Shown here: piece after piece, positions 1-64,000 of the stretch | Numbering within the stretch: position 1 is the first letter of the stretch | Layout: every line of letters begins with the position of its first letter | NCBI GenBank assembly: GCA_002104985.1 | Contig: MCGO01000083.1 | Location: 62,001-126,000 of the forward strand | Source of the DNA: Rhizoclosmatium globosum | Lineage: Eukaryota > Chytridiomycota > Chytridiomycetes > Chytridiales > Chytriomycetaceae | DNA: 64,000 nucleotides | Reading direction: 5' to 3' | Program-made: the position numbers and the translations under genes | The notes under the pieces: model-generated | Database searches by the model: none | Told to the model about the DNA's origin: nothing | What the model saw: the letters and a program-made list of their open reading frames with translations, nothing else

Positions 1-971
1 GGGAAGTGAAACGCGAGCTTGAAGATTTGAAGAATAAGTTTTTGAGAGAGAAGGAGGTTTGGGGGTTGAAGGAACGTGCACTGTATAGTGCGACTGAGAA
101 GTTGCAGGCTGATTATGCGGGGTTGGTTAAAATGATTGGTTTGGTTCAACGGATTATCTGGGACTCTGCTGAAGGAAAAGCTGGGTGGAATCGAGGTGTT
201 GGCGCGGAACGAGTTGAAGATGTTGATGTTGCTGGGTGGGTTCGCTGGATGGTTGATGCGCATGGCAAGCTTGCCAAAGACCTGGAACAAACGCACGAAT
301 TGCTTGACGTTCAGCATGAGAAGATTGAGAGTGTTATGAGTTCGGCGGGAGTTTCGAGGCGCAGTGGATCACCGACTGGGGGCGAGGGAAGAAGGACTAG
401 AGGGCTTCCCAGTGAGAAAGCGCTGCAAATGAGCTCTTTGGGGACTTCATCGTCAAGTATGAACGCACTCATCAATAGTTGGTCGAACAGTGTTGGTGTC
501 GCAGGGTACAGTTCCCATGACAATATTTCATCTCAAGGATCGATTATTGAGGGTGGAGAAGGCGTTCCGGATATTGTTCTGCCGCTTCCACTGGGACCAG
601 ACAAGAAGGGATCCATGGATAAAATGCAGGCAACCATGAAGAAGCTCATGTCTCGAAACGTGTCTCTACAACAACGGCTACACACTATCGAAGCTCAGCT
701 AGAACATCAAATCAAGAGTAACTCTGAAATCAAGAAAATGTTGGTTGATTCAACACTGGGTGGAAGCAAAGTACCTGTGCTGGAGCAATATAATGACGCG
801 CTTATCGAGATTGGCGCGTTGAGGAGTGAAGTTGAACATTGGAGGGCAAGACACGATGAGCTGGAAGCAGTAGTTGAAGGAGTGGTGTTAGAAAAGAGTT
901 CGTTGAAGGAAGCATCATCGACAGACTCACTAGCAATCAAACAGTCTGAATTGGAAGGAATAGAAAGCTAA
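1..971 (+). CDS. Coiled-coil protein, C-terminal part (5' truncated by window)
   Basis: The reading frame is open from the left edge to TAA at 969-971 and has no ATG near its start, so the gene begins upstream of the window. The visible ~322 residues are rich in Glu, Lys and Leu. Two heptad-like stretches (about residues 1-40 and 205-290) flank a Ser/Gly-rich linker at about 110-185. This is the pattern of a coiled-coil scaffold or tether; no catalytic motif is seen. I do not recognise the family. The next gene starts only 72 bp downstream on the same strand, so its promoter must lie in or very near this 3' end. Confidence 0.6.
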   Translation, partial: EVKRELEDLKNKFLREKEVWGLKERALYSATEKLQADYAGLVKMIGLVQRIIWDSAEGKAGWNRGVGAERVEDVDVAGWVRWMVDAHGKLAKDLEQTHELLDVQHEKIESVMSSAGVSRRSGSPTGGEGRRTRGLPSEKALQMSSLGTSSSSMNALINSWSNSVGVAGYSSHDNISSQGSIIEGGEGVPDIVLPLPLGPDKKGSMDKMQATMKKLMSRNVSLQQRLHTIEAQLEHQIKSNSEIKKMLVDSTLGGSKVPVLEQYNDALIEIGALRSEVEHWRARHDELEAVVEGVVLEKSSLKEASSTDSLAIKQSELEGIES

Positions 972-1043
972 ATAAACGCGATATCTAATTGAGTTTTAAT
1001 TAAATTGTATTTCGAATCGGAATAGTCGGAACATTGAAAAGAG

Positions 1044-3301
1044 ATGACAACCAAGTCCCTTCTTTCCGAGGCACTCTTCGCCCCAACTTCCTCGTCGCAG
1101 TTACGACAAACTGAAGTGTTGTCTTCTGGCGGTGGAAGCGATGCTCTTCTGACTGACGAGCCGGTGCAGCTTCCGTCAAAGTCAATTGCAATCTTCTCGG
1201 GTGGTTCGGCGGCAAACAACTTTGTTTCAATGTTCCAGGTACTTTCGTGTTATCTTTTCGTTTCTTCAAATGCTGTTTATTGTGAGGCTGACCATGGCTG
1301 CCACGCAGAGCTTCACCTCGGATATAACCTACATTCTTCCTGTTTCGGATGATGGTGGTTCCACGTCAGAAATCGTAAAAGTGGTTGGAGGACCAGGAAT
1401 CGGGGACATTCGTTCGCGACTGGTGAGACTGTCTGAGACAAAGACTGTGGAGGTAACAAGCACTTTGGGGTCTGAAAACGAACTTAACCCTTCTCCATCC
1501 AGGCCAAAGCTGTATACAAACTGTTATCATATCGACTTCCAACAGCTGCTCCGTCCATTGACGGCCACTGTCCCGCAAAAATGGAATGGCTCAATATTCT
1601 TGAGGGAAATCACCACCTCTGGCAAAATATATCGCTGCCTTACAGAGAGACTATTCGTTCCTTCTTGCTTCAGTTTCATTATAAAATTCTCAAGGAAATT
1701 GGCGGTGGAGGTCTCATTATTACATCAGGCGGCGAATCCAACCTCTCCTTTGACTTTCGTGGCGGCTCACTTGGAAACTTCTTTCTCACCGGATGCCGAC
1801 TCTTCTTTAACTCTTTGGAAGCATCGATATTCCAATTTGCACGCGTAACGCGCTGTCCCTCTGCTACATCTGTCCTTCCCATTGTGGCTACAAACCACAA
1901 TCCTGTCGCGATAGGATGTACTCTCAGAGATGGATCAGTCATATTCGGTCAATGTGAAATATCTCATCCCGGAACCATGTCAAACCCTCCTCCAAAGAAA
2001 CCTCAGACACTTCAGCGTCAACTATTTGCCATTCCTCGCTCTCGATCCCCCTCAACCAAAAAGATCAACGCACAACCTCCGCGACCAGCATCAACTACAG
2101 TGCCACCGCCTTCTCACTCTCTTCAAAACGATTCCCCTGCTTCTTCGTATGACATGCTATCCCTCAACAAGCAGCCGCAGCTCCTCAGTAAATCTCTTGA
2201 TTTACGACCCGCAATAGCAAACGGCACATCTCACGCCTCCTTGAATGATACCGTGTCCACGTCATCAAACATATTCTTTTCAAAATCAGCTCATGAAACT
2301 CCACCCCTTCCTTCTCCTATCCGACGTGTCTTTTACATCAACGGCGAAAGAGCCGAAACATTCCCGAAAATCAATCCTCTCGTTCCTGAGCAGCTTGAAA
2401 CAAAACGGACTATTATTTACGCAATGGGAAGTTTATACACCAGTTTATTACCATGCTTGATTGTTCCTGGAGTGGGTGCATTGATAGCGCAAGATTGGAT
2501 TGATGCCCGTGATGGGGTGGACGGAGGTCCAGTGTATTTGAAGACGGCGGAGGGAAACGAGTGAAAGTCAGTGATAGGCGGTCAAGCTCAGTTGCATCAT
2601 ATCCCGTGAAAGTGTCAACAGCCACAGAAACGGATCCAGTTCCAATTGACTCCTCTCGCCCCACCACATCATCCCCAGAACGCTTCCCGACATCTGCTTC
2701 ACCCCCTCTCCAACCACAAACTTCACGAAAATCTCTCCCCCGATCTTCAACCTCAACATTCACCCGCGTCGGCCCACCACCTCCCCAACGCGTCAAAATC
2801 CTTCTATTAAACGGAACACACGACCGCGAAACAACCGGCTACACAGCCCTTGACTTCCTCCTCTCCCTCACAGACACACTCAACTACTCTGTACTCGCGA
2901 GCCACACGACCCCAGAAACCGTCAAGAAGCTCATGACATCGCGAGACGCAAAGACAGACATGTTTGGAGCAGAGAGTATCTGGCGCGTGTTTTCTGATGA
3001 CTTGGAAGACGATTCTGGGGAATTGATGGAAATGGAGAGTGAAGGTGGGCGTGGGTATTTGGTGAAACCGTATCCTCCTGTTGCTTACGTAACACATTTG
3101 GTATATGCGGAGGATTCGCAGGTACATGTTAATGTTGGACGGATCGAAGCTATGGGTGTGAAATGTGTTATGGTTCCGAAAGCGGGAAGTGTTGAAGGGT
3201 GTTTGAGGGAGAGTGTGGCTGCTGAGGAGAAAGAAGAACGAGTTGCTGGATTCTTTGGTATCGAAGAATTAAGAGGAGTTTTGGACGGGTTATTATTATG
3301 A
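1044..3301 (+). CDS. YvcK/CofD-like (UPF0052) family protein
   Basis: This is a member of the CofD/YvcK superfamily, related to bacterial YvcK and CofD and to yeast YNL011C; the fungal role is not established. Exon 1 (1044-1238) holds the nucleotide-binding-type start IFSGGSAANNF. An intron (1239-1308) leads to exon 2 (1309-1452) with the signatures PVSDDGGSTSEI and GPGIGDIRSRL. A second intron (1453-1502) leads to exon 3 with EWLNILEGNHHLW and YAMGSLYTSLLP. The last exon, in another frame, has KILLLNGTHDRET and a C-terminal region ending at 3301. The last junction (somewhere in 2509-2591) was not resolved: several donor/acceptor pairs are possible and the frames overlap. A Ser/Pro-rich insertion (about 1990-2280 and 2590-2790) makes it longer than bacterial members. 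Exons 1-3 join in frame. Confidence 0.8.
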
Positions 3302-3334
3302 ATATGATATAATATAGTCTAATAGAGTTTGATT

Positions 3335-3374
3335 TGTGATTTGTTGGACGATGGACTGGGAGTCTAGAACAATG
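3335..3374 (+). promoter_or_regulatory. Shared upstream module of the 7TM family, copy 1
   Basis: The block begins TGTGATTTGTTGG and ends GAACAATG. It lies 55 bp before the ATG of 7TM copy 1. Related blocks occur at the same distance before copies 2 and 3. The ATTGG/ATTTG core resembles an inverted CCAAT box. A promoter role is inferred from conserved position only. Confidence 0.5.
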
Positions 3375-3428
3375 AAAATTTAAATTTAGACAATCTTTTG
3401 TATTTGGGCCTGGCCCACCGATCTAATC

Positions 3429-4490
3429 ATGTCCAGCACAGGCTCCTTCCAAACTGAATGGACACCTCCTCCGCCAATTCCTTTCGCGTCTGTCACCGAT
3501 AGAGCCGGGATGTTTGGAATATCGACGGCACTGACAGTTATGACCATCTTGATATTACGCGCGACCCCGATATGGTGGAATCAGCGCACATCAATAATTA
3601 AGACCTTAAACGTGGTACAAATCAGTATCGAGTGGATATCTTACTTCCTCGCCGTTCTTTTTCGTTTTGTAAATCCACGCGACATCTGCCTTCACTACCG
3701 AATATTCATCGATTGTCTTTATTACTTTGGGTTTACAACTGCGGTTGAGGCAATGCTGCTTCTAAAGGCACAGGCGATGTTTACAAGAGAGAGCACACGC
3801 AAGGTTGTTATTGTCTTCGGATTGGTTATTGCTGGAGCTCGTCTTGGACTTGGAGCCGCAACTATGGCATTCATTGATTATAGTTCAACATACAATCCAA
3901 AATCGTTTACTTGCTTTTCCAAGTATGATAATGTTGTAAGTCCAGCTCATAGCTATTACAGGTATTTCAAGAAATAGTTATAGTAAGAACGGTTAACACA
4001 ATCGAATAGAATTGTTTGCGATTTAACACTTAGTGCCATCTTTGTTGTCCCATTGATTGACAAGCTACACAATGACGAAGGACTTGAAGAATCTTCTCAT
4101 GAAGTATTTACGCAACTCCTCGCTGATGGCGTTGGGTACCCGATAGCTGCTTTTACAGTTGCATTTATCATCACCTGTTTACAAATTATAGTTCCTTCGA
4201 TGGGCCCGTTTACGCAGCTGCTTTACGCTATTGTTAATATAACTGTATGCTTTTCCATGCATAAAATGGTTGAAAACATTGGCACTGTGGTCAAAAAAGT
4301 CTCACAACATTCCAATTGGACTGGTTATGGTTACCGATTTGAAGCAGGAAGTGACAGGAAGTCAAATATGGCTAGTCGAGCTCAGGATTCAACAATAGAA
4401 AGCACCAGGAGCACTGCGCCACCTGTTCCAAAGCCTGTGCCAAGTGCACCAACATCGATATACCTTTCAAATCAAGCAACTTCAGATTAA
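3429..4490 (+). CDS. Seven-helix membrane protein, tandem copy 1
   Basis: Two exons (3429-3961 and 4010-4490) join in frame across a 48-nt GT-AG intron to give 337 aa. Seven hydrophobic segments can be read, at about residues 25-48, 62-85, 93-118, 126-150, 182-200, 220-242 and 248-270. A short Pro-rich N-terminus (EWTPPPPIPFASV) precedes them and a polar Ser/Pro tail follows. The topology is GPCR-like, but no family signature is recognised. Copy 2 is a near-identical neighbour, so this is a recent tandem expansion. I infer a surface or sensory membrane protein; no ligand or enzyme function can be assigned. Confidence 0.75.
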
Positions 4491-4658
4491 GAATCTTTTC
4501 GCATCAAATCAACGTTTTTACAGCATCATTTTTCTTTGAAAGGATAAATAATATATTCTCTGTAATTGACGTAAAACAACTCACCCTAACCTCTAAGGGG
4601 CAGACATATTTGAACAGGAAGTTTGCATGAAATGAATGTAGTCTGACAACGTTTTAAA

Positions 4659-4696
4659 TGTGATTGGTTGAATGATATATGGCAGTGGGACAATGG
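4659..4696 (+). promoter_or_regulatory. Shared upstream module of the 7TM family, copy 2
   Basis: The block starts TGTGATTGGTTG and ends GGGACAATGG, 59 bp upstream of the ATG of copy 2. It matches the modules before copies 1 and 3 in order and spacing and contains an inverted CCAAT (ATTGG). Function is inferred. Confidence 0.55.
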
Positions 4697-4754
4697 AATG
4701 CAAACAATGTGAGACTTTTTATTATCACTCAGCAGCTAGTCTTTTGTATATCGA

Positions 4755-5824
4755 ATGACCGAGATACGCCCAGTGCAAACAGAATGGATACCTCCTCCAC
4801 CAATTCCCTTTGCATCTGTTGTCGATAGAGCAGGAATGTTCGGAATATCCACAGCATTAATGGTAATGACCATCTTAATATTACGTGCAATACCTATATG
4901 GTGGGATCAAAGGACATCAATTATTAAGGCGTTAAATGTGGTTCAAATCGGAATTGAGTGGATTTCTTACTTTCTCGCCGTCCTCTTTCGTTTCGTGAAT
5001 CCACGCGATATCTGCCTTCATTACCGGATATTCATAGACTGTCTTTATTACTTTGGATTTACTACAGCTGTTGAAGCTATGCTTCTCCTCAAAGCCCAGG
5101 CGATGTTTACGAAAGACAGCACGCGTAAGCTTGTCATCGGGTTTGGATTGTCTATTGCGGGAGCCCGTCTTGGGCTTGGAGCCGCAACTATTGCTTTTGT
5201 TGATTACAGTTCCACTTATAATCCAAAGGCGTTTACGTGCTTTTCCAAGTATGATGCTTTCGTAAGTCCAGCACATAGCTATTTCAGGTATTGCAGAATT
5301 GAATCAATTACGTGCTGATACAACCAAACAACAGAATTGCTTGCGATTTAACTCTTAGTGCCATATTTCTGGCTCCATTAATCGACAAAGTGTTCAATGA
5401 CCACGGACTGGGAGCTTCTCCTTCTCATGACTTGTACAAGCAGCTCCTAGCCGATGGTGTGGGATATCCGATGGCGGCTTTCACTGTCGCATTTGTCATT
5501 ACGTGTGTACAAATGACAGTTCCCGCGGTTGGCCCATTTACACAGCTGCTTTATGCCATCGTCAACAGCACTATATGCTTTTCCATGCACAAGATGATTG
5601 AAAACATTGGCAATGTAGCTAAAAAAATTTCAAAGCAGTCGAACACGGATTTAAGTGGTTATGGCGGCCAGAATGAAGCGGAAAGTGGCAAAAAGATGAG
5701 CTTGGGTAGCCTCGCACACAATTCAACAATGCAAAGCATCAAGAGCACAATGCCACCAGTTCCAAAATCGGGGTCAAGTCAACCAGGATCAATGCATAAT
5801 TTGAATCAAGTGAATTTGGACTAA
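4755..5824 (+). CDS. Seven-helix membrane protein, tandem copy 2
   Basis: Exons 4755-5287 and 5335-5824 are separated by a 47-nt GT-AG intron at the same codon as in copies 1 and 3 (AG|A, Arg). They give 340 aa. The transmembrane core is nearly identical to copy 1, including RFVNPRDICLHYRIFIDC and AVEAMLLLKAQAMF. Divergence is concentrated at the first few residues and in the cytosolic-type tail after residue 270. The copy looks intact. The family is unrecognised, and conservation of the helices rather than the tails suggests selection on the membrane part. Confidence 0.78.
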
Positions 5825-6172
5825 GCGTATATTTAACATTTTACTGAAGTTCTCTTTCGCCTATATTTTTGATGGATATATTCTTCCATGAAAGCCTCAT
5901 TATCAACAAAGAAGCCAGAATCGTCTATTAATGGGCCAATTTCAATTCACAATAAATTTTAGCTTAACGAAAGCTGCAATAATGCCATACTTCATATTAG
6001 AGCCTGGAGCGACGAGCCCGGTTCTTCAGGATTGAGGCTAAACCAACGCACTGCAATATCCTTAGGAGTTGAATCCATGTTTGGATGACTGCTACGGAGA
6101 TGATGATGCAAATGAAAATATTGGGAGATTTCATTATCGTCTAAATGTAATATAGTCAAACGACGCTTGACA

Positions 6173-6210
6173 TGTGATTGGTTGACTGATGTATGAAGGC
6201 AGGACAATGG
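6173..6210 (+). promoter_or_regulatory. Orphan copy of the 7TM upstream module
   Basis: The block begins TGTGATTGGTTGACTG and ends AGGACAATGG, very close to the module of copy 2 (4659-4696). No 7TM start codon follows about 57 bp downstream. The next module and gene come ~180 bp later. It is probably a duplicated promoter or the remains of a deleted copy. Confidence 0.45.
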
Positions 6211-6355
6211 TCAAAATCAAGTTATAAGTATGATGAGAAATCAAATACAAAAACAATCAATTTTTTGTACATTGATTGATAGATTTTAAAACATGAGATA
6301 ATGTCAGTTGAACAATAAGAACAAAGTCTTATTATGCATCAAATGATGGTCATTT

Positions 6356-6390
6356 ACGATTGGCTGAAGGATGTACTCTTGTAGGACATT
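6356..6390 (+). promoter_or_regulatory. Shared upstream module of the 7TM family, copy 3
   Basis: The block begins ACGATTGGCTGAAGG and ends TAGGACATTG, ending 59 bp before the ATG of the interrupted copy 3, as in copy 2. Confidence 0.5.
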
Positions 6391-6448
6391 GAAACTCTAG
6401 CAATTATGCAATTTTATCTTCCAAGCAAGTAATACATCACATCAACTC

Positions 6449-8942
6449 ATGTCCAGCACAGGCTCACCCCAAAATGAATGGACACCTCCGCCGCCAATTC
6501 CTTTCGCGTCTGTTACCGATAGAGCCGGAATGTTTGGAATATCTACAGCGTTAATGGCTATGACCATTTTGCTTGTTCGCGCTGTTCCAATATGGTGGGA
6601 CCAAAAAACCTCGATTATCTGTTGGAACCTATGTTTATTCCTGTTTATTCCCATCCTTATCTGCGCATTGCACCCTCATTACTATAACCATATGTTCCCT
6701 TCTTTCTTCACCAATAAACACACTTGCACATTCCCACATCAGGAAAAAAATAAAAGGACATATATGTCATTCATCTCCCTTTATATGCCTTGTGATGTCC
6801 CGAATTTTTCGAAGGTGGCGTTGTGACAGCCCCCCCTGATTACCAGCCATTTCAAATGTCACGAATGCCTTGGAAAGGCTTCTGAATACAATTCGCAATC
6901 TCCAAATAAATACAACACGCGGAGAATCATTTGTTGCTTCAGGAACTAATTAGTGATGTATCCCTGCTCTTTGGAAGTGCTTCGAGATAAGCTCCAAAAT
7001 TCAGGTATTATATTGCCAATTCAGTTTGTAAATGACATAAAATTGTGTGTATTTGATTGAATTTATTCAATAATCGCGAAAGAAACAGTACACAATTACG
7101 TTGGTGCAGAGAACTAATCGCGAAGTCTAACTTAACTCTTTCGCAGCTATATCCTAATTTGAGGGGCACTCTTCGAGTCGTTGTCGTTTACATCGTCTTT
7201 TGCATCGTCGCGCATTGTTGCTGCGTCTGCTAAGCTCTCGTAATATTTTTTAGTTGTTATCGTCAGACACACAGTCAGATATGTAGACACTCTCCTTTGT
7301 ATGGGCTTGTAGCAGTTGTGTACTCACGACAGCGAAACAAGGAAGTTAGCACGCAATAAAGCTTAAATAGTAAGATACATACGAGATTTAACGATGTTTT
7401 AACGTTTACGTTGTGTTTGACAGAGTTTTTTTTGGAAGTGGAGTTGTGAGCCACCGACATGTATTTCTACTTGCCACTTACAACAAATGAATCATTCTGA
7501 CATTTGTTTTTGTTTACGTGACTGATAGAGAAAAACGAAAAAGAAAACGTATATAAACAGTCTGTGATCACGTTCACTACGTTAAAATATACTAATTTGC
7601 GTTCATTCTGTTCCCTTTCAAAATAGAATCAATAACAAGAAAATTCACATTGCATGGGGATTTATCTTCAAAATTTGATCGTTTGACTTTCATTTGATGC
7701 AATTTCTTGTAATATTCAGATCAAAGTCAATGGTTAATGGTTGTTTGTATCAATTGTTTATTTACATAGCAATCACTCAAATTTAATTTAAAGCTGTTTG
7801 AGCTGTGTTTTAAATAGATTGTTCAAATTCGGAAAGGGTTCTTGTGCCTACTATAATGAGTTGCAATGCCCCAAAGTGATTTGGAATTGGCATAGGCATT
7901 TGACGACTATTCGCTGTATGTGACACGGCTTTCGAATGTGGCAAATACGTTTTTTATGACTAAACATGTATCGAAATGCTTGTCCAATCAGTCGAACCCT
8001 CGAAAGGACCTTCTGATGAAAAGGTTTTTTCCCTGATGCACAAACCTCCTTGCCTATATACTACTCTCAACTCCCACTCAGCGTGTTCATCAGCTTTGAA
8101 CCCGCTCTCTCAGAAGTATCTCTCAATACTTCAATATTATCAAGGCTTTGAACGTGCTTCAAATTGTCATTGAGTGGATTTCATACTTTCTCGCCGTTCT
8201 CTTTCGGTTCGTCAATCCTCGTGATATCTGCCTTCAGTATCGAATCTTTATCGATTGTCTTTATTACTTTGGGTTTACTACAGCGGTTGAAGCGATGCTG
8301 CTCCTCAAAGCACAGGCCATGTTTACTACAGACAGTATACGTAAGGCTGTTATAGGGTTTGGATTATGTATTTCTGGAACGCGTCTTGCACTGGGGGCAG
8401 CAACTATCGCGTTCGTTGATTACCGTTCAACGTATAATCCAAATTCGTTCACTTGTTTTTCTAAGTATGACACTGTCGTTAATCCAGCACATAGCTATTT
8501 CAGGTATTGAAGGATATAGTGAAAGTACGTATCTATAACATTAAATTACAGAATTGTTTGCGACATAACATTGAGTGCTATATTCTTGGTTCCGTTATTG
8601 GACAAAGTCTTTAATAACCACGGTCTTGGATCATCTCCATCTCATGATTTATACAAGCAACTCTTAGCCGATGGTGTGGGATACCCAATGGCGGCCTTTA
8701 CTGTAGCATTTGTCATTACGTGCGTACAAATGACGGTTTCCGCTGTTGGTCCATTTACACAGCTGCTTTATGCCATTGTGAATATCACTGTATGTTTTTC
8801 CATGCACAAGATGATTGAAAACATTGGCAATATAACCAAAAAGGTTTCAAATCGTTCAGACGTTGAAAGTGGCAAGAAAAACATCTCTGGCAACCAAACT
8901 CACAATTCCACAATGCAGAGCACTACGACAGCGCCTATTTAA
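6449..8942 (+). pseudogene. Seven-helix membrane protein, tandem copy 3, split by an insertion
   Basis: The first 57 codons (6449-6619) match copies 1 and 2 up to WWDQKTSII. The frame then runs into unrelated DNA and stops at 6826. The family sequence resumes at 8142 with KALNVLQIVIEW and continues through the conserved intron (8504-8551) to the stop at 8942. Removing 6620-8141 (the insert plus one repeat copy) restores a 307-aa frame with no stop, so the host gene was intact when hit. The tail is about 30 aa shorter than in the other copies. A spliced product is unlikely because no canonical GT donor sits at the left border. Confidence 0.8.
6620..8136. mobile_element. LTR-like insertion in 7TM copy 3
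   Basis: About 1.5 kb of AT-rich DNA interrupts the coding sequence. It is flanked by a direct repeat TTATC (6615-6619 and 8137-8141; ATTATC if one base more is counted), which fits the 5-bp target duplication of LTR retroelements. The left end is TGTTGGAACC, like copia-type LTR starts; the right end is TTCAATA rather than the usual CA. TATA-like stretches lie near 7550 and 8053. No reverse transcriptase frame is seen, so it is most likely a solo LTR, possibly with another LTR nested inside (TGTGATGTCC near 6793, TGTGACAGCC near 6824). Class assignment is tentative. Confidence 0.5.
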
Positions 8943-9173
8943 TAACAGAGTCAAGTTAACTGATATCGATGCATAGTATTAATATTAAAACGGATCATTT
9001 ACAGTATTCCACATCTTCTACTGCTTTCTTAATTTGTATTGTTTCTTTTCTTTTACGTTCATTAGCGTCCAATATTATCAAAGCCCTTGTTTTGGAAAAA
9101 AAGCAAAACGTTACACATTTATTATACCCATTACCTCTCATCATAAATAGCCAAACTGAAAAATGAACAAAAA

Positions 9174-10822
9174 TCAGATGATTTTTGGTTGATCCCCTTT
9201 TGTTGATGAAATCTCAATTGTTGCGGATGAGTTACCAAGATCGTCTAGGGCCATAGAATCCCGGACGACCAATGGCTTGTATCCCGATGTAACTTCGGAT
9301 TTATGTACTTGAGTGTCCATGAAAGGATATGCCTTTTCACCAATATCGGCCAAGTCCAACCCGGTTTGTTCGGCATCGAGGCTACACCGCAACTTGAACT
9401 GTAAGACGCCATCCATAAAAGAGATGAGTACAGTAGTCCAAAATGCGCTCCAAAGTCCAATCGTGACAACGGCACAAAGTTGCACAGGAACTTGAATCCA
9501 CACGTGATCTAACCACCCTGCCGTTGAACCTGTCGCGTTCACGCTCGTAACGCTGTACTGAGCGAATACTCCAGTCAGTATCATACCAAGTGCTCCTCCA
9601 ACACCGTGCACGGCCGTAACATCCAATGAATCGTCCACCTTCAGCCAATGCATCATTCGAATGCTATAAAAGCACGCAAAAGCCGCAATGATTCCATATA
9701 CAAGACCAAAGCCTGGTGCAACGAAACCAGATCCAGGGGTGATTGTGGCTAAACCAGCGATTGCACCTGTACAGAACCCAATCGCCGAGAAGCCTTTCCC
9801 GTTGACATAGATATCCAACATCATCCAAATCAATCCACCGATACATGCTGCAAGGTTTGACGCGTATGCTGCCCCGACTCCACGGTTGTTCGCAGCCAAG
9901 GAACTACCTCCGTTGAATCCCATCCATCCAAACCAAAGGAGTGCAGTACCAAGGTAAACAAAGGTTGGGTTGTGGTTAACGTATCCTCCCTTGATGTGTT
10001 TCTCATAGTCAGATCGTTGTCCAAGACGGTATGCCAAAACAAGGGCTGTAGCTCCTGAAGTGACGTGAACAACAGAGCCACCAGCGTAATCCATAACACT
10101 CATATTATGGAGCCATCCTGTAATTAGGGTGGGGAGGTGATTCAAGACAGATAAGAACCTTGTTTTTTGGCGGAACCTATAAACTCCAAAGACTCACCAT
10201 TTGAGGACCAAACCCAGTAGCAGACAGGACAGTAAACAATAATTGACCACAGGAATACAAAGACCATCGTTGGAAGCATTCTCATTCGTCCAGCTGTTGC
10301 ACCAATAAAAAGACCAGGAGTTATAGCCGCAAACATCATCTGTTTCGCTGAGTCAGTACACATCAACGAGATCCGAATAATAAATATCGTACCTGATACA
10401 TAGCATAGAGTGAGTTGGGAATAGTTGAAGCCATCTTATTCTGCGTCTCCATCGTGTTGAGAAGGGCCGCATACTCAAAGTTTCCAATAAACGACGATGC
10501 TGAGGTATCCGATAGAGCGAGTGTAAATCCAAATAGCGACCACTGAACGGCAGCCACTGCAAACGTCAACATGACTGAAATAAGCATCGTCAGGGAATTC
10601 TTGGTTTCAGCGAGACCAGAGTAGAACAGTCCAAGGCCTGGAACCATAATAAACACGAGCGCTGACTGGAAGGGCGAGCAAGGTTAGGCTGCGTGGGCGG
10701 GTGCCACATGGACTCACCGATATCAGAATCCAGGCTTCATCGCCGCTGTTCGTTGGAGACGTGCTTGTTTGGGCTGCAACCAGTGGATATAGCGCAGCTG
10801 TGAGTAGTATTCTTGATAGCAT
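9174..10822 (-). CDS. Ammonium transporter (Amt/Mep family), copy 1
   Basis: Four exons (10718-10822, 10393-10665, 10198-10339, 9174-10117) join in frame to 487 aa, the usual Amt length. The N-terminus is a probable signal peptide. Family motifs are GLGLFYSGL, DYAGGSVVHVTSG and TAVHGVGGALG; the last two hold the twin pore histidines that conduct ammonium in AmtB and Mep2. Eleven hydrophobic segments are followed by a cytosolic tail with the conserved Gly-Leu-Asp and Gly-Glu region. It should import ammonium across the plasma membrane. A second Amt lies upstream on the same strand, and five GATAA motifs plus a CACGTG lie in the 470 bp upstream. It looks intact. Confidence 0.93.
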
Positions 10823-11292
10823 AGTGTGTGTTTTTGGGTGGCTTTGACGGAAGAGCTGTATCTAACGCGTTTATCTGTGGCAATTTTTGACTTGCAACCA
10901 CATGGGCGTTGCCTTTGTCCGGTCCCTCCGAGATAAGATTTCTTGGATAAAATCACGTGATCATCGATTTCTGTCTAATAACAAGTCACACAAGGGCATC
11001 TTATTGCAGAATCATTCACTTCAAGTGATAATAAAAGCGTAGATATGATAATCCCTACCTGAAGATAATCAAGGCTGAGTATGAGTCTGGGAACGAGGTT
11101 CTGAATTCCCACCCTTGAACCCAGTATTTTCTCCAGTCGGCTCAACGTATGCGCTAGAAGCGTTTAAGGCGATCAAACTGCTGGAGAATAGATAATATCA
11201 AGTATGGTGTAATGGAAAAGAAATTTATTACTAGTTGCAAAACGCTATAAACAAAAAAGTCAAGAATGAAACCGCTTAAATATTTGATGTAT
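10823..11292. promoter_or_regulatory. Upstream region of Amt copy 1 with GATA motifs
   Basis: This gap between the two Amt genes contains GATAA at 10932-10936, 10946-10950, 11027-11031, 11047-11051 and 11064-11068, and a palindromic CACGTG at 10954-10959. GATA factors (AreA/Nit2/Gln3 type) control fungal ammonium permeases, so clustered GATA sites fit nitrogen regulation. Binding is inferred from motif density only. The part near 11200-11290 also holds the 3' end of Amt copy 2. Confidence 0.45.
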
Positions 11293-12847
11293 TCAATTGG
11301 TTCTCACTCGAGGCAGCCCTTCAACTGGAGGACAGACGATTTCAATGCCATTGTCTGCGAGTGTTGCTTGTGAAGGATGCGGTGACACGTCTCCCAATGG
11401 CTTGGTGATTCTTGGCTCCAGAAGCTCCTCCTTTTCCAACTTAGATGGTTCCTCAGTTGCAACAGACTCATAAACTGGATACGAAACTTCTCCGACTTCA
11501 GCAGTATCCAAACCAACAGCTTCGGCATCTTTGTGGCAACGCATCTTCAATCCTGGAATCATGTTCACAGCCAAAACAATAATACATGTCCATCCAGCAG
11601 TCCATACAGTCACAGCCGCGATACCAGCCAGCTGAACGGGCACTTGAATCCAAACGGTATCAATCCAGCCCGCAGTTGCACCACCAGCAACATCGACGTT
11701 GGTAATAGAGAACTGGGCGAAAATTCCAGTCAGAATCATTCCAAATGCACCACCAACACCGTGAGATGCACCAACTTCCAAGGTATCATCAACACCCAAC
11801 CAGTGAACGAACTTCGAGGCGTAAAAGCAGAGAATTGGAGTCAAAACTCCAAAAACAAGAGCAACTCCCGGTTGGATGTATCCACTTCCAGGAGTAATTG
11901 CTACCAAGGCAATCACGACTCCGTTACAAAATGCAATGGCACTAAACCGTTTCTTGTTGACAAGCGATTCCATGGCCATCATTGTGAGTCCACCGGCAGC
12001 AGCAGCGATGTTTGTGGCAAACGCAGCACCAACGGCGCGTTCATTCGATCCAAGTGCAGAACCACCGTTGAAACCATTCCATCCAAACCAAAGCAACGCA
12101 GTACCGATGTATACAAAGGCGGGTTATGTGGCTTGTATTCTCTAACACCGTAGTCATTTCTCTTTCCAAGAAGAACAGCAAGCATGAAACCAGTGACACC
12201 AGACGAAAGGTGAACGACAGAACCTCCAGCGTAGTCAAGACAGTTCAAGCTGTGCAACCATCCGTTTGAAGACCAGGTCCAGTACGCGATAGGATCATAC
12301 ACAATAGTTGTCCAGAGGAACACGAAAATCATCATGGGGAGGAGGCGCATTCGACCTGCGATACCACCAATCAAAAGTCCTGGGGTGATACAAGCGAACA
12401 TCATCTATAGATAACGATTTAGAAATGACTCGGGCTTTTAAATAGGATCGCGCATACCTGATACATAGCAAGAAGGGCATTTGGGATAGTTCCAGCAACC
12501 ATGTTTTGGGTGTCCATCGTGTTCTTCAAGAATCCATAGTCAAAGTTTCCGATAAAGTTGGAGCGGGAAGTGTCAGAGAAAGAGAGGGAGAATCCGAATA
12601 GGACCCATTGGATTGCAACGACGCAGAAGCAGAGAAGGACAGCGAGAAGGGTCGTTAACGAGTTCTTTTGATCGCTAAGGCCTGAGTAGAATAGTCCAAG
12701 GGCTGGGATTTGAAGAAATACGAGGGAAGACTGTAGGTGATGCAAGATTAGTCGTCGTTATCTAATTAACCAAAGGGAACATACAGAGGTGAGGATCCAT
12801 GCAATGTCACCGGCGACGAGTGGGGATGCTGTGCTGTTGGAAGCCAT
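11293..12847 (-). CDS. Ammonium transporter (Amt/Mep family), copy 2, with one-base frameshift
   Basis: Exons are 12785-12847, 12458-12730 and 11293-12404, with introns at 12731-12784 and 12405-12457 in the same places as introns 1 and 2 of copy 1; the third intron of copy 1 is absent. Motifs include ALGLFYSGLSDQKN, DYAGGSVVHLSSG and ASHGVGGAFGM, so both pore histidines are present. The tail is longer and Glu/Lys/Pro-rich. At about 12117-12124 one base is missing: the frame slips between KPHNP and FVYIGTALLWFGW, and correcting it would give a normal Amt. This may be a sequencing error or a recent loss-of-function mutation. No signal peptide is evident, unlike copy 1. Confidence 0.85.
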
Positions 12848-13409
12848 CTTTGATTTGAATGAATGCAGTCGGTGGATATAGAAAACGAAGATGCTTGAAG
12901 ATCTTTGTGGGAAAAACCTTGCCCGGTTTTTGTATTCTTTGGTGTTTCAGACCATGTGGGTGAAGATAAGATTGGATCTTGGCCTCCGAGATTGTCCGAT
13001 CTTAATGCAAAGTGCCACCGAGCTATCTTGACATCCACAGTTAATATCTATCTGGCCTATTAAGTCTCTGAGAAAGCTAGTAACTGTAAGTCTATCTGTT
13101 AGGAACGAACGCATTTTGAACGATGCCGTGCCTTGACCTAGGGTTTCGCCGAAAGAGTCCACAAGGCCCAGTGGTCTAATTACGAATATTTATGTATTCG
13201 ACTCCTCTTTCCTTTCTCTTTTCTTCTCTTAAATTCTCGCTGTTCTTTGTCCTTTGGGCTTATCGGGTTAATTGAAACAAGTGTTTCAAAATACGTTTCG
13301 TATTTATCGCGGACAGGTAACATAGGTGACCTTATTTATTTGCTTTTAAGGTCAAGCGAAGAAAGATATACTTCGATGAGTTTGGTCTCGCACTTAATTA
13401 AATAATAAA
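12848..13409. other. Intergenic region upstream of Amt copy 2
   Basis: No gene is seen. It holds the Amt copy 2 promoter, with GATAAG at 12965-12970, then a pyrimidine-rich stretch near 13200-13260 and the 3' flank of the regulator gene A. Confidence 0.4.
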
Positions 13410-15455
13410 TCATGCATTCAACTTCCAAAACAGCCTCCATGAATCCTCCTTCCTTCCTTTCCATCGAACATCTCTTTTTGAGCCCAATTCCAACCCAAGG
13501 AATCCCAAATAGCACCACGGCTCTGTGGTTGGATCAGAATCCACACGACTTGTATAAATACCTAATTCGTGCGAGACGGTTCCTTCTTGAGCTGTACTAC
13601 TCTTTCGACCATTACGAACAACATCGTCCACTTCAGAAAGCAGAATCTCCATCGCTTCGACCATTGGAACCGCTGGTTTCGGTAACTTTCTCGTCCTTGT
13701 TGAAATCATGATATCATCCATCCGCTCCTTAATTTCGTGTATACTATCATCATCATCCAGTCCGGACAACTGAAGCCACTGCGAATCCATACGACACACG
13801 ATAAACCACAAAACAATAAAAGATTCAAGAAGATTGAGGAGTTGCGGCCGTCCATAATGCTTTGTTTGGGCTTTTGAAAGAAGGGACGCTCCTCCGCCCA
13901 TTGTAATATATTCCAGAAAGAGTGACAAGGAGAGAACGCGCGAAGCAGAAGAGAAACATTGCTGAATAGCGTTCAGAACTATAGATTGTTGACCGGAATT
14001 AATATACTGAGGTCTGCTTGCTCGCAGGGATGTCAGAAATAGGATTGGGCGGTGTAAGACTGAAACACTTGATTCCAGCTCCAAATTCAACCCCAAGAAA
14101 TTGAGTTTCGGATGGAATGTCGAAATCAAGGCGATCATGTTTGTTTGTTCCTCAGTGGTAATTCTTGATGGGTTTTCAAACCGAAGGCGATATTTGATGG
14201 GACACCCTTGATGAACTGCAAGGAAACGAGAGTGGAGAGATTGAGGCAAATTCGCCGAGGATAAACAGTCCTTGATAGTAGCCGGAGGAGTCGAGTGCGA
14301 TTCTCGAATATTACCAATCAAATTTTGCAATTCGGCAACGTACTGATGAACAAGATCGATGGTGGGATCTTCAATGCTAAAGACAGGATTTGGATCGAAC
14401 ACTTGAGCACGGGCCTTGACGCGTTCGCCAGTAAGCTCAAGGCGGAATGGCTCAGGTAAATAGGATAAAGCATAAGAATACTGTATGTAGAGCTTCCAAA
14501 ATAGTCGTCGGCGTTCCTCCTTTTGTCGAGCTGTCAAATGAGAGAGCCACGGAGAATCGTCTGGGTCAATGTCCATTCTTAATTCGATGAGCATTTTAAG
14601 AGCGGTTTGCATGAATTGTTCCGCTAGTGCTAATTCGCCGATGTCTTAAGTAAACTGTCAGAGAGTACAATAAAACAAACTCAAGGAATTACTTCGTGCG
14701 TGAATGTGAGCAATGTTGTATGCATACATAAGTTCAACTGATGGTGTGAGGTCAGGGGCATAAAGTGCCTTCCGTGTTCGGCGTAAGTAGTTCTTCTGTA
14801 CAGTGTCGTCCTCGGTGTAGCTGATGAGAGTACAGAATACAAGTCTCAGAATGGCAGGTTTGTGGAAGAAATCTCGCAAGAAGCTTTCAGCATCCAGCAC
14901 GTCTGAGAGTGGTGGTGTTGTTCCGCTTTCAGTGTAATACTTGAATGCCAATAGCCAGTCCTGGAAGGTTGGCAGAAGATCCGGATCGACTAGAGTCATA
15001 TCATTCACAGTGTGTGATAATGGTGCATCAAACGTCGTCAAGTACTGCTCAAGAACTGGATTAATTGACGTTACGTCCACGTTGAAAGGTGTGGCCCTCT
15101 CCAATCTAGAATAGTAACATTGGCCTCCACCAAAACCTGCATCCGTGACGACTGGAATCTGAGCTCGATCAGGGACTTGATTGTGTGGCGACAAAGGAAG
15201 CTCCAAGTTCAACTCGTTCATCTCATTTGAAAGCCCCTCATTAACTACACTGACGGACATCAATACTGTTAGATGGAAGCAACTACAAAATAATCAAAGC
15301 GAAGCTTACAAAAGCGGATCGTTGATGTACATGCATTTGACACCTTTTGCGCGACAGTTAATACATCCATCTCTTTCTTGTGAACATCCCTTTTTGTGTT
15401 TGCGACATTCTTCACAACGCCTGACTTTGGATCGCCTGGTTCCATCAGCGTACAT
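13410..15455 (-). CDS. Zn2Cys6 regulator family, member A
   Basis: Exon 1 (15310-15455) encodes the zinc cluster CEECRKHKKGCSQERDGC followed by CRAKGVKC, the binuclear Zn2Cys6 form of fungal transcription factors. Exon 2 ends at 14693, a 48-nt intron (14645-14692) follows, and exon 3 (13410-14644) encodes the long family domain with DIDPDDSPWLSHL, ARQKEERRRLFWKLY and the C-terminal signature WCYLGFLGLELG ending RLFWKLNA. Expected role: nuclear DNA-binding regulator. Oddity: the obvious donor of exon 1 and the CAG acceptor near 15266 do not keep frame (one base off). Either there is an indel, or the product starts at the ATG at 15260 without the zinc cluster. Head-to-head with member B. Confidence 0.75.
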
Positions 15456-16013
15456 CTCGCCTTTAGAATGATTTTAAATATTTGACACAGCCACTCGTGT
15501 TTGTAATTGGTTTTGTTCAACCATTCCATCAATGTGCTTCCTCAGTAGCTTGTTCCTTATGTCAAGCTGGAGGAAAATTGGCAGTAAAATGCAAGATGTT
15601 GACTGGTGCAATTTCTGCTCGTCCGCTGACCGCTGTTGCTACTTCATCCAGAGATAGATTTAAGGAAGTCATTATCGACAGATAACAGTTGACAGCGAGA
15701 ATAAACAGTGCACTCAATGAAGTTTGTAGATTAATCTCATACGCCGAAAAAAGTCTCTTCATTCTGAATCTTGGAACTCCTTGGCTTCAACTGTTTTATC
15801 CCAACGTTTGAGACAGAGACACGACTTTGGCTTCCAAGCTAAAAGCTTTCCATTTGACCGCTTCCACATTTTTGGCTTCAGCTCGCAAAATCTTCAATAG
15901 TTTTCGTGCAGAATTTGAGCGGACAGCATTTTGGAGGCAAAGTAAATACATTTGGAGATTTGATTCATTTGGCCTTCAAAACTTCACACTCAAACCAGTC
16001 AATCTTCGATTCC
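15456..16013. other. Shared upstream region of regulators A and B
   Basis: 558 bp separate the divergent starts of A and B. A 74-codon open frame at 15827-16051 overlaps the start of B in another frame and has no family resemblance. I see no other gene. It is presumably a bidirectional promoter. Confidence 0.4.
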
Positions 16014-18055
16014 ATGCTAGCGGACGGAACCAAAAGATCAAAGGCAAATAGTTGCGAAGAGTGTCGGCGTCATAAGAAAGGCTGCTCAAAAGACCGTTCG
16101 GGCTGTATTGGTTGCAAAGTGAAGGGTGTGCCTTGTGTGTACCTTAACGATCCCATGCTGTGAGCTTACCAGCGAATTATTTCAAAGATTGACTAATTAT
16201 GTACTTTCTACTAGTATTGTCGCTGAAGGGACAAGCCGTAATCCCGACACTCAACAATTCGCTTTTGCGCCAACCATATTCAATATTGACGCTAGCTCTA
16301 TGGCAACATCAATCAACGGGTTTGTTGGAGCTAATATCAACCCAGTTTTGGAAGAATACTTGAAAGCATGGGGATCGCCAGTTATCGATCAGTCACTTAG
16401 TTTTGAGCTTGAAGACACTGACTTACTTCCAACCTTCGATGATTTTCTTCTTGTCTTCAACTATTACACTGACAACGGCAAGTCAGTGTCGACCTCAGAT
16501 TCATTTGACGTTCAGAGTTTCCTTGTCGGATTTTATCAATAACCAGCGGTGCTACAGTAAGCGATCAAAGGTGGACCAACATAATCTTAATTGATTACAA
16601 TTTAAGTCTTGTTGCGTGGCGTTGGGGAGATTTTCTTTTGATTCTACGGAAGCGCAACTCACTCGTCTCCGGTACTTCAAGCGCGCATACAAAGCGCTCC
16701 ATGTCGCGGATTTAACGCCATCAGTTGATATTCTCATGGCTTTTGAGAATTTATCGTATGTTGCTCGAGGTAGACAACATCATTTAGTGCTTACATAAGC
16801 TAAATTGATTCCAAAAGTGCTTGGAGATGAAAACCTGAAGGAGTATTTCTTTTATCGAGCACTCGAGATGCTTGTGGAGCTCAAAATGGATATTGATCCC
16901 GATGACCTGCCATTAGACCATCTTACTCCTCGACAAAAGGAGGAACGGCGAAGATTATATTGGCAATCGTACAGGCTCTACTCTTATGTTACTGCATATT
17001 CTTCAGATTATAAGCAAGTCAATCTGCAAAGGGGAAAGGTTAAAGTTTACAGTCAAGCGTATGATCCATATGAGGTGTTTGAAGTGAATGGAAAGTCAGG
17101 CGGTTTGGTTAAAAAATTAGAAGGTGACATATTTGTCATTATTGGAGAAATACGGCGGTTGTATTGTCGACCGCCGTCGTCAATACAGGAGGTATTCAAC
17201 TGGGGCCGAGCAGATTCAGCTTCACGAAAAAGCCTGGCATCTCTTGGCGAATTGATTCCATTTGAATTCCTTCTTCTGTTCGATGATGCAACCTATGTCA
17301 CTTTGGACGATGAGGAAAGATTCATCTCTCAAACCTCGACTGTTGGTGGAGCTCTGTACATGATCAATATGAACTTTCACTCCTGCATATCTGTTTGCTA
17401 TCGGCCTATAATGTTTCTCACTGCATTGCCATCCTGTCGGCCTATGTACTTGAGTTCAGAGCAGCAAAATACAGTCGTTGCGGCAATTAATAATTGTTAT
17501 GAAGCTTCGTGGAGAATCACGTCTCTGCTTATCTTCTTCGAAAAAATGCAATACGGAGGAGGAAAGAGTCGGCTACCTGAAAACGAACACGATTTCTACA
17601 ATATTTTTCAAAACACGTTATCCTACCTTGAGGCGTACGTTTCATTGTGGTTTATTGTCTGCAGAATGGACCCGCAATGGCTTACACTTGCGTTTTCAGA
17701 AGACGTGAATACTTTGGCACTGCAAAATCGATTACGGCGTGTTCTTGAAATTCAGGAATGGATTGGAAGTGAGGGTCGACTGGAACCAATCCACAAAGGA
17801 ATGATGGTTATGTTGGAAGAAATTGAGGAGGTAGCGCGGGCGGGTAAGCACGTCAATAAACAATCCGATGACGATGGTTTGGAATCCATTATACTTGGAA
17901 TTCACAGTTTGGCTCTTGGTGTGAAATCAGCGGCAATGGCAAACCCTTGGTGCTACCTTGGATTCCTAGGACTTGAGATTGGCTCAGAGAGAAAGGTGAA
18001 ATGGATGGGAAGATACGAAGAGGCTTGGAGATTGTTTTGGAAGTTGAATGCGTGA
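16014..18055 (+). pseudogene. Zn2Cys6 regulator family, member B, degraded
   Basis: Exon 1 (16014-16159) has an intact cluster CEECRRHKKGCSKDRSGC with CKVKGVPC. Exon 2 (16215 on) matches the family but has TAA at 16540-16542 where all relatives have Lys (…K-P-A-V/I-L-R). The following junction (donor 16557, acceptor near 16606) is also out of phase. Exon 4 (16818-18055) is open and well conserved, with ALYMINMNFHSCISVCYRP and the terminal WCYLGFLGLEIG…RLFWKLNA, but lacks one codon of the PWLSHL motif. Two independent lesions favour a young pseudogene. A truncated ~160-aa zinc-cluster product could still be made. Closest relative by eye is member C. Confidence 0.7.
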
Positions 18056-18398
18056 AGAAGTATCATTTATAAAGAGTGGAAGCTAATGCTTAATTTTGAC
18101 AATTAACTTTATTCAAATTTTCGGAAACTGCCATCGATTTCTGTTTGTTTCTAGAGTTGTTCGTTAATGCTATTGAGATGTGGTTACCACAAGTCAAAAT
18201 CTGGAAATCGAAATTCCTTAAATAAGCTCTGCATTAGGACAAAGTTTACCCACACAAAACTCAGGTTGCTGCGATGGACAGTGCGGGCCCTGCTAGAAGT
18301 TATTTGTAGATGGCGATTTTATTCTCAATTGACACGCGGAAAATAACAGCTCCGAATTTTTTCAACAGGGACTCGTTGGAAATCGCAAACATTATCAC
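18056..18398. other. Intergenic region upstream of regulator C
   Basis: 343 bp with no gene found. It would hold the 3' end of B and the promoter of C. Confidence 0.3.
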
Positions 18399-19121
18399 AT
18401 GCCAGCCGAGAGGTCCAACCTGTCAAGATTAAAGCGATGCGATGAATGCCGAAAGCATAAAAAGGGATGTTCTCAGGACAAGGATGGCTGCATCAGCTGC
18501 AAAGCGAAGGGAGTGCCGTGCGTGTACATCAACGATCCATCACTGTGAGTTGGCCGTCTTCTGTCGAATATGATCAACTCATATAATCTACTCACGCATA
18601 ACAAAAAGATCCCTTGCCGAAGAGCCGAGTAACGATCTTGATGCCTCACAGTCCGCCTCATTTGTGCAATTAGATCCAAACTTTACTGGTCCATCCCTGA
18701 ACCCTTCCGTCAATCCAAAGATCCGCCAAGTTTTAGAAGAATACTTGACAGCGTGGGAATCACCGGTCATTGATCAGTCATCGAGTTTTGAGCTCGAAGA
18801 CACAGATTTGCTTCCAACGATGGACGATTTCCTTCTTGTCTTCAACTACTCAGCCGACTACGGCAATTCCGTATCAAATTCGGATGCATTTGATGTGCAA
18901 AGTCTTCTCGCTGGGTTCTTCAAGAAGCCTGCTGTTTTGCGGTAACGCCACGAATTTATGAGCGGACTGAACACTGATTTGATACACAAACAGTTTAGCA
19001 CACTGTTGCGTCGCACTTGGAAGGTTTTCTTTTCGTTCGCCGGAAGCCCATCAAACTCGAATCAGATACTTCAAACGAGCTTATAAGGCTCTTCACAGAG
19101 CTGACCTTACTCCGTCCGTGG

Positions 19122-20328
19122 TAGGGATGGCGATTTGGTACCTGGTACCTGTTCAGGACCAGGTTTACCTGATCACGTGACCGTACCAGGTTTCAGTTTA
19201 ACCAATACCTGGTCGGGGGGGGGGGGGAAGGGTTCAGCCGCTGTGTGATGAGCTGTGGAAGCTTTGCAATCAATACAATACAAACCTATCTATTTAAACC
19301 TATCTATTTGGAGCAGGAGGTGTTGATTGCCTTGACAGTTGCATCAGTTTCCGATGTCAAGAGTCAAGGGGTTAGAATGAATTCCACATACAAACTGAGA
19401 GTAGACTCTTTATTAATATAGTTTTATGCGAATGGATTTCTTTCAATGGGTGGACGTCAGCAGAATTCAAACCTTTCCAGTGTTGTTGGTTCTACAACAA
19501 CCCACGGCAAGTAAATGCAAACAGAATCAGCTCGAAATTTAAACGCAGCTTTTTATTCACAGTTTAAAACAGTGGGGAAAATTCGAGCTCTGCTGAGCTC
19601 TTGGGTGTTGCTTGAGAGTGGTGCAAAGTCTTCTCAAAGATTGACGAAACATTTTTCGTCAACCTTTGGTTTTCAGCACAGCCATTTAAACAGAGCTTAT
19701 ATGCTGCAGATCGCTATACAAGGAAAATCCGCCGATTATTTACATTGAACTTTGCTTAGAAGGTGGTTATTGGGGGAAAATAATTGTAAACATAGTTAGT
19801 ATGTATATGAAAGTTGTTGGGTGCGCTACAACAACACACAGTGAGTGAATGTGAACGGAATGGGCTCGAATTTTATACACAGCTTTTCATTCCCAACTTA
19901 AAACAGTGGGGAAAATTCGAGCTCTGTTGAGCTTTTAAGTGACGCCTGAGAGTGGTGCAAAGTCTTCTCAAAGGTTGGGTAAACACATTTCATCAACCTT
20001 TGACCGTTTATTGAGCATTCTTACATAAATTCTATGCTGTACCTATATATATTATCTTATGGTGAAATGCCAGAAACAGTTTGAGTATGAACAACTTTAT
20101 ACCCTTATATACCAGGCCCTCAACAAAATAGAACAGCTCATTTCTTTCTTTCCTTTATTAAATTTCTTTTCCTTGTTTTAATTTAATATGCTGTGTCAAT
20201 CAGTGTTGACTTCGACACCAACTATACCTGTACTTACCTGACCTCCCCAGGTTAACCCTCGACCCTGCCAGGTATACCTGATGACTCATACCTGCAGGTA
20301 CCAGGTTTCGACCAGGTAAACATCCCTA
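19122..20328. mobile_element. Non-autonomous hAT-type element (MITE) in regulator C
   Basis: The 1,207-bp insert is bounded by perfect 8-bp target duplications GTCCGTGG (19114-19121 and 20329-20336). Its ends are TAGGGATG and CATCCCTA, an 8-bp terminal inverted repeat. An 8-bp duplication and TAGGG-type ends are hallmarks of hAT elements. Both subterminal regions are packed with ACCTGG/CCAGGT in both orientations (for example 19140, 19159, 19186, 19207 on the left and five or more within 20241-20317), as expected for transposase binding sites. No transposase frame is present. A run of 13 G lies at 19215-19227. Insertion is recent, since both target copies are identical. Confidence 0.85.
19482..20042. 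repeat. Direct repeats inside the MITE
   Basis: Two related segments of roughly 230 bp (about 19482-19710 and 19812-20042) share blocks such as AAAACAGTGGGGAAAATTCG and GAGAGTGGTGCAAAGTCTTC. Each begins with a small palindrome built on GTTGTTG and CAACAAC. They are diverged by many substitutions. They may be LTR-like ends of a tiny nested element or an old internal duplication. Confidence 0.5.
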
Positions 20329-21768
20329 GTCCGTGGACATTCTCATGGCTTTCGATAACTTGTCTTATGTTGCGCGAGGTGAGTGTGTTGGGCTGCCTGT
20401 TTTAATTACGATTAATGCTTTCTCGGCGGAAGTGCTGGGAGACGAAAACCTCAAAGAGATTTTCTTTTATCGGGCTCTTGATATGCTTGTTGAACTGAAG
20501 ATGGACGTTGATCCAGACGACCTGCCGTGGCTATCTCATTTGTCTCCTCGCGAAAAGGAGGAACGTCGAAGGCTTTATTGGTCGCTATACAGTAATTACT
20601 CGTACATCACGGCATACTCCTCTGATTACAGATACGTTAATCTGCAAAGAGGAAAAGTTAAAATTTACAGTCAGGTGTATGATCCATACGCCGTATTTGA
20701 TGATACTGGAAAGTCTGGAGGGTTAAGAAAGAAATTAGAGGCAGATATGTTTGTTATTATTGCAGAGATCCGACGGTTGTATTCTGGACCACCCTCAGCT
20801 ATCACCGACATGCTTAGATGGGGAAACCCAGATTCGGCGTCACTGAAACAATTGGATTCACTGTATGAATTAATTCCGGTTGAGTTGCGGCACTTGTTTG
20901 CAAATATGACGTTCGTCACTCCAGAAGACGAAGATAGAATCACGTCTCAAAACTCGAATGTTGGTGGTGCTCTGTACATGATCAACTTCAACTTTCACTC
21001 ATGTATATCCGTCTGTTTCCGACCAATCTTGTTTCTCACCTCATTACCGTCTTGTCAACCCATGCATTTGAGTTCAGACCAGCAGAGCACGGTTGCAAAT
21101 GCGATTAAACAAGTTTACGAAGCAGCATGGAGAATTACATCATTACTCATCTTCTATGAGAAAATGGAATACGGAGGAGGAAAGAACCGCGTGCCTGAAA
21201 ACGAACACGATTTCTACAATATTCATCAGAACACGTTATCATACCTTGAGGCTTATATTTCATTGTGGTTCATAGTTTGTCGAATGGACCCTCAATGGTT
21301 TACTGTGGTGTCTTTGAAAGAATTCAATAGTGTTGCGTTACGAAATCGACTAAGACGCGTTCTCGAAATTCAGGAATGGATCGGAAGTGAGGGCCGTATG
21401 GAACCAACTCATAACGCCATGGTGGTAATGTTGGATGAGGTTGAAGAGGTAGTGCGAGTTGGTAAACATGTCAACAGACAATCTGAGGGCGATGATTTGG
21501 ATTTTATTACCCTAGGTATTAACAGCTTGACGCTTGGGGTTAATCCTCCGAAAAAGCCTTCAGCCATGGCAAACCCTTGGTGTTACCTTGGATTCTTGGG
21601 ACTTGAAATGGGTTTAGATAGAAACGTTAAATGGATGGGAAGGAATGAAGAAGCATGGAGATTATTTTGGAAGTTGAATGCGTGAAATTATGGAATATAA
21701 ACAGGAATAAAGTAGAATTATCCAGTCTGTAAGATCCATTCAACTTCAACTCAAAACCATCGTTTGAA

Positions 21769-24117
21769 ATGCCAACCCAACCAACACCACCACCACCACC
21801 ACCAATCAGTTATTCGAGCCACAGCGAAAGCGAAAGCGAGACTGACGCCAAGAACTCGGCGAATTCAAAGCTCAACAAACTGCTTCACCGCCTCGAAAAC
21901 AGCGACGACTTTGACCACGCCGAAGTCCCGAATTCAACATCGCTTTTTGTGTCGCTTTTGGAACGGGCGGGTTCGCAGGTTGGACACGCAACGGCCGCGA
22001 CTGGTTAGAACTTAGCTTACTCTTAATACGATGCCTGTCCTCACTCGGTTTAAGCTTGCTTTCCCTAATACTTCCTTATTAGATGCTACAGATGCTCCAG
22101 TAATTGCTTCTCTGTCTCCGTCGCTGTCTCCACCTCCAAACATGGCCCGTCAAATCAATCCCTCGGAAAAACTGTCTCCACGAACAACAACAAACCAAAC
22201 ATTCACTGAACCTACACCATCACCCATTCCTATTCCACTTCCTCCTCCAATCGCCCCAATCTCTCCTTCAACACCAGCTTCAATCCTCTCAGCCACAGAA
22301 TCTTCCACTCTCGTCAGCAGAACCGAAAGCAAACGAAGCTCGGCAATGAGTGCGCGTTTTCAACCTGTGCTCGATGTAGCTTCACTATCTGACACTGCAC
22401 GAAGAAATCTGGCGGCTCGAATCCCAGATATTTCAGATACAATCTCAGTCCCAAAGTCGATTTGTAACACTATCGACGCGCTTATCGACGGTGTTGGGTC
22501 AGATGCGTTCTCTAGAGCCGCTGGAATTACAAGGAAGCAGTTGGATGGGATTCAGTGTCAATGTGCGGAATTGAATGATCCTTCAGAGACAAGAGTCTCC
22601 ACTACTACCTCGCCAACGCCAAGCATGATGTCGGGTTTCAATGGGAAGCCACAAAAAAAGTTTAGTGGATTGAAAAAGACGCATATTCGGTTGGCGAATA
22701 CAGCTGTTGGGTTGAGGGAAATTGCAAAAAAGATTGGTGCGTGTAACTTTAGACCATGTGCTCGACATCCCCCTTAATTCTCGCGAATAGGAAAACGTAC
22801 TCTGCAATGGGAGTCGCCTCCAAAGAATCTTCTGATTGTCACAAAGATTCATGACCCGGACTTGGTGCAGTTTACGAAGGACCTGGCGGTTTGGTTAATT
22901 AACGAATGCGGAATGACGGTGTGCGTTTTTTGATTCGGTAATTCATGTGCTAATCATCTTACGCCAGTCTTGTGGAAGAACGGCTCAGAGAATACCCGGA
23001 ATTCGCAGCGTTTCACGATATCGAAGAATATAATGTTATCACGGAGTATGGACTGTCACCAGAGAATGGTGCTAATGGAGGCTTTGACGAAAACGTTCAA
23101 CGAAAGTCTACAACCATGCAGTTACCAGACACAACTCAAAAACAGTTGCCAACAAACACAACATCAAACACGCTCAACAATCTGCATTTCTGGTCTCCCG
23201 AAGATTTTCAAACACCTCTGAAAACGGATCCGTTGAGTTCGAAAATTGATTTGATCGTTACACTCGGTGGTGATGGAACTGTCTTGTTCACGGCTGGACT
23301 CTTTCAAAACGTCAAAGTACCACCGATTCTACCATTTGATTTGGGAAGTTTAGGGTTCTTGGCTGTGTTTGAATTTGAACGAGCCAAAGAGACGTTGCGG
23401 AAAGTATTGGGTATTCTGGCTGTGGAAGAAGTCGTTGAGGAACGCGTCAGCAGTAGTTCGTCAGAGTTGGGAGTTCCACTTGGTCTAACAGTCCCAAAGG
23501 AATCTCACGATCAGCTCCGATCTACAACAGCATCAACAACGAACTTAACAGGCTTCAACGTGAACATGCGCCTACGTCTAGCTTGTCAAATATACCGAAT
23601 GGACCCATCCACTGGAAACTTAGAACCTTTCGAAGCCCCACACCACGTCCTCAACGAACTCGTTGTAGACCGTGGCCCCTCCGCATACATGTCCCACCTC
23701 GAACTCTTTGTCGACGGCTCCTACCTAACAACCTCCATGGCCGACGGCCTCGTCATCGCAACCCCAACAGGCTCAACAGCATACAGCCTCTCAGCCGGCG
23801 GCTCCATAGTGCACCCCCTCGTCCCCGCCCTCCTCGTCACCCCCATCTGCCCACACACCCTAAGTTTCCGTCCCATGCTCCTCCCGGAATCAATCGAACT
23901 CAAAGTCCAAGTCCCACGCGACGCGCGTGGAACGGCGTGGGTCAGTTTCGATGGGAAGTTGAGGAGGGAGTTGAGGCAAGGGGATGAAGTTCGGGTGGAG
24001 GTGAGTCGGTTTGGGGTTCCGACTGTTTGTTGGTTGGATCAGAGTAAAGATTGGATCGAGAGTTTGAGGCGGTGTTTGCATTGGAATGTGAGGGCTCGGC
24101 AGAAGGAGTTTAAGTGA
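21769..24117 (+). CDS. NAD kinase
   Basis: Exons 21769-22003, 22083-22736, 22791-22920 and 22968-24117 join in frame to 722 aa. The enzyme phosphorylates NAD(H) with ATP to make NADP(H). Diagnostic motifs are LGGDGTVLF (catalytic GGDG), the LNELVVDRG region (NE motif), and TPTGSTAYSLSAGGSI. The C-terminal region resembles cytosolic fungal Utr1/Yef1 kinases. The first ~240 residues are Pro/Ser/Thr-rich and low-complexity, with a Pro run near the start, and are likely disordered. It is longer than yeast Utr1 (about 530 aa) because of this extension and a spacer between the GGDG block and the NE block. It looks intact. It lies between regulators C and D without obvious functional link. Confidence 0.93.
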
Positions 24118-24492
24118 CATATACTGTTATTTGTTTGCATAATAAATGTTTTAACTGTTCTTTGGTTGCTCGGTGGGGCTGTTTCTAGAAAAGATGTCTT
24201 TGTTTTCACCCAGACTGAAATATTATGAAGACTAAACTTGTTAGCACTTACACTGTGCGATGCAAATTGAAAAAGGCGGCTCAAGAATGTCGTCCTTAGA
24301 AAATTTGGTGGTTGTAAGCTGAACCCTGCAACGTGCTACTTCCAGTGTCTCAACCAAATGTGTACTAACCCCTTTGAAATAAATGTCCAGCTGTGCCAAG
24401 TGACTATCTTACAATGTGATACCGGAATGTCAGATGTTGGCTAACACAAATTGAGTGTATGGTTCGAGAACTATTTCTTCTCAAAAATTTTA
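24118..24492. other. Intergenic region before regulator D
   Basis: 375 bp; no gene, repeat or RNA recognised. Confidence 0.3.
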
Positions 24493-26487
24493 ATGAAAGC
24501 CTCTGTCCATTGGCGTGCTACGGCCTGCAGCCGCTGTCGCTACCTTAAACGAAGATGTGTAGTACCCGACGGATCTACTGTGTGCAGTCACTGCTCCAAA
24601 ACGGACTATCCCTGCGATTATGATCCAAATCCAGTCACTTTATCTATAAGGAGCTGTAGTCGATGCAACAAAGATCATAAAAAGTGTGTTCCCGGAGAAG
24701 GGGCTTGCGTCAGATGTACTAATCTTGGCGCCGAAGATGAATGCGGCCAAGATGTTGATGGTAACCCAATTTATATGCAGCCACCATGGGCGCCTGTGCA
24801 CGATTTGTCTCGAATCTACGGAGCCACGAGTTCGTCTGTGCCAGCGTTTACAAACCCAATCTTAAATCAATATATGAACGCACTGGAGAGTTCATTGATC
24901 AAATACGAATGGGAACTTGAAGACCCGGACCTCATTCCAACGTTTGACGACTGGATGATTGTTTTCAAGTGGCTAACAAAAAATGGCACTGTGCTGCCGA
25001 AGAGCGATGTCTTTGATGCAGAGTATATGTTACGCGACTATTTCCACAAACCGTCATACTTGCGGTAGAGCTTTCTTAACGTTTTTGGGGTTTAAATTTC
25101 ATCATATATAGGCTCGTACTTTGTTGTCACGGAATTCTAGCGTTCGACTACAATGATGCCAGTCCTATTGGCAAGAAAATGGACATACTGCGGTTTAATC
25201 GAGCTAGAAAAGCATTATTTCGTGCTCCAACTGAGCCTTCAATTGACTTGGTTCAAACTATCTTTTTGCTCGCACGGTGTGCAGGAGGTATACGTCAGTT
25301 GTTTATAAATCTCTAACAAATCGACAGCATTTGAAGATGATCGCATAAAAATCGAATATCTTGAGGCAGCCTTAAAAATGGCGTTCGAGCTACAGCTTGA
25401 TGTTGACCCAGATGATTCGCCTTGGTTGGCTCATTTAAGTCCCCGTCAAAAGGAAGAGCGTCGGAGAACATTCTCCAATATTTACATATCTTACTCAATT
25501 TTGCAAGTATTTAGTCCAATTCCAATTTCATTGAAACTCAATTGGAGCAAGCTCAAAGTTTTCAATCAAGATTATGTTCCACACCCTGCATTCAGTATTG
25601 TGTCTTCAGATGAATTAATTTCCCATCAGCTTGTTTCTGTTCTTTGTTTGGTAAAAGAGCGTTGTTGGTTTCCGCCACAAAGTGTTCAGGAATTATTCAA
25701 TTCCACTGAAGCTAATGCACCAGCCTTTGACCTATTGACTTCCATACAAAATAACTATCCTCCGGAATATTTGTTGAAGAGATGTCCTACCAGTAGTACC
25801 ATTCCAAATCCTGACAATGACACTGTTTACTTAAACGTGTTTTATTACTCAGTCACCTCTGTGCTATATCGACCTGTGATGTTTTTAACAGGGCTTTTAT
25901 CATATCGACCACTATACCTTAGTACAAAAGACCAAGACATAGTGCTGAATGCAATCAAATGTTGCATGGAATCCGCAGAATATATCTTTCATATTTTAGT
26001 CAGAAACAATGAAGTTGATCATCTTAATGATCCCGATGTTCTTGAAGCCATGATTGTTGTTTGGTTCGTATTGTGTCGTATGGGATCTGATTGGTTCTAT
26101 TTGTCATCTGCCAGATATATAAACCGGGACAAGATGTTAAGAAAATTGAAAAAAGTCTTAGATTACTATCTGGCACTACTTACGAAAGATACCTGCACAA
26201 GCTCGAGTTTTATGGTGACAACAATGCAATATTTTGTGTCAGAGATTGAGACAACTCCTTTCCCAAGAGTTGAGAGTGCACTGATTATGACTGATACAGA
26301 ATAATGATACTGACTCTATGGAAGTAGGACTAACTTTGAGGAGTGTAAATGGTCATTTGGATGATGATTTTACACAGCCAAGAATGCCACTGGGTTTACT
26401 TGGAATGGAAATTGGCCGTGACAAAAAACTTCGATGGAAAGGAATAGGCGAAGAGCCGTGGCGTTTGTTTTGGAAGCTGCATGCCTG
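24493..26487 (+). CDS. Zn2Cys6 regulator family, member D, with two zinc clusters
   Basis: Exons are 24493-25064, 25112-25287 and 25328 onward. Exon 1 encodes two successive six-cysteine clusters: residues ~11-41 (C-x2-C-x6-C-x8-C-x2-C-x6-C) and ~55-84 (C-x2-C-x6-C-x6-C-x2-C-x8-C). The second aligns with the single cluster of its relatives, so the first is extra. The rest follows the family (LDVDPDDSPWLAHL, SPRQKEERRRTF, VLYRPVMFLTGL). The frame ends early at 26304 (574 aa). The conserved tail GLLGMEIGRDKKLRWKG to RLFWKLHA continues in another frame and ends at 26487. A one-base shift near 26293 separates them; it is either an error or a truncating mutation. It is the most diverged of the six. 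Confidence 0.78.
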
Positions 26488-26720
26488 AATTTGGGCATTT
26501 CTGAAGTAATTGAAAGTGTTGGGAGTAGCATCATTTTTAAATAAATACAGCTATATTCTTTTCAGGGTGATTTGGCCTGAATGATTGGCTCTGACAATAC
26601 CTCTTCGTTACCAACCAAACTCGGTTTAATTTCATAATCGTTCGAATTTGACATAAATTCGAAAAGGCTAAGGGTAAATTCATGTTTTAACCCGTCCTGT
26701 TATTTGTAGGACTGTGGAAC

Positions 26721-26763
26721 GTTTTCGTGGGAATTCTTGAGTGCGAGAAACTTCCACGAAAAC
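26721..26763 (+). promoter_or_regulatory. Hairpin just upstream of the TMEM43-like start codon
   Basis: GTTTTCGTGG (26721-26730) pairs perfectly with CCACGAAAAC (26754-26763), enclosing 23 nt in which TTCT can pair with AGAA. The stem ends 4 nt before the ATG at 26768. If transcribed it could affect start-codon access. It could also be a palindromic protein-binding site. Role unknown. Confidence 0.5.
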
Positions 26764-26767
26764 AAAC

Positions 26768-28217
26768 ATGTTCCGTACAGGAAGAACATACACCACGCAC
26801 CGATATCGCAAGGCCGGACAAGAAGAGCGGCCAATTCATCCAGTCGGACGATTCATTACAACTGTGTTTAAGCTAGCTGCGATCGTATCTGTTCCACTTG
26901 TTCTTGCGTATTTGGAGCAGAGCCAGGCCGAGACCCAGGCTGCCGTGGCTGAGGTACAGTATCTTTGTGTAGTAATAAGTAGTTTGGGGTACTAAAGAAG
27001 GTATTCAATGCACAGGCCCTTGTCAAAGTAGTTCCAGCCACACCCACAACCAAAGTTGGATCGCTCGTCTTTGCTTCTTCACATTCGGTCCAACCAGATC
27101 TCATTTCTGATCAAAGCTTCGGCCTCGACTTCCCAAATGCCGTTCGAGTAAAGCGAAGCACCGAATATTGCCAGGTGAGTCTGACTCATTCCCTCTTTAA
27201 ACCGATTTGTAACCGTTAAACTAGTGGCAAGAATTCACCCAACAGGATTCACGAACTGAGAGAGACGAAGACGGAAACGAACACACTGTCACAACCACAA
27301 CGTACTATTATAATAAGGGCTGGTATTCCTACCCCATCAACTCCTTCTTCTTTGACCAGCCTGCCGCTCATTACAACCCTCAACGGGATCCTTACCCATC
27401 AAAGACCCAGACTACTTCAAAACTCACCCTCGGAGAGTACACAGTCCGCCCGTCTGTCCTCCAAAACGCCAATGAAGGTTGGTCAACACGAAAGCGCTAC
27501 TCCGCGTCGCAATTAGATAGTATGACCGAAACTTCCTCAGCCGCAATCGAGCACGGCTTCAAGTACGTTGGCGACGGATACTTTTACTCTCCCTACGAAG
27601 CTACAAACACAGCCACGTTCCTCCGTGCCGCTGGTATGGCTCTTGAAGGCAGTTTGTTGGACTACCAAATCGCGGATGTTGTGAATGGACTGTTTGGACA
27701 ATGTGCCGCTGGCGATATTCGTGTCAAGTATCAGGCTATTGTTGCGTCTCCGGAACAAGGTGCTGCTGTCGTTGGAAAACTTGAAGAGAATAATGCGATT
27801 GGGGTGTATGTTATGAAAAATGGGTATAAGATGGGATTGTATGAGAATACGGCCGAGACTGACGCGGGAACAATGTTCAAGAAGTTGTTGAGCAGCGCTT
27901 GGTGGTGGGTTGTAGGTGGATATGTTGCGACATTGGTTTGGGCGGCAGTTGTGACTTATTGGTACCCTTGGAATCCACTTGAAGGTGTTCAACAGAGACG
28001 TGGTGGTGAACCAACAAAGAATCCGTTGGATGTGTACATTTGGGCAGCTGAAGCTGTCGCATTGGCACTTGTAACTGTTGGTGCAGCCAAAATTCTTGTT
28101 ACTGATGAATTTGTGGTCGGAATGGTGGTAGCTGGTTTAGGAGTGGGTGTCCTCTCACTCTCAAGTGCTCCTTGGATTCGTGCACGTTTTGGTGAGGAGA
28201 AGGAAAAGACTGATTGA
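26768..28217 (+). CDS. TMEM43/LUMA-like membrane protein
   Basis: Exons 26768-26953, 27016-27174 and 27225-28217 join to 445 aa. The order of features fits TMEM43 (DUF1625): an N-terminal membrane helix at about residues 30-48; a long lumenal-type domain with EYCQWQEFTQQ, TTTYYYNKGWYSYPINS, and GDIRVKYQAIVASPEQG; and a C-terminal set of hydrophobic segments (about 335-420). Animal TMEM43 sits in the ER and inner nuclear membrane; the fungal role is not known to me. The start is the first ATG in frame and gives a short basic N-terminus. No breaks seen. Confidence 0.8.
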
Positions 28218-28323
28218 GAATGGCTTCATATGAATAAACTGTATTTGATAATTGGCTTTCCATAGTGTGATTGAGGCTTTTGCATTGAGTGCTTATCTGA
28301 TTTTTGACCCATATTGTTTCATA

Positions 28324-30366
28324 ATGAAACCATACATTCCGTCTCCCCGGCTGCCCAAAATCAAGAACTGCGAAGAGTGTCGACGCAGCTTTAAAGCCTG
28401 CTCAAAGGACCCTGATGGATGTGTCAGTTGTAAACAAAAGGGAATCCAGTGCGTTTACTTAAACCCTCCTCCTCCGTAAGTCTTACTTTTGTTATCGATG
28501 GATCTCATACCGTTTATGGCCAATAGAAAGGCTTTGAAACAAGAGCTCATAATGCGTGATGCGTCTGCCATGCCAGTTCCGCAATATTGGGTGTCTGCTC
28601 CTTCAGCCGCTCCACTGAGCCTTTCGCCATTCAGCCAATACTCTGATGCGAATCTCATGGAACTCGATACGAATGCATGGCACTCCCACGCCTCCACGTT
28701 AAAGCATTACTTGACAGCCATGGAAACTCCACTTGATGAACTCATTGGTCCTGACACATCGTTAGAAGACCCTGACCTCATGCCAACATTTGAAGACTGG
28801 CTTTTAGTATTCAATTACTATTCAGATGATGGCACAAGCTTTCCCCTCAGTCTATTTATGGATGTCGAAAGCTTACTCCGGGAATACTTTCAAAAACCAG
28901 CTATTCTGCGATTTATTCTGTGTCATAATGCGTTAAAGAGGCAATTCAAGTGGTCGGAACAGCCAGACGATCGGACAACGTTGTATTATTTCAGACGTGC
29001 TAGAAAGGCGTTTTTTAGAGCTGATACGAAACCATCGACGGATTTGATTCTGTCATACTATTTCATGCATATTCATGCTCGAGGTGGGGATATTCATGGG
29101 ATTGTTATAGTGTATTAACAACAACTAACAGACATTGGGGAACACTCTCTGTCAGATCAATGTTTGAATGCGGCACTTAAAATGCTGGTTGAGTTGAAAA
29201 TGAATGTGGATCCAGACGATTCGCCGTGGCTCTCGCATCTAAGTCCTCGGCAGAAAGAAGAACGACGGAGAATATTCTGGGAACTCTATAGCCAGTATTG
29301 TATCACATTGTCATATTTACCTGAGCCTTTTCAGCTGGATCTTATGGGAGACAAAGTCAAACTACCGTCTCAAGTGTTTGATCCATATCCTGTTTTTAGC
29401 GAACGAAGTACTGCGTATCACTTGGTTGAGAAATTTGAATCAGAACTCATGAACCTGATTGGAAGCATACGACAACGCTTTGCCTCACCTCCTCGTTCAA
29501 TCGATGAGATGTTTACTACGATACGATCTGGAGGACCATTGACGGACCGATATTTATCTCTTCAATCTTCAATACCGTTTGATTTTATCCTCCAATTTGA
29601 ATGTCCAGCGATGATAACCGCAGAAGAAGAAAATATCTTCATATCGCAAATTACACGCGTCCACGGCCGGCTGTTTGGTATCAATATGTATTATCATTCA
29701 AGCATCTCTGTATTCTATCGCCCCATCATGTTCCTAACCAGTGTTCGCGCAAGTCAACCTAAATACCTTTGCGAAGAGCGCAGAAATATGATTTTAAATG
29801 CAATCAAGCGATGCGTCGAATCAGCATGGAGAATCACTTCGATCCTTTTGTTTTTCGATGCGATTGAATTCGGAGAGGGTAAAGCACGAGTTCCTGAAGA
29901 TTCTGTGTATTTGTTCTCGATTGAAGGCGGGACGTTGCCTCTGTTTGAAGCGTACATTACGCTTTGGTTTGTTGCATGTAGAATGGATCGGGAGTGGGTT
30001 TCTTTGGCTGGATTGGAAGGGTTTAATGATAACGCGCTGCGAGATCGAATGCGACGTGTTTTTGAAATCAAGAAAGTGTTGGGCGTGTTTCGGTTGCATG
30101 AGCATTTCGTGCGGGCCATGGAAGCGATGCTGAGTGAGGTTAACGAGGCTGGAGGTGTAATGGATGTCAAGTCAAGCAATCAAGAAGACCTGGAATCGAT
30201 TGAGTTGGGAATGACGGCAATTTCAATTGGAAGTGATAGAGTGTCAATTACAGATCCTTGGTGTTTTATGGGATTCCTTGGGCTAGAAATCGGTGCTTTG
30301 CGAAATCTGAAATGGAGAGGGAGGAAAGAAGAATCATGGAGGTTATTCTGGAAGTTATATTCATGA
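28324..30366 (+). CDS. Zn2Cys6 regulator family, member E (intact)
   Basis: Exons 28324-28475, 28527-29083 and 29132-30366 join to 647 aa. Exon 1 holds the cluster CEECRRSFKACSKDPDGC with CKQKGIQC, so the usual basic His-Lys-Lys of the recognition loop is replaced by Ser-Phe-Lys. The middle includes LEDPDLMPTFEDW and FQKPAILRF, here without the intron that C, D and F have at this site. The long domain has MNVDPDDSPWLSHL, SPRQKEERRRIFWELY, VFYRPIMFLTSV and the C-terminal WCFMGFLGLEIG…RLFWKLYS. This is one of two undamaged members and a good reference for the family. Predicted nuclear transcription factor; targets unknown. Confidence 0.85.
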
Positions 30367-30543
30367 TATTGTATTAGTTGTAAATATTTTTATTTCTTAT
30401 CACGCCGCCTGCTGATCTCTCAATTTTCCTTCCGATCCGTAACTTTGATATAGTGTGCATGCGGATGCCAATTGTAATTGGTGGTTTTGAAAGCCACAAT
30501 TTTTGTGGCGGTGACAAACTTAAGATCGAATCAAACAAACAAT
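30367..30543 (+). promoter_or_regulatory. Original upstream region of regulator F, now displaced
   Basis: These 177 bp lie between the stop of E and the Harbinger element. Joining them to the start of F across the AAT duplication gives CAAACAAACAATGAACG, a good fungal start context. So this was very probably the native 5' flank of F, now 3.5 kb away. Confidence 0.55.
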
Positions 30544-30905
30544 AGGGGTGGTCAAAGTCAAGAAATTTGACAAAATGAAAAGCGAACATTGGGGTGTTTG
30601 AAAAGCGAAGTTTCATCATTTTGAAAAGCGGCGGTTTGAAACCTGTGGACAGGGATGGTCAGAGTTGAGGTTTCGAACCAAGGCCTCTTGAGGTGATTTG
30701 TTATGGCGGATTAGGTGGTGAAAAGCGAAGTTGAAACGCAAAACTGAAAAGCGGCTCTCAAAAGCAAAATTAGGGGTGGTCAAAGTTGAGAAATTCGACA
30801 TTTTGAAAAGTGAAGTTTCGTGTGTTTCAAAAGCGAAGATTGGGTGGGTTGAATCTCCGAGTTTCACCTCTTTTTTTTCAGGACGGTCAAAGTCAACCAC
30901 CACCA

Positions 30906-32326
30906 ATGCCAAATCTGAGTGAGCGAGCACGCCTTCTCCTTGCATTAAAGCGATTGATCCGAACTCAGTACACAGAAGAAAACGAAGATCGCTTCCTCAA
31001 GTACGCTCTCAATGATCAGTCTGATGCCAGCACTTGTAGTAGAAGTGATGATTCCGATTCCAATTTCGATTCGTCTGATTCAAGCAATAGTGATAGCGAT
31101 TTGATGAAGCTTGTGATAGAAGATCCTTCAGAGGAGCTTGGAGAGCTTATGGAGCTGCTGTATGATGTCAATTCATGTCGCTATCTGGAAGAGCGTGCAC
31201 GAATGCCAAAGTCTAAGACTCTTCGTGCTTTAATATTCCAATTTCGAGATCCAAGCTTCAGAAGCAGAGCACGCATGAGCAAAGCCTCTTTTCTTCAACT
31301 TCTTGAAGCTATTGAGAACCATGCTGTGTTTCAAAACAATTCAAATAACAAACAACACCCTGTTTGGATCCAATTGCTACTTACCTTGGAACGATATGGA
31401 ACATATGGAAATGGTACGAAACTTGAGTCAACAGCACAAAACATGGGTGTGGGGAAAGGAATAGTTGTTCTCTTCACAAGGCGCGTTACAACAGCAATTT
31501 TGTCACTGAAGCATCGTTACATTTCCTGGCCTTCAAAAAGCAGCGAAAGCAAATGAGTCGTAAAATGCAACGAGATTACTGTTTGGCAGGCTGTGTAGGG
31601 TCAATTGATGGGACTCAAGTAGTGTTTTACAGAAAGCCACCTGTACAAGGCGAGGTCTATTGGTGCTACAAGAAGTTCTATGGGCTCAATCTTCAGGTGC
31701 GTTGCTCAGGATTGTACCTGTTTGTCTTACCAATTGTGTTGTAGCTACTTTGTGACGATTCTCGTCGAATTCTTTGGTTTCAGACTGGCTACCCTGCTTC
31801 AATGTATGACTCCAATGTTTTTTCACAAAGTCTGCTTTATGCAAAGCCCGAACTCCACTTCAGTCCAGGTGAATACTTGTTGGGTGATTCTGGCTATACT
31901 CTGTCAAGCACAATGATTACTCCATACAACCGTGGAATGCAGGATATTCCAATTAATGAAGCCTTTAATGAGAAGTTCTCTTCTGCTCGTGTACGTATTG
32001 AACATGTCAATGGTATTTTGAAGGGCCGATGGGCATCCCTGACTGGGTTGCGTTTGAAAACAACAACTGCCGAAGATATGGAATACGTCAATCAATGGAT
32101 AACAGCATGCATTATTTTGCACAATTTTTTGCTGGCTGATGAGTGGACAGAGTCAGATGGATGGTTTGAAGAAGAAACCCCATCGGAGGATGATATAGAG
32201 GAATTTGCCGAGTATGAAAGACTAGAGGAGGAACATGCGATCACTTTGGCAGGATTTGAGAGGTTAACAGGTACCGAGAAACGGGAAGAATTAAAGATCA
32301 AAATGATTCAACGCGGATTTATTTAG
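30906..32326 (+). CDS. Harbinger transposase (DDE nuclease), one-base frameshift
   Basis: The ATG at 30906 opens a frame with an acidic Ser-rich N-terminus (SDDSDSNFDSSDSSNSD), then a helical region. The catalytic part has VGSIDGTQVVFY, LCDDS, LLGDSGY and RVRIEHVNGILKGRW, matching the Asp/Asp/Glu blocks of PIF/Harbinger nucleases. A 48-nt intron (31697-31744) joins GLNLQ to LLCDDS. Near 31532-31540, in a run of A, one base appears missing: the frame changes from RYISWPS to KQMSRKMQRDYCL. With exons joined, the total length is one base short of a multiple of three. A perfect polymer length would give a full transposase of ~457 aa. Either recent decay or sequencing error. Confidence 0.8.
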
Positions 32327-32329
32327 AAC

Positions 32330-33749
32330 CTAAAATAAACCATCTCGTATTGCTTTGGCTGCATCACCGAATGAAATTCCTGCTTCCTTTGAGAGAGCCA
32401 TCGCCATATCAAAGAACTGCCTCTTCTCAGTCATCTCCAACTCCTTTTTTTGCTGCTCACTCTTGAGGGCCAGAACTGCCTTCTTATCATCACGTTCTTC
32501 TCTCCATTTGGTTTCCTCAAACCGTAGTTTCTCGTGTTTAACTGCCGCTTTCTCTGAAATCGCTTTCTGCAATATCTCATTCTTGGCAGCTTGAGCATAG
32601 TTGAACACAGTGGAAAAGTCCATCTTCTTTGAAGAACTTGACAATGAAGCAGTAATGCTGGCCTTGATTTGAGTGTCGCTGATTGGTGACTTTGCTGACA
32701 GCTTTGCTTTGGACAACGTACTCTTGGTGGCCTTTGACTTTGGAGGTACTTGACGCTTCTTTCTTGTTGGGGACGGAATAGGGTCGTATTCGTAATCGTT
32801 ATATTCACTAAATAGTAGTTAGTCAAAGTTAAGATGCACGAAGTTCTCACCTGTCATTTTTGTCCACACTGAACAGTTCAGCTTCATCCTGAGTAGCTTG
32901 AGGTGTGATTGCTTCCTTAACGCCTCTAACTGTGCCTCGTGTCGCACCCACAAGAACAACCTCATCCTGGTCTTCATCACAGCTTTCAAATTCAGTATCC
33001 TCATTTCCGTCCTCACTGTTCTCACCATTCTCCTCATCCCCACTGTCCTCAACGTCCTCGGCACCCTCGTCACTCTCGCTGTTCTCACAACTCTCAGCAT
33101 CCTCTTCAACTTCGCCATCCACTTCCTTGCCTTTCTCGCCGTCCTTATCAACAACAATTCCAACTTCAGTTGTTGCGAGAGGTTTGTCGTTGAATCGTTC
33201 GCCAAATAGTCGATCCAGTCGCACATACTGCGGGCACATACACTCCAGTTTCTCTTCAATTGTCCTGATTTCCTTCTCCTCATCGTTGTTAGTGAGGCCA
33301 AATCCTGTAGCTTGAGCCTCCTTCTTCGTCTTCTTGTACCTGCGACTTAATGTTAGTTCGATTCACACAACAGGAGTCACATGCCTTGTAATCCATCCAT
33401 CGTAGCGGTTCTTGACAGTTTTGGCGTCCCAACCACTACAGCAGGTTGCATTCACATGGTTCATGAGCTGTTTCAGCCCATCAACCTTCTTCAACAACTG
33501 ACCCGATTTCATCTTTGCATCCTTTGCAGCCCCGCCAACAACGATTTTGAAATTAGACGCAATCTCAAGCCAATTGATCATAGCGGCAAATTCACCAGGT
33601 GTAGTAAATGTCCGCGTTTGTGCCTTTGTTGCGGACTTACGACCATGCCCTTTAGATCGCTTTCGTTTCAATGGACTTGGCGGTTTCATTGTCGGAAAGC
33701 CTGGCAAAGGCTCCGTTGGTGGCTGTAATGTTGACTTGGGTGCCATCAT
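32330..33749 (-). CDS. Harbinger-associated SANT/Myb-like protein
   Basis: Exons 33385-33749, 32851-33339 and 32330-32807 join to 443 aa. The first intron (33340-33384) uses a GC donor; the second (32808-32850) is GT-AG. The N-terminal third has a helical region with WDAKTVKNRYDGWITRYKK, matching the trihelix/SANT-like domain of the second Harbinger protein, which brings the transposase to the DNA ends. A long Glu/Asp-rich block (~residues 175-265) and a Lys/Glu-rich coiled coil (~340-420) follow. Its stop lies 3 nt from that of the transposase, tail to tail. The frame is intact. Confidence 0.78.
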
Positions 33750-34037
33750 AGTGGAGGAGGGTGGTGAATCGTGAAACTGAAAAGCGAAAACTGAATCGCG
33801 AAGTTGAAAAGCGAACCCAACCCACGCTTTTCGAATCCAAAAGCGAAGTTTGGACATTTTGAATCGTTGCTTTTCGGCATTTCCAATCTTGTTCAAAAAC
33901 ACCAACTTTGACCACCCCTATTGAAAAACGAGGTAGGGGCTCGCTTTTGGATTCGAAAAGCGGATTTTGGACATTTCGAAAGTTCGCTTTTCGCACATTT
34001 GAAAATTGTCCAAAACACCCAACTTTGACCACCCCTA

Positions 34038-36089
34038 ATGAACGAAAGATCCAGTTTGTCAAGATTCAAACGATGCGCTGAATGTCGAAGACTTAAGAAG
34101 GGATGCTCCAAGGACAAGGACAGTTGCATCAGCTGCAAAGCAAAAGGAGTGGCATGTGTGTACATTAATGATCCATCACTGTGAGTTCAGCACACTGTAT
34201 TAACATCCATTAATGCGTATATTTAAAAGATCTCTTGATAAAGAGCCAATCTATGATTCCGAGGCACTTAACTCACTTAACTCCAGTGCTTTTATGCGGA
34301 CTCCTGACACATTCAAATTGGAAATCCTCAGCTGGAACAATCAAATGCCATCACATCATAGTCGGATCAATGCTGTGCTCCAAAATTACATGACTGCCTT
34401 TGAAGCACCTCTGGCGGACTTCGAAGATCCTGAGATGCAGCTGGAAGATCCAGATCTCCTTCCAACAGTCAGTGATTGGATTCTCATTTACAATCACTTT
34501 ACAAACAGATCTGATGGATCAATCAAATTGAACTCTATGATTGATATTGAAAGCCTTTTGCAAAATTACTTCCATAGACCTGCTGTTTGGCGGTGAGGAG
34601 ATGTCATGAAGTCTAATAGAGATGCTAACTTTCTTTAAGGTTGATTCGCTGTTACCGAGCCTCAAAGGCAAACTTAAAACAATCTGAAGGCGCCGAAGAT
34701 AATTTGGAACTGAATTACTACCGACGAGCACGAAAGGCGTTTTATCGTGCGGACTCTAGCCCATCTGTTGATGTCGTTATGTCATACTTTTTAATGCACG
34801 TTCATGCAAGAGGTATTTGTGGAAAGTACTGAAAACTGCTTACTGACGAAACGTTTAATTTCTTAGATATGGGCGAACAAGAGCTCGGAGAGCACTGTCT
34901 CACTTCTGCATTAAAGATGCTTCTTGAATTGAAAATGGACGTTGATCCAGATGATTCGCCTTGGCTGTTTCACCTTAGTGCTCGACAGAAAGAAGAACGT
35001 AGGAGGGTATTTTATACGTTGCATGGTCAATATTGCATTGCTCGATCATATTCCCCTGATCCACTTGAGCTTAACCTCATCAGCGATCGTGTCAAAGTGC
35101 CCTCGCAAGTTTTTGATCCACATCCAGTCTTCAAGCACTTTAGTCCAGGGTTTCCAGAGGTTTTCAAGTTTGAAGCCGAGCTGATGAGTCTGATTGGGAC
35201 AATCCGACAATATTACTCATTTCCGCCGAATTCTGTTCATGACTTGTTAATGAAGGCAAGAGTCGGAGGACCGGCAGGAGACCGCTTGCTCTCACTTCAT
35301 GTCTCAATACCTCGTCAATACCTTTTTCAATTTGATGATGCAGTCAAGATACCTACCCGGGACGAAATTCAATTCATTGAAAAGGTATCCAAACACCAGC
35401 TCGAGCTGTTCAGCATCATGCCTTTTTTCCATTCGACAAAAGTTTTGACTTGCTGTCCATCCAGCAGACCCATATATCTCAGTGACGAGCAGCAAGGATT
35501 TTTCTTGAATGCAACAAGTCGATGTATTGACGCTGCATGGAGGATATCGTCTCTCGTCAGATTTTTCGACAGAATGGAAAGCGGAAAGGGAAAGAATCGA
35601 GTTCCAGAGAATGAACGGGAACTGTATACTATCGCAGGAAGCTCCTTTGCCATATTTGAAGCGTTTATTGTGTTATGGTTTATGGCGTGTCGAATGGACA
35701 CACAGTGGGTCACTTTAGCTTCGTTGCAAGGTTTCAACAACGAATTGCTGAGGGATCGGTTGAGATATTTGTTGGAAGTGAAGAAGCGGATGGGTATGAA
35801 GTTCCAAAATGCGCCGATTGTTAAGGCGATGGAAGTGATGTTGGAGGAAGTGGAATTAATTGCTGTAGGCCGAGGTGGACGACTGGTGGGATCATCCGAA
35901 AATCATTCGGAAGAAACCATCGAACTGGGAATCAGCTCGCTGAAGCTCGATGCTGAAGATTCAAAAGCAGTTTTTGATCCATGGTGCTACATGGGATTCT
36001 TAGGTCTGGAAATAGGCCATGGGAGAAATCTTTTATGGAAGGGACGAAAGGAAGAGTCTTGGCGCTTATTTTGGAAGTTGAATATGTGA
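34038..36089 (+). CDS. Zn2Cys6 regulator family, member F (intact)
   Basis: Exons 34038-34180, 34230-34592, 34640-34812 and 34867-36089 join to 633 aa. The cluster is CAECRRLKKGCSKDKDSC with CKAKGVAC, and the following residues (VYINDPSL) match member C closely. The domain has MDVDPDDSPWLFHL, SARQKEERRRVFYTLH and the terminal WCYMGFLGLEIG…RLFWKLNM. Where relatives have an aromatic-Arg-Pro-I/V-MFLT block, this copy has lost a few residues (STKVLTCCPS). The ATG overlaps the target duplication of the Harbinger element, whose terminal repeat ends 1 nt before it, so any transcription must start inside the transposon. No frame break. Confidence 0.85.
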
Positions 36090-36192
36090 AGAACAAAGTT
36101 TCAGTTTTTATTCATTTGATGGAATCGAACCTGATACGACTTTAAATTCCAAATTGCTCATTACTAAGCCGCTAGAAAGCTCCACGAAATCA

Positions 36193-37217
36193 ATGTCCGC
36201 CACTCTCCTTGATTTTCCCTTTGAGTTACTCCTCGCTATTCTGGTATATATGCATCCAGTTCACGTTTTAAGGCTTTCAAGAGTCTGCTCCCGCTTCAAG
36301 GCCATTGTGGATTCAAATCAGTGGGTTACTGATGCCATCGCAATACATATCCGTCCTCATAATTGGAGCGAAATGATATACGGCAATGATGACGACAATA
36401 TTATCTTCTTGGATGGATCTCCTGCACTTCAAGAAGCTTATGCAAAGACTGCTTACAAGACTGCCTACGACTTTTCCGAAGACAATGACACATTTTTTAT
36501 CAGGGACTGGGAGAGGAAAGTGCCGCATGGGCAAATTCCTGTTGTCGTAGCTACTTTGACACACCTAACACACTTAACTTTGTCATGTTCGAACCGTACG
36601 GGCTCAATTCCTGTCGAACTAAGACATATGACGGCGCTTGTATTATTGGATCTCTCTGAAACAGTCTTTCGGGATTTATTCCATCAGAATTAGGCGAACT
36701 TTCACAATTGGAGATATTGCGATTAAATGGCAACGAGCTTTCGGGAAACGTTCCCACGTCCTTCACGAACTTGACAGTATTACGTCATCTGTATTTGAGC
36801 AACAATAAGCTTGCAGGTCGTCTGCCCGAGTTCTTGAGCGACCTTCAAAGATTGGAATTGTTGCTTCTACATCAGAATTTATTTGAAGGCAATATCCCGG
36901 TTTCCTATTCCAGTCTGCACGAGCTGTATGAACTGAATTTAAGTGATAATAACCTCACCGGCACAATTCCTAGCGATCTTGTACACTTGCCAAGCCTTTA
37001 CCTTCTACGATTGACAAACAACAATTTCAGCGGAACGATTCCAGTCATGTTGCCTCGCGCGCGACATATTCAAATTGAATATCCGGAGCATATGCTTGAA
37101 CACAGGCAATTTTTAGGGCTTGCGAGGCATCACATATGTTGGGATTCATGCTTGTTGCAACGACGGTTGCAGCTGTCGCTTGCAAACGATAAGCAGAAAA
37201 GTGAATTATCTGAATAA
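36193..37217 (+). CDS. F-box and leucine-rich-repeat protein, one-base frameshift
   Basis: The N-terminus ([20 protein letters not shown], then [13 protein letters not shown]) is an F-box, the Skp1-binding part of SCF ubiquitin ligases. After about residue 115 come leucine-rich repeats of the plant-like G-x-I-P type: [19 protein letters not shown], then in another frame [45 protein letters not shown] and NNNFSGTIP. The frame slips at about 36660-36666 in GAAACAG; one more A would make [17 protein letters not shown], the perfect missing repeat. So the gene is probably whole, and the break is an error or a very young mutation. Likely role: substrate receptor of an SCF ligase. Confidence 0.75.
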
Positions 37218-37255
37218 AGGATAAAGAAAAAAGTAAACGAGATTCTGAAGAAAAG

Positions 37256-38664
37256 ATGCAGAAACGGTTGCTGTCAACAACTCAGCCTTCACGATCAGCA
37301 GCATCCAGCGATGAGATTGCACGCATCCTTCAAAGCGGCCGATCTTCAAACAACCTCAAAATGGGGAATTGTCGGCATGCCCAATATTGGGAAATCATCC
37401 CTCTTCAACATCCTCACCAGTTCTTCAGTTCCAGCCCTGGTACTTCAATTCTTCCACTCACCCACCCAATAACCACAACCTACAAAAAGACTATCCCTTC
37501 TGCACAATCGACCCCTCCGAAGCACGAGTCCAAGTCCCGACCACAGATTCGACTGGTCGTCAAACACGTCAACCCAAACAGCGTCGTCCCAGCTTTCCTG
37601 ACCGTCATGGACATTGCCGGGCTCGTGCGTGGTGCTGCGAAGGGTGAAGGACTTGGAAATGCGTTTCTGGCGAATATCAAAGCGACTGATGGTTAGTTTC
37701 ATCTGGTTTCGAAAAGCGCAAATGCTAAAGGAGGGGGTGGTGATTGGAATTAGGTATTTTCCATCTTGTGCGTGCGTTTAAGGATCAAGGGATTGTGCAT
37801 GTTGAGAATTCAGTGGATCCTGTGCGGGATGCGGAGATTATTGATTTGGAGTTGAGGTGAGAGGGGTATTCTCGTGGTTGGGAGTACTTACGATAGTTTA
37901 TGGTGTTTAGATTGAAAGACGCGGATCAGATTTCAGCGTTGTTGACAAAGACGGAAGGGAAATCGTCGAAAGGTGCTGCTGCTGTTGACACGAAACTGCT
38001 GGAACACGTTCAACACTTATTGGCGACTACAACGCGACCACTCACGTTAGAACCATGGACGGCGGATGAAGCACGTGCGCTTGCGCAATTACGGTTATTG
38101 TCGTTGAAACGTTAGTTCATTTGGTCAACATGTCTGAAGAAGATTACTTGGGATCGTTGAATGGTGCTCCTGAGCCTGAATATATCACGAAATTGAAAGA
38201 GAGGATGCGTGGTGGAGTCGAAGGGGTGGCTGATCCTCTTGTTGTTGGGTATCAGGAACTATTGAAGGGCTGTTGGCGGATATGGGCGGATCGGAAGAGA
38301 GGGAAGAGGTTGTGGAGGATTTAAAGCAATCTTATGGTGTGAAAGTTGTTAAGAGTGCTATTGATGATATCGTACATGCAGGGTATAAGGCTGTTGGGCT
38401 GAACCATTACTTTACTTATGGGAAAGTGGAAGTACGCGCTTGGACCGTGAGACAGGGTACAAAAGCACCTCAAGCAGCTGCTGTGATCCATTCGGACTTT
38501 GAAAAGAATTTCATTGCAGCTGAAGTTATGCGGTTTGAGGACTTGCAAACATTGGGGAGTGAGGAGGCGGTAAGAGCAGCTGGGAATATTATACACGAGG
38601 GAAGGACGCTGTCATCGGAGATGGGGATATAGTATCGTTCAAGATTGGAAAGAAGAAAGCATAA
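37256..38664 (+). CDS. OLA1/YchF-type Obg-family ATPase, with several one-base breaks
   Basis: Pieces in several frames together make a full OLA1/YchF protein. They include [16 protein letters not shown] (P-loop), [36 protein letters not shown] (switch region), [53 protein letters not shown] and [18 protein letters not shown] (TGS domain). Introns lie near 37441-37489, 37694-37753 and 37859-37911. At least seven single-base shifts are needed: about 37363-37366 (extra G), the first junction, 37537, 37557, 38108-38113, 38266-38271 and 38602-38608. Each coding block is otherwise perfectly conserved, so sequence error seems likelier than decay. OLA1 binds ATP and acts at the ribosome and in stress control. 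Confidence 0.8.
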
Positions 38665-38896
38665 AACTCCATATTACACTTGCGTTTTATTCTTTGAATG
38701 CAGATGTTACCACGCAGACTGACGTAAATATCATCAAGTCGACTTGATATAGTGTCCTTTACTTCGAAAGCCGTGGCATAAAAGACTGTTCCAGTAGCAA
38801 CAATGCTTGCTTGTCTCATAACATTCTATCTCCTCCGCTGTCATTTCATCATACAAGTCAGTCATTTATCATTTTCTGTAACTTGACGCTTCAATT

Positions 38897-40233
38897 TCAA
38901 TTTCCCAACTCTCTTTCCAAACCAACACTATCTCTCACATCTGGTTGCTTCCGTTTCTTCTGGATCCAATTAAACGGATGCATAATACTATTCAACTCAT
39001 TCAAGTGTCGCTGAATATAAAACACAGCAGTATCACGTTTGAGTTTCTCCAAGTCCCCTGTTATCAAATCTGAAAGCGAGTTAGAGAATGCCAGGGAAGG
39101 GCGATGATCCATACCAAATTCATATTCCGCGTAGTGAATACATTTATCAGCTCCCTCCATCCAAATAAGGATCCAGCCATCCTTCAAGTCAGTCAACACG
39201 CCAACAGGACTCGGGCTGAGTCGTTTCCAAAGAGGAGATTGGCAGCAGCGACTTGAGCACAAGCTTGCACAATATTATCAGATGTCAATAAATTTGGCTT
39301 CAGTATGAATAATAGGCCTAATTGGTTTCGAGGGCAAGATGCTGAGGCTCTTGGAGCTACTATGACATCAGGACATCCTCTCCAATGATACGTTAGATTC
39401 AGGTCGAGTAGATTCTCATCAGGGGATAAGAGAACTGAAAGATTTTTGTATGCGTCAATAGGCGTGATTACGTCGCAAATATAAGCGAGATAAGATTCCT
39501 TGCTTTCTGAGAAATCGTCGTTTGTTGGTGTTGGCCAAGTGAATGGTGGAATATTGGCAAAGTCTGATTCAGGCTGAGGAAGACTGATCCCTTTTGCGAA
39601 AAAGCCATCTTTCTCTAGATGTGTTGTGGATATTGAAGAATACAGAAAGATATATCGTCATCAGAGGGCTTTGCAACAACAACTGTAGTCTTTCGTTTAC
39701 TTTTCGAAGAATCAGTTTCGTTAACGTAATCTTTCAAATGAACAAGTGGTTTTGGTGGAATCAGAACCAACACATGATGTAGGTCATCAGGAAGCGATGC
39801 AGTAAAGAATGAAAGCTTCTCCCGAGAATTCATAACCTGTACACGCAGTTTGTTAAGAGCGAGGGAATCATTGCAGAGCCAACCAAACCTTGAAAGTCAA
39901 GCCATCGAATGTAAGGCAGACTCCAGCAGAGAAGCTAAACTTGCAAGAGCTGTTGCATTGATCAGCTGTAAGTTCGGGCGTATTCCCAAAGGTTGTTGCA
40001 TTGAGCGCCTCCTTTATCGTCTTGAGATTGAGTGTCGTCAATCCACCAACATCACCCTGGTAAGTTCTAATAAGCAGCAGCTTATCAGCGTCCAAATGAT
40101 TCAAATCGGGGCTTCCTGTTGCACAAACAGTGTGCTTGAGGTCTCGGACGGTGGAGTTGGCAATGTCGATGAAGACAGTTGAGAGGGAGAGAGCGCCGTT
40201 TTCAGAAAGCACGCAAGAGATTTTCGTCGTCAT
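38897..40233 (-). CDS. Crinkler-like (CRN) protein, two one-base breaks
   Basis: Exon 1 (39889-40233) encodes a ubiquitin-like header of the type that opens Crinkler proteins: VFIDIANSTVRDLKHTV then LDADKLLLIRT. A 52-nt intron (39837-39888) follows. Exon 2 encodes a middle region with an Asp/Lys linker and a C-terminal domain with WILIWMEGADKC and a conserved-looking helical end. Crinklers occur in oomycetes and chytrids and often carry nuclease- or kinase-like C-terminal domains; which one this is I cannot tell. The frame is broken near 39617 and near 39200-39206 by single bases. No signal peptide is evident. The header assignment rests on sequence pattern only. Confidence 0.5.
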
Positions 40234-40368
40234 TTCTTCTCTTTTTGTTTCACCGGTTATAAATAACACAGGAACCAGAAAATCGGAATTTGGAAAGTGG
40301 ACCCACGAAATTCCACACTGCAATCACACTACTTACGGGAACCCCACCTTCCAAATCACACTCCCACA

Positions 40369-41238
40369 ATGACACACCACCTTCTCACCAGTGCAACCAT
40401 GGCACCTGTTCCAGTGGCAAGCTCGACAGCGCTTCTCGTTCTCAACAACCAACTTGGATTTCGTGACAATTCCGTGTTTGGTCCTGACAGTTCGACGCCA
40501 AACTACGGCGCCAACATCGCGGCGCTTCTTTCGGCCTTCCGCGAAACCAGTTCAAAGTTGAGCGAAGGATCGCGGCCACTTGTGATCCACGTTCAGTACC
40601 GACCCGTGTGGACCGACCACCCGCTCCACGAATCAAAGCTCGGGCCCTTTGGACAAAACGCCGAAGAAGTCAGGGCAATCGACTTTCTCGAATTCGCTGC
40701 GCCGAGAAAGTGGACGCCCGAGGGATTCGAGCTGGTTTACTCGATCGATGAAGTGCGCCGCCCGAAACACAAAGATGCTCCTGCGCTTCCTGACGAGATT
40801 ATCATGTCGACTCATGGCCACAATCCCTTTATTAACTCTCCATTGGAATCGATTCTGAACAAGCGCGGGATCAAGACTCTTTTGGTCTGTGGAATGCAGA
40901 CAGATGTCTCGGTTAGTTCGGTGGTGAGAACTGCTCAGAACTTGGCTTTGACGGGTAAGTTTGGTGGGCGCGGGAATATGGCTGATGCTAGTTTGGGGGA
41001 ACGCTGGACAGATGGTGCCAGCGTGTTTGTTGAGGCAAAGGAAGATGCACCCGAGGGAGAACGTGGTGAAGATGGATTGGCGGTGGAAATGGCGCGTATC
41101 ATTTTGATTCAGGATGCGACGAGATCTTTTGGAAAAGGTGGGTTGGATGCAGAGACTGTTCAACGTGTTCATGTGGAGAGTTTGAAGGAATTTGCTGAAG
41201 TGTGGAACACAAGCGATGTTCTCGCCGCATTTCAATAA
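40369..41238 (+). CDS. Isochorismatase-like protein lacking the catalytic triad
   Basis: A single exon of 289 aa with the cysteine-hydrolase (isochorismatase) fold. Landmarks are TALLVLNNQLGF at the N-terminus, LVIHVQYRPVW, THGHNPFINSPLESIL and LLVCGMQTDVSVSSVV. Active members use Asp (in V-I-D-x-Q), Lys, and Cys (in T-D-x-C-V). Here these positions read Asn, probably Thr, and Ser. So it is either a pseudoenzyme or a protein with another mechanism. A Gly/Glu/Asp-rich insertion sits before the last strand. The start at 40369 gives a short leader; a second Met is at residue 11. The frame is clean, unlike its left neighbours. Confidence 0.8.
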   Translation: MTHHLLTSATMAPVPVASSTALLVLNNQLGFRDNSVFGPDSSTPNYGANIAALLSAFRETSSKLSEGSRPLVIHVQYRPVWTDHPLHESKLGPFGQNAEEVRAIDFLEFAAPRKWTPEGFELVYSIDEVRRPKHKDAPALPDEIIMSTHGHNPFINSPLESILNKRGIKTLLVCGMQTDVSVSSVVRTAQNLALTGKFGGRGNMADASLGERWTDGASVFVEAKEDAPEGERGEDGLAVEMARIILIQDATRSFGKGGLDAETVQRVHVESLKEFAEVWNTSDVLAAFQ

Positions 41239-41342
41239 ATTTCATATCCTCGCAGAAAAAGAATATGGTGTTCAATAAAAACTATGCACGAGTAGAGCTT
41301 TACTATTTCAAATTAACTTTCATCAGTGAACTAGAAATTCCA

Positions 41343-41888
41343 TCATCCTTTCTTTCCAAACCAATTGAAAGATTTGTTCTCACCCACATTAATCCTATGA
41401 ATATACATCATTGGCGCAGAAGTTTTAATATCAACACTGTCTTCACCATCCTTCCCATCACGGGCCTTCAAAGCAGCCTTCGCCTCCGCCCATTGGATCA
41501 AGACACTGTCCATATCAGCCGCCGACCCATCCGAGACAATGATCGTTCCCACACGAAGTGACGATGGCTGCCCGCTTTGTTTCGCTCTTGTGACATGCAC
41601 ATTTTGAGATTGTCTGCAATTCAAAAAGGGTTAAGTTAAGCTCCGACTCGTTTCCTCCACTGAGTCCCACTCCCCCTACCCCACTTACTTGGGAACCAGA
41701 AACGCCATGTTTGGCACAACTGCATATGAATCCGCTGCTGTCGTCTGTACTTTGAAGAAAACCATGGTGTTCGAGGTGTTTTCAATCACAAATGATTGCG
41801 TTTCTGCGGTGGAAGAGTAGATGATCTCAGCCTTGTCAACTGTCACAGGAGAATATCCAGGGGCGGTGATACTTTCATTGACGGTCAT
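41343..41888 (-). CDS. Small MSP-domain (VAP-like) protein
   Basis: Exons 41689-41888 and 41343-41613, with a 75-nt intron, join to 156 aa. The first part has the pattern of a major sperm protein domain: SFVIENTSNTMVFFKVQTTA followed by VVPNMAFLVPK. This is the beta-sandwich fold of VAP/Scs2 proteins, which bind FFAT motifs at ER contact sites. No C-terminal membrane anchor is present, unlike typical VAPs, and the second half (DSVLIQWAEAKAAL) ends the domain. An upstream in-frame GTG exists; the ATG at 41888 is preferred. Confidence 0.72.
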
Positions 41889-42172
41889 TTTTGTGCAAGT
41901 TCTTTGTGGGCCCTTGGTGATATTCACCCAATTTGATTGAAGGAAATGTCTTGTTTGTTTGAACTTTGAGGGCGAGTATTTACAATTCTTGATAACGATA
42001 AATGAGAATGTATAAGGCAGCTGTTCATCAGGCGTAATTCTATGTTAAGACGTTAATACCAGAGGTTAGCATTTTTCGCGATGACTCTTCCTCGATGCGA
42101 GTTCAATCAAAGGCGGGCTTTCAAATTCTGTATCCCGCCCGCCCGCGTTGAATTTCGCTTCCCAAAACTTCC

Positions 42173-44264
42173 ATGCGGTCTTACGTGAAATCAATCTCGC
42201 TACTCTATAGTCTAATATCGCCATTCGTATATGCTCAAGTTGATTCAAGGAGTAATTCTTGCAGCAGCTCTTATTCCGTTGGGGTTTTGAACTCACAACC
42301 TGATACGACAAACACGTTACTTCCAAATGGAGGCTCATGGTTAGAGCCGTTTCAAGTACCACTTAATGGCGCATTATGCACAATGTCGTTTGGGGTGTTT
42401 GGGTCCTTGGCGGGAATAGGTGTTCGTCCCACCACAGCTACACTATCACTGTACTCTGGCGAAACGGATAATAACGCTATCGTGAATGGAATTGCGACTC
42501 CGTTTGTTGTCACTTCCTCAGTTCTACAGTTGAGTTTCTTTTGATTATCGTAATGTTTCCTAACGTTATCGCAAACAGAGTGAATCAACCATCCCTCAAC
42601 TTCACATTCTGCGACAACATAGCCCATTAGTAGCGAATACTGTCATAACATTTGTCTTGACCAACACCGGGCTTACGAACCCAGTTGTCCTCGGATTCAG
42701 CCCTGGAGCTGGAGCTGGATACTTGTACACCCGAGATGCAGGGAATTCGCAGCAAAAGAAGCTCATCAACTCGTCTGTGACGTTTCATTTCACTGCAAGT
42801 GTTGACGCTGCTCCTCCTTGTGTCGGTCCGAATTCAGCGGCGACAAGTTTCGTGACCTTTGACGCGGTGACAACGACCGTCGAAGGTGTTCCTGTTAGCA
42901 CTGAGGTTGCTCCCGTTGCGAGTCAAACTGGTGTGACGGAATTGTATTCCGCGCCTCTGCCATTGGTTCCGACAAAAACTTTCGGGCCGCGGTATAACAC
43001 GAAGGCGTTTGAATATACAACTAGTACTAGCGAGCCTGCAACTGTGTACCCGGCTTTATCGTATACCGAAGCAGTTTCCGCGCCAACTGTAAGCGCCGGT
43101 TTAGGTCTTGAAAGACGGCAATCGGATTTCTCTGTTCGATGTGGAAGTGATTGGGGGTCTGCGTATTCAACATGTGGAACTTTGTGTTCAAATGACGGGG
43201 ATTGTGATTACGGGCAAGCGTGTTTCAGGGATTTGGATCCGAGTGCGTGTAGTCAGCAAGAGGATTCCGGGGGGGCTGGTGGTGGATCCGTCGCAGGGAA
43301 CCCTGCAGTTCGGTGTGGTACTGACTGGTGGTCTGCATATTCTACTTGTGGTAGTTATTGTGCGTTGGATACGGATTGTCCACAAGGACAGAGTTGTTTT
43401 AAGGACTTGAGTGTGGATGCATGCACACAACCTGTGAAACCGTCACCTGCGGCTTTGACGCGTCCTAATGGATCAACGGGCGGGAATCCGGCTGTTCGAT
43501 GTGGAGCTGACTGGTCTTCCGCGTATTCTTCTTGTGGAACATTTTGCTCACTCGATTCGGATTGTCCAAATGGTCAGAGCTGTTTCAAAGATTTGAGTAC
43601 GGATGTCTGTCAATCCCCGCAAAAGCCTTCTCCAATCGTTATTACTGTTGTTCCAACGTTGACATCACGTCCATCGGCGAGTAACCCTGCCATCCGTTGT
43701 GGATCCAACTGGGCAGCTGCTTCATCTACCTGCGGCGTATATTGCGTTGTCGATAAAGACTGTCCAAACGGTCAATCTTGTTTCAAGGACTTGAATCCTA
43801 ATGTATGTGGGTCTGTACAATCATCACCAGCGCCATCTCCTCCACCAACCGGAAACCCATCGATTCGATGTGGATCCAATTGGAACTCTGCGAATTCTGC
43901 GTGTGGAACTTATTGTACGAATGATTCTGATTGTCAAGGTGGACAAACATGTTTCAAGGATTTGAGTGTCGATGTTTGCTCGAATTCTGCGTCTGGGAAT
44001 GGCGGAGGAAATAGTGGTGGTGGTAGTAGTGGCAGTAGTGGTAACGGTGGGTCAAGGCCAAATACAGTTGTACATGCTGGAACCCCGTGTCAAGCTGGGT
44101 TCTACGCGTGTGGTGAAGGAAATACGTATATGATGTGTGAGAACTCGGTGTGGACAAAGTTGGCGTCTTGTTCGGATCAAGGGTTTTCAAGGTGTGTATA
44201 TATTTGTAAGGATGGTTCTATTGGTGGAAATTGTGGTAATGATGTGCAGGCGCTTTGTGTGTGA
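42173..44264 (+). CDS. Secreted protein with five Cys-rich repeats and CBM19-like end
   Basis: Exons 42173-42520 and 42579-44264 join in frame to 677 aa (the donor at 42521 is the only one that fits the phase). A signal peptide (residues 1-21) is followed by a ~230-residue N-terminal domain and a Thr/Ser linker with a possible Kex2 site (LERRQ). Five repeats of about 38 residues follow, of the form R-C-G-x-(D/N)-W-x-x-A-x-S-x-C-G ending GQSCFKDL. Ser/Pro/Gly linkers separate them. The last ~60 residues (TPCQAGFYACGEGNTYMMC and on) have six or more Cys in CBM19-like order, suggesting chitin binding. Likely extracellular or wall protein; the carbohydrate ligand is inferred. Confidence 0.75.
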
Positions 44265-44360
44265 GATTAAGCATAGGATTTTTTCCATTCTCTTTTGTAG
44301 TTATTGTTGTATTTCAATGAATATTCCATATGTGTGCTTTTATTTGCGGTGTAGATCCGA

Positions 44361-45569
44361 TCAAATCTTTTCTTGGTTGTCATTCAACCACTTGTAAACG
44401 GACGAAAAGTCCTTGTTCTTGTACTCCTTCTGACTGCTGACTTGGTTGTAGATCTGGTGCGCAACAGCTCCAAGAGTAACAGTGCTCTTGCTTTCGTGGG
44501 CAGCGGAAACGGCGAGGCTCAAATCCTTGGCCATCAAGCTAGTTCCGAAACCGCCAGTGTAGTCTCGCGAAGCTGGGACGTTTGGCAAAACTCCTGGGCA
44601 TGGATTGTAGGTATCGGTTGACCAGCAACGTCCAGACGAAGTGTTGATGATTCCAGCGAGCAATTTTGGGTCCATTCCGAGACGGACACCGAGGTTCATT
44701 GTCTCTGAGGCGGCGACCATTGAGATTCCGAGCATCATGTTGTTACAGATTTTGGCGACTTGCCCGTTTCCGACTGTGCCGCAGTGAACAATGTTTTTAC
44801 CCATGTGGACAAGAATTGTGTCCTTGACAGTGTTGAAGGTTGTGACTGAAGGGGATCCGACCATGAAAGTGAGTGTTCCAGCTTCGGCACCAAGGGTACC
44901 TTTTTCGACCATAATAAATAAATACAGATGGATTAGGCCGTATTATATATCATACCTCCAGAAACAGGAGCATCCAACATGACGGCACCAGCGTTTCCAA
45001 CAGTTTCGGCAACGTGTTTGCTTGTAGCCACATCAATGGTGGAGGAATCAACGAGCAAAACATTGTTACGGCCCTTGATACCAGCCAGCAGACCGGTTTC
45101 AGCATCCAAATAAACAGATTTGACGTGAGGACCAGCTGGAAGCATAGTGACAATAACATCACACTGAGCAGCAAGGTCCCGTGGAGTTGCAGCAACAGAC
45201 ACTGACTGGTTCTGAGCCTAATATCAATTAATTAATACATAAATATTAAGGTATTCGAGAGGGAAAAGCGAACCTTCAAATCCTTTGCGTTCTCAACAAA
45301 CTTTGAAGCTGTGGCAGGAAAGGCATCAAACACAACAAAGGGCGAGCCAGTCTTCTTCATGAGATTGGCAGCCATTGGAAATCCCATTTGGCCGAGTCCA
45401 ACGAATCCAATTGTTGGCTGGATTGAAATGGGTTGAAATGAGCAGGTACTCAAGTCAAGTGGAATTGGATGGTTTTACCTTGGATGCAACTGGAGAGTGA
45501 TTAGTGTTAGCCCTATTAAGATGCAGAGCAATCAAACGTACCTGAGCTGTAGAACCGGCGCGCGAGCAT
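44361..45569 (-). CDS. 3-hydroxyisobutyrate dehydrogenase, mitochondrial
   Basis: Five exons (45542-45569, 45479-45489, 45274-45417, 44956-45217, 44361-44899) join in frame to 327 aa. Exon 2 is an 11-nt microexon. The resulting start MLARRFYSSVASK is a typical mitochondrial presequence. The NAD-binding fold begins IGFVGLGQMGFPMAANL; further signatures are LDAPVSGGTLGAEAGTL and the substrate-site block GNGQVAKICNNMMLG with the catalytic Lys. The enzyme oxidises 3-hydroxyisobutyrate to methylmalonate semialdehyde in valine breakdown. Length matches the family. The product is complete and undamaged. Confidence 0.93.
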
Positions 45570-45664
45570 AATGATGTTGGTTGTTGGGTTGATTTTCGGG
45601 ATGAATCGGGATGTGAAAGATGGCTTTTCCCTTTCTTTCTTTCTCTCTCTTTATTCTACAAATA

Positions 45665-46444
45665 TTATGCAATATCTGTTGATTCTTCCACATCGGCTGT
45701 CTCTTCAGCCTCCTGTTCACCTTCTTTTCGCAGTGCACAATCACTAATTACAACACACTTTCCATCACAGTTGGACCACGCTTTGTGTACCGTATGAACT
45801 CTATCGTTCACGCGTATCATTCCCGTCTGTGTATTACACAAGTCTGCAATCTGGACTTCATGAAGATTCCACCCTGGTTCTCCGTCCACACCATCTGTCA
45901 CAGCTTCCATCAGTTCATGCGATGCACTCTGCTCGATGCTGGCAAGAATGTCGTTTCCAACGCATTTTGAAGTTGTCTTGTAAGGCAGCACGCCAAATAC
46001 TAGATGCTGTCCATTTGGGAGACGAGTTGATCCGTGCATCGCACAACCATTGATCTCAAAGTCGATTTCAGGGCCGAGATGGAGGGCATAGTAAGTATCT
46101 TCTGATGGATGTATCACTCTGGCTTTCGCAAGGCCTCGTAAGTAGGCTCGAGCATTCAATAGTGTTGTTGATGATGGGTTCGCATGTGTGATTGGCTGTC
46201 CGAGAGATCCTTTCGTAATCTGTTTCTTCTTTGTTGAGTATTGCCGAAGTATGCTCCAGTAGGGTGAATCCACAATGTCTGAATAGAACTGATTGAGCTG
46301 TGATTGATATGGATGGTTGCCGTAGTAGATAGGAACTACTTGGACACTGCCAATCACTGGTCCTCCACTGTATTTGAGTTTCGGCGAGGCGGCGAGGACT
46401 GCTGACACAAGGAGGATCAAGTGGAAGTGGATTGTGATGACCAT
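45665..46444 (-). CDS. Secreted HELMEAVTD-motif protein, possible metallopeptidase
   Basis: A single exon of 259 aa with a clear signal peptide (residues 1-18). Next comes YSGGPVIGSVQVVPIYYG, then near residue 183 ASHELMEAVTDGVDGEPGW and IADLCN. His-Glu-x3-Ala-x2-Asp resembles the zinc-site pattern of a group of secreted bacterial and fungal proteins, but the third ligand is not certain. The C-terminal tail is Glu-rich. The overall start also recalls EXORDIUM/Phi-1-like proteins. I regard protease activity as a hypothesis. The next genes downstream on the other strand are also secreted. Confidence 0.55.
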   Translation of the reverse strand: MVITIHFHLILLVSAVLAASPKLKYSGGPVIGSVQVVPIYYGNHPYQSQLNQFYSDIVDSPYWSILRQYSTKKKQITKGSLGQPITHANPSSTTLLNARAYLRGLAKARVIHPSEDTYYALHLGPEIDFEINGCAMHGSTRLPNGQHLVFGVLPYKTTSKCVGNDILASIEQSASHELMEAVTDGVDGEPGWNLHEVQIADLCNTQTGMIRVNDRVHTVHKAWSNCDGKCVVISDCALRKEGEQEAEETADVEESTDIA

Positions 46445-46840
46445 TTTATTGTTACCATGACCAACATCAAACACTAACCCCCCTTTAATGTAAACTGTTG
46501 AGCCCCTTTCATTATATACAAAAAATAGAGGTAAGCGTCATAAGATATTCGAAATAGAGGCACCAACTTAAATGAAAACACGTAATTCTGACCTTTGGAC
46601 TAAGCCTCTCAATCTCATCTTTAGCCTTTTATGCTATGGTTTATTACTCAAGCTTCTCTTTATTTAATTTCATACAAACCCTTATTCGAAATCCTTCCGC
46701 TGAAAAATTGGTAAATCCATTCGAAATATCGTATATAAGCCAAGCGCAGATTTCGAAATCTGATTTTCAATTCACTCCTATAAAGCGACAACAAACCGCC
46801 TGTGATGCAGTTCAAAAAACAATCTCAACAAAACTCCCAG
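46445..46840 (+). promoter_or_regulatory. Upstream region of small secreted protein 1
   Basis: Three TTCGAAAT motifs (46685-46692, 46720-46727, 46752-46759) precede a TATAAAG box at 46779-46785, which is 56 bp before the ATG. The same arrangement recurs before the duplicate gene. The left part is the start region of the divergent HELMEAVTD gene. Confidence 0.6.
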
Positions 46841-47071
46841 ATGAACTTCCAAACTTTGATCGCTGTTCTCGCTACTAGCGTCGCTTTTGCCAACGCGCTC
46901 CCAGGTGGTGGCTTTGGAGGTGGTTTCCCTGGCGGATGTCACCCACCATGCCCATCCAACCTTCTCTGTCTCAACAACCAGTGTACCGCCATTTGCGTCC
47001 CGGACTGTGCTCCAAACCAAGTCTGCTCTACCAAGACCAACACATGCGTACCAAAAGGACTTGGTCGCTGA
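46841..47071 (+). CDS. Small secreted Cys-rich protein 1
   Basis: 76 aa. The start at 46841 is chosen over 46805 because it matches the duplicate gene exactly and begins directly with a signal peptide (to about residue 19). The mature part opens with a Gly-rich stretch (GGGFGGGFPGGC) followed by eight Cys in the order CHPPCPSNLLC, C, C-x3-C, C and C. This is a compact disulfide-bonded protein, reminiscent of small secreted fungal or egg-shell-like peptides. Function unknown. Confidence 0.72.
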   Translation: MNFQTLIAVLATSVAFANALPGGGFGGGFPGGCHPPCPSNLLCLNNQCTAICVPDCAPNQVCSTKTNTCVPKGLGR

Positions 47072-47507
47072 TTTTGAATTTATGTTTAATATATCCATTT
47101 GTATGAAGTGAATAAAACATGTTTGTGCCACATACTAGTTTAGAGAGAACATGAACCAATCGATCCCTGAACTTTGGTAAAGAAGCAAAAACAAAGATGG
47201 AACTGTGCCTTGATTCCTTCACCAGCTAGAAACTTAACCAAAGAGCAAGGATTCAGCCCCTCACAAAAAGAAACTACAAGATACAGGCCAAATGAAATTG
47301 CTGGTATTCTCAATGGATTATCGATTTTTGAGCAAACCCTCATTCGAAATCTTTCGCTGAAAAATTTTGGAATAAGGATCCATTCGAAATATATGCAAAT
47401 CAGTGCCAAGCTTGGATTTCGAAATCTGATTTTCAATCCAGGGCTATAAAGGGAACGATGATCGTTTACGAAGTTCCTCACAAAAAACAATATCACAAAA
47501 CTCCAAG
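47072..47507 (+). promoter_or_regulatory. Upstream region of small secreted protein 2
   Basis: The right half duplicates the promoter of protein 1: TTCGAAAT at 47343-47350, 47383-47390 and 47418-47425, and TATAAAG at 47447-47453, 55 bp before the ATG. No gene is seen in the left half. Confidence 0.6.
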
Positions 47508-47729
47508 ATGAACTTCCAAACCTTGATCGCTGTTCTCGCTACTAGCGTCGCTTTTGTCAACGCGCTCCCAGGCGGTGGCTTTGGAGGGGGTTTCCCTGGT
47601 GGATGTCACCCACCATGCCCATCCAACCTTCTCTGTGGCCCAAACAACCAGTGTGTCGCCATTTGCTTCCCGGACTGTGCTCCAAACCAAATTTGCTCTA
47701 CCAAGACCAACACCTGCGTTCCAAAGTAA
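47508..47729 (+). CDS. Small secreted Cys-rich protein 2
   Basis: 73 aa and nearly identical to protein 1 (signal peptide, Gly-rich start, same eight Cys). It differs by a Gly-Pro insertion after the third Cys and by loss of the last four residues (GLGR is missing). The duplication includes the promoter, so the two are probably co-expressed. Function unknown. Confidence 0.72.
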   Translation: MNFQTLIAVLATSVAFVNALPGGGFGGGFPGGCHPPCPSNLLCGPNNQCVAICFPDCAPNQICSTKTNTCVPK

Positions 47730-47964
47730 TGCAGTCCTTGATTTTGTTTCTGTAAAAATATATCAATGCCATATCCTCTTCCATGAAGTTAAATAAACTT
47801 TAGTGCAGCATCAAACAAATAATATATCGTGCTTTACTGCTTTAGAGAAATAATAACAGGAGAAACAATAAACCGAACAAGATGAAAACAGGGACTGGAA
47901 TACTGAACCAACGAACATGCATACACTCCCAATAAAACCAATCGTAATATAAACTCGAAAGCAC

Positions 47965-49321
47965 TCAAAAGTCGTAATCACGCGTTCGACCTGAAATAAT
48001 GAGTAAATAATGGGGTTGTTATGATGATCAAAACTTACTGAACGAAGGGCTCTTTGCTCGTGGAGTCAAACCATATAACCCGTCACCCACAGAAAGTGAT
48101 TTTCGAGGTTTAGGGCTGGAAGATCCTGTGTCGACGATAATGTTATTAGTATCAGATGAAATTAAGCTCGAACCAAGAAAGTATTTGATCTCACGTGAGT
48201 AATTCAGTTCCCATGGCATATCCGAATCAATTCCTTTACTGCGATGCTTTGATAGAGAGCGCGAATCTGCTTACTTGATTGTTAGGCTCACTTCACCACA
48301 TAAATAAACACAAAATGTTACCATCGTCATCATCCCTTCGACTTTTCGAGTGACGTCGTTCCTTCTTTTCCACAAGAGACTCTTCACTGCTTTCCAGATA
48401 CTTTTTGCTTCCTCGACGCTTCGGTTTAGCATCAGAAGCGTCTGAGTCATAATTCTTTTTCTTCTCGTCCTTGTCCCTCCGTGATGACCCAGACCTCGAA
48501 TGGCTCTTCTTTTCTTTACGATCATCGCCACTTTCTTCATCACTGCCTCGTCGACTCTTGCTCTTTTTCTTGTCCTTTCGTTCATCGTCACTGCCCTTGT
48601 CGCTTCCCTTCTTTTTGCTGGAACTGCGTTTATGTTCCTTTTCGTCATCGCTTCCGCGTTTTTTGCTGGAGCTTCGTTTATGTTCTTTTTCATCGTCGCT
48701 GCCCTTCTTTTTGCTGGAGCTCCTTTTGTGGTCCTTTTCGTCGTCGCTTCCTTTTGATTTACTTCCGTGTCGACTGTGTTTGTCGTGGTGTTTTTTGACG
48801 ACGATTGTTATGCTTTCGTCACTTTCACTAGCCTCGTCTTCACTTCCGCTTCCTTTCTTTGATTTCTTCTTGTCCTTTCCGTGCTTATGATCCTTCTCCT
48901 TCTCCTTGTCTTTTCCATGCTTATCCTTCTTCTTGTCCTTTTTCTTATCTTTCTTTTTGTCGTCGTCAGAATCGCCGCCGCCAGAGTCCGTATTCCCATT
49001 ATACGCAACGACAAGACTTTCACCATCCCTCAATACACCAACACTTGAATAGCTTGGTATCGCTGCGAAATCAGCTGTGTAAAACACACATCGGTCGCTG
49101 TCTACACCGTCATCGTCTGCAAGTTGATCGCGCTTTGCGAAGAGAACAAGGTCTAATAATGTGTATTTGGAGTTTGTCGGGATTTCAGCAATCACGCGTC
49201 TGGATGGTGATTCGGAGGATGATTTCGTGGACGGGAAGCCGACAAAGTTGAGTGTGACACGAGCGATTTTGGTGAGAGTTTGTTCCTTGTGGTCCTTCTC
49301 CTTGTCCTTGTCTTTGCCCAT
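47965..49321 (-). CDS. Highly charged Lys/Ser/Asp-rich protein
   Basis: Exons 48322-49321, 48039-48266 and 47965-47990 join to 417 aa. The first ~110 residues look folded (RVTLNFVGFPS to RDGESLVVAYNGN, possibly ubiquitin- or DIX-like). About 210 residues of repetitive Lys/Ser/Asp/Glu follow: KKKDKKKDKKKDK runs, then a 17-residue unit KGSDDEKEHKRSSSKK repeated about four times. The last 80 residues are less biased and end RTRDYDF. Such tails are typical of nuclear, RNA-associated proteins; this is inference. The repeat makes large open frames on the other strand that are not genes. Confidence 0.65.
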
Positions 49322-49638
49322 GTTTCGATGAAGTGACTGATAAAGAAGATTGTACTTTCGATTAAACGTTCTAAGTTTGTTGTTGCTGATTTAGTTGTTT
49401 GGTGGGCTTATGTCGGCTGGTATCGAGTTGACTCAATAGTCCGAATATAAACAGTTGATCTGGAAGAGTGGAGTGAGAGAGGCAAATGTCTTGATTGTTC
49501 TCGTGGTTCAAAGACGTTTTTCAGTGGCTCGCCCACATTGTCTCGGATTCCAATTGTTCTAGAAGGACATCATCAACTATTCGGGATTCTGACCAATCAT
49601 AACATTGATGGCAAATATATGAAGTATGCTTAATCTAT
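49322..49638. other. Intergenic region
   Basis: 317 bp between the start of the charged protein gene and the end of the first TIR-Sel1 gene. No gene recognised; it should hold the promoter of the former. Confidence 0.3.
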
Positions 49639-51429
49639 TTAAAAGAATTCAAGAATTTCAAGAGCTGTGGTTGCTTCTTCCACACCACCAGCCGCAGCCT
49701 TTGTAAATAATTCTTTCGCCATATCTTTGTTTTGCTCCACACCTAGACCATCTCTATAAAAGTTGGCTAATGCATATTGAGAATCGGCGGATCCCTGTTT
49801 GGCAGCTTTCTCGTGCCAGGCAAAAGCGCGTACATAGTCTTTCTTGACTCCAAGTCCATTTTCGTAAATAGTACCAAGCCGTCGTTGCGCATACATGTAT
49901 CTGTGATATATACATTTAGCTTCTTTCTTAAGACTTTGTATCCCTCACCCTGATTTGCAGACTTTGTGTACCAAACAAGAGCTTCATTGAATGAAGGATC
50001 ACATCCAAGTCCCTTCTCCAACATTTCTGCAAGATTGCACTGTGCGAATTGGTTATCGGCGTCTGCTGCCAGACCAAACCAGTGTAAAGCAGTCGCGTAG
50101 TTTTGATCGCAGCCAAGTCCGTCCTTGTACATGATAGCGAGTGAGTTTTGTGCATTCGCATATCCTTGGTTTGCAGATCGCGTGAACATATCGAGAGCGG
50201 CTTTGTAGTTTTGGGCCACACCCAGTCCTTGTTTGTATACTCTGCCTGTGTTGAATTCTCCGATTTTGTATTCTTGCACTGCTGATTTTTCGTAGTAATA
50301 AGCAGCTTTGGACCAGTCCTTCAAGATCTGTCAGGTATACCAGCTTTAGATCGATAATACCAATCTAACGTTCCTAATTTTGTTTCATCACTCACCTCGT
50401 ACATTTCTCCTAAATGGTTCATTCCACTAGAGTTTCCAAACTTGGCGGCCTTACTGTAATACTCAATCGCATTTGCTGTAGATTGAGGGACACCCAACCC
50501 AAAGCGACACATATCGCCCAAGTTATCAAACGCCTCTCCAGACTCTTTACTTGCAGCTTTCTGGGAAAAACTCCCACGCTTTCGCATAGTCTTGGTACGT
50601 TCCATATCCAAATCGATGCATCAATCCAAGATTCGTAAGTCCCATTGGATTCCCTTGATTCGCAGACCGAGTAAACCATTCAATCGCTTTCCTGAATCTT
50701 GTGGACATCCCAGCCCAAATCGATACGCAAGACCCAAGTTGTTTTGACCGTATGGGTTTCCATTCTCTGCACTCTTGACAAAGAATCGGAATGCAGTCAG
50801 TTGATCAGGTTTGCGTCCAACGTGTCCGTTCTTCCACATGATTCCCATTCGGTTTTGGCATTCTGCGTTTCCTTGTGCAGCTCCTTCGTCAATGTTTTCA
50901 GCGTCGGGTGCGTTGAGGATTTCGGAAAGAAGGTCGAAAAGGGAATCTGATTTGGTTGAGTCGTCACTGAAATCAATGCTGGTGAGTTGGTCTGCTCCAG
51001 TTTTGATGAGAGAACGGGGGAAGGGGCCGTGATCAAGGCGAAGAGGGATAATGTGCTTGTACTCTGACAGGGAGAAGTTGAGTTCTTTTGGCAGTTTACT
51101 GAAGTCTTTCTTGGTTGTTAATGGTGACAGGTTTAATTGGGTTCAAGCAATATGTACCTCATAGGTGGATGACAGGTTGATGAGGATCACCTTGCTGTCC
51201 TGGATACCTTCAACCATTCGATCGACAGTATTTCCGGTCATCTTTTCATCATCTCGCCAGACAAGAAGACCTTGGGATGTGAGAAAGTCGTGGATCTCAA
51301 CAACAAGGTCCTTCTGCGCCCATCTGGATTCCTTGATTATTAGCATCGATATTGACATAAATGAAGTACTTGCGAATAGGAAAGCATGGCATGGTACTTG
51401 AAACCAGGTGGAAGTGGTCGGACTTGCAT
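49639..51429 (-). CDS. TIR-domain protein with Sel1 repeats, downstream copy
   Basis: Exon 1 (51374-51429) starts MQVRPLPPGFKYHAMLSYS. A 50-nt intron with a GC donor (51324-51373) leads to WAQKDLVVEIHDFL and LLVWRDDEKM, the core of a TIR domain. After the intron ending near 51113, PKELNFSLSEYK offers the Glu expected at the NADase site. From about residue 160 come ~10 Sel1-like repeats of ~36 residues (YRFGLGCPQD, MYKDGLGCDQNY, IYENGLGVKKDY) up to 49639. Single-base shifts near 50691-50697, 50561-50570 and 49945-49951 interrupt the frame. The repeats continue smoothly across each, so these are probably errors. Confidence 0.75.
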
Positions 51430-51486
51430 TTGCTGATTCGAAAGATGTTTCAAACAAGTTGAAATAACAATAAGTTGATTCTATTA

Positions 51487-53080
51487 TCAAAACAAATCAA
51501 AAATCTCTAGCGCCATCTGCGCATCCTCATCTCCTCCTTCAGCTGCAAGTGTAAATAGCCGACGAGCTCGTTCCCTATCTTGTTTTTACCACCAAGACCA
51601 TCACGGTATAGAGTTCCCTCAGCATACTGTGCAGATGGGTTACCCTGTTGGGCACTCTTGGTGTAAAACTCCAATGCTTGTTTGAAATCCTGTAGTTGGT
51701 TGTGTTATTTGAGTTGGGAAATATCACCAAAACAAATTACCTTTGTAGTTCCCAAACCATTCTCGTACATGGTACCAAGGTTATACTGTGCGTACATATT
51801 TCCTTCGTTAGCCGCCCTTTGAAACCACTTGATTGCTCGAGAAAAGTCCTCCAACGTTTTGTAAATCTCGCCTAATGAGTTCATTGCATCCACGTATCCC
51901 GTGTTTGCAGCTTTACCAAACCATTCACATGCTCGTTGCAAATCCCTTTCAACTCCCCAGCCATATTTGTAGCACTGTCCCAAGTTGTTTTGGGCTACAG
52001 CATTCCCTTGTCGGGCACTTCGGAGATACCACTCGACTGCCTTTTCTTCACTCTGCTCAGCTCCCTGTCCCTCTTGATACATGTATCCCAACGCACACTG
52101 TGCATCCGCATTTCCCTGCTTAGCTGCCATTTCTCTCCAGTAGGCGCAACGTCTGAGATCGACCGGGATTCCTCCCAATCCACTTTCATAAATATAAGCA
52201 AGGTTGACTTGTGAATCTGCGTGTCCTTTGTTCGCTGCTTTTGTGAACCAGTTGATTGCAAGGCTCATGTCTTGCTTTGTACCTCTCCCAAGTTTATACA
52301 TTACAGCAAGCTTGAATTAAGTGGGTGAGATAAGTGGAGCAAGGTTAAAGGTGATTAGTCTTACATTGTATTCTGCCTTAAGGTTGCCCAACGATGCTGC
52401 CCTAGAAAACCATTCAAACGCTTTCTTAAACTCCCGCTCAAAGTAAAAGTTTGAAGCCACGATTTCCATCGCATTGGCATCGCCTGCCAAGGCATTCTGA
52501 AAGACGTCTTGAGCAGTAGCAGGATCCACATCAGCCTGATCCGCCGAAACACCAATTGTCTTAATAATCTCCTTAAACAGGGCTCCCATTGTCGCTTCCT
52601 TCTTGCTCAAATCCGTAAAGTCAAAGTACAGCGAGTCATCAGATCCAACTTTGAACTTTGTCTTTGGGTAAGGTCCGTTGTCCAACCGGATCTGAATCAG
52701 AGGCTTCTTTTCGCTTTCGGCAAAGTTGAGTTCCTTTTGGGCGCTTTCGGATTGCTGTCAGAAGATGGATGTTGTTTAAATTGACTGAAACCGAAAGTGG
52801 AGATGGCGGGAGATACCTCATAGTCCCTTGACATGCACACAAGCATTAGTTTGGAGTCCTGGATTCCTTCGACGATGCTTCCGTCGACACTGCCGGTTAC
52901 CTGGCGATCATCCCGCCACAGCTTGAGGCCGTTTGCGGTGAGGAAGTTGTGGATCTCAACCACGATCGGCTTTTGGACCCAGCTGTAATGGATGTTAACC
53001 AATTGTTAGGTACGGATGTGTGCTTACGAGTAGGACATGATGGCATGGTACTTGAAACCAGCAGGCAGGGAAATCGACAT
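51487..53080 (-). CDS. TIR-domain protein with Sel1 repeats, upstream copy
   Basis: Exon 1 starts at 53080 (MSISLPAGFKYHAIMSYS); intron 52983-53027 is GT-AG. The TIR part continues WVQKPIVVEIHNFL, LKLWRDDRQV, IVEGIQDSKLMLVCMSRDY and AQKELNFAESEKKPLIQIRL, with Glu of KEL as candidate catalytic residue. A linker (~residues 110-190) precedes about eight Sel1-like repeats (MYKLGRGTKQDM, IYESGLGG, MYQEGQGAEQ, MYENGLGTTK) ending at 51487. One base seems missing near 51578-51588, just before the last repeat. The two copies are in tandem, only 58 bp apart, and this one shares a 268-bp divergent promoter with the PstS-receptor gene. Function unknown; signalling or defence by NAD cleavage is a hypothesis. 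Confidence 0.78.
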
Positions 53081-53348
53081 TTGGTTTGAAGATTAAAAAG
53101 TAGATGTAGTACTGAGACAATACTTGAGTGCAAAAGAAAGGCCATGAACAGAAGAGTACTTAAATTCAACTGTTCTGTGCGTTAATAAGGAAGAGATTGT
53201 CGGTTATCAATGTACCATGTTTCACTTCTACAATTCCAGAGACGCTTAATATTTGAATTTTCGATTACTTTCAAGTCCTAACAATGATTGCGTCGCTTAG
53301 AAATTTGTTGGCTAAGATTTACAGATTATTTGTTTGAAATCGCCTTGC
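53081..53348. promoter_or_regulatory. Divergent promoter region: TIR-Sel1 and PstS-receptor genes
   Basis: 268 bp separate two start codons facing away from each other. The sequence is AT-rich with no coding frame. It must contain both promoters. No recognised factor site. Confidence 0.4.
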
Positions 53349-55237
53349 ATGATTGTCAACTGTTTGGCCATTCTGGTCGTTACTTTGCTGGTGTATTACG
53401 TTGAAGGTACTGTCACTGTGATTAAAGGAGGTGGAACGACGTTCCCGCAGCAACCATATTTCAGTGCTGTTGCTGACTTCAACCAACTTTATCGTAAGCC
53501 CCATCTCCCGCCTTCAACTTTACATTAATGTTTGGTCACTAGAAGGCGTACAAGCAACATACAACGCGACAAACTCGCAAACAGGTCAACAATCCGTGGC
53601 ATCCGGGCTTTTAAACTGGGGTGGAAGCGACACTGATGTGCAAACAAGCATAGCAGGCTCCGACAAACTAGTCGTGTTACCAGCTATTGCGGGAGGCCTA
53701 CTTATTGCGTATAATCTCCCAGGATATTCTGACACGTTAAAGTTGAGCAGAAAAGCCTTTCCGCGAATCTTTGATGGAAAGATTCAGAAATGGAATGATC
53801 CCATGATTGTCAAAGACAATCCTTTCCTCGCGAATAACAGTGCTTCTATCCGTGTCGTGCGACAAGTAGCTTCCAAAGGGTCTTCTGTCAACTTGTCAAA
53901 GTTTTTGATTCAGTTGGACGCTGAGAATGGAATATCGCCGTCGCCTCATTCGAATCCACAAACTTTACAGTCGATTCCATCTTCGCTGCTTGCGAAAAAT
54001 CCTGCTGCTATAAATGTCATGGTGGGTGCGATCCCAAATACTATTGGTTACTTGAACCAATATGAGGCCCAAGATGCTATACTACCGTCCGACTCTACTG
54101 TTAAAGCCGCGTTGATACAACACAAAGACGGATCGTTTATTCGTTGGTCTGGCGATACTGTCAAAATTGCTGTGACTGGAATTCCAGATGCAGTCGTCAA
54201 AAATGCATCACTCCAAACCAACTTAATCGCATATAATTTGCCTGTAAAAGGAGCATACCCACTGTCCTTGATATCGAATTTTGTTCTAAATCCAACAAAT
54301 ATCTCGAGTAATCCCTTGGAAATTGTTGGCACATTGAAGCTTCTTTGGATGTTTCTTCAAAGCCCGCAGGTACGAATTTCCTTTTCCGTTCGTAGCCTAC
54401 AACTTACCCTACACTGTGTAGTATGCCAATCAGTATACTTATACTTCCCTCACAAATACAACCATGGGGTACAAGACGTTAAACTTCTTAAAAACTATCA
54501 AATATTCGGATGGAACACTGATATACGGCCAATCAATTTGTGACGTTGATGTGGACGGAAGCTATAAAAATCCATGTATCCATGGTCACTGCATTGACCC
54601 ACTTCCATTCCAAGCTCCAGATCAAGTTTGCGTCTGCAATAATGGATACCAAAATGTTATGAATAACGATTGCAGCGAACCCACGCCGTTATTCATGCCT
54701 GGATTCGTGAGTAAATTGCAAATTGCTCTGTTCGTTATTGCGACTCTTGTTATCATCGTCTTTGCCTATTTTATTGTCGTGAAAAGGAACGAGCCAGATG
54801 TGAAGGCCATCTCGCCATTCTGTTGCTCATACATTCTAGTTGGATGTTTTATTGGAACTGTGGCCATTCTGACAAAAGGACTGTCTACTACGAATTCCGT
54901 CTGTCACGCGAACGCAGTTCTCCCAGCAGTCGCGTTTGGAATGATATTCAGTATGATTTTGGCAAAAGCTATTAGGATCTTTCTTATATTTGGTTACTCG
55001 AAAATTGCGCGATCTCGGTTCTTGAAGGATGATTTTTTGATTGCTTGTTGTACCGCTGTTGCAGTATTTGAAGGGGCGTTTACAGGAAAGGCGATGGATG
55101 GGGCTGGCGTTGAGCCACGTCTTATTACGTTTGATGGGTCCTCGGATACTTATGGGCCTGTGCCTCAGATAGTGTCGGTGGCGGAAGGGTCAAAAAGTCC
55201 ACATTCGAGTAAAAATCAGGTTTCCTTTATCAAATAG
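53349..55237 (+). CDS. PstS-like domain + EGF-like + class-C-like membrane protein
   Basis: Exons 53349-53493, 53543-54369 and 54422-55237 join in frame to 595 aa. A signal peptide (~1-20) is followed by a phosphate-binding-type solute domain: GGGTTFPQQPYFSAVADF, LNWGGSDTDVQTS, AGGLLIAYNLPGYSDTLKLS and IFDGKIQKWNDPMIV, all classic PstS landmarks. After ~residue 360 comes an EGF-like module (CIHGHCIDP, CVCNNGYQ). Helices then start at about residue 422 (ALFVIATLVIIVFAYFIVV), 456 and 488 (VLPAVAFGMIFSMILAKAIR), with a weaker fourth at 520. The first helices recall class C GPCRs (GABA-B/Grl type), but helices 5-7 are missing and a short polar tail ends at 55237. Likely surface sensor. Confidence 0.72.
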
Positions 55238-55764
55238 TCAGTTTATATTTGTATTTCGATAGTCCCGGTTCGGTTCATCAAATTCCGCACTAACAAAAAT
55301 TAATCCAGTCGAGACATCAGTTCCACATCAGCAGAAAAATATTCCACTTGTTGTCAGTCATCAGATTATCATTAATAAACCTATTAATACAAATGAGTTA
55401 CAACAGGGTTTATAGATATCTTTGGAGATAAGACGCAAAGGGGCGATGATAAGGCTCTGGTGTTGTTGAGTTAGCTGTACTATTGTCAGCTTCGGGGCTT
55501 ATTGCAGGCGCTGCCGCCGATTAATTGAACGCCATCGCCCTTATCACCATCAACTAAGTACCTGGCTGTTAATTGGTCTGCATGGTTAATGTAGAAACTA
55601 AAGAACACAAATCAAAACAATAGTGTCATGGTCATTAACCTCTCCTTCGATCTCGCGGCTAAGGTCGTAAATCCCAAGCCTATTGTTAGAAGAACCCTAT
55701 GCAGGCAAGCAAGACTATTTACGAGCGGGACAGGTAACATATTTCATTCAATTTTCGATTTCTG
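55238..55764. other. Intergenic region after the PstS-receptor
   Basis: 527 bp. No convincing gene, RNA or repeat. Missing helices 5-7 of the receptor are not found here in any frame. Confidence 0.35.
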
Positions 55765-56595
55765 ATGTGGAACGCGAACACTGAACAAGTGGAATCAGAA
55801 AAGTTTCAATTGGAATTTTTGATTCAGTTCGAATATTTGATAAACATTTTGACCCATCCGCCGCCCATACAGATGAAACAAACGTCGATGCTGCCAAACA
55901 ATTGTTTGGAGGAATTTTCGGATTTAACGCGGTGCTTTTGGTGCTCTGTATCTGGATGGGTTGGATAACGAGAAAGGCTTCCGAAAAGTTTGACAAGAGC
56001 AAGAAAGTTGGTGTTGTCATTTCCATTAGCGCGCTGTTTATTGTGCTTGATTTGGTGCGTTGCAAGTGAATGTGATTCCTGATCTAATGTTTGAAATTTA
56101 GGCCGTCAACTTTGGCATTCCCCAACAAACAAAAGCCATGTTCAATGTTCGCCTATTGTTTGACTCCTGTACAATCTTTCTGATTGCGACTGCTACTCCT
56201 GTAGTTCTGTTCTTCAAAGCTCTGGGTTTTGGTGGAGGACAAATGGATGGGAATAATACACACAACAGCAGCGAAGTGAACTCCTCTCATATCGATCAAA
56301 ATGACGGCCTCGTAAAAACATATATGGTAACAATCTTGATTTTTGCGAGCACTTGGTTGAAACATTTTGGATTTAGTTCCACACTGGTCTTAAGCTCAAT
56401 CGCCCCACTTCTCTTTGGAAGACGGCAGTATTTTTGGTCATGCCAGACCTTGATATTCTCATTATTCTCAGCGAGGGAAACAACGGAACACACACACTCT
56501 CTCAATCCAATATCAAAATTATTGAAAAAACGACCGCTGCCGCGAAATCAAAGACAGAAGAATACATCGAGCTGCTGCTTGGTGCCATAAAATAA
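55765..56595 (+). CDS. Multi-pass membrane protein, unrecognised
   Basis: The coding evidence starts near 55830 and includes hydrophobic segments VLLVLCIWMGWI, VGVVISISALFIVLDL, LLFDSCTIFLIATATPVVLF, MVTILIFASTWL and a fifth, VFLVMPDLDILIIL. A GT-AG intron lies at about 56056-56101 (…LDL joined to AVNFGIPQQ). Two N-glycosylation-type sites occur in the loop before helix 4. Near 56402-56407, in a run of four C, one base seems missing; the repaired frame ends KTEEYIELLLGAIK at 56595. The start codon is unclear; ATG 55765 is in another frame and would need an intron. No family recognised. Confidence 0.5.
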
Positions 56596-56632
56596 GACGT
56601 GCTATTTGGTTGAGTTTCCACACAAAGCAAAA

Positions 56633-56809
56633 ATGGATGAGTTTCGAATGTTGCGCGCTACGCCTGCAACTATTTCTGCTTCTGGCATGACAAAGACTGC
56701 ACATGGAAAGTCATTTGAAAATTCTCCGAAAGCCAGAGAGCGAGCAAAGTCTTTTTCGACTCACTTGCCGTTTCCAGGATCGCATCGAACATCATTCCAA
56801 GACGCGTAA
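56633..56809 (+). CDS. Short open frame, doubtful
   Basis: 58 codons, rich in Ser, Thr, Ala and Phe (SFSTHLPFPGSHRTSF near the end). It starts 38 bp after the membrane protein above. It may be a real small protein, a last exon, or chance. No homology recognised. Confidence 0.2.
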   Translation: MDEFRMLRATPATISASGMTKTAHGKSFENSPKARERAKSFSTHLPFPGSHRTSFQDA

Positions 56810-57061
56810 ACTTCATTTCTCTTCGTTATTTATCTTTATTCTTAAACAATAGATCACATCTTTAAAACAATTCAACTTCTTTCTGTATGCAGCATGCAGC
56901 ATCGATTTCCGAATCAATATCCACCAATAAATTCTTTCAACGCGGTCGATAACGGTTATGGATTGTTCTTTCACCATTGTTATATAGCAAAACTCATTAT
57001 TCCAGCCATGTAAGAGCGTAGCGAGGTACATAGTGGTCTAATTGTTCTGTACCGAACAACC

Positions 57062-57133
57062 GCATACCTCGTATAACGGTCAGTACAGCTCGTTGTGGCC
57101 GAGCAAATCCAGGTTCGATTCCTGGGGTGTGCA
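57062..57133 (+). tRNA. tRNA-His (GTG)
   Basis: A 72-nt cloverleaf without intron. The acceptor stem GCATACC pairs with GGTGTGC (one G-T). The anticodon stem GCTCG/CGAGC encloses the loop TTGTGGC with anticodon GTG. The T arm is CCAGG TTCGATT CCTGG. The D arm GTATAACGGTCAGTAC carries the A-box-like region, and GGTTCGATTCC is the B box. The discriminator base is A. The extra 5' G of tRNA-His is not encoded (the preceding base is C) and would be added after transcription, as usual in eukaryotes. Confidence 0.93.
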
Positions 57134-57137
57134 GCCT

Positions 57138-57142
57138 TTTTC
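57138..57142 (+). terminator. Pol III terminator of tRNA-His
   Basis: A run of five T starts 4 nt after the tRNA end, as expected for RNA polymerase III termination. Confidence 0.7.
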
Positions 57143-57448
57143 GTTGAATTCTGGAATGGGGGAATGGGTGTGCAAGATGGATCGATTATGGTGGCCAAAG
57201 TTGAAGGTGACGGGGCAATGATAAGAAAGGTAACTAATACGATTTTATCAATGAAGAATCTTCTGAACAGGCATTTTAAACTGCTAGCCCCTTATGTAAA
57301 GAAGACATGGAACTCCCACATTTAGATATCCAATAAATACAAGTCTTCAATTGAGGTTCGGTAATGACTGCGCACATTCCTTACCCAAAAAGGTGGACGG
57401 GGGATATTGTGAAAGATCAATGATGATGTTACTTTGAGCAGACCAAAA
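57143..57448. other. Intergenic region between tRNA-His and the next gene
   Basis: About 306 bp; I see no gene, repeat or RNA. An open frame at 57095-57325 starts inside the tRNA and is not credible. Confidence 0.35.
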
Positions 57449-58182
57449 ATGAGTGGCGAAAGTCAAACTGTCGGCAAACCTTCTCCCTTCGACAAAGTAA
57501 TTGTCTCTGATCCAAACTCAGTGTATGGAAGGTGAGTGAGAGAGTGTTGCTGATGTACTCGAAGCTCACTGGTTTGGCTGCAGGATCATTACTCGTCTAC
57601 GTGGGTACTATCCAACCAAACCTGAAGTGGAAGCATTCGAATCGGCAGTGCGTACCATTGTGTATTCGACAGTGGGTACAATGACAGTGGCTGGGTTCAT
57701 TGCAGACAGAGTTGAGTTGATGACTTGACTGTAGTAGTATACCGCTTACCTAATCACGGCTTCAGTATGCGCGTTCTCGGCGATGGACCCGGATCCAGGG
57801 AGTAGTTACAGCCGCAGGTGGAAGCATGATTGGGTTCTGGGCAGGAGCCTCTGTGAGTAGTTCGTATGTTGCAAAGAAGGTTCTCGCCATTGACGATTCG
57901 TTTATTGCGCGAGTTGTGCGTGAAGAATCGGCACGGGGCAAGAATGGGCTTGCTATTGTGCTGGGTGAAGAGGGCAGTGGTGGTGCTGCTGGTGGACAAG
58001 GCCAAGTGCGGAAAGCTCCACTATCTCCTTCATTTGGTCAAAGCGGAGACGCAGTGAAGGCGTTTGAAGACTATGAAAAGGAGTTGGATGGAGATATTGT
58101 TGAACGTGTTTCTGTAACGCGTGATCATGGAGGAATCAAGCAGCGAAAGTATAATCAGTATGGCGATGTTATTGAAGAGTAG
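57449..58182 (+). CDS. Small two-helix membrane protein (possibly OCIA-like)
   Basis: Exons 57449-57531, 57584-57710 and 57766-58182 join in frame to 208 aa. The polar start (PSPFDKVIVSDPNSVYG) is followed by two hydrophobic segments, IVYSTVGTMTVAGFIA and TAAGGSMIGFWAGASVSSS. A basic loop (RYARSRRWTR) links them. The C-terminal half is soluble, Gly-rich then charged. The layout recalls OCIA-domain mitochondrial proteins, but identity is not secure. No damage seen. Confidence 0.6.
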
Positions 58183-58393
58183 TATGTAATTAACCCAATA
58201 AATATGAAACAAAATGACGGGTGATGTGATTGGTTATCCCCTTATATCGTGTCGAATAACTTCTAGAAGTTCCCGTTTTTCTCCACCATCAGAGAGAACC
58301 TGCTCCAACTCCACCCGTTCAGGAATCTCGCTAAACCATCTCGGAACTTTACACAAAACATACTACTATCCCTACATCAGCCTTTCGAAGCAA

Positions 58394-60918
58394 ATGGACG
58401 CCACAGACTTTTCTATTCCCGCCCAACTTGATGTGGCAGAACAGCTTCAGCTTCCCTGGGACAATCTGACAGCCCAGCAACAGCAAGACCAAATGGCATT
58501 CCTCCAAGCTGTCCAGCAATACTCTCCAAATCAAGATTTCAATCCATTCTCAACATTCACTCAAGAGCTTGCCTTGAGTGTTGCTAATTCAGGAAACATC
58601 CACTCCCAAATTCCATCCATTCCACATTCATCCTCCGAACCATTCAAACGATACAGCTACAGCTCCGCTCCATCCTCAAAACGAACATCTGCTCCAAAAA
58701 AGACAACACCCCAAAAAGGACACCTCAACTCCAGGCCCAGAAAAGAAAACTCTCGTCAGTATCTCATTCAAGAATATCGCGAACAAAGGAATCCGAAACG
58801 GTGCATCTGCGAATACACCCGTGACACCCGTCCCATCTGCCGCGTCAAACAGCTTAAAAGCACGTCTTGCTGAAAAATCAAAGCCAAAGTCCAGGACTTT
58901 TGTCAGAATCGGTTCGTGGAGAATCATGGAAAGCGGTACGAGCCTGTGGCTCCTCCCATGACGCAAGTATCTCAACACGTGCATTGTGGAGGTCAGCAGG
59001 ATGATGGTTTGGATTGGGAGGCGGAACTGGCGGGGTTGGGTGGTGGCGTTAATAGTCAGACTCATATGCAAGATTTGAATGGATTGTATCGAGGAGAATC
59101 TAGTTCGTCATTTACGGGAGTTTTGTTGGTTTGAGTGGGAATAGTGTTCTCGAAAGTATTAGTGAGGTTCACCTATGATGAATGAGAAGGTGATTGGATC
59201 GAAGAAAGGTGGGGCATCGAGGAATACTCCAAAGTTGAATGCAAAGGAAGTCAGAGACACTAAGGTATGGGCGACCCCCGAAATTACTTCTTCTTGTAAC
59301 ATGGCTACAACAGAAACCTGCTCCGCGACAGACACCAAGACGCAAAGCAACTCAAGCACCAAGCCCAATCACGCCCGTCCAATCAAATCAATCATCAACA
59401 CCACAACTCACTCAGCTCCCTCTTCTTCCATCATCCCTCACGCCTCATTACCCCCATGCATTGACACATCAACTCCATCCGACCACCTCCAACACGACAA
59501 CCAAGAATACACCCCATACAGCGCAACAAGCACATCATCAACTTTCCCAGTCGGCTACCAAATGCTCTACCTCCCCGTCCAAGTCCCTCTCTCCCCTACA
59601 GACGCGTTCCTCTCCCCTCCAACAACCGACGCGGCTTCCTCTACACCGACGAAAAAACGCCCGCGAAGAGGAGACTCTGGACAGACGTCGCCCTTGGTTC
59701 AAGGTGGAACACCTGTAACTCCTGGACAGAAGGAAGCGGCGTCGACGACGCAGAGGCAGTTGAGTCTGGGGAGCTTGTTTCATCCGACGTTGCAGAGTCA
59801 GTTGAGTAATGGGCAGTTGCTTGCGCAGTTGGGGCTTGGGACGCCGAGTCTTGGTGGGTTGTTTCCGTCTTCTGCGGCGTCGACTGGGCTGGAGGGGTGT
59901 CGACGGAGAGTGGTGGTGGAGTTTCTGGGACGCCGATTGTCGGGGTTTGGGTTCCGCAGGGGGTTGTCGGAAGGTTGAGAGTGATATTTGGATGGGTTGG
60001 ATAAGTCCAGAGTCCTGTTTGTGGGACTGTTGATGCGGGGGCTGGAGCTGGTGGAGGGGCGAGTCCGTTGCAGTGGGCTTTTTTGCAGCAGAAGGAGTTA
60101 CAGTTGATGGCGTTGCAACTTGCAAGTGCTGGTTCAAATTCAGGGCTAGTGGAGAGGCGACGACAGCGTGTCCACCGTCTTTGCTCAAGAGTGGAAGTCT
60201 TTCGTTCCTGTTTAATGTTGGAGGATCGATTCCACCTGCGATTCCAGAGGAGGATGAAGACGATATTCTGGCACCGAGTCACAATACACGTACGGCGAAT
60301 AAGCGGAAGCGGTCAGGATCGATCAAGGGCAAAGAACGACTAGTTGACGATATCGTTGGCAATGGAAATACTCTTCCGACGGGAGCTCTTCAAGAACAGT
60401 TTCAGTTTATTCAGCTTCAGCCGGAACAATTGGAACAGTTGCAGCAACAACAAGAGTTACTCCAGAAACTTTACTACCAGCAAATCATGGAACAACAAAG
60501 TCAGTCACAAGCAAGTTCTGGGACGAATGTACCTAAACAAGATTCTGTGACAACGAAAGGCATTTTTACACCACTACTTGGATTCTCGTCGTCGGACTGG
60601 CTCAATTTCAGCAATCCAGGATCAATATCCGATTCTTCAGTCACTTTAAACTCAAAAGATGTACCTGCTCTTCAGTCACAAGGTCAAAATCAAATGTGGG
60701 GATTTGGTTACGTTCCTGTCACAGAAGCAAGTGGTACAAGGTCGGCTTTCATTCCTTTCAAGGAGGGAGGTTCTCTGATGCTCGGACCTGGAATCAATAT
60801 GCTTCCTTTGGGAGGGTCGGGTGAATACAGTCCAGGCATGGGTGTCCTGGTGGGGCTTCCTGGAATGCCCACCACAACATCGAGTGCGACAAAAAGCAAC
60901 CAGCCATTCCAGCTTTGA
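58394..60918 (+). CDS. Gln/Ser/Pro-rich low-complexity protein, gene model broken
   Basis: Coding-like blocks in several frames follow each other in order. MDATDFSIPAQLDVAEQ to ~58730 comes first. Next is a Lys/Ser block with TLVSISFKNIANKGIRNG. A block at 58916-59134 (DGLDWEAELAGLGGG) follows, then Pro/Ser/Thr-rich sequence at 59240-59900. The last block contains RTANKRKRSGSIKGKERL, a Gln tract (about 60415-60500) and a Gly/Pro-rich end at 60918. Frame changes near 58725, 58912 and 59115 look like single-base shifts; at least one intron (about 59265-59311) is likely. Gln tracts with a basic nuclear-import-like patch suggest a nuclear co-regulator. It could be two genes. Family not recognised. 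Confidence 0.45.
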
Positions 60919-61024
60919 ACATAACGATAATTGATAATATTGCATATAAACTTGTTCGTTCCCTTCTTCTTTCCCTCCCTCTGGACAATTTTCTAAGAAC
61001 AGACCCCAAAACACCACACGTCAA

Positions 61025-63546
61025 ATGTCCTTCGTGGCACCACTCAGCTCAACGTCGTCCGCTGCGACACTCGCAACTGGCGAATCCAATTTAGACCTTT
61101 TTCAGACATCTCCACTCAAAAACCAAGTTTATTCATTCCCCGCAAAACCAGTTCGAAGTGAAGAAAGCGATGACGACGAAGACAACGAAGAAATTGAAAC
61201 AGCCGAGCGTTTAATTCAAAAGCTCAACTCGGAACGAAGTCACCGAGGTCCGATGGCAAAAGCAAAGTGAGTGGCTTAGTATTGAAGTGTGGTGGGATAG
61301 CCAGAGTATACACCCACTCGTCTACATTCTCACATACAGCTCACAATATCTAACTCATTATGCATGATAGGCCAAGAAAGAAGGGCATCGACGTGGATAA
61401 CGAACTGGATACAATCAACAGAAAACTCCTCAATGTCGGAATTGATGAAAACGCGGTTGCAAACTCGAATCCCGAAGATTCTCTTTACCTACCAAACGAC
61501 CCTAGTGCTATCAGATTCCTGGTTAGTCTTTTTTAGTTCAGAATGACGTCTGAGCTGAAAGCATCTCTGCTTCGGGCGGGATTCAGCTTCCAACCCATGC
61601 TCAACGAATCGTGTCGGCCTTGAATCATCATGTCCTAGATTACGTGTTGAATGCTATGAAGCAGATTAGAAGATATATGTGTGTTGGTGAGTTGTTAGCT
61701 TTTCGTTTTGGGTGTAGTCCCTGTAGTGGTTCTTGACATTGTCAACAGATGAAATTCCGGATAAGACTGAACGCGTGTTGGATCTCAATGTACTTCCTAG
61801 AATTCGCGAGCTTTTGATTTCGTCTACTTCTCATATCCAGGTTCGGATTCCTCTCTTCATCTTTGTTTGACTTGAAGCTGATATAAAACACATGTAGTAT
61901 GAAGCCTGTTGGATTCTCACAAATATTGCTGCTGGAAACTCTGGTCATACATCCGCCGTCGTCAATTCAGATTTCATTCCACCTCTCATTGCGCTACTTA
62001 CCTCTGAAACCGATCAAGTCCGTGTTCAGGCTGCTTGGGCTCTTGGAAACATTGCGGGCGACTGTAAAGAATACACGCAGTTACTTCTTGATCATGGAAT
62101 CATTCAGCCGCTTCTTGCTATTCCATACAGAATTTGTTATGACCGTAAAAAGGATATTCAAGCGCGTCATGTCGTATGTTGGGTTATTGCGAATCTCTGT
62201 CGATGGGACAATAAAGATTGGAAGCAGGTCTGTTGGTGTCGTTTTCCGTAACATAAAAATAACGTCTGAAAAAAAAAACAATAGGTCGAGCCGTGTTTTG
62301 AGGTCATTCAAGAGACTGTGTTGCGGTTTGACGATCAGGATGTCTTGTCGGAAGCTATTTGGGCCATGTCGAGAATCTTTCATGCAAAGAATTCTGGATG
62401 TGAGCAGTTGATTCGTGTCGATTTGATTCGCAAGTTGGTTCAGGGAATGTGAGTTCATCGGCCGTTGTAATGCAAAGTCTAAACACTCATTGTATACTGT
62501 GTTTTTAGTAATAGCCCTCGTTTGTCGGTACAGACGCCGGTACTTCGGTGCATGACGAACATCTCTGGAGACTTGGATCCATCACACACACAGGTATGAT
62601 ACTTGAGCCGTTCAACCAACGTTTCAGCCAGAGGCTAAATTCGACAATAAGGTTCTTATCGACGCCGAAATACTGGAATCTATCAAGAAAATTCTTTCAG
62701 TTGCTTACAACCACCAACCAGCCGTTATTGCTGAAGTCCTCCATTGTTTGTCGAATATTACCGCTGGAACAACGAGCCAAAAACAGGCTGTACATACTGT
62801 TGGACTCTTTAGACACGTTCATGATTTGTTGGGGAGTAGAGATATGAAGGTCCGAAAAGAAGCGTGTCATGTATTGAGAAACGCGGTGGATCGTGATGCA
62901 ACTCCTGAACATTTCCGGTATGATCTTATTTTGACTTGGGTGATGGAACTAAGCAGTTGTATGCAGAGACGTTGTCGGCTCCGAAGGAGAAATCTTCCTT
63001 CCTCTCACAACACTTTTAGCTGATTCACAAGGCGACCTTTCCAGCCAACTTCACGTCATTGAAACCCTGAACATTATCTTTAGCCGTGGAAACGAGCCCG
63101 AAATCCGAGCCTTATACCCCAACTTTGAAGCCGCTGTCACTGGCCAAAACGTGTACGTAACAGCCATGACGGAGCTGTCGCCACAAAACTTTGCCAATAT
63201 TTTCAAAGTCTACGAAGCCCTCTTCCTAAGTCCTGATGATGATCTCGCGCCTTTAATGGTTCAGTGTGTTGTTGCCGAGCGCGAAGTCCAGAAACAGAAT
63301 GGAGTCGAAGAGAAGAGAGTTGTGGATGCTGTTGTTGGACACTTTAAGCCTGGACTTTCGGGTGCTGATTTTGTGAAAGCCGAGAAATTGAGGAGGGCTG
63401 TTGCGAGAGATTTGGGGTTTATGATGGATCAGTATTTGCACGTTCAGAGGAAGAAGGTCGTAGATGATTTGGTTGCGATGGATTTGATTTCTGGGGGTTT
63501 GGAGAGGCTTGTTGTTGCTGTTAGAGGGAGAGAAGCGCAGGAATAA
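61025..63546 (+). CDS. Importin-alpha-like armadillo-repeat protein
   Basis: The first exon (61025-61269) is acidic (SEESDDDEDNEEIETAE). The next has KPRKKGIDVDNELDT. Armadillo repeats then follow across several short introns: YEACWILTNIAAGNSGHTS, VRVQAAWALGNIAGDCKEY, ARHVVCWVIANLCRWDN, LSEAIWAMSRIF, LRCMTNISGD, VIAEVLHCLSNITAGTTSQ, VRKEACHVLRNAV. The repeated W-x-(L/I)-(T/G/A)-N pattern is that of importin alpha, which carries cargo into the nucleus. The N-terminus lacks the Arg-rich importin-beta-binding segment, so it may be a divergent paralogue. A long C-terminal helical part (FMMDQYLHVQRKKVVDDL) is unusual. The junction near 62940-63010 is not resolved. Confidence 0.68.
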
Positions 63547-63677
63547 GGAGGAATCAATATTGAAAAGGGAATACTTGTTGATGGGTGGTAAATGTTTTAG
63601 TTTTTCTTGATTAGAATCTTCATACATCAACTTTTTATCCAATCTCCAACTACGAAGCCACTCGCATTCCATAGAAC

Positions 63678-64000
63678 ATGGGAAATAAGGAATCTAAACG
63701 TAAGTATGGATTGAATGGATGTGGTTTCAAGGATGGGACATTCAACTACCAAACAGTGCAACCACCTCGAAAGCCTCCTGCCACTGTAACAAATGCACCA
63801 AGAGTAAGCTTATACGTTTACAAGGATCGTCAAGGAGCGGATCCAGTCCGTGTCAGTGCGGACTTGACTGCAATCACAGTTGATCAAACAGTTCCAATTA
63901 AAGGTATTGATCTCAGCCATGCCTCGTTTGTATAAATCTCTAAGTTGTGTTTAGCTCAGGACAAGGACCAGGTTGTCGTTCCTGTCCGCCCATTTGAAAT
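63678..64000 (+). CDS. Probable N-myristoylated protein, 5' part only
   Basis: The ATG at 63678 opens MGNKESKRKYGLNG; Gly-2 and Ser-6 make a good N-myristoylation signal. Exon 1 runs to 63903, and a 51-nt GT-AG intron leads to AQDKDQVVVPVRPFE in phase. The gene leaves the window at its right edge. A Pro-rich stretch (QPPRKPPATV) and a beta-rich part (RVSLYVYKD) are visible. It is likely membrane-associated by lipid; family not recognised. Confidence 0.6.

Follow-up and report, generated by a model that had tools for sequence, protein, structure and literature searches.

Two neighbouring tandem paralogues on the minus strand, termed here gene A and gene B, were found in the window (the whole 64,000-nucleotide stretch of Rhizoclosmatium globosum DNA analysed, C403:62001-126000), each encoding a TIR domain followed by Sel1 repeats. 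Both domains, their fusion in one frame, the tandem pairing, a catalytic-type glutamate, the wider family and a common intron were observed directly. The best explanation, to which we assign a probability of roughly 0.5, is that the genes encode apparently soluble TIR-Sel1 paralogues of a large chytrid TIR family, in which binding by the Sel1 repeats would lead to TIR clustering, glutamate-dependent NAD+ cleavage and arrest or death. TIR-NLRs of Chytridiomycota and bacterial TIR-Sel1 proteins are already known and each domain is ordinary; the host and the combination are what is unusual. How large the fungus's TIR repertoire is, and how it is built, matters more than the pair itself.

Gene models and domain content of the pair

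Gene A (window positions 51487..53080, minus strand) was modelled with five exons (53080-53028, 52982-52817, 52754-52365, 52310-51741 and 51689-51487) and four short introns, with one frame break in the last exon. Gene B (49639..51429, minus strand) was likewise modelled with five exons (51429-51374, 51323-51158, 51109 (or 51105)-50396, 50327-49949 and 49899-49639) and four short introns, the first of which has a GC-AG border. This gene has two frame breaks, both in exon 3, and the junction of exons 4 and 5 does not close in frame as placed. The sequence-only reading had correctly placed both genes on the minus strand, with the start of gene A at 53080 and the end of gene B at 49639.

The exons were joined and compared with Pfam by hmmscan. 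The 428 residues of gene A up to its frame break matched TIR_2 (PF13676) at residues 15-128 (57.3 bits, E 2.8e-15; approximately 52587..53038, split across exons) and Sel1 (PF08238) in seven stretches (201.3 bits), the Sel1 region spanning 51487..52590 when a partial match in the last exon is included. The first 212 residues of gene B matched TIR_2 at residues 15-129 (53.5 bits, E 4.4e-14; approximately 50987..51387, also split across exons) and contained one Sel1 stretch (32.5 bits). The remainder of gene B, scanned in pieces, gave 3 + 2 + 1 further Sel1 stretches and one partial match, which places its repeats at 49639..50910 (1 + 1 + 3 + 2 stretches and the partial match). Both TIR_2 scores exceed the curated cut-off of 28 bits, and both genes belong with the Sel1-repeat proteins by virtue of several repeats each; the TIR_2 match of gene B was also recovered in a profile search of the genome, at C403:112960-113322. 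The TIR domain, the Sel1 repeats and the tandem arrangement proposed from the letters alone were thus borne out. Of the 8-10 repeats claimed for each gene, the multiplicity stood, and the count found was at least seven in each.

The fusion of the two domains can be read directly and is independent of the splicing guesses, since a single open frame in exon 3 of gene A (52754-52365) leads from the last part of the TIR domain into the first Sel1 repeat, and exon 3 of gene B runs from its KELNF motif into Sel1 ahead of its first frame break.

No match to NACHT or NB-ARC was obtained with Pfam in gene A or in the first 212 residues of gene B, and the profile search of the genome gave no NPHP3_N match at C403:111639-115080, so the pair was not classed with the NLR or STAND receptors. 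The Thoeris profile ThsB_TIR (PF08937) scored 16.5 bits on gene A, below its cut-off of 21.2. No HET domain (PF06985) was found in either gene at E ≤ 0.1, and none of the 17 HET matches of the genome falls on the pair. Matches to PADLOC profiles were weak and scattered (PtuA at 1e-7 inside the repeats; PDC-S66, SAVED_TIR and bSEFIR at 2.4e-5 to 0.004) and were rejected, as were NCBIfam matches of gene A, which lie within the repeats and far under their cut-offs.

The TIR repertoire of the genome and the descent of the pair

The assembly consists of 420 contigs and totals 56.9 Mb. Strong chitin synthase matches (best 587 bits; the profile also matched 4 of 14 bacterial controls, so that strong matches alone were counted) and flagellar radial-spoke genes (141 bits, none of the 14 controls matched) identify the organism as a flagellated fungus of the chytrid type. 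Profile searches of the genome gave 92 matches to TIR_2 and 66 to NPHP3_N, a NACHT-type domain, both counts taking in haplotype copies and pieces of one gene, together with 5 matches to PF01582 and 17 to HET. For 36 of the 92 TIR_2 matches, an NPHP3_N match lies no more than 2.5 kb downstream on the same strand, and 27 of the 66 NPHP3_N matches are without such a TIR.

The arrangement of these domains was read from match positions and from 20 open frames of sampled TIR loci compared with Pfam, the loci fetched being a part of the 92 matches. Two of these frames (L043 and L044) hold TIR and NACHT-type domains together. Frames in line behind TIR loci encode WD40 repeats (L044, L052, L056), ankyrin repeats (L047) or leucine-rich repeats (L053), and a TPR frame lies behind the TIR locus of L048, on a contig that has no NPHP3_N match. 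At L046:1237-4252 (C135), TIR and NACHT are followed in line by Sel1 and SAM, with changes of frame between them, and a single gene there is only putative. Three open frames of L041 matched no Pfam family. A separate open frame, L050:763-1881 (C161), combines PH and TIR_2 domains.

The combination of TIR with Sel1 was seen in two further places. A 197-residue frame on C46 (L019) matched TIR_2 at 44.1 bits and Sel1 at 28.4 bits, just below the Sel1 cut-off of 30.7, and on C361 a TIR match at 302015 is followed on the same strand by Sel1 matches at 302613 and 302966. Sel1 matches in the genome are lower bounds, as 150 of 614 candidates were scored. The closest TIR relatives elsewhere (two on C246, one on C374, and those on C381/C108/C268) have no nearby Sel1 among the matches listed, which makes TIR-Sel1 a minority arrangement; with a home-made profile, no Sel1 was found within 6 kb downstream of L039 (C108).

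A phase-0 GT-AG intron of gene A (52755..52816, minus strand) lies just before the catalytic helix, between a Tyr-Glu and the residues that lead to the candidate catalytic glutamate. Of 22 scanned sequences, 21 have a GT-AG intron that agrees with it in codon boundary and phase; the 22 had been chosen because their TIR match seemed to break there, and the 21 positives represent 17 places, 14 of them TIR-NACHT. The slice taken from the window failed the intron pattern and its copy on contig C247 fitted it; the misfit is attributed to the lack of Asn-Cys in gene A and to local noise in gene B. Several further TIR pieces are uninterrupted at this position (the upper domain of L006, L010, L011, L014, L017 and L019). 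The shared intron links the pair with the TIR-NACHT genes of the fungus itself and, as far as gene structure can tell, the pair probably belongs to the same TIR family.

A 2014 report found no NLRs in chytrids (PMC4986451), and another of that year listed TIR_2 among domains special to some fungi (PMC4102429, 2014). TIR domains were later said to occur in fungi (PMC7075850, 2020), were reported in NLRs of Chytridiomycota (PMC9815663, 2022), and fungal TIR-NLRs were described as a small group (PMC10197012, 2023). A 2026 atlas of TIR proteins, in the portion available, recovered hardly any fungal TIRs from EukProt, and those came solely from Rhizoclosmatium globosum; the InterPro clan yielded none, and the atlas did not include further fungal TIRs that had been reported before (PMC13142454). 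The initial remark that TIR domains are rare in fungi therefore agrees with most of this literature, as excerpted, and fails for the present genome, with its 92 TIR_2 matches and 36 of these beside a NACHT-type domain. Judged by titles and abstract openings, none of the publications listed for TIR with Sel1 (in one case 20 of 1,353) has a fungal TIR-Sel1 protein as its subject; Sel1 repeats are recorded in bacterial Avs5 (PMC12931631).

The pair resembles the TIR-NLRs reported from Chytridiomycota and other fungi (PMC9815663, PMC10197012) in being a fungal TIR, and the same genome has TIR beside NACHT-type domains with a shared intron, but the pair is without NACHT and its TIR domain runs straight into Sel1. 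The HET domain of Dikarya, which has been treated as a distant relative of TIR (PMC12881547, 2025) and is described as a TIR-like cell-death domain at the N-terminus of fungal NLRs (PMC12881547, PMC4986451), is comparable in kind, but the matches of genes A and B are to TIR_2 rather than HET, and the HET matches of this genome are separate. The TIR genes of at least one zoosporic fungus thus number in the dozens. Many lie next to NACHT-type domains, as in the TIR-NLRs of plants, some have the architecture of plant and animal immune receptors, and NACHT-free TIR-Sel1 genes are present in addition. Such a genome offers a setting for two questions: do genuine TIR enzymes have a part in the immunity or cell death of fungi, and does a TIR domain that lacks the usual tryptophan yield a different NAD+ product?

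Catalytic residues and proposed function

An alignment and profile of ten TIR sequences was built from gene A, gene B, six paralogue pieces and two bacterial TIR-Sel1 proteins. The glutamate of KELNF is one of two invariant columns (10 of 10 rows), and in five profile alignments it stands opposite the glutamate of Cat1, Roq1, PdTIR and a TLR; in gene A the KEL codons lie at approximately 52728..52733. The catalytic-type glutamate suspected in both copies was thereby confirmed. At E ≤ 0.01 the profile matched 70 distinct PDB sequences, of which 60 were listed; Cat1 (1.2e-14) and Roq1 stood at the top, and PdTIR, AbTIR (1.5e-7) and SARM1 (2.3e-5) were among them. Gene A alone gave weak matches to the PDB, the best being PdTIR 3h16 at E 0.0086; unrelated proteins set in at E 0.94. 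The possibility that profile comparison would place the N-terminal domain outside the TIR family was not realised, given the TIR_2 scores and the match of the profile to known TIR structures.

A survey of the fetched loci (L001-L058) yielded 26 distinct eight-residue motifs around this glutamate. The glutamate and a cysteine were each present in 25 of the 26, and an asparagine stood four residues before the glutamate in 20. The only motif without the glutamate was that of the C247 copy of gene A, at its frame break. Gene A of the window has Ser-Ala where most members of the family have Asn-Cys, and exon matches of 98% identity over that place on C35 and C28 suggest that this difference is real. 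Ahead of the glutamate of gene B, the sequence is KLPKELNF in the window and NCQKELNF on C247, the latter fitting the family. The tryptophan of the WxxxE motif, four residues before the glutamate, occurs in none of the 26 motifs and is absent from window genes A and B. The two genes are like SARM1 and AbTIR in having a TIR domain with the catalytic glutamate and in the profile matches given above, but they differ by this tryptophan, which SARM1 has. It is also present in AbTIR, and it has been reported as required for the cyclic-ADPR product (PMC11374754, as far as its accessible text goes).

With the glutamate kept and the tryptophan absent, the TIR domains may be catalytic, and signalling by cyclic ADPR becomes less likely; on the residues alone, cleavage of NAD by the TIR domains of the pair is plausible. 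In the preferred explanation, the Sel1 solenoid would bind a partner, or a foreign or stress ligand, and clustering would gather the TIR domains, as in other TIR proteins. The assembled TIR domains would then cleave NAD+ through the conserved glutamate, and the outcome would be growth arrest or death of an infected cell or of one in contact with non-self. Plain consumption of NAD+ would be expected rather than cyclic-ADPR signals, because the WxxxE tryptophan is absent. Catalysis, sensing, clustering and the immune or cell-death outcome are what we infer from the domains and residues, and an NAD-based immune or cell-death role of the pair can fairly be inferred. Among microbial eukaryotes, TirBCD of Dictyostelium is a comparable TIR protein, for which the available portion of the source gives no known regulatory domain; it differs in being described as acquired recently from bacteria and shown to be a potent NADase, whereas the chytrid pair has Sel1 and its NAD cleavage is putative (PMC13142454).

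The missing tryptophan, and in gene A the missing Asn-Cys before the glutamate, speak against a plain NADase signaller, and both are what might be seen if the TIR domain were a non-catalytic adaptor, through which A and B join other TIR proteins, such as the TIR-NACHT receptors, by TIR-TIR contacts while Sel1 recruits a partner, with no cleavage of NAD+. The tryptophan is reported to be less conserved in non-catalytic TIRs (PMC11374754, in part). A possible receptor is also at hand, as a TIR-NACHT gene (C403:126656-127750, plus strand, covered in part by L033) lies just beyond the end of the window, about 11.6 kb from gene A and head to head with it. The same order of pair and TIR-NACHT gene was found on C35 (about 15.7 kb) and C28 (about 10.9 kb), but this linkage is weak evidence, because these contigs are haplotype copies. 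Both window genes and 25 of the 26 motifs retain the glutamate, of which an adaptor would have no need, and we consider this alternative possible but doubtful. A more elaborate version of the enzymatic explanation, which we regard as distinctly unlikely, would cast the pair as two NACHT-free executors in a fungal TIR immune system, with gene B as the enzyme and gene A, its Asn-Cys lost, as a regulatory or decoy partner, both answering to the nearby TIR-NACHT receptor; asparagine in place of the WxxxE tryptophan would then give a product of its own, unlike the cyclic-ADPR signalling of plants and bacteria.

Integrity and origin of the genes

The DNA search found four copies of the pair: the window's own, and those on C247 (100% as printed), C35 (98%) and C28 (97%). 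Contig C247 (L058) matches window positions 47000-54333 at 99.6%, and their differences over 47000-53480 amount to 15 gap positions and 2 substitutions, each substitution adjoining a gap. The assembly appears to carry uncollapsed haplotypes with many single-base gaps. The one frame break in A, the two in B and the unclosed junction could in principle mark decaying pseudogenes. However, C247 has an uninterrupted frame at each of the three breaks of the window, and its own breaks lie elsewhere (next to the catalytic glutamate of A, and within exons 2 and 3 of B), and the differences, being gaps or next to gaps, have the pattern of consensus errors. The frame breaks therefore look like indels of a noisy assembly rather than decay, and we consider pseudogenes very unlikely.

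The likeness to bacterial proteins that had been noticed from the sequence held up, in that bacterial TIR-Sel1 proteins exist, so the architecture is not unique to this fungus. A search with full-length gene A found 447 proteins, of which 120 were listed; these matched mostly by Sel1, and 8 of the 120 listed relatives have both TIR and Sel1. A search with the TIR part of gene A (residues 1-175) gave 278 candidates, none at E ≤ 0.001. The bacterial proteins P0023, P0054, P0096 and P0112 share with the pair an N-terminal TIR with the glutamate and C-terminal Sel1 repeats, at a low identity to gene A (28-32% over 87-94% of A), but differ in having no introns and, as judged by eye, a hydrophobic stretch between the two parts. 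This stretch was seen in 4 of the 8 bacterial-type proteins and in neither A nor B. Some bacterial TIR-Sel1 proteins would thus be of a membrane type, while A and B look soluble. Residues 1-557 of P0023 match a gene of a Rikenellaceae genome bin (L059; best segment 74%), and the predicted model of this protein is weak in its TIR part (pLDDT about 43-73). That A and B are recent derivatives of such bacterial genes, or contamination, would agree with these shared architectures and with the Rikenellaceae match, but is very unlikely given the four introns per gene, one of them at the boundary and phase of the TIR-NACHT genes, the presence of the pair on four contigs, the absence of the hydrophobic linker, and the failure of the TIR part of A to find any of its candidates at the threshold.

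Other open frames were noted around the pair in the window. A gene on the plus strand at 53422-55237 encodes a class C seven-helix receptor domain preceded by a domain of the periplasmic-binding type. Two near-identical small tandem open frames, rich in glycine and cysteine and of secreted type, lie at 46784-47071 and 47430-47729 on the plus strand. A partial isochorismatase-fold hydrolase is encoded at 40267-41238 on the plus strand, with a profile match over about 56 residues only.
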